Shown here in pieces: positions 1-40,138 of a DNA stretch of 40,138 nucleotides (the first letter of the stretch is position 1; each line of letters opens with the position of its first letter). The stretch is from contig QHSP01000069.1 in NCBI GenBank assembly GCA_003220495.1, forward strand, positions 1-40,138, written 5' to 3'. Source of the DNA: Candidatus Rokuibacteriota bacterium (GTDB lineage Bacteria > Methylomirabilota > Methylomirabilia > Rokubacteriales > CSP1-6). Position numbers and translations under genes: made by a program. The notes under the pieces were generated by a model. The model saw only the letters and a list, made by a program, of their open reading frames with translations, had not been told where the DNA came from and did no database searches.

Positions 1-174
1 GGCCCTGTTCAGACGCGCCAGCCGCCTGGGCCAGCCTTCCGTTTAGGACAGTCGCATGCCCCGCCGCAGCCGATCGACGCTTGCGTTGGCATCGGCGCGG
101 ATTTAGGCTCCCGATCGGCAAATCTGCGGGCGTGCATGGTCGCGGCAGTGCAGTGCCGAGCCAGGGGGAATGAC

Positions 175-474
175 ATGGAGTTCGTCGGCGAGAGGATTAT
201 CGTCAGGAAGGGACCGAACGGGCTCAGCGTTCAGGCTATGCGCTCGACAGCGGCCCGGGGGTTCTGGGGCGACCTGTGGGGACGGCTCACCGGCCAATGT
301 GTCGGGATCTGCATGGCGAAGATCATCATCAAAACACCAACGCCGGGAGATCCCGGCGAGGGTACGGTCGACCATGTCGAGTGGAGCAAGGGCAACTGCA
401 ACTGTAACTGCGTGAGTAACTACGAGGACTACGGCGACGGCTCGGCGGCGTACTGGTGCGACTGCAAGAAGTAA
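175..474 (+). CDS. Small Cys-rich protein, unknown function
   Basis: I do not recognise this 99-residue protein. The ATG at 175 is preferred over the in-frame ATG at 136 because an AGGGGGAA ribosome-binding site (163-170) lies 4 bases before it. The N-terminal half is mixed hydrophobic/basic with two Trp and a QCVGIC pair. The C-terminus is polar and Cys-dense (NCNCNC, then WCDCKK at the very end), giving seven Cys in total. There is no clear signal peptide. The Cys clusters could bind metal or form disulfides; a modified-peptide precursor is possible, but no modification enzyme is visible next to it. No operon partner is evident. Confidence 0.55.
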   Translation: MEFVGERIIVRKGPNGLSVQAMRSTAARGFWGDLWGRLTGQCVGICMAKIIIKTPTPGDPGEGTVDHVEWSKGNCNCNCVSNYEDYGDGSAAYWCDCKK

Positions 475-597
475 CACGGTGCGCTTCCGCGATCTGGATC
501 CCGAGGCCATCGCCCGCGTAACCCGCCGCGGTGGCGCGCACGGTATCACGCACCTGCGGTCGGCACATGGCCTACGGTCCGCCCGGCTACTGCGGGT

Positions 598-1244
598 TCA
601 AGTCCACGGCGCCCTGATCGCTTCCCCATCCCGAGTTGCGCGGAGGCGACCAGGAGGACTGTTGTCGCCCTCGTTCACGGCGGTGAGCGCATCCACGATG
701 CGGCGGACTTTGGCGGGCGAGCTCTGCGTCTGACATCGGCCGTGAAGCGTCGCGGTCGGTCAGCAACAGCTGCTCGATACCAACCAGGGCCATCATTGCC
801 TCTGGGTTGTAGAGCGTCACGCCCGGCGGCAGCGCATCGCGTAGCCGGTGGATTGTCTGTGCGGTCACGGAGCTTCGCGAAGCGCGGGTCGACCTCGGCG
901 AAGGCCGCCATATTAAGGCCCGTCTCATAGGTCCGATGACAGGCGACAACCACGGGCCAGTCGACGAGCGCGTCCGGGTTGTTTAATATGTCGACGGGCA
1001 GATCAGAGTGGTACGCGAACGCGCGGCCGCCGCGTGCGTTGATCGCGTCCGCGACCTCGACAGCCTTTGCGATCCGCCGCGTGACGATTAGCGCGCCGGC
1101 GTCGGACCGCATCATGGCGGTGTACGTGATCGCACCGAGCGTTTTGCCGCTGCCGAGCGGGCCAGCGAAGACTGCCACGCGATCCGACTGGCCAGCGGCG
1201 CGCGTGTCGAAGATCTCCACGAGCAGCGTCCACGCGTCGCTCAT
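598..1244 (-). pseudogene. Broken P-loop ATPase/helicase-like gene (two frameshifts)
   Basis: Reading leftward from the ATG at 1244 (MSDAWTLLVEIFDTR), the first frame carries a Walker A motif AGPLGSGKT followed by an alternating strand/helix pattern (ALIVTRRIAKAVEVADAI), like the N-terminal lobe of a DEAD/DEAH-type or phage/plasmid P-loop ATPase. Around 850-870 protein-like sequence moves to a second frame (TAQTIHRLRDALPPGVTLY to DAELARQ). Near 715 it moves to a third (AKVRRIVDALTAVNEGDN), which stops at 598-600. Two shifts in about 650 bases indicate decay, although sequencing error cannot be excluded. It is probably a remnant of a mobile element. The stretch 1245-1672 upstream holds nothing I can support. 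Confidence 0.5.
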
Positions 1245-1672
1245 CGCATCGCTGCCCGTGTTTCTCGTACAGCTTCCAGGAGTGGGACATAGCCTTGGCG
1301 TCGTGGTTACGCCGAGACGTCCTGTGAGCGCTGGGCGGAAACGTGAACACGAGGGCGCCGCCGAGGGAAATCCCGGCGTACGAGACGGACCTCCTATCGC
1401 GCTGTCCTGCACCGCGCGGGCCAGCGTTTTTAACGTTGCGCAGTTGGATGCTGGTGTAGGCTGGCGTCTCATCTCGGCAAAGTCTCGGAGTACCTGCTCT
1501 CCAAACCTATCGCGCCTGAAGCACACTTGACAAGGGCGCTGCCCGGCCCCTAGTATCCGCGAACCAAAGTTCTGACTTGCTCTGACTCTTTCCGGAAAAG
1601 GGGGGATCACATCAGTGACTTTCACCGCAACCTTGGGGCGATTCTTAATTCAGCAACCGTAGGAGTGTCGTT

Positions 1673-2029
1673 ATGAAAGTGCAAGCACCGTGGTTTAAAC
1701 CCGCTGCGTGGGGTGTGGTCGTCGGCGTTATCGGGACTATGATTGTGGGCTTTTCATGGTTGGGCTGGACCCTGGGCAGCACTGCCGAGCGGATGGCGGC
1801 AGAACGAACCAACTCGGCCGTGATCGTCGCGCTCACCCCCTCCTGCGTCGCGAGATTCATGCAGCAGCCAGGCGCGGCCGCGAAACTAACGGAGTTCCAG
1901 AAGATCGAGTCGTGGAAACAACGGGAGTTCATCGAAGCGGGTGGATGGGCCACATCACGAGGGGACAAGACACCTAACTCGGGAGTCGCGACCGCGTGTG
2001 CCGAGGAGCTTGCGAAGACCAAAACGTAA
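1673..2029 (+). CDS. Single-pass membrane protein, conserved hypothetical
   Basis: This 118-residue protein starts with a short cytoplasmic segment (MKVQAPWFKPAAW), followed by one strongly hydrophobic helix at about residues 13-33 (GVVVGVIGTMIVGFSWLGW). A soluble domain of about 80 residues follows, with two Cys (PSCVARF, ATACAEEL) that could form a disulfide if the domain is periplasmic. The ATG is preceded by TAGGAGTG at good spacing. The Ala/Glu-rich C-terminus contains EFQKIESWKQREFIEAGGWA. I have the impression that similar proteins occur widely in soil proteobacteria and Rokubacteria, but I cannot name a function. It appears monocistronic. Confidence 0.75.
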   Translation: MKVQAPWFKPAAWGVVVGVIGTMIVGFSWLGWTLGSTAERMAAERTNSAVIVALTPSCVARFMQQPGAAAKLTEFQKIESWKQREFIEAGGWATSRGDKTPNSGVATACAEELAKTKT

Positions 2030-2182
2030 CTCGCGGCACTGAACCGCCGGAGCGAGTGAAGGACGTCGTATCAAGTAGAACCTGGCGCGCCGGGCGGTGA
2101 AGCGGGCCGCTTCCCGCTGATCCGCTCGCGCGCGCCCCAGGTCCGTTCAAATGTGACGCCGCGAAGTCGGGGGAGCAAGGGA

Positions 2183-2425
2183 TCACGACCCGCGAGCTCC
2201 CGTATCGACCACAGACCATCCGAGCTTCACGAAGGAATCAATTTCGATGAGAACCCGGCGGCGCTCCTCCTGGCGTCGGTTGAATCCGGCAAAGCTTGGA
2301 TGTGATGTGCGGCGGTCGCCTTCGCGCCGGTCGAGGACGATCTGTACATCGCGCCAGTCGTGAAACTGGCGATGTAGCTCCGCGTACCGGTCCAGGCGCG
2401 TGCGGGCCACCACGAAGAGCAGCAT
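2183..2425 (-). CDS. Small DRR/ERR arginine-rich protein, paralog of 3159-3407
   Basis: This 80-residue protein begins with a beta-strand-like MLLFVVARTR, then a Tyr/His-containing segment, the strand VQIVLDRREGDRR, a second Arg-rich motif (NRRQEERRR) and a C-terminal helix/strand ending GWSVVDTG. The protein at 3159-3407 on the opposite strand shows the same order: LLFIVSRT, VVLDRRLSERR, DRRRIERRH, SGWALVRR. The two are therefore diverged paralogs about 700 bp apart. The paired DRRxxxRR motifs are basic and could bind nucleic acid or nucleotides, but that is conjecture. No strong ribosome-binding site precedes the ATG. Confidence 0.6.
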   Translation of the reverse strand: MLLFVVARTRLDRYAELHRQFHDWRDVQIVLDRREGDRRTSHPSFAGFNRRQEERRRVLIEIDSFVKLGWSVVDTGARGS

Positions 2426-2581
2426 GACAACCCAATGCTATCTCAGAGACGCGGCGTCGGGGGCCGGTGGGCGTTGGGGAAGTCGGTGCGGTCGGCGACA
2501 AGTCCATCAAGGCCGATCTGCCCTGATCTGCCCAGCCCGAAGCTGTCGGCCTATGACCGCGTGTGGTGCTCCCGCCTTGGA

Positions 2582-2746
2582 TCAGCCCTCCTGGAACTCG
2601 GAGCGCATGCGCTTCCAGACAATGAACTCTTCACCGCTCGTGGCCCGCTGAATCCGACCGCGCCAGAGTCCGCCCTCCTGGTCCACGCCGATGGCGTTGT
2701 GGCCCCCACTGTCGAGCGCGATCTGGATGAGTTGCGGTTGCGCCAT
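2582..2746 (-). CDS. 54-residue hypothetical protein with a beta-blade-like sequence
   Basis: This short gene is supported by a strong ribosome-binding site (GAGGAGGA, 8 bases before the ATG on the minus strand) and by protein-like sequence. It starts MAQPQLIQIALDSGGHNAIG, continues with VDQEGGLWRG and ends with a charged tail containing EEFIVWKRMRSEFQEG. The pattern of a hydrophobic strand, a D(Q/S)xGxLW turn and an aromatic strand resembles one blade of a tectonin or beta-propeller protein. A single blade could act as an oligomer. That comparison is from pattern only and no function is assigned. It lies between the two DRR/ERR paralogs. Confidence 0.6.
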   Translation of the reverse strand: MAQPQLIQIALDSGGHNAIGVDQEGGLWRGRIQRATSGEEFIVWKRMRSEFQEG

Positions 2747-2931
2747 GGCTCATGTCCTCCTCGTGCGCTGGCTCGTGCTCGTTTCACATTGCCGAGCTCG
2801 TGCGTACTCCACGTTCGCACCTCTAACCATCCCTTGTAACGCGGCGGCGTGTCTCGCAATGGAAACCATCAACTATAGGGATTGCCCAGAAGAAATTTGG
2901 GGAATTCCCTCCTTGCCTTGGAAACGCTCCG

Positions 2932-2957
2932 CCCCCATACGTACTGCGGTATGGGGG
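2932..2957. other. Perfect 9-bp inverted repeat (hairpin)
   Basis: CCCCCATAC (2932-2940) and GTATGGGGG (2949-2957) form a perfect 9-bp stem around an 8-base loop. It lies in the 412-base gap between the divergent genes starting at 2746 (minus) and 3159 (plus). No T-run follows on either strand, so it is more likely an operator or an RNA structure than a classical terminator. Nothing else in 2747-3158 could be supported. Confidence 0.45.
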
Positions 2958-3158
2958 TCATTACTCGCCAAGCCCACGAGGATCGCGCGCGCCAGCCGAT
3001 AGCTCGTCCACGGTTCAGCGTGTCCGCCTTCCGTCTCTCTGGTCGTGGAGTCTTCTGACCGCTGCCCTGCGCCGAGCGCCCGGCGTCGCCCGGGTGTCCG
3101 TTCTTGAGTGAATCACAGGTCTGAGTGCGTCAGCGACTGGAATTCGGCGGAGGAGATC

Positions 3159-3407
3159 ATGGCAGACTTGCTCTTCATCGTGTCGCGCACCGAGCCCAAA
3201 CAATACTTGTACCTCAAGCATGTATACGCGGACGAGAGCAGGGACGTGGTTCTCGATCGTCGCTTGAGCGAACGGCGTCGGACCTTGAGGCCGCCGCCGG
3301 TCGACAGACGCCGCATCGAGCGGCGCCATCGTGACATCACGAGGGAGCTCCAGTCGTCGGGTTGGGCCCTGGTAAGGCGCCCTGTGACGTACACGGTCGC
3401 CCGATAA
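3159..3407 (+). CDS. Small DRR/ERR arginine-rich protein, paralog of 2183-2425
   Basis: This 82-residue protein starts at the ATG at 3159, chosen over the upstream ATG at 3108 because CGGAGGAGA (3148-3156) gives a near-perfect ribosome-binding site. The order is strand MADLLFIVSRT, a Tyr-rich helix (KQYLYLKHVYADE), strand VVLDRRLSERRR, a second basic motif DRRRIERRH, and a C-terminal helix/strand ending SGWALVRR. It shares this plan with the gene at 2183-2425. Proteins carrying the DRRxxERR signature are, in my recollection, numerous in Rokubacteria-type genomes. The function is unknown; a small regulator is possible. Confidence 0.7.
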   Translation: MADLLFIVSRTEPKQYLYLKHVYADESRDVVLDRRLSERRRTLRPPPVDRRRIERRHRDITRELQSSGWALVRRPVTYTVAR

Positions 3408-3637
3408 CTTCGCTTCTTCTCGAGCCGTGGGCCGGGGTCGCCGGCTCGACCCCAGTTCACGGAAGGAGCCGCGCGCCGAGCACGCCGAACTAGTCCCATT
3501 CCCTCGCCAGCCGCGCTCGTCGTACCGGACGGATCGAAGGTCGTCGGTCTACCGCGCGAATCAGGGATTTACGCGTGCCGATTTAGGGTCGTTCCCGGAT
3601 TTTCGCGTGATTCCTCGCACCTCTAGACTCCGACCCG

Positions 3638-4705
3638 ATGGCGACGCGACTGCGCCCCGCACTCAGCGTCTTGAATGCCGCGTTGCTCACGTCGGCCGTC
3701 CTGGCGTTGCCGCCCACGGCCTGGTCAGCGGAACCGCAGGTTGGCATGGTCGCGATGCTGCTGGGGACGGCGACGGTCACGCGCGCGACCCTGCCGGCGC
3801 CGGTGCCGCTGAGCTTCAAGGACAATGTCTTCCTTCGCGACCGCATCGCGACGGCGGAGAAGTCCGCCGTACGGGTCCTGCTCGGCGGCAAGGCGACGGT
3901 GACGGCGCGCGAATTGTCAGTTCTCACGATCAGTGACGTTCCGGGCACATCGACGGTCTCCCTCTCTGTCGGCCGTACGGCCGTGGCCGTCAGCAAGGCG
4001 CGGATGAAGCCGGGCGAGAGCCTCGAGATCAGGACGCCCAATGTCGTCGCCGCGGTCCGCGGTACTTTCGTCATCGCCGAGGTGTCGTCGGGACGTTCGA
4101 CGATCACGATCCTGCGCGGCCTCGTCGAGGTCACCAGGCTAAACCCGGCGACCGGCAGGCCCGTAGGACCAGCGGTCAAGGTCGGCGCCCTCGAGCGAGT
4201 CATCGTGACGGGCGCCGGGCCGGTTCCAGCACCTCAGGCCATTACGCTCGAGGCCGCGAAGAGCCTGGCCTCGGACTTCACGTTCTTGCCGAAGGACACG
4301 CCCGCGGCGAGCTTGGCTTCGTTGAACGAGGAGGGGAAGAAAGCGTCGCTGAGCACCACGACGAACACGGTGAACAGCCTCTCCCCGCCCGCCATCGGCA
4401 CGCTGAACGGTGATGCGACCGGCACGGCCGGCCTGGGCGCCCTGACTCAGGGCATCGGCACCGCGGCTGGGCGGAACACTCCGACCGACGAGAGTATCCC
4501 GCTCAGGCCCCCGGTGACGCCGCCAAGCCCGCTTATTCCCCCGGTGACGCCGCCAAGCCCGCTCATTCCCCCAGTGACGCCGCCGAGCCCGCTCATTCCC
4601 CCAAGCCCGCTCATTCCCCCGGTGACGCCGCCGAGCCCGCTCATTCCCCCAGTGACGCCGCCAGTCAACAACCCGCTCCCCGTCGTCCCACCGCCCAAGC
4701 GGTAG
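3638..4705 (+). CDS. Exported FecR-domain protein with Pro-rich C-terminal repeats
   Basis: This 355-residue protein has a signal peptide at residues 1-30 (hydrophobic core LNAALLTSAVLALPP, cleavage near WSA-EP). A FecR-like beta domain follows at about 35-190: VGMVAMLLGTATVTR, the LRDRIATAEKSAVRVLL segment, and VVAAVRGTFVIAEV, with the conserved V(R)GT motif. A low-complexity Ser/Thr/Gly linker leads to a tail of decapeptide units PVTPPSPLIP (about residues 290-342). FecR-domain proteins outside iron signalling are usually periplasmic or surface proteins. There is no sigma factor or TonB receptor beside it, so a ferric-citrate role is not supported. The Pro-rich tail may span the envelope or bind a partner. 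Confidence 0.75.
   Translation: MATRLRPALSVLNAALLTSAVLALPPTAWSAEPQVGMVAMLLGTATVTRATLPAPVPLSFKDNVFLRDRIATAEKSAVRVLLGGKATVTARELSVLTISDVPGTSTVSLSVGRTAVAVSKARMKPGESLEIRTPNVVAAVRGTFVIAEVSSGRSTITILRGLVEVTRLNPATGRPVGPAVKVGALERVIVTGAGPVPAPQAITLEAAKSLASDFTFLPKDTPAASLASLNEEGKKASLSTTTNTVNSLSPPAIGTLNGDATGTAGLGALTQGIGTAAGRNTPTDESIPLRPPVTPPSPLIPPVTPPSPLIPPVTPPSPLIPPSPLIPPVTPPSPLIPPVTPPVNNPLPVVPPPKR
4511..4663 (+). repeat. 30-bp in-frame tandem repeat in the FecR-type gene
   Basis: Units begin at 4511, 4541 and 4571 (30 bp each). A shortened 18-bp unit follows at 4601-4618, then a full unit at 4619-4648 and a 15-bp partial. Each full unit encodes PVTPPSPLIP. Units differ by a few third-position changes, and the internal short unit is consistent with slippage or unequal exchange. 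Confidence 0.85.
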
Positions 4706-4754
4706 CCCGGGCGGACACGCGCGCCCCAGCTCGCGGCGACTCCGATCCACCTGA

Positions 4755-5222
4755 CTATCCGGGGGACGATCGCCGCATAGCCTCCTGGAGAGCCTGGAGC
4801 GCAGTCCCGACGTCCTGCCGCAACACGTCGCTTGCGTCGCCCGGCTCACTGCTCTCCTTCACCAGGCGTTCCGAGGCCACGCGTACTGCCTGCGCCCGGC
4901 GCCGTACTTCCTCTGAAACCATGTCGCATTTGTAGAGGTGCGCGCGGACGCCGTCGGTGAGGTCTTGACGACACTGAGGGCAGAGATTCGTGCGGCCGCG
5001 CAGGTCTGAGCCGAGCTCGGACAGACGAAAGCTGCTGGCGCACGGCGCACATTCGACAGTGTGGTCACCACAGTGGAGGAAGAGAAGCGCGCGCTCCTCG
5101 GTGCTGAGCACCCGAGGCCTTCGGCAATCGACGTGGCACAGGCCGCCCGCGCCGAACATGATGGTGTCTCCCGGCCCGATCGTCCGGGAGCAGCGGGCAC
5201 AAGCCCACGGTTGCTGTTCCAT
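4755..5222 (-). CDS. Cys-rich zinc-ribbon protein, unknown function
   Basis: This 155-residue protein starts at the ATG at 5222 (MEQQPWACARCSRTIGPGDT); a longer frame upstream is compositionally unlike protein. Metal-binding pairs follow in order: CARC, then a His/Cys pair in LCHVDC, then HCGDHTVECAPC, then LCPQC. This suggests two or more zinc ribbons. The conserved-looking middle (RPRVLSTEERALLFLHC and DLTDGVRAHLYKCDM) is followed by a basic, probably helical tail (EEVRRRAQAVRVASERLVKES). I recall similar unnamed proteins from Rokubacteria-type genomes. The function is unknown; nucleic-acid binding or redox sensing are both possible. It lies downstream of the helix-hairpin-helix gene on the same strand. 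Confidence 0.7.
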   Translation of the reverse strand: MEQQPWACARCSRTIGPGDTIMFGAGGLCHVDCRRPRVLSTEERALLFLHCGDHTVECAPCASSFRLSELGSDLRGRTNLCPQCRQDLTDGVRAHLYKCDMVSEEVRRRAQAVRVASERLVKESSEPGDASDVLRQDVGTALQALQEAMRRSSPG

Positions 5223-5328
5223 CAGTGGAGCCTCGGCGCGAAGGAGAATAGCACAGGGGCCGCCAGGAAAAACCATTGCACTCCTATAGGTAATTACCTG
5301 ATCGGTGCGGCGGGCGTTCCCTAAAGGC

Positions 5329-5562
5329 TTAGGCCCCCGGCGCTTCAGGGGCGGTGCTATCGGCGGGATCGAATGCGACGTGCGCCCAGATCGCCTCGGC
5401 GACGGGCCACGGGCCGAGGATCTTGGCAAGCTGCTCGGGATCTGTGATGGGGCCATGCTCGGCACGGAACCTGAGAATGGCTCGGGCCTGCTCCGGTCCG
5501 ACGCCGGGGAGTTCGAGAAGCTCGGAGGGGTTCGCGAGATTGACTCTCACTTTGTCCACCAT
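5329..5562 (-). CDS. Small helix-hairpin-helix (ComEA-like) protein
   Basis: This 77-residue protein starts at the ATG at 5562, behind GAGGAGG. It opens VRVNLANPSELLELPGVGPE, the standard ComEA-type N-(x)-A-(x)n-L-x-x-LPGVG start, followed by a second half (RFRAEHGPITDPEQLAKI) that completes a (HhH)2 unit binding DNA backbone non-specifically. It lacks the N-terminal membrane helix and linker of true ComEA, so it is a cytoplasmic stand-alone domain. The C-terminus (PADSTAPEAPGA) is disordered. Its role in DNA uptake or repair is unknown. The zinc-ribbon gene follows after 106 bases. Confidence 0.75.
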   Translation of the reverse strand: MVDKVRVNLANPSELLELPGVGPEQARAILRFRAEHGPITDPEQLAKILGPWPVAEAIWAHVAFDPADSTAPEAPGA

Positions 5563-5659
5563 GGCAGCCTCCTCGAGGGGGAATGCTCCCACCCGCGATG
5601 TCAGCGGTCAACTCTGGATAGCCCTGCTGGTGCAGCTGAGACCAGCCCGTCCTGCCCCC

Positions 5660-5938
5660 TCAGCTGATCAGCTCGACTTCGACGAAGATCAGCTCCCGGT
5701 CGCCGCCGTTGAACACGTCGTGCTCCACGCCGGCGTGACGGAAATACGCGACGCCGCTCGCCAGATCCGCCAGCGATTCCTTGCTTCCCTCCACGATCCG
5801 CATACGGCCGGCCGTTACCGGAACGACGACGTAGTCGTGCTCGTGCCGGTGCAAACCGGTATGCGCGCCCGGCGCCAAGCGGTGCCGGGTCACCCGGGTT
5901 CGCGCGTTGTCGACCTGACGATCGGTTTCTTCGAGCAT
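5660..5938 (-). CDS. Cupin-domain protein
   Basis: This 92-residue single-domain cupin starts at the ATG at 5938 with GAGGTG upstream. Motif 1 is visible as PGAHTGLHRHEHDYVVVPV, with the His-x-His-x(n)-E/D arrangement of metal ligands. Motif 2 is reduced to AYFRHAGVEHDVFNGGD, containing the second-motif His. Small cupins of this type are usually metal-dependent and either bind small ligands or catalyse dioxygenase/isomerase reactions. The substrate cannot be told from sequence. It is transcribed divergently from the exported protease at 6170, with an inverted repeat between them. Confidence 0.75.
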   Translation of the reverse strand: MLEETDRQVDNARTRVTRHRLAPGAHTGLHRHEHDYVVVPVTAGRMRIVEGSKESLADLASGVAYFRHAGVEHDVFNGGDRELIFVEVELIS

Positions 5939-6081
5939 GGGCACCTCGGTGTGCGCGGCTCGTGGAAGTCTAGCAGAGCCGGCTCGACCAACGCGCCCTC
6001 CGGAAATATCGACGCGCCGGCCCGAGGGCGTCCGATCGCCGAACTGGCGGGTGAGAACAATAGATTCCGGAAAAGTTTGGC

Positions 6082-6120
6082 CTGACACCTCTTGTCAGAA
6101 TTGCGACTCTCGTCTAAAAA
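6082..6120 (+). promoter_or_regulatory. Candidate promoter with overlapping inverted repeat
   Basis: TTGTCA (6092-6097) and TAAAAA (6115-6120) are separated by 17 bases, a plausible sigma-70 promoter for the protease gene at 6170. The -35 element overlaps a 6-bp inverted repeat, CTGACA (6082-6087) and TGTCAG (6093-6098), which could be an operator in this divergent region. The -10 match is only moderate. Confidence 0.4.
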
Positions 6121-6169
6121 TAGTTCCTCGGTTCTCACAGATCGCTCGACGCAGAAGGGGACGGCCAGG

Positions 6170-7300
6170 ATGAACGACGCGGCGCTACTCCTCGACGTGA
6201 GCTCGCTCTCGACCACGCGCCGCGCGATCCGATCGATGTCTTCCGCTCGTCGCGTCGGCGTCGTCGCGGGCCTCGCGCTCGCGACGATGCTGCCGGTGAC
6301 GGCTCCGGCCGCGGCGCAAGAGCAGGAACCGGTCGCCGCCAGAATCGCCCGCGAGAATCTTCCCTCGGTGGTGACGCTGATCGCGCTCGACGATCGCGAC
6401 CAGCCGCTCGCGCTCGGTAGCGGCTTCTTCATCACGCGTGACGGCGTGCTGGTCACCAACGCGCACGTCGTCAGCGGCGCCGCGAGGGTGCTCGTGCGCT
6501 GGCGAGGACAGAACGGCGTCGCGGTGAAGATCCTGAACTTCGCCAGAAGGTACGACCTGGTCACGATCCAGACCACGTTCACGTCGACGCCCGCAGTGCT
6601 GCTCGCCGACTCGGACACGGCGGCGGCCGGCCAGGATGTCGTCGTTCTCGGCAGTCCGCAGGGGCTCGAGGGAACCGTGTCGACCGGTATCATCGGCGGG
6701 CTCCGTACGATCGCTGGCGTGCGATATCTACAGATCACGGCACCGATCAGCCCGGGGAGCAGCGGCGGACCGGTCTTCAACTCCCAGGGCCGCGTGATCG
6801 CCATTTCGACGGCGACGTCGGCCAAGGGTCAGAACCTCAACTTCGCCCTGCCCGTGAACCTTCTGCGCGACGTGCCGCCTGCCTCGATCGCCTTCGCCGC
6901 GGCCAAGCCGGCGCCGTTCGACCTCCGTGACGGCGACCGGCTCAAGGACCTGGTCTTCTTCAACAACATCATCGAGGAGTTCGGTTTCTTCGCCGAGGGC
7001 AGCACCTTGACGGCCCTGACCGCCTCGCTGCAGAACCGGACGGGCGACACGATCTCCGACGTCCGCGTCCTGGTGGTGGTGAAGAGCCCGCGCGGCGAGG
7101 TGCTCGACTTCCACCTGCGCGACTTCAAGGGCACCGTGATTCCGCCCGGCCTCGCCAAGCAGGTGGCGATCCCGATCTCGACCAGAGGGTTCCGGACGTG
7201 GGGCAGCGGTATCGACTACGACCGCGGTTCGTACGAGATTCGGCTGCTCGACTACAAGGTCGTCAGCAGCCGCGGCGACGACTCTATCAAGCGCCGGTAG
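6170..7300 (+). CDS. Exported trypsin-like (HtrA/S1C-type) serine protease
   Basis: This 376-residue protein starts at the ATG at 6170, behind AAGGGGACGG. An internal ATG at 6236 would give a shorter signal peptide. The signal core is VGVVAGLALATMLPV, with cleavage near APAAAQ-EQ. The chymotrypsin-fold domain shows all three catalytic residues: His in VTNAHVV, Asp in RRYDLVTI and Ser in PGSSGGPVF. There is no PDZ domain. Instead the last 130 residues form a beta-rich domain (LTALTASLQNRTGDTISDVR) resembling an FxLYD-type fold. It is probably a periplasmic quality-control or maturation protease. Its regulators and substrates are unknown. Confidence 0.85.
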   Translation: MNDAALLLDVSSLSTTRRAIRSMSSARRVGVVAGLALATMLPVTAPAAAQEQEPVAARIARENLPSVVTLIALDDRDQPLALGSGFFITRDGVLVTNAHVVSGAARVLVRWRGQNGVAVKILNFARRYDLVTIQTTFTSTPAVLLADSDTAAAGQDVVVLGSPQGLEGTVSTGIIGGLRTIAGVRYLQITAPISPGSSGGPVFNSQGRVIAISTATSAKGQNLNFALPVNLLRDVPPASIAFAAAKPAPFDLRDGDRLKDLVFFNNIIEEFGFFAEGSTLTALTASLQNRTGDTISDVRVLVVVKSPRGEVLDFHLRDFKGTVIPPGLAKQVAIPISTRGFRTWGSGIDYDRGSYEIRLLDYKVVSSRGDDSIKRR

Positions 7301-7311
7301 CCTTCAGCGTC

Positions 7312-7521
7312 TCACTCGCTCTGCCATCCGCGAAGGCCCATACACGCCTGGAAGAACAGGAGCCGGATGCCGGGATCGCGCTGCCCGGCGTTCTGCAGCT
7401 GCGCATCAGCGTCCGCCTCGCATTCCCGAGCGTCTCTGACCAGGGCGGTCTCAGGGCCGCGCTCGGCGGTCGCGCAGCCGGTCAGTAAGGCCAGCACCGC
7501 GATCCATGCCAGCCGTCTCAT
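7312..7521 (-). CDS. Small lipoprotein, unknown function
   Basis: This 69-residue protein starts at the ATG at 7521 (MRRLAWIAVLALLTGCATAE), with a classical lipobox LLTGC. The mature part is only about 52 residues, and contains two further Cys (ARECEAD, FQACMGLRGW) spaced like a disulfide pair. Small outer-membrane lipoproteins with a CMxxxGW-type ending are common and mostly unnamed. It lies immediately downstream of serS on the same strand and converges with the protease gene. The ribosome-binding site is a weak G-rich run. Confidence 0.65.
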   Translation of the reverse strand: MRRLAWIAVLALLTGCATAERGPETALVRDARECEADADAQLQNAGQRDPGIRLLFFQACMGLRGWQSE

Positions 7522-7546
7522 GCCACCCCCCGCGCCGGCGGCCGCG

Positions 7547-8833
7547 TCAGCGCGGGGTGAGCCGCATGAGCCCATCCATGTAGGGTCGAAGCGCCTGCGG
7601 GATGGTGACGGAGCCATCGGCCTCCTGGTAGTTCTCGATCACCGCCATTACCGTCCGCCCGACGGCGAGCCCGGAGCCGTTCAACGTCGCGCAGTACTCC
7701 GGCCGGCCGCCACCGTCCGGGCGGAAGCGGATCTCGGCGCGCCGCCCACCGAACGCGTCATAGTTGGAGCACGACGAGATCTCACGATAGCGGCCCTGCC
7801 CGGGCAGCCACACCTCGATGTCGTAGCCCTTCGCGGCGCTGAATCCGAGATCGCCGATGCAACGTTCGACCACCCGATACGGAATCTGGAGGCGCTGCAG
7901 GACGGCCTCGGCGTTCGCGACCATCGACTCCAGCTCCGCATAGGCCTGGGCCGGGGTCGCGAGCTTCACGAGCTCGACCTTGTCGAACTGGTGTTGGCGA
8001 TAGATGCCCTTCATGTCCTTGCCGTAGGTGCCCGCCTCGCGCCGGTAGCACGGCGTGAACGCGGTGTACCGACGTGGTAGCGAAACCTCCGGCAGCACCT
8101 CGCCGGCGTGCAGCGCCGTCAGCGCGACCTCAGCGGTAGGAATGAGATAGAGCGGCCGGCCCTCGTCAGCCTCCACCGTCTTGAACAGATGCTCCTCGAA
8201 CTTCGGCAGCTGGCCCGTCTTGAGCATGGTCTCGCCGTTCACAAGATGCGGAACCCAGACCTCGGTATAGCCGTGCTCGCGCGTGTGGAGATCCAGCATG
8301 AGCTGCGCGAGCGCGCGCTCGAGCCGCGCCATGCCGCCCCAGAGGACGGCGAAACGCGCTTTGGCGATCCGGGCGGCACGCTCCACGTCGAGCCCCAGCG
8401 CGGCGCCGACCTCCTCGTGAGGCTTCGGCGGAAAGCCGAACGTCCGCGGCTCGCTCCAGCGGCGCACTTCGACGTTGTCGTCTTCGCTCTTGCCCTCGGG
8501 GACCGACGGGTGGGGCAGGTTCGGGAGCTGCAGCGCGAGCGCCTCGAGCCGCTCGTCGACCGACTTGAGCTCGATGTCGAGCGTCTTGATCCGCTCGCCG
8601 ACCTCGCGCATGCGAGCCTGCTCGGCGCCGGCGTCCTCGCCGCGGCGCTTGGCCTGGCCGATCGCCTCGGAGGCTTTGTTGCGGAGGGCTTTGAGGTTTT
8701 CGCTCTCGCGGACGAGCCGGCGGCGGTCGGCGTCGAGCTCGAGCAGCTCGGGGATGAGATCGGCGCCGCCCTTCGTGGCGAGCCCGCGTCGCACCGCATC
8801 GGGCTGCTCACGGATCAGCCGGACGTCAAGCAC
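7547..8833 (-). CDS. serS: Seryl-tRNA synthetase
   Basis: This 428-residue class II synthetase charges tRNA-Ser (and tRNA-Sec) with serine in the cytoplasm. The N-terminus MLDVRLIREQPDAVRRGL leads into the long antiparallel coiled-coil arm that grips the tRNA-Ser variable arm (about residues 30-105). Motif 2 is FTPCYRREAGTYGKDMKGIY and motif 3 is GSGLAVGRTVMAVIENYQ. The length is normal for bacterial SerRS. The start is GTG at 8833, four bases after the gyrA stop, so the two genes are very likely cotranscribed and coupled. Confidence 0.97.
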   Translation of the reverse strand: MLDVRLIREQPDAVRRGLATKGGADLIPELLELDADRRRLVRESENLKALRNKASEAIGQAKRRGEDAGAEQARMREVGERIKTLDIELKSVDERLEALALQLPNLPHPSVPEGKSEDDNVEVRRWSEPRTFGFPPKPHEEVGAALGLDVERAARIAKARFAVLWGGMARLERALAQLMLDLHTREHGYTEVWVPHLVNGETMLKTGQLPKFEEHLFKTVEADEGRPLYLIPTAEVALTALHAGEVLPEVSLPRRYTAFTPCYRREAGTYGKDMKGIYRQHQFDKVELVKLATPAQAYAELESMVANAEAVLQRLQIPYRVVERCIGDLGFSAAKGYDIEVWLPGQGRYREISSCSNYDAFGGRRAEIRFRPDGGGRPEYCATLNGSGLAVGRTVMAVIENYQEADGSVTIPQALRPYMDGLMRLTPR

Positions 8834-8837
8834 GGCG

Positions 8838-11279
8838 TTACTGGGCTTCGACCGGCGCGGTGCTCTCCGAGTCGACGCGCGCGACCGAGCCGACCCGGTC
8901 GTCGGCCTCGAGGTCGATGATGCGCACGCCCCACGTGTTCCGCCCCTGCGACGACACGTCGGCGGCGTGGAAGCGGATCATCTTCCCGTTCGTGGTGACG
9001 ACGAGAATGTCGTCCCCGTCGCGCACCTGGAGCATGGCGACGACGTTGCCGTTACGGCCGCCGGTCTTGATGTCGATGATCCCCTTACCGGCCCGGCCCT
9101 GCAGCCGATACTCTTCGAGCGGCGTGCGCTTGCCGTAGCCGCGCTCGGTGACGGTGAGGATGCTGACTCCTTCTTGCACGACGTCGGCGGCGATGACCTC
9201 GTCACCCTCATCGAGTTCGATGCCCTTCACACCGCCGGCGCCCCGCCCCATCGGCCGCACTTCCTCCTCTGAGAAACGGATGATCATGCCGAGCTTGGTC
9301 GCGATCATGACCTCGCGCTGGCCGTCGGTACGCCGGGCCGTCATCACCCGATCGTCGTCGTCCAGCCCGATCGCCTGGATCCCGCCGGCGCGCGGGTGGG
9401 AGTACGCTTCGAGCTCGGTCTTCTTGACGGTGCCCTGCTTGGTCGCGAACAGCACGTAGCCGCCGGCGGCGAAATCGCGCACCGGCACGCACGTCGCGAC
9501 CACCTCGCCCTCGCCCAGCGAGAGGAGGTTCACCATCGCCTTGCCCTTGGCCTGGCGTCCGCCCTCGGGAATCTCGTGCACCTTCAGCCAGTGGACCTTG
9601 CCCCGGTTGGTGAAGAAGAGGAGATACGAATGCGTCGAGGCGACGAAGAGGTCTTCGACGATGTCCTCTTCCTTCGTCTCCATGCCGGTCACACCCTTGC
9701 CGCCGCGCCGCTGGCTCCGGTAGGCCTCGACGTGAGTGCGCTTGATGTAGCCCGCGCGCGAGATGGTGACGACCATCTCCTCGTCGGCCAGAAGGTCCTC
9801 GATCGTGAGCTCGGTGGTCTCGGTCAAGATCTCGGTGCGCCGGGCGTCGCCGTACTCTTCCTTGATCGCCAGGAGCTCGGTCCGGATGATCGCCATCAGC
9901 TTGGTGTCGGAGGCGAGGATGCCCTTCAGCTCCTCGATGAGCGCGAGCGTCTGCTCGTGCTCCTCGACGACCTTGTGGCGCTCGAGCTGGGTCAGTCTCT
10001 GCAGGCGCATGTCGAGGATCGCGCGCGCCTGGATCTCGGAGAGCTCGAGTTGCCGCATCAACGCCTCGCGGGCGGCGTCGGGGCTCTCGGCCTGCCGGAT
10101 CAAGCGAATCACCAGGTCGAGGTTCTCGACCGCCTTGCGCAGGCCCGCCAGGATGTGGGCCCGTTCCTCGGCCCGGGTCAAGTCGTAGCGCGTCCGCCGG
10201 GTGACGATCTCGCGCCGGAAGCGGACGAACGCGTCGAGCATCTCCTTGAGGTTGACGATCTGCGGCCGGCGATCGACCAGGGCCAGCATGATGATGCCGA
10301 AGGTCGTTTGCATCTGAGTGTGCTTGTACAGCTGGTTCATCACGATCTGCGGGATTTCGCCCCGCCCGAGCTCGAGCACCACCCGGATGCCTTCGCGGTT
10401 CGACTCGTCGCGGATTTCGGAGATGCCGGGGATCTTCTTCTCGGCCGAGAGCTCCGAGATCTTCTCGATGAGGCTCGCCTTGTTCACCTGGTACGGCAAC
10501 TCCGTGATGATGATGGCCTCGCGGCCGCCCCGCATCTTCTCGGCGTGCGCCTTGGCCCGGAGCGTGATCGTCCCGCGGCCCGTCGTGTAGGCCTCGCGGA
10601 TGCCGCTGGCGCCGTAGATGTAGCCGCGCGTCGGGAAATCCGGGCCCTTGACGATCTTCAGCAGCTGCTCGATCGCCGTCTCCGGGCTGTCGATCAAGGT
10701 CACGAGTCCGTCGATGACCTCGGTCAGGTTGTGCGGCGGGACGTTGGTGGCCATGCCGACCGCGATGCCCGCTGAGCCGTTGATGAGGAGATTGGGGATG
10801 CGCGTCGGCAGGACGACCGGCTCCCGCTCGGACTCGTCGAAGTTCGGGACGAAGTCGACGGTGTCCCGGTCGATGTCGGCCAGCATCTCGTGGGCGATCT
10901 TGGCCAGGCGCGCCTCGGTGTAGCGCATCGCCGCCGGCGGATCGCCGTCGACAGACCCATAGTTCCCCTGCCCGTCGACCAGCGGATAGCGCAGCGAGAA
11001 CTCCTGCACCATGCGGACGAGCGCCTCGTAGATCGGCGCGTCGCCGTGGGGATGGTACTTGCCCATGCAGTCGCCGATGACGCGCGCCGCTTTCTTGTAG
11101 GCGCGGTTCCAGTTGAGTCCGAGCCCCTGCATCGTGTAGAGGACGCGGCGGTGGACCGGCTTGAGCCCGTCGCGGATGTCCGGCAGCGCGCGGCCGACGA
11201 TGACCGACATCGCGTAGTCCAGATAGGACTTCCGCATTTCCTCTTCGATCGGGACCGGAATCTGGCGCTCGTTCGGCAT
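8838..11279 (-). CDS. gyrA: DNA gyrase subunit A
   Basis: This 813-residue breakage-reunion subunit of the A2B2 gyrase introduces negative supercoils. The ATG at 11279 ([20 protein letters not shown]) is preferred over a TTG at 11300; GGAG lies upstream. The catalytic Tyr is Tyr120 in [10 protein letters not shown]. The GyrA box QRRGGKG marks the C-terminal wrapping domain and identifies gyrase rather than topoisomerase IV. In the quinolone pocket, [15 protein letters not shown] gives Ala81 and Glu85 where E. coli has Ser83 and Asp87. It lies between gyrB and serS in the leftward origin-proximal cluster. Confidence 0.98.
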
Positions 11280-11327
11280 CGCGGTACTCCGTGACGGCAA
11301 ACGCCGGCGGCTGAGCCACCGGCGGGG

Positions 11328-14764
<3,437 letters not shown>

Positions 14765-14801
14765 TGCGGTAAGCCTCTGTTTTAAAAGGATAAAACAACG
14801 T

Positions 14802-15896
14802 CTAAATCCGCATTGGCATTATAACACAGCAGTAACCTTCGCCCTCGACGCTTTTAATGACACCGGGACTCTGCGCATCCTTAATTTCGAGCACCACCTG
14901 GTCCTTCTCCAGGGCCGCCATCGCCTCGAGCAGATAGCGCGAGTTGAAGCCGATCACCATCTCTTCGCCGGCGTACTCGACATCGAGAATTTCCTCGGCC
15001 TCACCGAGCTCCTGGCTTGACGCGCTGACCTTCAGCGAGGCCGGGCTGAGCGCCAGCTTCACCGGCTTGTTGCGCTCCTCGGCCATCACCGCGACGCGAC
15101 GGAGCGCCGAGGACAGCCCTCCGCGAGCCGTCGTGAGCCGCGCCGGATGGGTCTTCGGGATCACCGCGTCGTAGTTCGGGAACTGACCTTCGATGAGTCG
15201 AGCCGTCATCACGAAGTTCGGCATCTGCAGAACGAACTGATTCTCCGTGATCGCGATCTGAACCTCTTCACCCGCGCCGATGACACGCATGATCTCGGTG
15301 ACCGCTTTGCGTGGAACGATGCCCGTCGCGCTCGCGACGCCCTGCCCGAGGCTCCGCGCGGAGAGCGCGAGCCGATGACCGTCCGTCGCGACCATGCGCA
15401 CGTCTTTCCCCTGAAACACGAACAAGACACCGTTGAGTGCATAGCGCGTCTCGTCGTGCGACACCGCGAAGCTCGTCTGGGTGAGCATCTCGCGCAGCAT
15501 CTTGGCCTCGATGCTCACCCACGACTGCGGCGACGCGGGCACCACGGGCGGAAAGTCGTCGGGCGCCAGACCGACCATCCGATAGGTCGCGCCGCCACAC
15601 CGCAGGCTCACCGTCACGTTCTCGGAGACCTTCAGCGCGACCGCGGCGGCCGGCAGTTCCTTCACGATCTCGGCGAGCTTTCGCGCCGACAGCGTGATCG
15701 CGCCCTTCGCGCCGACCTTCGCCGGGACCGAGACCCGCGCGCCAACCTCGAGGTCGGTCGCGGTCAGGCGCACACTGTCGCCCGCCGCCTCGAGCAGGAC
15801 GTTCGCGAGAATCGGCAACGTTTGGCGCGGTTCGACGATGTTCTGAACCATCTGGAGGCCTTTGAGAAACGCGTCGCGATCAATCACTACTTCCAT
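14802..15896 (-). CDS. dnaN: DNA polymerase III beta (sliding clamp)
   Basis: This 364-residue clamp tethers polymerase III to DNA as a dimeric ring. The ATG at 15896 (MEVVIDRDAFLKGLQMVQ) is chosen because CTGGAGAACCTC precedes it and the family begins here; the upstream extension to 16118 is not protein-like. Three similar clamp domains are present, ending with the conserved YCCVIMPMRI. The conserved EGQFPNYDAVIP and the late NSRYLLEAMAAL segments are clear. It lies 166 bases downstream of dnaA and is probably transcribed from its own or the dnaA promoter. Confidence 0.97.
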   Translation of the reverse strand: MEVVIDRDAFLKGLQMVQNIVEPRQTLPILANVLLEAAGDSVRLTATDLEVGARVSVPAKVGAKGAITLSARKLAEIVKELPAAAVALKVSENVTVSLRCGGATYRMVGLAPDDFPPVVPASPQSWVSIEAKMLREMLTQTSFAVSHDETRYALNGVLFVFQGKDVRMVATDGHRLALSARSLGQGVASATGIVPRKAVTEIMRVIGAGEEVQIAITENQFVLQMPNFVMTARLIEGQFPNYDAVIPKTHPARLTTARGGLSSALRRVAVMAEERNKPVKLALSPASLKVSASSQELGEAEEILDVEYAGEEMVIGFNSRYLLEAMAALEKDQVVLEIKDAQSPGVIKSVEGEGYCCVIMPMRI

Positions 15897-16062
15897 GAGG
15901 TTCTCCAGTGTTGTCTTGAAGTAGAAAGAAAGAACTTCGTAGCCGTAGTCATCGTCGAGCGGTGTGGATCGGGAGGATCCGTGAGAACTGGCGATGGCGC
16001 CGCGAGTTCGGCGGCGCGCGAGACGGGGATAAGCGTGTGGAGATCGCCGGGTGCCTGGTGGA

Positions 16063-17382
16063 TCACAGGTTGACGCTCTGGATAAGCCCGTCGATGGTCT
16101 TGCGGAGCTTGGGATCATCCTGCAAGAGCGTCTGGATCTTGTCCACCGCGTGCAACACCGTCGTGTGATCCTTGCCGCCGAAGGCGCGGCCGATCTCGGA
16201 GAGAGACGAGTGCGTCATCTGGCGGGACAGGTACATCGCGACCTGACGCGGGAAGGCAATCGCCTTGGTCCGGTTCTTGGCCTTGAGATCCGACATCTTG
16301 AGGCTGAAGAAGTCGCACACCCGCCGCTGGATCTGGTCGATCGTGATGATCTTCTCGTCTTCGCCCCAGAGTTCGCCGAGGACTTCCTGGGCCAGGTCGA
16401 CGGTCATCTCGCGGGCGGTCAGCGCGCAGAAGGCGATCATGCGCGTGAGCGAGCCCTCGAGCTCCCGGATGTTCGACTTGATCCGGCTCGCGATCAGATA
16501 GGCGACGTCGTCGCCGAGCTGGACGCGCTCGAGCGCGGCCTTCTTCTTGATGATGGCCACGCGCGTCTCGAAGTCCGGCGGCTGGATGTCGGCGATCAAC
16601 CCCCACTCGAAGCGCGAGCGCAGACGCTCTTCGATCTCGGGAATGTCCTTCGGCGACGAGTCGCTCGAGACGATGATCTGCTTTCGCGACTCGTAGAGAT
16701 CGTTGAACGTGTGGAAGAACTCCTCCTGAGTCCGCTCCTTGCCCGAGATGAACTGGATGTCGTCGATCAGGAGCAGGTCGATCGTGCGGTAGCGCGCCCG
16801 GAACTCGGCGTTCCGATCGTAGCGGATCGCGTTGATCAGCTCGTTGGTGAACCGCTCCGACGAGAGATACGCCACAGACATACCAGGGAAGAGCCGTACG
16901 CACTGGTGACCGACCGCGTGCAAGAGATGCGTCTTCCCGAGGCCCACGCCGCCGTAGATGAAGAGCGGATTGTACGCGCGCGACGGCAACTCGGCGACGG
17001 CCTGGCATGCCGCCTGCGCGAACTGATTGGACGAGCCCACGACGAACGCGTCGAACGTGTAGCGGGGGTTGAGCCCCTCGACGGTGCCGCCGCCCGGCGC
17101 GCGCTCCAATCGCGGCGGCGCCGCCGGCTCGGCGGGAACCGCATCATCCACGATCAGCGTGATGCGCGGATGGCCGCCGAGCACCCCGCGCGCGGCCTGA
17201 TGGATCGCGTCGAGATAGTTCTGCGCCAGCCAGTCGCGTGAAAACTTGTTCGGCGCGCCGATTCGGAGGTGATCCCCTTCGACCGCGAGGAGGCGACAGG
17301 GGCGGATCCAGTTGTCGAGGACCGGCGTGGGGAGCGTCCGAGCCAGGGATTCGATGAGTCGAGCCCAAAGTTCATCCAACAC
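16063..17382 (-). CDS. dnaA: Chromosomal replication initiator DnaA
   Basis: This is a 439-residue initiator protein. The GTG at 17382 (VLDELWARLIESL) is favoured because GAGGG lies 8 bases upstream; an upstream GTG at 17397 would add five residues but has no ribosome-binding site. Domain I spans about 1-80. The AAA+ domain begins RYTFDAFVVGSSNQFA, with Walker A GGVGLGKTHL and Walker B DLLLIDDIQF. The domain IV signature that recognises DnaA boxes is FGGKDHTTVLHAV. An inverted pair of DnaA boxes lies about 30 bases upstream, consistent with autoregulation and/or origin function. Confidence 0.98.
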   Translation of the reverse strand: MLDELWARLIESLARTLPTPVLDNWIRPCRLLAVEGDHLRIGAPNKFSRDWLAQNYLDAIHQAARGVLGGHPRITLIVDDAVPAEPAAPPRLERAPGGGTVEGLNPRYTFDAFVVGSSNQFAQAACQAVAELPSRAYNPLFIYGGVGLGKTHLLHAVGHQCVRLFPGMSVAYLSSERFTNELINAIRYDRNAEFRARYRTIDLLLIDDIQFISGKERTQEEFFHTFNDLYESRKQIIVSSDSSPKDIPEIEERLRSRFEWGLIADIQPPDFETRVAIIKKKAALERVQLGDDVAYLIASRIKSNIRELEGSLTRMIAFCALTAREMTVDLAQEVLGELWGEDEKIITIDQIQRRVCDFFSLKMSDLKAKNRTKAIAFPRQVAMYLSRQMTHSSLSEIGRAFGGKDHTTVLHAVDKIQTLLQDDPKLRKTIDGLIQSVNL

Positions 17383-17409
17383 GGGAGTCGCCCTCACTTA
17401 CACACAGAG

Positions 17410-17429
17410 TTATCCACAGATGTGGATAG
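17410..17429. promoter_or_regulatory. dnaA: Inverted pair of DnaA boxes
   Basis: TTATCCACA on the plus strand and CTATCCACA on the minus strand face each other across a 2-base spacer. The first is the exact E. coli consensus and the second differs at one base. The position just upstream of dnaA fits autoregulation of dnaA and initiation of replication. Confidence 0.8.
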
Positions 17430-17577
17430 CTCGGGGCATCTTGTACGACCAGAGTATTGCGCCGCCAGGCGCGCACATCGGGACAAAATTCCTCGCGCCG
17501 ATCCGTCGCACGATGGATGGCGGACTCTAGCATGACGGTGAATCGCGTCGCAAGGGTCTTCGCAAGTCGACAGCGAG

Positions 17578-17606
17578 TTGACTCGTCTCGGAGCGCTGTC
17601 TACACT
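17578..17606 (+). promoter_or_regulatory. Sigma-70 promoter for rpmH-rnpA
   Basis: TTGACT (17578-17583) and TACACT (17601-17606) are separated by exactly 17 bases, so each hexamer is one or two mismatches from consensus. Transcription would start near 17613, leaving a leader of about 30 bases that contains the GGGGGGAA ribosome-binding site of rpmH (17626-17633). Confidence 0.75.
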
Positions 17607-17641
17607 TGGTCGATTCGACGATCTCGGGGGGAATACGGTTC

Positions 17642-17776
17642 ATGAAGCGGACGTTTCAACCGAACGTGCGGCGACGGAAGAAAACTCACGGCTTCCGTGA
17701 GCGGATGAAGACCAAGGGCGGGCGGAAAGTTCTCAAGCGTCGGCGCGCGAAGGGGCGGAAACGGCTAACCGTCTGA
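17642..17776 (+). CDS. rpmH: 50S ribosomal protein L34
   Basis: This 44-residue ribosomal protein was found by translating the region directly. It starts [20 protein letters not shown], the universal L34 opening, and ends GRKRLTV. It is a basic protein of the large subunit. The ATG is preceded by GGGGGGAA at 8 bases. The TGA stop overlaps a CTG that is the likely start of rnpA, so the two are probably coupled. Order and position beside dnaA are the ancestral bacterial arrangement. Confidence 0.97.
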
Positions 17777-18120
17777 CCGGCCGGTTTCCTCGACGCGAAC
17801 GGTTGACCACCAGCGCTGAATTTCAAGCGCTCTTCCAGCGGGGCAAGCGAATTGATCGGCCGTCCATGATCGTACTCTGGCGTGCGACGGCCGAGCCGCG
17901 CCGCGCCGGGTTTGCGGTGAGCCGGCAGGTGCGGGGCGCCGTGCAGCGAAACCGCGCTCGCCGCCGCCTTCGCGAGGCCTACCGCGCGATGCGGGACGCC
18001 GCGCCTACGCACACGGCGCTCGTGATCATCGGTCGCCCTGCGGCGCTCCGGCAGCCCTTCACGGCGCTGGTAGATGAGCTCCACGACGCGCTGACCACGA
18101 TTCCAGGTCCGCGAGCGTGA
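17773..18120 (+). CDS. rnpA: Ribonuclease P protein component
   Basis: This protein subunit of RNase P helps remove tRNA 5' leaders. From the CTG at 17773 it reads (M)[20 protein letters not shown], matching the usual N-terminal region (RFPRxxRLxxxxEFxxVF), then [20 protein letters not shown], which contains the RNR signature. The first ATG/GTG/TTG in frame is a TTG at 17803, which would delete the conserved RFPRRER segment and has no ribosome-binding site. A CTG start overlapping the rpmH stop (CTGA) is therefore inferred, giving 115 residues. It overlaps yidD by four bases (GTGA). Confidence 0.9.
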
Positions 18121-18353
18121 CCAGCGCCGCCCGGAGCGCTCTGGGAATTCTGCGAGCCTACCAGCAGCTCGTCTCGCCGCTCCTGCCGAGCGCCTGCCGC
18201 TTCGCCCCGACGTGCTCGGAGTACGCAACGCTGGCGATCGCCGAGCATGGCCTCGTGCGCGGCGTGGGGCTCGCGGCCTGGCGTCTTGCGCGTTGTCATC
18301 CATTCCATCCCGGTGGATACGACCCACCGCCGGCTCGAGCCCCGCAGGCCTGA
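18117..18353 (+). CDS. yidD: Membrane protein insertion efficiency factor YidD
   Basis: This 78-residue protein carries the family hallmark: [26 protein letters not shown], then [16 protein letters not shown], with three conserved Cys. YidD is a small inner-membrane-associated protein that aids YidC-dependent insertion of membrane proteins. The start is GTG at 18117, overlapping the rnpA stop. It ends two bases before the yidC ATG, in the classical rpmH-rnpA-yidD-yidC order. Confidence 0.95.
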
Positions 18354-18355
18354 CG

Positions 18356-20050
18356 ATGGAAAAGCGCGCGATCCTCGCAGCGGTTCTGATGGCGGCGGTG
18401 TTCATCGTCTACCAGATGTTCTTCTTCCCGGAGTCTCCGTCTCCCCAGAAGCCGCCCGCGCAGACGGCGAGCCAGCCGGCTCCTGCGCCGACCCAGGCGC
18501 CGTCCACGCCTCCGACGACTGCTGCGACCGCTCCTGCTCGCGCGCCCCAAGCCCAGCGACCGCTGCAACGCCTGGCGACTGTCGAGTCGCCGCTCTATCG
18601 CGATGTGGTCAGCAGCGAAGGCGGAAAGCTCCAGGAGCTAGTGCTCCGCTATCGCGGCGAGAAGCCGATGGTCATCCTTGGCGACCTCGGGCCCGCCGGC
18701 CTGCAGCTGTCGCCCGACGGCAACGGCCCCGGCGAAGTCGTCTCGATGAGCTTTGACAAGGACGCGCTGGTTCTGACGGACAAGCCCGCCGAGCTCGCGC
18801 TGACGGGAGAAGCCGACGGCCTCAAGATCCGCCTGATGCTCAGATTCCAGCCCGACGGATACGCGATCGATGCGCACGTGCGGGTCGCGAATCCGGGCGT
18901 CACGCCACGCACTGTGGCCGTCGGCCTCCCATGGCTCACGCGTCAAACGTGGCGCGGGGCCCCAGAGAAGTTCCAGGGCCAGCATCCGACCGAGATCGTC
19001 TACTCCACGCGCGGATCGGTCAATAGAATCGATGATTTGGGCGCGGCACACAGCGTAGTCACAGACGGCGACTGGGTCGCCCTGGACAGCGTTTGGTACC
19101 TCGCAGCTCTCGTTCCGAAGGGGCCGGGGTTCAAGGTTGTTGCCTCGACCGACGGCAAAGTTCCCGACGCAAAGGCCGGTGACACCACACCCGCCGGCCG
19201 CGCAACGATCGCTGTGAGAGCGACACCCACGATCGAGCCAGGCCAGGCGTGGGAGGGCAACGTAGTCCTGTACGCCGGACCGAAGGAGTACGACCGCCTG
19301 AAGGCGCTCGGCCTGCAGGAGACGATCAACTTCGGCGGGTTCCCCCTGCCCCGCAAGTGGGGCGGGCTGCCGATGGAATGGCTCGGCGTGCCGATCCTGT
19401 TGCTACTGAACTGGACCTACAAGCACGTCGGCAACTACGGCGTCGCGATCATCCTGCTCACGGTCGTGTCGAAGGTCCTGTTCTATCCCCTGACCGTGAA
19501 GAGCATGCGCTCCATGAAGGCGATGCAGGCGCTCCAGCCCCAGGTAAACGCGCTCCGAAGCAAGTATCAAAAAGATCCGCAGTCGCTGCAGCGCGAGACG
19601 CTCGCGCTCTACAAGAAGCACCGCGTGAATCCGATGGGCGGTTGTCTGCCGATGGTCGCGCAGGTCCCGATCTTCTACGCCTTGTATCTGGCATTGTCGG
19701 TATCGGTCGAGCTCCAGGGCTCGCCGTTCCTCTGCTTCGGCCGCCTGATCGGGTTCGACTTCTGGATCTGCGATCTCGCCGTACACGACCCCACGTACGT
19801 GCTGCCGGTCCTCATGGGCATCACGATGTTCGTGCAGCAGAAGATGACGCCGACGATGGGCGATCCTCGGCAAGCGAAGATGATGCTCTTCATGCCGTTC
19901 GTCTTCACCTTCATGTTCCTCAACCTTCCCTCGGGCCTCGTGCTCTACTGGACCGTGTCCAACGTGCTCCAGATCTTGCAGCAGAAGCTCATGGATCGAC
20001 CCGCGCGCACGCGCGCAACGCGCGAGGCCAAAGACGCCGGCCGGGCCTGA
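18356..20050 (+). CDS. yidC: Membrane protein insertase YidC
   Basis: This 564-residue protein is of the long Gram-negative type. The ATG at 18356 (MEKRAILAAVLMAAVFIVYQ) begins with the first membrane helix. A Pro/Thr/Ala-rich linker (about 30-75) follows, then the large periplasmic beta domain (about 75-330). The conserved five-helix core contains NYGVAIILLTVVSKVLFYPL, KYQKDPQSLQRETLALYKKH and NPMGGCLPMVAQVPIFYALY. It inserts proteins alone or with SecYEG; F0 subunits are known clients of the family. Its presence implies a double-membrane cell. Confidence 0.97.
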   Translation: MEKRAILAAVLMAAVFIVYQMFFFPESPSPQKPPAQTASQPAPAPTQAPSTPPTTAATAPARAPQAQRPLQRLATVESPLYRDVVSSEGGKLQELVLRYRGEKPMVILGDLGPAGLQLSPDGNGPGEVVSMSFDKDALVLTDKPAELALTGEADGLKIRLMLRFQPDGYAIDAHVRVANPGVTPRTVAVGLPWLTRQTWRGAPEKFQGQHPTEIVYSTRGSVNRIDDLGAAHSVVTDGDWVALDSVWYLAALVPKGPGFKVVASTDGKVPDAKAGDTTPAGRATIAVRATPTIEPGQAWEGNVVLYAGPKEYDRLKALGLQETINFGGFPLPRKWGGLPMEWLGVPILLLLNWTYKHVGNYGVAIILLTVVSKVLFYPLTVKSMRSMKAMQALQPQVNALRSKYQKDPQSLQRETLALYKKHRVNPMGGCLPMVAQVPIFYALYLALSVSVELQGSPFLCFGRLIGFDFWICDLAVHDPTYVLPVLMGITMFVQQKMTPTMGDPRQAKMMLFMPFVFTFMFLNLPSGLVLYWTVSNVLQILQQKLMDRPARTRATREAKDAGRA

Positions 20051-20114
20051 GTCCCCGCGCGCCGACGACACGATCGTCGCCGTCGCGACGGCGTTCGGCG
20101 AGAGCGCCATCGGG

Positions 20115-21404
20115 GTGATTCGCGTGAGCGGGCCGGACGCGATCGCGATCGTTGCTCCCCTGCTTCGCAGCGCCATTCCGCTGGCGGCATTTCCCTCGCA
20201 CGCGCTTCGTCGGGTCGGCGTCGTCGACGCCAAGAGCGGCGAGCGCGTGGACGAGGCGCTGTGCGCCGTCATGCTCGCGCCGCGGTCGTATACCGGCGAG
20301 GACGTCGTCGAGCTGTCGTGTCATGGATCGCCGGCGCTTTTGCGGATGGTGACGCAGTGGATCGCCGGGGGTGGCGCTCGCCTGGCGACGCCCGGCGAGT
20401 TCACCCGGCGAGCGTTCCTCAACGGCCGCATCGATCTCGCCCAGGCCGAGGCCGTCGCGCTGATGATCGGCGCACGGACCGAGCGCGCCGTCGCGCTCGC
20501 GGCACGCGCGCTCGCCGGCGGGCTCGCTGATCGTGTACGAGCCGTGCGCGACGCGCTCGTCGACGTCATCGCCGGCCTCGAGGTCGAGCTCGACTTTCCC
20601 GAGGAACGCATCGGCCACGATCCTGATCGGGCCCGTTCGATCGTCGCGCGGCTCCGAGCCGACGTCGACCGCTGGGCCGTAGCCGCGCGTCATGGCCGAG
20701 TCGTTCACGACGGAGTCACCGTGGCCCTCGTCGGTCCACCGAACGCCGGCAAGTCGAGCTTGCTGAATGCGCTCCTCGGACGCGAGCGGGCGATCGTGTC
20801 TCCAATCCCGGGCACCACTCGCGACGTCGTGGAAGGAACGATCGCCGTCGCAGGCGTGCCTGTTCGGCTTCTCGACACGGCGGGCCTCGACGCGCCGCGA
20901 GACGATATCGAGGCCGAAGGCATCCGGCGCAGTCGGCTGGCGATCGAGGAGAGCGATCTTCTCCTCGTCGTGCTGGACACGAGCGTTTCCCCGGATCGAC
21001 GCGTCTTGGCCGAGACGGCGGGGCGCGCACGGGTCGTGGTGAGGGCCAAGAGCGATCTGCCCTCTCACCCCGAGGCTGCGGCTCTGTCTGACGCGGTCGA
21101 CGTTTCTACCGTCAACGGCGGAAGCATCGACCCGCTGCTCGAGCGCCTGGCAAAGGACGTCGAGCACCGTGCGGCCGCGGCTGGAGATGAAGGCGGCATC
21201 GTCACCTCGCTCCGCCAGCTCGCGCTGATCGACGCACTTGGCAAGTCGCTCGCCTCGAGCGGAGAAGCGCTCTGCGACATGCCACTCGAAGCAGCCCTGG
21301 TCGACTTGAGGCTGGCGCTTGGAATTACCGGGGAAATGCTTGGCGTCGACGTGACCGACGCTGTCCTCGACCGCATCTTCTCCGCGTTCTGCCTCGGCAA
21401 GTGA
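20115..21404 (+). CDS. mnmE: tRNA modification GTPase MnmE (start uncertain)
   Basis: With MnmG it installs the cmnm5/nm5 group on wobble U34 of tRNA. The first canonical start in frame is GTG at 20115, but conserved N-terminal sequence of the folate-binding domain (DDTIVAVATAFGESAIG) is encoded in frame from 20064 with no ATG, GTG or TTG before it. The true start is thus non-canonical or hidden by an indel. G-domain motifs are GPPNAGKSSLLNAL, GTTRDVVEG, DTAGLD and AKSD. The C-terminus ends FCLGK, a variant of the family's FCIGK containing the catalytic Cys. It overlaps rsmG by four bases. Confidence 0.93.
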   Translation: MIRVSGPDAIAIVAPLLRSAIPLAAFPSHALRRVGVVDAKSGERVDEALCAVMLAPRSYTGEDVVELSCHGSPALLRMVTQWIAGGGARLATPGEFTRRAFLNGRIDLAQAEAVALMIGARTERAVALAARALAGGLADRVRAVRDALVDVIAGLEVELDFPEERIGHDPDRARSIVARLRADVDRWAVAARHGRVVHDGVTVALVGPPNAGKSSLLNALLGRERAIVSPIPGTTRDVVEGTIAVAGVPVRLLDTAGLDAPRDDIEAEGIRRSRLAIEESDLLLVVLDTSVSPDRRVLAETAGRARVVVRAKSDLPSHPEAAALSDAVDVSTVNGGSIDPLLERLAKDVEHRAAAAGDEGGIVTSLRQLALIDALGKSLASSGEALCDMPLEAALVDLRLALGITGEMLGVDVTDAVLDRIFSAFCLGK

Positions 21405-22024
21405 CGCCGGTCGAGGCCCTGGACAACGGGGCCGCGGCCATCCTCGGACGGCCCCTGACTCCCCGCGAGCGAGAAGACTTCAGCATGTATCTTGGCCTAC
21501 TGCTCAAATGGCAGAAGGCCCATCGGCTGATCGGTTCGGCCGACCCGATGTGGATCGTGGAACATCTTTTCCTCGACAGCCTCCTCTTCCTGAGACTCCT
21601 TCCGCCCCCCGTCCGCACGCTCGCAGACTTGGGCTCGGGCGCCGGCCTCCCTGGCCTGCCCATCAAGATCGTGCGCCGAGACATCGAAGTCGTACTGATC
21701 GAGTCGCGGCGGCGCCGCGCGATGTTCCTCACCAGCGTGATTCGGACGATCAAGCTCGCCGGAGCGCGGGTCGTCGAGGGCCGAGTCGAGGGCGTCACCG
21801 AGCAGCTCGGGGGTCGCTTCGACGCCGTGGTCATGCGCTGCGCCGGCGACATCGAGGCGATGATCCCGACGGCCGACACGCTGTTAGCCGAGCGTGGAGT
21901 TGTCGTCGCATCGGGTCCCCCCGAGCCCAGGCCTATTTCGGTTGCCGAGTGGGTCACGCTCCCGGGGGTCCGGCCCGGTACGACTCGCCGGTTTGCGGTA
22001 TATCGGAAGGCCAAACCGGCCTGA
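21401..22024 (+). CDS. rsmG: 16S rRNA (guanine-N7) methyltransferase RsmG (GidB)
   Basis: This 207-residue SAM-dependent methyltransferase modifies G527 (E. coli numbering) of 16S rRNA. The SAM-binding motif is LADLGSGAGLPGLPIKIV, preceded by the conserved RLIGSADPMWIVEHLFLDSL. The usual late acidic and Arg-rich motifs (VLIESRRRRAMFL, VVMRCAGD) are present. The start is GTG at 21401, overlapping the mnmE TGA. The mnmE-rsmG-parA-parB order is ancestral near origins. Loss of RsmG is known to give low-level streptomycin resistance in other bacteria. Confidence 0.93.
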   Translation: MTPVEALDNGAAAILGRPLTPREREDFSMYLGLLLKWQKAHRLIGSADPMWIVEHLFLDSLLFLRLLPPPVRTLADLGSGAGLPGLPIKIVRRDIEVVLIESRRRRAMFLTSVIRTIKLAGARVVEGRVEGVTEQLGGRFDAVVMRCAGDIEAMIPTADTLLAERGVVVASGPPEPRPISVAEWVTLPGVRPGTTRRFAVYRKAKPA

Positions 22025-22118
22025 GCTCCGGGCGTCCGAGATCCAACAAGGCCTGGAAGTTGTCTCCCGGGGCCGGAATTCACGGAAAGTTTGACTCGAC
22101 GCACCAGACTGTGGAAAG

Positions 22119-22184
22119 TGTTGCCCGTGGAACACAGCGCCAAGAGTAAACACGTGTTGATTAGATAGTGTGCGTCGTGGAACA
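22119..22184. promoter_or_regulatory. Two parS-like sites upstream of parA
   Basis: TGTTGCCCGTGGAACA (22119-22134) matches 14 of 16 bases of the palindromic parS variant TGTTCCACGTGGAACA. TGTGCGTCGTGGAACA (22169-22184) matches 13. Both keep a perfect CGTGGAACA half. A palindrome AACACGTGTT lies between them. ParB is encoded next door and chromosomal parS sites usually cluster near the origin. The left arms are degenerate, so this is a tentative call. Confidence 0.4.
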
Positions 22185-22210
22185 TTCAAGCGCGCGGGCG
22201 ACTGATTAAG

Positions 22211-22978
22211 GTGGCCAGGACCGTCGCGATCGTGAACCAGAAGGGCGGCGTCGGAAAGACGACCACCGCCGTCAATCTCGCGGCCGGGCTTGCTCTCGCC
22301 GAGCGCCCAACTCTTCTCGTCGACCTCGACCCCCAGGGCAATGCGACGACCGGCCTCGGTGTCCAGAAGGCCGGCCTCCATCCCACGGTCTATCACGTCA
22401 TCCTGGGCGGGGAGGCGACCGAGAAGGCGATCCGGGCGACCGTCGTGCCCGGCCTGCGGCTGCTGCCGGCGGACATCGACCTCGTTGGAGCGGAGATCGA
22501 GCTCGTCGGAGTCGAGAGGCGCGAGCATAGACTCCGAGACGCGCTGGAGGTCATCTCAGCCGCCTACGACTACATCGTCATCGATTGTCCGCCGTCCCTA
22601 GGGCTCTTGACGATCAATGCCCTGGTCGCGGCGGACCGAGTGCTCGTCCCGCTCCAATGCGAGTTCTACGCGCTCGAGGGACTGGCCCATCTGCTCAAGA
22701 AGACCGTGAAGCTTGTTCGAGAGAAGCTGAATCCGAGTCTCGACCTCCTCGGGATCCTGCTCACGATGTTCGACGGCCGTACGAGCCTCGCCCTCCAGAT
22801 CCGCGATGAGGTCAACCGATACTTTCCGGGGCAGGTGTTCGACACCGTGATTCCACGCAACGTCCGTCTCACGGAAGCGCCCAGCCACGGCAGGCCCGTT
22901 ATGATGCACGATCTCAAGTCCAGTGGCTCCGCCGCATACCTCGAACTGACTCGGGAGGTGTTGAACCATGATTACTAA
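22211..22978 (+). CDS. parA: Chromosome partitioning ATPase ParA (Soj)
   Basis: This 255-residue deviant Walker ATPase forms nucleoid-bound gradients that move ParB-parS complexes. The motif KGGVGKTTTAVNLAAG has the signature Lys, followed by VDLDPQGNATTGLG and YIVIDCPPSLGLLT. The start is a GTG at 22211 with a weak ribosome-binding site. It has no N-terminal extension, as is usual for chromosomal (type Ib-like) Soj proteins. It overlaps parB by 11 bases, indicating an operon. Confidence 0.95.
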   Translation: MARTVAIVNQKGGVGKTTTAVNLAAGLALAERPTLLVDLDPQGNATTGLGVQKAGLHPTVYHVILGGEATEKAIRATVVPGLRLLPADIDLVGAEIELVGVERREHRLRDALEVISAAYDYIVIDCPPSLGLLTINALVAADRVLVPLQCEFYALEGLAHLLKKTVKLVREKLNPSLDLLGILLTMFDGRTSLALQIRDEVNRYFPGQVFDTVIPRNVRLTEAPSHGRPVMMHDLKSSGSAAYLELTREVLNHDY

Positions 22979-23825
22979 GCGCGGGCTCGGTCGTGGGCTG
23001 GGAGCTCTATTGTCCTCGGAGCCAGCAGAGACTGAGGCCCTCGTCGACGTGCCGATCGACCAGATCGAGGTGAACCCGAATCAGCCGAGAAAGGTCTTCG
23101 ACTTCACCGCGCTGGACGAGCTCGCCGCTTCGATCAAGTCTTCCGGCGTGATTCAGCCGATCATCGTCCGCCGAATTGGAAGCTCCTATCAGCTGATCGC
23201 GGGCGAACGCCGCTGGCGGGCGGCGCGCCAGGCCGGCCTCGATCGGATTCCCGCGATCGTGCGCGAGGCCACTGACGCGCAAAGCATCGAGCTCGCGCTC
23301 GTCGAGAACCTCCTGCGCGAGGACCTGAACCCGATCGAGGCGGCGCAGGCCTATCAGAAGCTTCTGGCGGAATTCGCGTGGACGCAGGAAGAGCTTGCGC
23401 AGCGGATCGGCAAGGATCGCACGTCGATCGCGAACTGTCTGCGGCTGTTGAGGCTCCCGGAGGAGATCCAGGCCGACCTGCGAAGCGGGCGGTTGACGAT
23501 GGGCCATGCGCGCGCGCTGCTCGCGTTGCCGACCGTTACCGAGCAGTTGCGGCTGCGAGACGAGATTCTGGCGAACGACTGGTCCGTGCGCGCGACCGAG
23601 GATTCGATCCGCGCGAAGGAGTCGCTTGCCGAAGCCCGCGGGGTGACGCCCCGCAAGGGCAGGCGGCGGTCCGTCGAGCTCGCGGCCCTCGAAGAAGCGC
23701 TCCAGCGGGGGCTGATGACACGGGTGAGGATCATCGGCAACGAGCGAAAGGGTAAGATCGAGGTCAGCTACGCGACGCCGGACGAGCTCGAGCGCTTGGC
23801 CGAGCTGCTCGGCGCGCGCCACTAG
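22968..23825 (+). CDS. parB: Chromosome partitioning protein ParB (Spo0J)
   Basis: This 285-residue CTPase and parS-binding protein begins KRGLGRGLGALL, the ParA-stimulating N-terminal motif. CTP-binding boxes are visible as GERRWRAARQAGL and ENLLREDLNPIEAAQAY. The helix-turn-helix that reads parS is TQEELAQRIGKDRTSIANCL. The C-terminal dimerisation region is short. GGGAGGTG lies just before the ATG inside parA. It works with parA and the nearby parS-like sites to segregate origins. Confidence 0.95.
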   Translation: MITKRGLGRGLGALLSSEPAETEALVDVPIDQIEVNPNQPRKVFDFTALDELAASIKSSGVIQPIIVRRIGSSYQLIAGERRWRAARQAGLDRIPAIVREATDAQSIELALVENLLREDLNPIEAAQAYQKLLAEFAWTQEELAQRIGKDRTSIANCLRLLRLPEEIQADLRSGRLTMGHARALLALPTVTEQLRLRDEILANDWSVRATEDSIRAKESLAEARGVTPRKGRRRSVELAALEEALQRGLMTRVRIIGNERKGKIEVSYATPDELERLAELLGARH

Positions 23826-23881
23826 ACCGGGACACGGACGAGATCGCGACAGAGAAGCGCGGTCGCGGCACCACGAGCGTA

Positions 23882-24973
23882 ATGGCTGAGCGCATCGTCG
23901 TCGGCATGAGCGGAGGCGTCGACTCGTCGGTCGCCGCGGCCCTGCTGGTCGAGCAGGGCTGCGACGTCGTCGGGATCACCATGCGCGTCTGGCCGCGGCA
24001 GGAGGCGGAAGAGCCGACGAAGCGGTTCGGGAGCTGCTGCGGCACCGAGGCGGTGGAGGATGCGCGCCAGGTCGCCCGCGTCCTCGGGATCCCGCACTAT
24101 CTCCTGAGCATGGACGACGAGTTTAACCAAAAGGTGATAGGGCAGTTCGTCGACGCATACGGAAATGGCCGGACTCCGATCCCGTGCCTGTCGTGCAATA
24201 GCAACCTAAAGTTCGGCTCGCTGCTCGGCCGCGCGCGCGCGTGGGACGCGGTCGCCGTCGCGACCGGGCACTACGCGCGGGTCGCACGCGATCGGGCGAC
24301 GGGCCGTCATCTGCTCTTGCGGGCCCGGGACCCACGAAAGGACCAGACCGACTTTCTCTGGCCGCTCACGCAGGCGCAGCTCGGCGCCGCGCGGTTTCCG
24401 ATCGGCGAGCTGACCAAGGACGAGGTGCGGGCCCGGGCGCGCCGCCTCGGGCTGGTCACCGCCGACAAGCCGGAGAGCCAGGACATCTGCTTCGTGCCCG
24501 ACGACGACTATCGCGGCTTCCTCCGCCGGCGGGCGCCCGAGGTATTTCGGCCCGGCGCGGTGATCGATCGGCTCGGGAAGACACTCGGCACCCACGCGGG
24601 AATCGCCGGGTTCACGGTCGGCCAGAAGCGCGGGCTTGGCCTGGCGACCGGTCGGCCACTCTACGTCATCGACCTCGACCCCGAGCACGACACGATCAGG
24701 GTCGGCGAGGCGGCCGACCTCGAGCGCGACCGCCTCGTGGCCACCTCGGTGAATTTCATCGCGTGTGCGCCGCCGCTCGCTCCGCTGCGCGTCGCCGCCA
24801 AGATTCGTCACAGCCACCAGCCGGCGGCGGCCACCGTCCGCGCGCTCGCCGGGAACGCGGCGGAGGTGGTCTTCGATGCCCCGCAACGCGCTGTGAGCCC
24901 CGGCCAGTCCGTGGTTTTCTACGACGGCGACGTCGTGGTCGGGGGCGGGGTCATTTCGCGCTCGGGTGACTGA
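23882..24973 (+). CDS. mnmA: tRNA 2-thiouridylase MnmA
   Basis: This 363-residue enzyme transfers sulfur to U34 of tRNA-Lys, -Glu and -Gln. The N-terminal PP-loop is GMSGGVDSSVAAALL. The two catalytic Cys lie in TPIPCLSCNSNLKF (C102/C105 region) and ESQDICFVPDDD. The C-terminal beta-barrel ends AVSPGQSVVFYDGDVVVGGG, as is usual. Its closeness to mnmE places two wobble-U34 modification enzymes in one stretch. The stop lies within a GC-rich 7-bp inverted repeat (24957-24978) immediately before the atp promoter. Confidence 0.95.
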   Translation: MAERIVVGMSGGVDSSVAAALLVEQGCDVVGITMRVWPRQEAEEPTKRFGSCCGTEAVEDARQVARVLGIPHYLLSMDDEFNQKVIGQFVDAYGNGRTPIPCLSCNSNLKFGSLLGRARAWDAVAVATGHYARVARDRATGRHLLLRARDPRKDQTDFLWPLTQAQLGAARFPIGELTKDEVRARARRLGLVTADKPESQDICFVPDDDYRGFLRRRAPEVFRPGAVIDRLGKTLGTHAGIAGFTVGQKRGLGLATGRPLYVIDLDPEHDTIRVGEAADLERDRLVATSVNFIACAPPLAPLRVAAKIRHSHQPAAATVRALAGNAAEVVFDAPQRAVSPGQSVVFYDGDVVVGGGVISRSGD

Positions 24974-24982
24974 GCGCGACGA

Positions 24983-25010
24983 TTGACACCGAGCGGAGTT
25001 GCGTGATAGT
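24983..25010 (+). promoter_or_regulatory. Sigma-70 promoter for the atpFHAGDC operon
   Basis: A perfect TTGACA (24983-24988) is followed after 16 bases by GATAGT (25005-25010), matching four of six -10 bases. It lies directly after the mnmA stop and 47 bases before the atpF ATG. A promoter here argues that atpF is the first gene of its transcript and that atpB/atpE were not simply cut off. Confidence 0.65.
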
Positions 25011-25056
25011 TTTCACAAACCTTCGTCGGGTATCTCGAGATCGAGGAGACCTCCGA

Positions 25057-25653
25057 ATGTATCAGCGTGAACGGGAATGGGTCGGCACCGTCGCGCGTAT
25101 CGCCGGCCTGCTGATGCTGCTGGCGCCGTGTGTCGCGTGGGCGGCGGCGGAGGGCGGGCACGAGAGCGGCGGCCTGATCAGCCTCGACAAGTCGCTGATC
25201 ATTCAGTTCGTGAACTTCATCATCCTGCTGCTGATCCTCCAGCGGCTGCTCTACAAGCCGTTTCTCGCGAAGATGGCCGAGCGCACGCAGGCGATTCAGA
25301 AATCGCTTGACGAAGCGCAGGCGGCGCGTGCGCAGGCCGCGCGTCAGCAAGAGGAAAACGAGACGCGGCTCCGTGCGGCGCACGCCGAGGCGGCGGCGAT
25401 TCGCGCTCAGGCGCTGAAGGACGCGGCCGACGAGCAGAAGCGTCTGGTGGACGCCGCGCGCGCCGAGTCGCAGCGCCTGGTCGAGACCGCGAAGGCGCAG
25501 ATGGACGCCGACGTGCGGCGTGCGCGCGACGAGCTGCGTCGCGAGGTCGCCGACCTGGCGACGGCCGTCGCCGAGAAGCTCGTGCGCCGCAGCCTGCGCG
25601 ACGAAGACCATCGGCGCATCGTCGCCGACGCGATCGCCAAGGTCGGCCACTAG
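25057..25653 (+). CDS. atpF: ATP synthase F0 subunit b
   Basis: This 198-residue peripheral stalk subunit starts at the ATG at 25057, behind GAGGAGACC. It is unusual in having an N-terminal hydrophobic, signal-like stretch (RIAGLLMLLAPCVAWAAAEG) before the true membrane helix (SLIIQFVNFIILLLILQRLL). Such extensions are known in several non-gamma lineages. A long Ala/Glu/Arg-rich coiled coil follows (about 75-190), which holds subunit delta. It is the first gene of the operon and ends directly at the atpH start. Confidence 0.93.
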   Translation: MYQREREWVGTVARIAGLLMLLAPCVAWAAAEGGHESGGLISLDKSLIIQFVNFIILLLILQRLLYKPFLAKMAERTQAIQKSLDEAQAARAQAARQQEENETRLRAAHAEAAAIRAQALKDAADEQKRLVDAARAESQRLVETAKAQMDADVRRARDELRREVADLATAVAEKLVRRSLRDEDHRRIVADAIAKVGH

Positions 25654-26202
25654 GTGAAGGCCTCGCCCGGCGTCGCCCGCTCCTACGGGAAGGCGCTCTT
25701 CGAGCTCGCTCGCGAGCGCAACCAGGTGGATGTCATCGCGCGCGAGCTCGACGCCGTGGTCGCTCAGTTCGCGAGCGAGCCCGGGCTCCACGCGTTCTTC
25801 GCGCGCCCCTGGGTGACGTCATCGGTCAAGCGCGGGGTCGCGGCCGAGATCGCGAGCCGGCTCCAGGTCTCGAAGCTCACGCAGGACTTTCTCGCGCTGG
25901 TCGCCGCGCAGGGGCGCGCTGACCACCTCGAGGCGATCGTGGCGGCCTTCCGTGAGCTCCATGACGCGGCCGAAGGTCGTGTCCGCGCCAGGGTCCGCAC
26001 CGCGGTGCAGCTCAACGACGCCGAGCGTTCGGCGCTGACCGGCCGGCTGAGCCGCGCGCTGGGCGGCAAGCACGTGGTGCTCGAGGAGGTCGCCGACCGA
26101 GAGCTGCTCGGCGGCTTCGTGGCCGAGGTGGGCAGCCTGCTGGTCGACGGCAGCCTGGACGGACAGCTCGCGCGAATGCACCGACGCCTCGCGCAGGAGT
26201 AG
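25654..26202 (+). CDS. atpH: ATP synthase F1 subunit delta
   Basis: This 182-residue subunit links the top of F1 to the b stalk. It begins with the family pattern [20 protein letters not shown], and contains the late conserved [20 protein letters not shown]. The start is a GTG at 25654, immediately after the atpF TAG with no intervening base. The length is normal. A 16-base gap with GGGGACAGGAGAGAG leads to atpA. Confidence 0.93.
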
Positions 26203-26218
26203 GGGACAGGAGAGAGCG

Positions 26219-27745
26219 ATGATCAAGGCCGGAGAGATCAGCGAGATCATCAAGCGCCAGCTGGCGGGCTACGAGGCGGAGATCGACCTGCAAGAGGTCG
26301 GGCGCGTCATCGAGGTCGGCGACGGCATCGCGCGCGTCCACGGGCTCGAGAATGCGATGGCGGGCGAGCTGCTCACGTTCCCGGGCGACGTCGTGGGCAT
26401 GGTGCTCAATCTCGAGCGGGATCAGGTCGGCGCCGTGCTTCTGGGCGACGATAAGGCCATCAAGGAAGGCGACGTCGTCAAGCGCACCAATCGCATCGCT
26501 CAGGTTCCCGTCGGCGAAGCGCTGGTCGGGCGCGTCGTGAACGCCCTGGGTCAGCCGGTGGACGGCAAGGGGGCGATCGCCACCAAGGAGTTCCGTCCGA
26601 TCGAGCGCTACGCGCCGGGCGTGGTCGATCGCCGCTCGGTGAAGGAGCCGCTGCAGACCGGGCTCAAGGCCATCGACGCCATGATCCCGATCGGACGCGG
26701 CCAGCGCGAGCTCATCATCGGCGACCGGGGCACGGGCAAGACCGCCATCGGCGTCGACACGATCATCAATCAGAAGGGGCAGGACGTCTTTTGCTTCTAT
26801 GTCGCGATCGGGCAGAAGCTGTCGACGGTCGCGCAGGTCATGAAGGTGCTCGAAGACGCCGGCGCGATGAAGTACACGACGATCGTCGTGGCCTCGGCGT
26901 CCGAGCCGGCGCCGCTGCAGTACATCGCGCCCTACACGGGCGTCACGATGGGTGAGTACTTCCGCGACTCCAAGCGCCACGCGCTGTGCATCTACGACGA
27001 CCTCTCGAAGCACGCGGCGTCGTATCGCCAGCTCTCGCTGCTGCTTCGGCGGCCGCCGGGTCGTGAGGCGTATCCCGGGGATGTGTTCTATCTGCACTCC
27101 CGTCTCCTGGAGCGCGCGGCGAAGCTCAACGACGATCTCGGCGGAGGATCGCTCACGGCGCTGCCGATCATCGAGACGCAGCTCGGCGACGTGTCGGCGT
27201 ACATCCCGACCAACGTCATCTCGATCACCGATGGCCAGATCTACCTGGAGTCCGACCTGTTCTACGGCGGTATTCGCCCGGCCGTCAACGTGGGCCTCTC
27301 GGTCTCGCGGGTCGGTGGCTCCGCGCAGGTGCGGGCCATGCGGCAGGTCGCCGGCAAGCTGCGGCTCGACCTCGCGCAGTTCCGCGAGCTCGCCGCGTTC
27401 GCCCAGTTCGGCTCCGACCTCGACCGCGCCACGCAGGCGCAGCTGGCCCGCGGTCAGCGAATGGTCGAGCTCCTCAAGCAGGGCCAGTATCAGCCGCTGC
27501 CGGTCGAGAAGCAGGTCGTGATCATCTTCGCCGGCGCGCAGGGCATGCTCGACGAGCTGCCGGTCGACGCGATTCGCGAGTTCGAGCCCTTCCTCTATAC
27601 GTATCTCGAGCGGCGCGCCCCGCAGATCCTCACGGACATTCGGGACACGAAGGAGATCTCGGACGCCTTGCGGGAGACGCTCGCGAAGGCGGTCACCGAC
27701 GCCAGAACGGAGTTCGTCGCCGCCAAGGGTATCAAGGCGGCCTAG
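26219..27745 (+). CDS. atpA: ATP synthase F1 subunit alpha
   Basis: This 508-residue non-catalytic nucleotide-binding subunit begins [20 protein letters not shown]. The P-loop is [11 protein letters not shown]; the usual sequence is GDRQTGKT, so Gln is replaced by Gly. The conserved [14 protein letters not shown] and [18 protein letters not shown] segments are present, and the arginine-finger region ([10 protein letters not shown]) is intact. Near residue 265, [10 protein letters not shown] replaces the more common KQAVAYREMS. There is a good ribosome-binding site. The neighbours confirm an F-type enzyme. Confidence 0.97.
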
Positions 27746-27757
27746 AGTCCCGGTCCG

Positions 27758-30060
<2,303 letters not shown>

Positions 30061-30062
30061 CG

Positions 30063-30473
30063 GTGGCCGACCGGCTCTCGCTCGAGATCGCCACACCGAC
30101 GCGCCTGGTCGCGGCCGAGACGGTCGACGAGATCGTCATCCCGGGCAGCCAGGGGTACTTCGGCGTGCTGCCTGGTCACGCGGCCTTCCTGACCACCCTC
30201 GGGATCGGTGAGCTCATGTACCGGATCGGGCGCGACGAACACTACCTGGTGGTGGCGAACGGCTTCGCCGAGGTGCGGAACGACAAGGTGATCGTGCTCG
30301 CCGACACCGCCGAGCGGCCGGAGGAAATCGACCGCGCCCGCGCCGAGCGCGCCCGGGACCGGGCCGAGCGGCGCCTGTCGGGCCGCGCCGACGAAGAGGT
30401 GGACTACCAGCGGGCGCTCGCAGCCCTGGCGCGGGCGCTGGCGCGACTCCTGACCGCCGGCCGCATTCGCTGA
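30063..30473 (+). CDS. atpC: ATP synthase F1 subunit epsilon
   Basis: This 136-residue subunit inhibits and couples the rotor. The N-terminal beta sandwich is clear (LSLEIATPTRLVAAETVDEI, PGSQGYFGVLPGHAAFLTTL). The C-terminal helical hairpin is Arg/Ala-rich (RARAERARDRAERRLSGRAD) and followed by a second helix. The start is GTG at 30063. It is the last gene of the operon. What follows is an unrelated, decayed cytochrome gene. Confidence 0.92.
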   Translation: MADRLSLEIATPTRLVAAETVDEIVIPGSQGYFGVLPGHAAFLTTLGIGELMYRIGRDEHYLVVANGFAEVRNDKVIVLADTAERPEEIDRARAERARDRAERRLSGRADEEVDYQRALAALARALARLLTAGRIR

Positions 30474-30521
30474 GATCCGATCGCCACTCGCCGACGTATC
30501 GCAGTCGTTGGGAGGCGGCCA

Positions 30522-31096
30522 ATGGCCACGGTGCCGGGAGGCGCCGGGCCTGAGAAGATCACCTTCCCGGCAAACTACAAGGATCACGTTCTCTACGCGA
30601 CGTCAAAGGCGACCTTGCCGGGTTCACGGTGATGGAGAAACGGACGGGCTGGGGCACGGGGTACCAGGACGACACCCGAAACGGCGAGTGGGAATACTCG
30701 GCCTTCACCGCGGACCAGAAGTTCAACGACAAGGCGAACTAGAAGGCGTGCTTCCAGTGCCACAAGCCGCACGCCAGGCAGGATTTCGTGATCTCGCTGG
30801 CCAGGCTCTCGGGTCAGGCGCCGGATGGGCCCGTCACGATGAAGACGAGCCCCACTGACGTCGGCATCGCCGGGTTCGCGTTCGGACCGACCAAGCTGAC
30901 GATCGCACCCGGCCAATACGTGACGTGGACCAACGCCGACGATTCGCCGCACCAGATCACGCTCGCGCAGAGCCAGGAGCGCTCCGCCGTGCTCCTCAAA
31001 GGTCAGAGCCACACGCAGGCCTTTGCGACGGCCGGCGTCTACGAATACACCTGTGGGCTCCACCCGAACATGAAGGGCTCCGTCGAGGTGAAGTAG
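30522..31096 (+). pseudogene. Decayed cytochrome P460 fused to an intact cupredoxin domain
   Basis: From the ATG at 30522 the first frame gives PEKITFPANYKDHVLYAT and stops. In another frame comes DLAGFTVMEKRTGWG and GEWEYSAFTADQKFNDKAN. A TAG at 30740-30742 follows, then KACFQCHKPH with a CxxCH heme site (30749-30763). Order and motifs match the cytochrome P460 family, but the middle of the domain is deleted, the frame shifts and a stop interrupts it. The same frame runs on into a cupredoxin domain (PTDVGIAGFAFGPTKLTI to the end), with copper ligands in SPHQ and CGLHPNMKG. There is no signal peptide. The cupredoxin could start at GTG 30788 or ATG 30839 but would then stay in the cytoplasm. 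Confidence 0.7.
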
Positions 31097-31161
31097 CGGC
31101 CGCGCGGGGCTCCCGGCGAGGGCCTGTAGCGCGTCAACGCCGCTGCCCAGCCGAGTGGGCG

Positions 31162-31198
31162 CGACGCCCGCCCCGCTGGGCGGCCGGGCGTCGGTTTC
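31162..31198 (+). terminator. Hairpin terminator candidate
   Basis: CGACGCCCG (31162-31170) pairs perfectly with CGGGCGTCG (31185-31193), a 9-bp GC-rich stem. It is followed by GTTTCCC, a short T-run. It lies between the cupredoxin end and the response regulator. It could end the atp transcript and isolate the signalling cassette. The T-run is short, so confidence is moderate. Confidence 0.4.
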
Positions 31199-31263
31199 CC
31201 GCCGAAAGTCCGCGTCGTCACGCTCGGTCGACCCTGGCATCGCGCTTGCGCTGGAAGACCGTC

Positions 31264-31650
31264 ATGCTGACGGTCCTGATCGCCGACGACGAGCCGCACG
31301 TGATCGACCTCATCCGCCTGACGCTCGAGGACGAGCGCATATCCGTGATCGACGCCTTCGACGGCGAGACCGCCATCGCCCACGCCGAGGCGATGCGCCC
31401 GGAGCTGATCTTCCTCGACGTTCACTTGCCGGACATCAGCGGGCTCGAGGTCTGCGCGCGGCTTCGGAGCGATCCACGCTTCGCCGCGACGAAGATCGTG
31501 ATGCTGACCGCCGCGGCGCAGGAATCCGACGTCGCGCGCGGCCTCGCCGCCGGCGCCAATCACTACCTGACCAAGCCGTTCTCGCCGGTGCGCTTGCTCT
31601 CACTCGTCGAGAGCGTGGTGCCACACGCCGCCCTATGGCACCGCGAGTGA
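31264..31650 (+). CDS. Single-domain response regulator
   Basis: This 128-residue receiver domain has no output domain. Conserved residues are the acidic pair in IADDEPHVIDL (D8/D9), the phospho-acceptor Asp52 in LIFLDVHLPDISGLEV, Thr82 in IVMLTAAAQ and Lys104 in HYLTKPFSPVRLL. The start is the ATG at 31264; the upstream open frame is not protein-like. It is the first gene of a tight four-gene cassette with an HD-GYP enzyme, a membrane protein and a histidine kinase. It probably receives phosphate from that kinase and acts on the HD-GYP protein by contact. Confidence 0.9.
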   Translation: MLTVLIADDEPHVIDLIRLTLEDERISVIDAFDGETAIAHAEAMRPELIFLDVHLPDISGLEVCARLRSDPRFAATKIVMLTAAAQESDVARGLAAGANHYLTKPFSPVRLLSLVESVVPHAALWHRE

Positions 31651-32369
31651 ACGCCGCTCCCGGCGACGACCTCACCGTGGCCTATCGCCGGCTCAACGCC
31701 GCGTACCAGCAGACCTTGCGCTACGCCGAGGACGTGCGGCGCCTCTATCAGCAAGTCCAGCGCGCCATCTATCAGTCGCTGCTCGGTCTGGCCAACGCGC
31801 TGGAGGCCAAGGACGCATACACGCGGGGCCACTCCGAACGGGTCGGCGCGTGGAGTCGCGGCGTGGCGGCGGCGCTCGGGCTGCCGGCGGGTGAGGTCGA
31901 CATGATCGGCCAGGCGGGCCTGCTCCACGACCTCGGCAAGATCGGCATTCCCGAGGCCGTGCTCAGAAAGCCCGGCGCGCTCGACCCGGAGGAGTGGACG
32001 GTGATGCGCAATCATCCGCTGATCGGCGCGCAGATCGTCGCGCCGTTCGACTTCTTCACGGGTGGCGCGTTGATGATCCGTCACCATCACGAGCGGTGGG
32101 ACGGCTCGGGCTACCCGGATGGGCTGACCGGGGACGAGATTCCACTCGGGGCGCGCGTGATCGCCGTCGCGGACGTCTACGACGCGCTGACGTCGAACCG
32201 ACCGTATCGCGCGGCGCTGTCCCACGCGGCGGCGCTCGAGCACCTCACGTCGGCGGCGGGGCTGACCCTCGACGAAGACGCGGTCTCCGTCTTCCTCGGA
32301 TTGATCGAAACACGCTCGACCGCGAAGCCCGATGTGGGCGCTCGATCAGCCTTACGCCCCGCGGGCTGA
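31635..32369 (+). CDS. HD-GYP domain phosphodiesterase
   Basis: This 244-residue protein starts at ATG 31635; a GTG at 31647 overlapping the previous stop (GTGA) is also possible. An N-terminal helical stretch (YRRLNAAYQQTLRYAEDVRR) leads to the HD-GYP domain: GHSERVGAWSRGVA, LLHDLGKIGIPE with the HD pair, and HHERWDGSGYPDGLTGDEIP with the GYP loop. This family hydrolyses cyclic-di-GMP (or related dinucleotides) in a metal-dependent way. It has no receiver of its own, so the adjacent free receiver (31264-31650) probably controls it. It overlaps both neighbours. Confidence 0.92.
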   Translation: MAPRVNAAPGDDLTVAYRRLNAAYQQTLRYAEDVRRLYQQVQRAIYQSLLGLANALEAKDAYTRGHSERVGAWSRGVAAALGLPAGEVDMIGQAGLLHDLGKIGIPEAVLRKPGALDPEEWTVMRNHPLIGAQIVAPFDFFTGGALMIRHHHERWDGSGYPDGLTGDEIPLGARVIAVADVYDALTSNRPYRAALSHAAALEHLTSAAGLTLDEDAVSVFLGLIETRSTAKPDVGARSALRPAG

Positions 32370-33138
32370 CCACCTCCTCGCCGATACGCCGCTGGCGCTG
32401 CTCGCCGCGCTGGCGGTCGGCGCCGGGACGGCCGCGGTCCTGGTCGAGCTCGCGGTTCTGCCCCCGCACGTGTCGCGCGTCGCCGGCGTGACGGCGGCCC
32501 ATGGGGCGCTGCTCGCCACCGCGCTGGCCTGGGCGCGAGTCAGCGCGGCCTCGCCAGTCATCGCGGTGGCGCTCATCGGTCTGGCCGCCGCCGTGTCCCA
32601 GCTCGGTGTGCTCGGCTCGCTCGCGTATCTCGGGCCCGCGCTCTGGGTCGGTTTCTTGTCGGCGCGTGGCCGGCTTACCAGCCTCGGCCTCGGCACTCCG
32701 GTATCGCTCGGGCGGGTGGCGGCGGGCGTTCTGGTGGGGACCGGGCTCTCGGGCCACTTGCTCGTCTCGGCCTCCCGGACGCTTGGCGTTCACATCCGCG
32801 TCGACCACGCGGCCGAGGCGCTCGCCGCGATCGCCTACGACGTCGGCGCCAACGTGCTCGCCGGCGAGTGCTTCTTTCGCGGCGCGTTGTTCAATCGAGC
32901 CGAGCGACGATGGTCGTTCGCCGCCGCGTCGACCGTCGCGACGAGCGCATACCTGCTCCGCTATCTGGTCGATCCGCTCCTGCCCAAGAGCGTCGAGCTG
33001 ATGATCGGCGCGGTCTTCTATCTGGCGCTCCTCGGCGCGATGAACTGCTGGCTCCTCTCGTCGTCCGGGAGCCTCGTCCCCGGGCTCGTGAGCGCGTCGA
33101 TCTTCTTCGCGGCGTACCGGACACTCGGAGTCCGATGA
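32332..33138 (+). CDS. CPBP/Abi-like polytopic membrane protein, active site degenerate
   Basis: This 268-residue protein has about seven to eight hydrophobic segments (for example LLAALAVGAGTAAVLVELAV, IAVALIGLAAAVSQLGVLGS, IGAVFYLALLGAMNCWLL). Near residue 178 it has GECFFRGALFNR, resembling CPBP-family motif 1 (EExxxR) but with Cys in place of the second Glu; only E179 and R183 remain. The second and third motifs, which need His, are not evident: the equivalent helices read YLLRYLVD and LVSASIFFAAYR. It is thus probably a non-proteolytic scaffold or sensor. It overlaps the HD-GYP gene by 38 bases and the kinase by four (ATGA). Confidence 0.65.
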   Translation: MWALDQPYAPRADHLLADTPLALLAALAVGAGTAAVLVELAVLPPHVSRVAGVTAAHGALLATALAWARVSAASPVIAVALIGLAAAVSQLGVLGSLAYLGPALWVGFLSARGRLTSLGLGTPVSLGRVAAGVLVGTGLSGHLLVSASRTLGVHIRVDHAAEALAAIAYDVGANVLAGECFFRGALFNRAERRWSFAAASTVATSAYLLRYLVDPLLPKSVELMIGAVFYLALLGAMNCWLLSSSGSLVPGLVSASIFFAAYRTLGVR

Positions 33139-34634
33139 GGCTCGTCGCGGCGGCCCTCGTGGCGGTGACGGCGCTGATCGCGCTCGAAGACAGCGGCCCA
33201 GCGTCACTCCTCCGTCACGCGTATCTGGTGCCCGTCCTCGCAGCCGCGCTGCGGTTCGGTGTGGTTGGCGGCGGGCTCGCCTCCGCCGCCGCGATGCTGT
33301 TGAGCGCGCCGGTCGTTCTGCCGGAGATCGAGCGCTCGGGTCTCACCACCGAAGCGATCGAGGGGCTGGTGACCTTCGCGGTCCTGGGTCTGGTGGGCGT
33401 GCTGAGCGGCGTGCTGCGAGGTCGCCTCGGCCGGCATCGCCGCCGGTACGAGATCCTCGTGACGATCCAGCGAACGTTGGCCGACGAGGCGCCGCTCGAC
33501 CTGTCACTGGCTCGGCTGCGCGCGGCGCTGGCGGATCGTCTGCGCGTGGACGAGATCGCCCTGGTCGCCTGCGACGGTGAGCGGCTCGCGGTCGCCGGCG
33601 GAGCACGGGTGGCCGATCGCTCGCTCGTCGCGCGCGTGCTCGCCACCGGCGAGCCGGTGTTCGTCAGCGATGCAGGCGCCCGCGGCCGCGCGCGCCGTGC
33701 GTTCGCCACGCCGCTGATGTCGCGCGGGCGGGCGGTGGGCGTGCTGGCCGTCGAGCGAACGGGAGAGATCTCGGTCGGCGAGCGTGTCGCCCTGGAGGCG
33801 GTCGGCGCTCACGTGGGCGTCGCGCTCGAGAATGCACGGCTCGTGTCCTGCCAGCGACGGTTCGCCGCGGAGCTGGAGGAACGGGTCACGGCGGCGCGGC
33901 GCGAGCTCGAAGAGCTCGATCGGGCGAAGTCGGCGTTCGTCGCGATTGCGTCGCACGAGCTCCGGACGCCGTTGACGGCGCTACAGGGCTTCAGCGAGAT
34001 CCTGGCGCTCCGGCGGCTGCCACCGGAAGAGGTGACGCGGCTCGCCGAGGTCATGCGCCGGGAGGCGAGGCGGCTCGGGCGGATCGTCAGCGACCTGCTG
34101 GATCTTTCGCGGATCGAGCGCGGGCTCGAGCCGGCGCTCTGCCGCGTTCCGCTCGAGATCGAGCCGACCATCGAAGCGACGGTCGATCTCTTCCGCCAGG
34201 GGACGGCGACCCACCTGATCACGACCGAGTGCGAGCCGTCGCTGCCGCTCGTCGCCGCCGACCCCGACGCGCTGGAGCGCGTCTTGACCAACCTGATCTC
34301 GAACGCGATCAAGTACTCGCCGACCGGCAGCTCGGTGCGCGTGGGTGCGCGCGCGCTCGCCGGCGCGGTGGCGATCGAGGTCGCCGATGCCGGGCGCGGC
34401 ATTCCGACCGAGGCGTTGCAGCGCGTCTTCGAGCCCTACTATCGGGTGCCCGATGCCGCGGGCGTGGCGCACGGCACCGGCATCGGCCTGGCCGTCGTGA
34501 AGGCGCTCGTCGAGGCTCACGGCGGAACGGTGCGCGTCGACAGCACGCCGACGATCGGCACGCGCGTGACGGTCGTTCTCCCCGCGCCGAGCGGTCCGTT
34601 CCTTGACACTCCGCGTCGCTCGCGTGTAGGCTGA
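33135..34634 (+). CDS. Membrane sensor histidine kinase with GAF-like domain
   Basis: This 499-residue protein has three membrane segments at about 1-95 (AALVAVTALIALE, HAYLVPVLAAALRFGVVGGG, TFAVLGLVGVLSGVLRG), resembling a DUF4118-type module. A GAF-like domain follows (about 110-255), then a coiled coil and the dimerisation/phospho-acceptor helix with His274 in ASHELRTPLTAL. The ATP-binding domain shows N box LTNLISNAIKYSP, G1 DAGRGIP and G2 GTGIGLAVVKALVEAHGG. The ATG overlaps the stop of the CPBP-like gene. The partner is very likely the response regulator at 31264. Confidence 0.93.
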   Translation: MRLVAAALVAVTALIALEDSGPASLLRHAYLVPVLAAALRFGVVGGGLASAAAMLLSAPVVLPEIERSGLTTEAIEGLVTFAVLGLVGVLSGVLRGRLGRHRRRYEILVTIQRTLADEAPLDLSLARLRAALADRLRVDEIALVACDGERLAVAGGARVADRSLVARVLATGEPVFVSDAGARGRARRAFATPLMSRGRAVGVLAVERTGEISVGERVALEAVGAHVGVALENARLVSCQRRFAAELEERVTAARRELEELDRAKSAFVAIASHELRTPLTALQGFSEILALRRLPPEEVTRLAEVMRREARRLGRIVSDLLDLSRIERGLEPALCRVPLEIEPTIEATVDLFRQGTATHLITTECEPSLPLVAADPDALERVLTNLISNAIKYSPTGSSVRVGARALAGAVAIEVADAGRGIPTEALQRVFEPYYRVPDAAGVAHGTGIGLAVVKALVEAHGGTVRVDSTPTIGTRVTVVLPAPSGPFLDTPRRSRVG

Positions 34635-34641
34635 CCAGGTT

Positions 34642-34920
34642 ATGCCTCGCCACGCAGCGGTTGCCGATCGCATGGCGAGCGCGGTGGTCAAGCGACTGAC
34701 GGTGCGGAAGGTCGCGGATATCAAGGACGAGAACACCGCGCGCGCCGCCATCCGCCACGTCGTACTCGAGAACCTGGCCGCCGAAGAGCAGCTCGACGCC
34801 GAAGCCCGCAAGCTCCTGCTGGACCACGCCAAGATGATCAAGGACTCCGCCGCCGACTACCGCCAGCTGCTCGGCAAGGTCAGGGAAAAGCTCGCGCGCG
34901 AGCGGGGGTTCATCCTCTGA
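34642..34920 (+). CDS. DUF507 family protein (first of a tandem pair)
   Basis: This 92-residue, mostly helical and highly charged protein contains LTVRKVADIKDENTARAAIR and ends KVREKLARERGFIL, matching the DUF507 family pattern. No catalytic motif is visible. The ATG at 34642 is used; an internal ATG at 34672 (MASAVVKRLTVRKV) is also possible. It overlaps the second DUF507 gene by one base. The family is uncharacterised and, in my recollection, found in Aquificae, delta-type proteobacteria and Rokubacteria/NC10. Confidence 0.8.
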   Translation: MPRHAAVADRMASAVVKRLTVRKVADIKDENTARAAIRHVVLENLAAEEQLDAEARKLLLDHAKMIKDSAADYRQLLGKVREKLARERGFIL

Positions 34921-35198
34921 TGATGCGGATGAGCCGCGAGCGCCTGTTCCACCTCGCCGATCTCATCTTGAAGGAGCTCGGCACGACGCAGGGCGTGAGC
35001 TTCAAGGCGCCCGACGAAGTCCGGACCGAGGTCATCCGCGCGCTCACCGAGGAAGCCAAGCTCGCCGAATCGATCGACGGCGAGGTCCGCAAGATCCTCG
35101 GATCCTACTCGCGTCCGATGCCGGAGGGCAGCCGCGAGTGGGAGGTGCTGTACGAGAAGACGCGCGAGGAAGTGTTCCGCAAGAGGTTCCGCCTCTGA
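34920..35198 (+). CDS. DUF507 family protein (second of a tandem pair)
   Basis: This 92-residue helical protein starts at the ATG at 34920; an ATG at 34929 (MSRERLFHLADLILKEL) is an alternative. DUF507 features are VRTEVIRALTEEAKLAESID and the C-terminal YEKTREEVFRKRFRL. It is the same length as the preceding gene but clearly diverged, so the pair may form a heterodimer. That is an inference. Its TGA overlaps the CTG that appears to start ubiX. Confidence 0.82.
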   Translation: MMRMSRERLFHLADLILKELGTTQGVSFKAPDEVRTEVIRALTEEAKLAESIDGEVRKILGSYSRPMPEGSREWEVLYEKTREEVFRKRFRL

Positions 35199-35791
35199 AG
35201 CGCCTCGTCATCGGGATCACGGGCGCCACCGGAGCGATCTACGGGATCCGTCTGCTCGAGATCCTGCGCGGGCAAGCCGACGTGCAAACGCATCTGGTGA
35301 TCTCGGCGCCCGGCAAGCGGACGATCGTCGAGGAGACTGCGTATTCGGTGCGAGACGTCGAAGCGCTCGCCGCGCACCACTACGACATCCGCGATATCGG
35401 CGCGTCGATCGCCTCGGGCTCGTTCCGGACGGCCGGGATGGTGATCGCGCCGTGCTCGATCAAGACCGCGGGCGCCATCGCGTCGTGCCACACGGACTCA
35501 CTGATCGCGCGCGCGGCGGACGTGACCTTGAAGGAAGGCCGCCCGCTCATCGTGCTCCTGCGCGAGACGCCGCTGCACATCGGACACCTCAAGTGCATGG
35601 TGGCTCTCGCCGAGATGGGCGCGGTGCTGCTGCCGCCGATGCCCGCCTTCTACAACCACCCGAAAGATCTGGACGACATCGTGAATCACACGATCGCCCG
35701 CGTGCTCGACCGGCTCAACCTCCCGCAGACGCTCGTCGCTGAGTGGCAGGGCACGGCCCGGCGCGTGTCGGCGGGGGAGCCGGGTGACTGA
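35195..35791 (+). CDS. ubiX: Flavin prenyltransferase UbiX
   Basis: This 198-residue enzyme makes prenylated FMN, the cofactor of UbiD-type decarboxylases. The N-terminus KRLVIGITGATGAIYGIRLL is the FMN-binding start. Later motifs are SGSFRTAGMVIAPCSIKTAG, RPLIVLLRETPLHIGHL and PPMPAFYNHPKDLDD. The frame opens upstream at a GTG (35138) inside DUF507, but homology begins exactly at CTG 35195, which has AAGAGG 8 bases upstream and overlaps the DUF507 stop (CTGA). A CTG start is therefore inferred. No ubiD is visible nearby. Confidence 0.93.
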   Translation: MKRLVIGITGATGAIYGIRLLEILRGQADVQTHLVISAPGKRTIVEETAYSVRDVEALAAHHYDIRDIGASIASGSFRTAGMVIAPCSIKTAGAIASCHTDSLIARAADVTLKEGRPLIVLLRETPLHIGHLKCMVALAEMGAVLLPPMPAFYNHPKDLDDIVNHTIARVLDRLNLPQTLVAEWQGTARRVSAGEPGD

Positions 35792-36521
35792 CCTCTCGGT
35801 CGTCATCCCCGTCTACAACGAGGAAGCCAGCCTCACGCCGCTCTGGGCCGAACTGCGCGAGGTCCTCGAACGGCTCGGGCTCGCCTTCGAGGTCGTGTTC
35901 GTGGACGACGGCAGTCGCGATCGAAGCGCCGAGATCATTCGCTCGTTCCGCGAGGCCGACCAGCGGGTGCGTCTGGTGCGTCTCAAGACGAACGGCGGTG
36001 AGACGGCGGCGACCGACGCCGGCTTCAAGGCCGCGCGCGGGCGGCGCGTCGTGGTCATGGACGCGGATCTCCAGAACGACCCGCGCGACATCCCGATGCT
36101 GCTCTCGCACCTGGACCACTGGGACGCGGCGACGGGTTGGCGGGTCAATCGGGCGGCCGGCGACAATCTCGTGCGGCGCGTGTCGTCGCGGATCGCGAAT
36201 CGCATCCGCAACTGGCTGTCCGACGAGACGATCCAGGACAGCGGGTGCACGTTCCGCGCGTTTCGGCGCGAGTGCCTTCGCGAGCTGGTGCTCTATCGCG
36301 GCTTCCACCGGTTCATCCCGACCTTGCTCAAGATGCGGGGCTATCGCGTGATCGAGGTGCCGGTCGGCCACCGGCCGCGGCGCTTCGGCCGGTCGAAGTA
36401 CGGCGTGCTGAACCGCGCGGCCGTCGCCTTCGCCGACCTCCTGGTGATCCGCTGGATGAACGCCCGCCTCCTTCGTTACGAAATCGTCGAGGACGTGGGC
36501 GGTGATCTCGTCCGCGACTGA
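35784..36521 (+). CDS. GT2 family glycosyltransferase (dolichol/undecaprenyl-phosphate type)
   Basis: This 245-residue protein starts at the GTG at 35784 (MTDLSVVIPVYNEEASLTPL), overlapping ubiX by eight bases. GT-A features are VVFVDDGSRDRSAEII and the metal-binding VVVMDADLQNDPRDI. GFHRFIPTLLKMRGYRVIEV and RPRRFGRSKYG are typical of polyprenyl-phosphate mannose/glucose synthases (DPM1, GtrB). The C-terminal membrane helices of GtrB are absent, as in the soluble-type DPM1. It probably transfers a sugar from a nucleotide donor to a lipid carrier for envelope glycans. The next gene, an oxidoreductase, may modify the sugar. Confidence 0.87.
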   Translation: MTDLSVVIPVYNEEASLTPLWAELREVLERLGLAFEVVFVDDGSRDRSAEIIRSFREADQRVRLVRLKTNGGETAATDAGFKAARGRRVVVMDADLQNDPRDIPMLLSHLDHWDAATGWRVNRAAGDNLVRRVSSRIANRIRNWLSDETIQDSGCTFRAFRRECLRELVLYRGFHRFIPTLLKMRGYRVIEVPVGHRPRRFGRSKYGVLNRAAVAFADLLVIRWMNARLLRYEIVEDVGGDLVRD

Positions 36522-36530
36522 GGCAAGCGC

Positions 36531-37505
36531 GTGAACGTCCTGCTGGTCGGCCTCGGCCGCTGGGGCGAGAAGCACCTGCGTGTGCTCGGCGAGCTGGGGG
36601 TCACCCTGTGGGCCGCCGACGTCTCGCCGCACCGCCTCGCGTGGGCGGTTCGCCGCGGCGTCACGCCGACTCGCGCCGTCGCCGACTACCGCGCCGCGCT
36701 GGAAGCGGTCGACGCGGTGGACATCGTGACGACCGCGGACAGCCACTGGGACGTCGCCCGGACCTGCCTGACGGCCGGCCGCCATTGCTTCGTCGAGAAG
36801 CCCCTCGCGCGGACGGCGGCCGAGGGTCGCATGCTCGAGGCGGCGGCCGACGCCGCGGGCCGCGTGGTGCAGGTCGGCCACATCTTTCGCTTCCACCCGG
36901 TGACCGCGACCCTGCGCGAGGCCCTCGGCGCCGGGCGTATCGGTGCCGTGCGCTACGCCACCGGTCGCTTCTCGGGATTCAAGCGGCCCCGGATGGACGT
37001 CGGCGTCACCCAGACGGACGCGATCCACTACTTCGACCTCTTCGCGCATCTCTTCGGTCGCGAGGCGACCCGCGTCAGCGCGCTGCAGCGCGATTTTCTG
37101 GGCCGCGGTCTCGACGACCTGTCCGTGACGGTCGTCCACTACGGCGACGTGCCGGCGGTCGTCGAGGCGAGCTACTTCACTCCGGGAACCTGGCGCGAGT
37201 GCGCGATCGTCGGCGAGCGCGGCACGCTGGTGGCCGACTACGGGGCCTCGATCGTGACGCTCCATCTGGGCGAGCACCGGAGGCACGGGAACGCGTGGGA
37301 GGCCGTGGAGACGGGGAAGGAAGAGCTCCCGACGCGGCGCGAAGAGGCTCTCCGGCTCGAGCTCCAGGCGTTCCTCGATGCGTGCGCCGGCCGCGCGGCC
37401 AATCCGGTCCCGGCCGCTGCCGGCGTGCGCGCCCTCGAAGTGGTGGAAGCGGCCGAGCGGTCGGCTCGGCTCGGCTCCGAAGTCTCGCTCCCGCTCCCGT
37501 GTTGA
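36531..37505 (+). CDS. Gfo/Idh/MocA family oxidoreductase
   Basis: This 324-residue NAD(P)-dependent dehydrogenase has a Rossmann start VLLVGLGRWGEKHLRVLGEL. The catalytic-region Lys lies in HCFVEKPLARTAAEG, the family EKP motif. The C-terminal alpha/beta domain contains DAIHYFDLFAHLFGREATRV with the His expected near the active site. The substrate is probably a nucleotide sugar or inositol-like compound; its neighbour is a glycosyltransferase. The start is GTG at 36531, ten bases after the previous stop, so the two are likely cotranscribed. Confidence 0.88.
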   Translation: MNVLLVGLGRWGEKHLRVLGELGVTLWAADVSPHRLAWAVRRGVTPTRAVADYRAALEAVDAVDIVTTADSHWDVARTCLTAGRHCFVEKPLARTAAEGRMLEAAADAAGRVVQVGHIFRFHPVTATLREALGAGRIGAVRYATGRFSGFKRPRMDVGVTQTDAIHYFDLFAHLFGREATRVSALQRDFLGRGLDDLSVTVVHYGDVPAVVEASYFTPGTWRECAIVGERGTLVADYGASIVTLHLGEHRRHGNAWEAVETGKEELPTRREEALRLELQAFLDACAGRAANPVPAAAGVRALEVVEAAERSARLGSEVSLPLPC

Positions 37506-37532
37506 CAGCCGCATCGTCCACCCCGCACAGTC

Positions 37533-37553
37533 CCCTCGGGTCGAACCCGGGGG
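37533..37553. terminator. GC-rich hairpin after the oxidoreductase gene
   Basis: CCCTCGGGT (37533-37541) and ACCCGGGGG (37545-37553) form a 9-bp stem (one G-U) with a CGA loop. It lies 28 bases after the oxidoreductase stop. There is no T-run, so termination is only a possibility; a Rho-type or processing signal is equally likely. Confidence 0.3.
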
Positions 37554-37594
37554 CGGCGCCGGAGATCAAGGCCGGCCGCTCCGAGGAGAGAGAG

Positions 37595-37885
37595 ATGGCG
37601 ATCCGACTCGTGGTGACGATCACCGCCGTGCCGGGCAAGGGGTCGCAGCTCGCGGAGGCGTACAAGGGCCGCTGCGCCCAGGTGATGAAGGAGCCGGGCT
37701 GCGAGCAGTTCGAGGTCTTTCAGAGCGCGGTGAACCCCGATCGCTTGACCCTGCTCGAGCGCTGGGTCGACCAGGCGGCCCTCGACGCCCATGCGCGGCT
37801 GAACAGCTCCCGCCCGCCACTCTTGCCGGAGCTGCGCGTCGGCAATGGTGAGCGCGAAGACTACGAGTACCGCAGGACGCGCTGA
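37595..37885 (+). CDS. ABM-domain (antibiotic biosynthesis monooxygenase-like) protein
   Basis: This 96-residue ferredoxin-like alpha/beta protein starts at the ATG at 37595, behind GAGGAGAGAGAG. The opening IRLVVTITAVPGKGSQLAEA, then PGCEQFEVFQSAVNPDRLTL and LERWVDQAALDAHAR, is the classical ABM domain pattern (PGCxxFxVFxS...LxExWxxxxALxAH). Small cofactor-free or heme-degrading oxygenases share this fold, as do non-enzymatic dimers. It ends 14 bases before the amidohydrolase, suggesting a shared catabolic role, but no substrate can be named. Confidence 0.85.
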   Translation: MAIRLVVTITAVPGKGSQLAEAYKGRCAQVMKEPGCEQFEVFQSAVNPDRLTLLERWVDQAALDAHARLNSSRPPLLPELRVGNGEREDYEYRRTR

Positions 37886-37898
37886 GCACGGCGAGTTC

Positions 37899-38939
37899 AT
37901 GATTGGCCCAAACGACGGTGTCGCACGACGCGAGTTTCTGTCCGGAGTCGCGGCCCTCGGAGCGAGCGCGCTCGTTTCCCGGCGCGAAGCGGAGGCGCAG
38001 ATGGCGATAGTCAAGCCCCATCGGATCGACGTCCATCATCACCATACGCCGCCGCCCTACGTCGCCGCCATCACGGCCAGGAACATCCCCGGCCCGGTGC
38101 GCGACTGGACGCCCGAGAAGTCGATCGCCGACATGGACAAGGCCGGCGTGGCGACGGCGCTCACGTCGATCACGACGCCGGCCCTGCGGTTCCTGGACGA
38201 CGCCGGCGCGCGGAAGCTCGCGCGCGAGTGCAACGACTATTCGGCCAAGCTGGTCGCCGACTCCAAGGGCCGATTCGGCATGTTCGCGGTGATGCCGATG
38301 CCCTACGTCGAGGGCACCTTGCACGAGATCGGCTACGCGCTCGATGCCCTCAAGGCCGACGGCATCGCGCTGCTCACGAGCTACGGCGACAAATGGCTCG
38401 GCGATCCGGCCTTCACACCCGTGATGGAGGAGCTGAATCGCCGTCGCGCCGTCGTGTACACGCACCCCACGACGGCCAACTGTTGCGGCAACCTGATTCC
38501 CGACGTGCCGGAGTCGATCATCGAGTGGGGAACGGACACCACCCGCACGATCGCCAGCCTGGTGTTCAGCGGCGCGGCCGCGCGCTTCCGGGACGTGCAG
38601 ATGATCTTCTCCCATGGGGGCGGGACCTTGCCGTTCTTGACCGAGCGATTCGTCCGGCTGCCGTTGATCAACAAGAGCCTGGCCGCGCGCGTGCCGAACG
38701 GGGTCGAGGCCGAGCTCAAACGCTTCTACTACGACACCGCGCAGGCGGCCCATCCGTACGCGCTGGCGTCGCTGACGAAGCTGATTCCGGTCTCCCAGAT
38801 CGTCTTCGGGACGGACTTCCCGTATCGCACCGCGATCGACCACGTGAAGGGGCTGACGGATTACGGCTTCGGCGCGAGCGACCTGCAAGCGATCGATCGC
38901 GACAACGCGGTCCGGCTCATGCCGCGGCTGAAGGCGTAA
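37899..38939 (+). CDS. Tat-exported amidohydrolase 2 family protein (ACMSD-like)
   Basis: This 346-residue protein starts at the ATG at 37899 (MIGPNDGVARREFLSGVAAL). The RREFLSG motif followed by a weak hydrophobic stretch is a twin-arginine signal, with cleavage near AEAQM. The metal-dependent TIM barrel shows HRIDVHHHHTPPPYV (HxH ligands), VVYTHPT, MIFSHGGGTLPFL and the late Asp in IVFGTDFPYRT. This family includes decarboxylases such as ACMSD and gamma-resorcylate decarboxylase. The paired ABM gene suggests aromatic catabolism, but periplasmic location is unusual and the substrate is unknown. Confidence 0.88.
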   Translation: MIGPNDGVARREFLSGVAALGASALVSRREAEAQMAIVKPHRIDVHHHHTPPPYVAAITARNIPGPVRDWTPEKSIADMDKAGVATALTSITTPALRFLDDAGARKLARECNDYSAKLVADSKGRFGMFAVMPMPYVEGTLHEIGYALDALKADGIALLTSYGDKWLGDPAFTPVMEELNRRRAVVYTHPTTANCCGNLIPDVPESIIEWGTDTTRTIASLVFSGAAARFRDVQMIFSHGGGTLPFLTERFVRLPLINKSLAARVPNGVEAELKRFYYDTAQAAHPYALASLTKLIPVSQIVFGTDFPYRTAIDHVKGLTDYGFGASDLQAIDRDNAVRLMPRLKA

Positions 38940-38948
38940 GCAAGCGGC

Positions 38949-39632
38949 TCAGTCGAACCGCAGCGAGGTCACGATCGCTTCGAGACCGGCGATGCCTTCG
39001 TCGCGATCCTCGGGGATGCCCAGGTGAGCGATCGAAACCGTATCGTTCTCGGTGTACAGGCCGAGCACCGTCCAATGCATCGAGCCGCGCGCCTCGTCGG
39101 ATCTGAAGCGAACACGCAAAACCTGGTGGAACCCATAGGGCACCACGTCCATCGATTCGAGGGTGAGCGTCGGCTTGTCGGTCGAAGGCGCTCTTTGAAT
39201 TCGGCCGGTCGCGAAACGCTCCCAGAGCGCCTGCGTCTGTCCCTCGCTCAGTCCATACCTCAATGACTCCGGGAAGGTGTTCCAGCCACCCGAGCCGGCG
39301 GCGGAGGCGACCTGGATCCACGCGCCTCGGGACGAAATGAGACCGGTGTCCAACACCTGGATCTCGAGCTCTGCTCTACGAAGAAATGCGCTCCGCTTCT
39401 CCTCATCCAGGGCCTCGAAGATCTTTCGATTGAAGCCGACCGAAGGATAGTCCGAGGCCTTGGCCTCCCGCCAGCCCTCGGGAACCTCGAACGTATACCG
39501 GGGAGGGTGCAAGTGAAGGAAGGATCCCTGCCAGTACTCTGCCTTCGGCAGGGGTCCGCAACTGGACAGGCTCGAGGCGGCGAGCCCTACGATCACAGCC
39601 CAAGCTGCCCATGACCGGCGCGCCATGATCAT
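38949..39632 (-). CDS. Lipoprotein, unknown function
   Basis: This 227-residue protein has a lipoprotein signal: SWAAWAVIVGLAASSL followed by the lipobox-like SSC. The mature part starts GPLPKAEYWQGSFLHLHPPR, then YTFEVPEGWREAKASDYPSV, a beta-rich pattern like the PsbP/DUF1795-type fold of surface lipoproteins (a small beta sheet with VPxGW near its start). The C-terminus GIAGLEAIVTSLRFD also fits that fold. The start is ATG 39632 or ATG 39626. It converges with the amidohydrolase and lies just after the tRNA-like element. Confidence 0.72.
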   Translation of the reverse strand: MIMARRSWAAWAVIVGLAASSLSSCGPLPKAEYWQGSFLHLHPPRYTFEVPEGWREAKASDYPSVGFNRKIFEALDEEKRSAFLRRAELEIQVLDTGLISSRGAWIQVASAAGSGGWNTFPESLRYGLSEGQTQALWERFATGRIQRAPSTDKPTLTLESMDVVPYGFHQVLRVRFRSDEARGSMHWTVLGLYTENDTVSIAHLGIPEDRDEGIAGLEAIVTSLRFD

Positions 39633-39652
39633 GCGAACCGCGGCATCTTGAT

Positions 39653-39737
39653 TGGCGCCGAAGCGGGGACTCGAACCCCGACACCCTTGCGGGCACCAGA
39701 CCCTGAAACCGCTTGGCCCATTTCCGCTCCGTGGCGC
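39653..39737 (-). tRNA. Degenerate tRNA-Leu (CAG anticodon)-like element
   Basis: The 85-base minus-strand sequence has a good T arm (CGGGG, TTCGAGT, CCCCG), a class II variable arm (GCCCGCAAGGGT) typical of tRNA-Leu, an anticodon loop reading TTCAGGG and a 3' end GGCGCCA. The 5' half fits less well. Only GCGCC of the acceptor stem pairs with GGCGC, the D stem has about two pairs, and the anticodon stem (GCGGT/TCTGG) is poorly paired. It is therefore probably a tRNA pseudogene or a strongly diverged gene. Confidence 0.5.
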
Positions 39738-39812
39738 TCGATCGCACTCAGGCGCAGTAAGTCTGCTCCAACTCCGAGGTTTCCGCTACCTTCACGTCGA
39801 GGTCCAACGGTG

Positions 39813-40138
39813 TCAGCGACGCGCTGTCGCGACCCGCTGAGCGCGGAGCGCCGAGCGTCGGACCTTGCCGTCGTCGCCTCGCAGCGGCTCGCGCACGAAC
39901 TCGTACGTGCGCGGGCGCTTGTACTTCGTGAGCTTCGAGCGCAGGAACTCCTCGAGCTCGGCGCGGGTCAACGGCTCGGACGCCTGCACGATCGCGTGGA
40001 CGACGTTGCCATACTCGTCGTCGGGCAGGCCGACCACGCAAGACGACGTGACGGCCGGGTGCTCGTCGAGGGCGGATTCGACCTCGGCCGGATATACGTT
40101 CGCGCCGCCGACGAGGATCATGTCCGTGTCGCGGTCGC
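39813..40138 (-). CDS. Acyl-CoA synthetase (AMP-forming), C-terminal part
   Basis: The frame enters from beyond the right edge, so only the last 108 residues are seen. The sequence DTDMILVGGANVYPAEVES is the hinge and start of the mobile C-terminal subdomain of ANL-superfamily enzymes. VVGLPDDEYGNVVHAIVQAS and LTKYKRPRTYEFV follow, and the catalytic Lys is in GDDGKVRRSALR. These enzymes activate carboxylates to acyl-AMP and then acyl-CoA. The chain length of the substrate cannot be judged from this part. It lies upstream of the tRNA-like element on the same strand. Confidence 0.88.
   Translation of the reverse strand, partial: DRDTDMILVGGANVYPAEVESALDEHPAVTSSCVVGLPDDEYGNVVHAIVQASEPLTRAELEEFLRSKLTKYKRPRTYEFVREPLRGDDGKVRRSALRAQRVATARR

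Follow-up and report, generated by a model that had tools for sequence, protein, structure and literature searches.

What links a detached response regulator receiver, an HD-GYP protein, a degenerate CPBP-type membrane protein and a histidine kinase in one run of overlapping genes? The run occupies positions 31264-34634 of the window, by which we mean the whole 40,138-nucleotide stretch of Candidatus Rokuibacteriota DNA analyzed here. Its four open reading frames, all on the forward strand, lie end to start as the original prediction described, each overlapping the next. They encode a stand-alone receiver (REC, or RR) of 128 aa (31264..31650; Pfam Response_reg, E 1.7e-28), a receiver-less HD-GYP protein of 244 aa (31635..32369; Pfam HD_5, E 4.2e-37), a degenerate CPBP/Abi (Rce1-like) polytopic membrane protein of 268 aa (32332..33138; assigned from PF02517, a motif tally, an AlphaFold model and structural alignment) and a histidine kinase (HK) of 499 aa (33135..34634; assigned from Pfam GAF, HisKA and HATPase_c matches, a model and hydropathy).

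The overlaps measure 16 nt between the receiver and HD-GYP genes, 38 nt between the HD-GYP and CPBP genes and 4 nt between the CPBP and kinase genes, and they are compatible with translational coupling. With start codons chosen by a script, the 16 nt and 4 nt overlaps recur in most related loci, and short gaps are found elsewhere. Because overlaps are common but not universal among the relatives, the fixed stoichiometry that had been read into them is not established. The four genes do form a conserved unit, as proposed, but the unit is not bounded at four genes. A DUF507 gene starts 7 nt past the end of the kinase gene, and in relatives the run continues as DUF507-DUF507-ubiX-glycosyltransferase (GT)-oxidoreductase. 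A promoter scan found no promoter, and terminator-like sites were found inside coding sequence.

Two neighboring features can be noted here. A small cupredoxin gene of the plastocyanin/azurin family (30788-31093) lies between atpC and the cassette and is detected in some relatives only. Downstream, two adjacent DUF507 genes (34642-35198) match the first and the second half, respectively, of the 182-position Pfam DUF507 profile. In almost all relatives this pair comes after the cassette; in sister families it comes after atpC.

Three of the four proteins retain the residues expected of active signaling components. In the receiver, D8, D9, the phospho-acceptor D52 (codon 31417-31419), T82 and K104 are invariant in 48 orthologues. 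The HD-GYP protein has a helical, linker-like N-terminus and carries its HD and GYP motifs at 31926-31931 and 32109-32117. Its residues H66, H98-D99, K102, H127, H151-H152, D183 and G159-Y160-P161 are likewise invariant in 48 orthologues, and the HD dyad, metal-ligand histidines and HHExxDGxGYP signature of HD-GYP phosphodiesterases are all present. It is a probable c-di-GMP-degrading enzyme. With six GGDEF and six PilZ matches in the genome as well, c-di-GMP signaling in this organism is plausible. The kinase has three to four transmembrane (TM) helices with short intervening loops and no extracytoplasmic domain, followed by GAF, HisKA and HATPase_c domains, as judged from hydropathy and the model; this is the architecture of an intramembrane-sensing histidine kinase. 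AlphaFold places helices at residues 2-17, 25-68 and 72-116, ahead of GAF/HisKA. The kinase residue H274 (codon 33954-33956) lies within an HExxT phosphotransfer motif and, together with E275, T278 and the N/G-box residues, is invariant in 44 orthologues. At the residue level, the HisKA histidine, HATPase boxes and receiver aspartate of a two-component system are thus in place.

RpfG-type proteins unite REC and HD-GYP in one polypeptide. At the cassette loci the two domains are separate open reading frames in every case, and no RR-HD-GYP fusion was found at any of them. Elsewhere in the phylum, several of the closest relatives of the HD-GYP protein have REC and HD-GYP fused in the same open reading frame, so the pair looks like a split RpfG layout, in line with what had been suggested from the window. 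The receiver ends in a short C-terminal tail with an invariant tryptophan, W125 (31636-31638), where the HD-GYP protein or the kinase might make contact.

The membrane protein departs furthest from its family. Its match to the Pfam Rce1-like profile is weak (E 1.1e-4; score 22.9 bits, cut-off 22.4). We nevertheless judge the match to be real, because 46 of 48 orthologues also match PF02517 (best E 3.6e-9) and because the predicted fold resembles those of Rce1 and SpdC. AlphaFold models the protein with confidence (mean pLDDT 91.9), and the model shows a CPBP fold. When it is aligned with VIA-align 2, the top match is Staphylococcus aureus SpdC (6u0o; Z 12.8 over 201 residues, 4.3 A, 11% sequence identity), followed by Rce1 (4cad; Z 12.6 over 206 residues, 3.8 A), although values near 13 fall in a range where helical bundles can be ambiguous. 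Both stand clearly apart from the next-best match (Z 9.1 over 75 residues). A plain Foldseek search of the model against the PDB gave no significant match, and the structural assignment therefore rests on the VIA-align re-alignment together with the Pfam result. Cytidine deaminases were the sole matches in a sequence-profile search of solved structures and, with E values of at least 0.008, were taken as chance.

Within this fold the protease residues are largely missing. The first glutamate of the EExxxR motif is present in none of the 48 orthologues. The position of the motif-2 (FxxxH) histidine is an arginine, R210, in all 48, and the motif-4 (HxxxN) histidine is in none of them. The original prediction that the Glu-Glu pair and histidines are absent holds for these three residues, but not for the second glutamate, E179 (32866-32868), which is kept in 47 of 48; the motif arginine, R183 (32878-32880), is kept in 46. 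A canonical CPBP protein elsewhere in the same genome has EEIFFR, FGVFH and HVVNN all intact. In the cassette protein a different set of residues, H142 (32755-32757), Y169, D170, G172, R210, D214, P215, Y230 and R263, is invariant in the 48 orthologues. Since catalytic glutamate and histidines are lost while this largely polar set does not vary, conservation marks the protein as a constrained pseudo-protease and not a decaying gene. If the protein were still a protease, using a non-canonical active site to cleave the kinase or another membrane protein, the retained fold, the near-invariant E179 and R183 and the invariant H142 would be accounted for, but this is very improbable given that the first glutamate and both histidines are gone from every orthologue.

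The reading we favor, to which we would give an even chance, is a vertically inherited, membrane-sensing c-di-GMP switch in which a kinase and an Abi-type partner drive a split RpfG-like output. Kinases that lack an outside sensor are described as receiving their signal within the membrane, sometimes by way of a partner protein (PMC8534201). The Abi-domain protein SpdC binds and modulates WalK and SaeS through TM helices (PMC5854430), and Abx1, another Abi-domain protein, binds CovS through TM helices and is active with its catalytic residues mutated (PMC3578759). On the strength of these precedents we propose the CPBP protein as a kinase modulator and the receiver as a switch acting in trans. 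The few TM helices of the kinase would pair with the pseudo-protease, which would serve as a non-catalytic sensor or modulator in the manner of SpdC and Abx1. The resulting balance of kinase and phosphatase activity would set phosphorylation of the stand-alone receiver. The receiver, in turn, would control the separate HD-GYP phosphodiesterase in trans, a role played in RpfG-type proteins by the fused receiver. The signal itself we infer to be membrane or energy state. Modulation of the SpdC/Abx1 type is plausible from genomic coupling, fold and co-loss (see below), and to that extent the idea of a CPBP kinase partner stands. The pairing is not as unexpected as first thought, however, since SpdC with WalK and SaeS (PMC5854430) and Abx1 with CovS (PMC3578759) precede it.

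Genomic coupling is seen across almost all of the window's family, which is uncultured. When the CPBP protein is searched in 95 genomes of the phylum, 57 of them from this family, orthologues are found in 50 of the 57, between atpC and DUF507/ubiX and with identities down to 34%. All 50 CPBP-positive genomes among the 95 belong to the family, and each has one full copy, apart from a gene split over two contigs in G044 and one extra weak, short match in G078. The orthologues occur only at the cassette locus, beside the kinase, and are not scattered without kinases. The neighborhood reads, nearly throughout, atpA-atpG-atpD-atpC-(cupredoxin)-RR-HDGYP-CPBP-HK-DUF507-DUF507-ubiX-GT-oxidoreductase, and the order of the four genes is kept at every assembled family site with a single exception, G067. 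Conservation of the order thus extends beyond near-identical strains. Several apparent breaks in genes probably reflect assembly indels (CPBP in G050, the kinase in G071 and G062, HD-GYP in G072; atpD is shifted in G062 as well). A 751 aa open frame in G050 that suggested a CPBP-kinase fusion was rejected, because the frames differ, which points to a frameshift or a misassembly close to the C-terminal end of CPBP. In two genomes of genus g13 (L067:9650-12136; L064), an insert of ~2.1-2.5 kb lies between the kinase gene and DUF507; the L067 insert contains an open reading frame that resembles an IS1-type transposase by eye.

Seven family genomes have no CPBP match, and in six of these the atpC-DUF507 junction is not assembled. 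The seventh, G067 (L091:1862-3078), is a natural deletion in which the HD-GYP gene is contiguous with atpC and DUF507, and receiver, CPBP and kinase are all missing. None of the reading frames across the 350-nt gap encodes a recognizable receiver. All four genes are present in G066, from the same genus. In two genomes from sister families (G092, G094), DUF507 follows atpC with none of the four cassette genes between. The simplest history would be a single gain in the family ancestor, vertical descent and one observed partial loss.

The joint loss in G067 supports receiver, CPBP and kinase as a unit. The same genome keeps an HD-GYP protein with an intact active site, and so this protein can persist without the receiver, which is the main caution on the HD-GYP step. 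Kinase, CPBP and receiver might form one unit whose target is not the neighboring HD-GYP protein (for example, a phosphorelay, motility or transcription partner), with HD-GYP co-expressed and independently controlled. We consider this unlikely: receiver and HD-GYP genes are adjacent, and usually overlap, in all other assembled loci, and in related HD-GYP proteins of the phylum the receiver is fused.

The CPBP protein could instead have its own role, either membrane- or isoprenoid-related or as an enzyme built on a re-wired polar site, and be merely co-transcribed with the two-component system in a long DUF507/ubiX/glycosyltransferase operon. Metabolic genes do continue the operon, and the polar set H142, D170, E179, R183, R210 and D214 could serve a different chemistry or ligand. 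Yet DUF507 occurs without CPBP both in G067, which has lost CPBP along with the kinase and receiver, and in the sister families, and the fold matches that of SpdC; a separate role appears improbable. Evolutionary rates add little to the case for kinase modulation by CPBP. CPBP shows its highest partial rate correlation (0.52-0.59) with the kinase, but control pairs, including one with DUF507b, reach the same level, and for this reason it is given little weight.

The fullest form of the favored reading is a pseudo-protease CPBP protein that serves a dedicated kinase as its membrane sensor, the kinase switching c-di-GMP breakdown on or off through a detached receiver, in an ATP-synthase-linked, family-wide arrangement not found described; this we offer tentatively, as a possibility with the balance somewhat against it. 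If true, Abi-domain pseudo-proteases would be seen to control kinases not only in Firmicutes but also in an uncultured phylum, and with a second-messenger output, which would point to the CPBP fold as a general source of kinase partners. Because synteny is strict across the family, a paired alignment suited to complex prediction and heterologous tests is already at hand.

A search of the open-access literature found no paper with the whole four-gene composition, in agreement with the original prediction. Each component is known, as is the pairing of an Abi protein with a kinase; no account of their combination with a split HD-GYP output, or of the family-wide synteny behind ATP synthase genes, was found in that literature. 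Among known systems, RpfC-RpfG and other REC-HD-GYP systems share kinase, receiver and HD-GYP output with the cassette. RpfC is a hybrid kinase and RpfG carries REC and HD-GYP in one polypeptide, whereas the cassette has a non-hybrid kinase and separate receiver and HD-GYP proteins. BceS-BceAB, LiaS-LiaF and SaeS-SaePQ also join a kinase that lacks an extracytoplasmic sensor to a membrane protein partner, but in the cassette the partner is a CPBP pseudo-protease and the regulator a stand-alone receiver. Abx1 of Streptococcus agalactiae is an Abi-domain protein that controls its kinase, CovS, independently of protease residues; unlike the cassette protein, it retains the catalytic motifs, and the regulator CovR is a transcription factor. 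SpdC (LyrA) of S. aureus is the closest in structure, as an Abi/CPBP-fold polytopic protein and the top structural alignment. It comes from the Firmicutes and contacts ten kinases, whereas the cassette protein shares its operon with a single kinase, and its gene neighbors that of a probable c-di-GMP enzyme.
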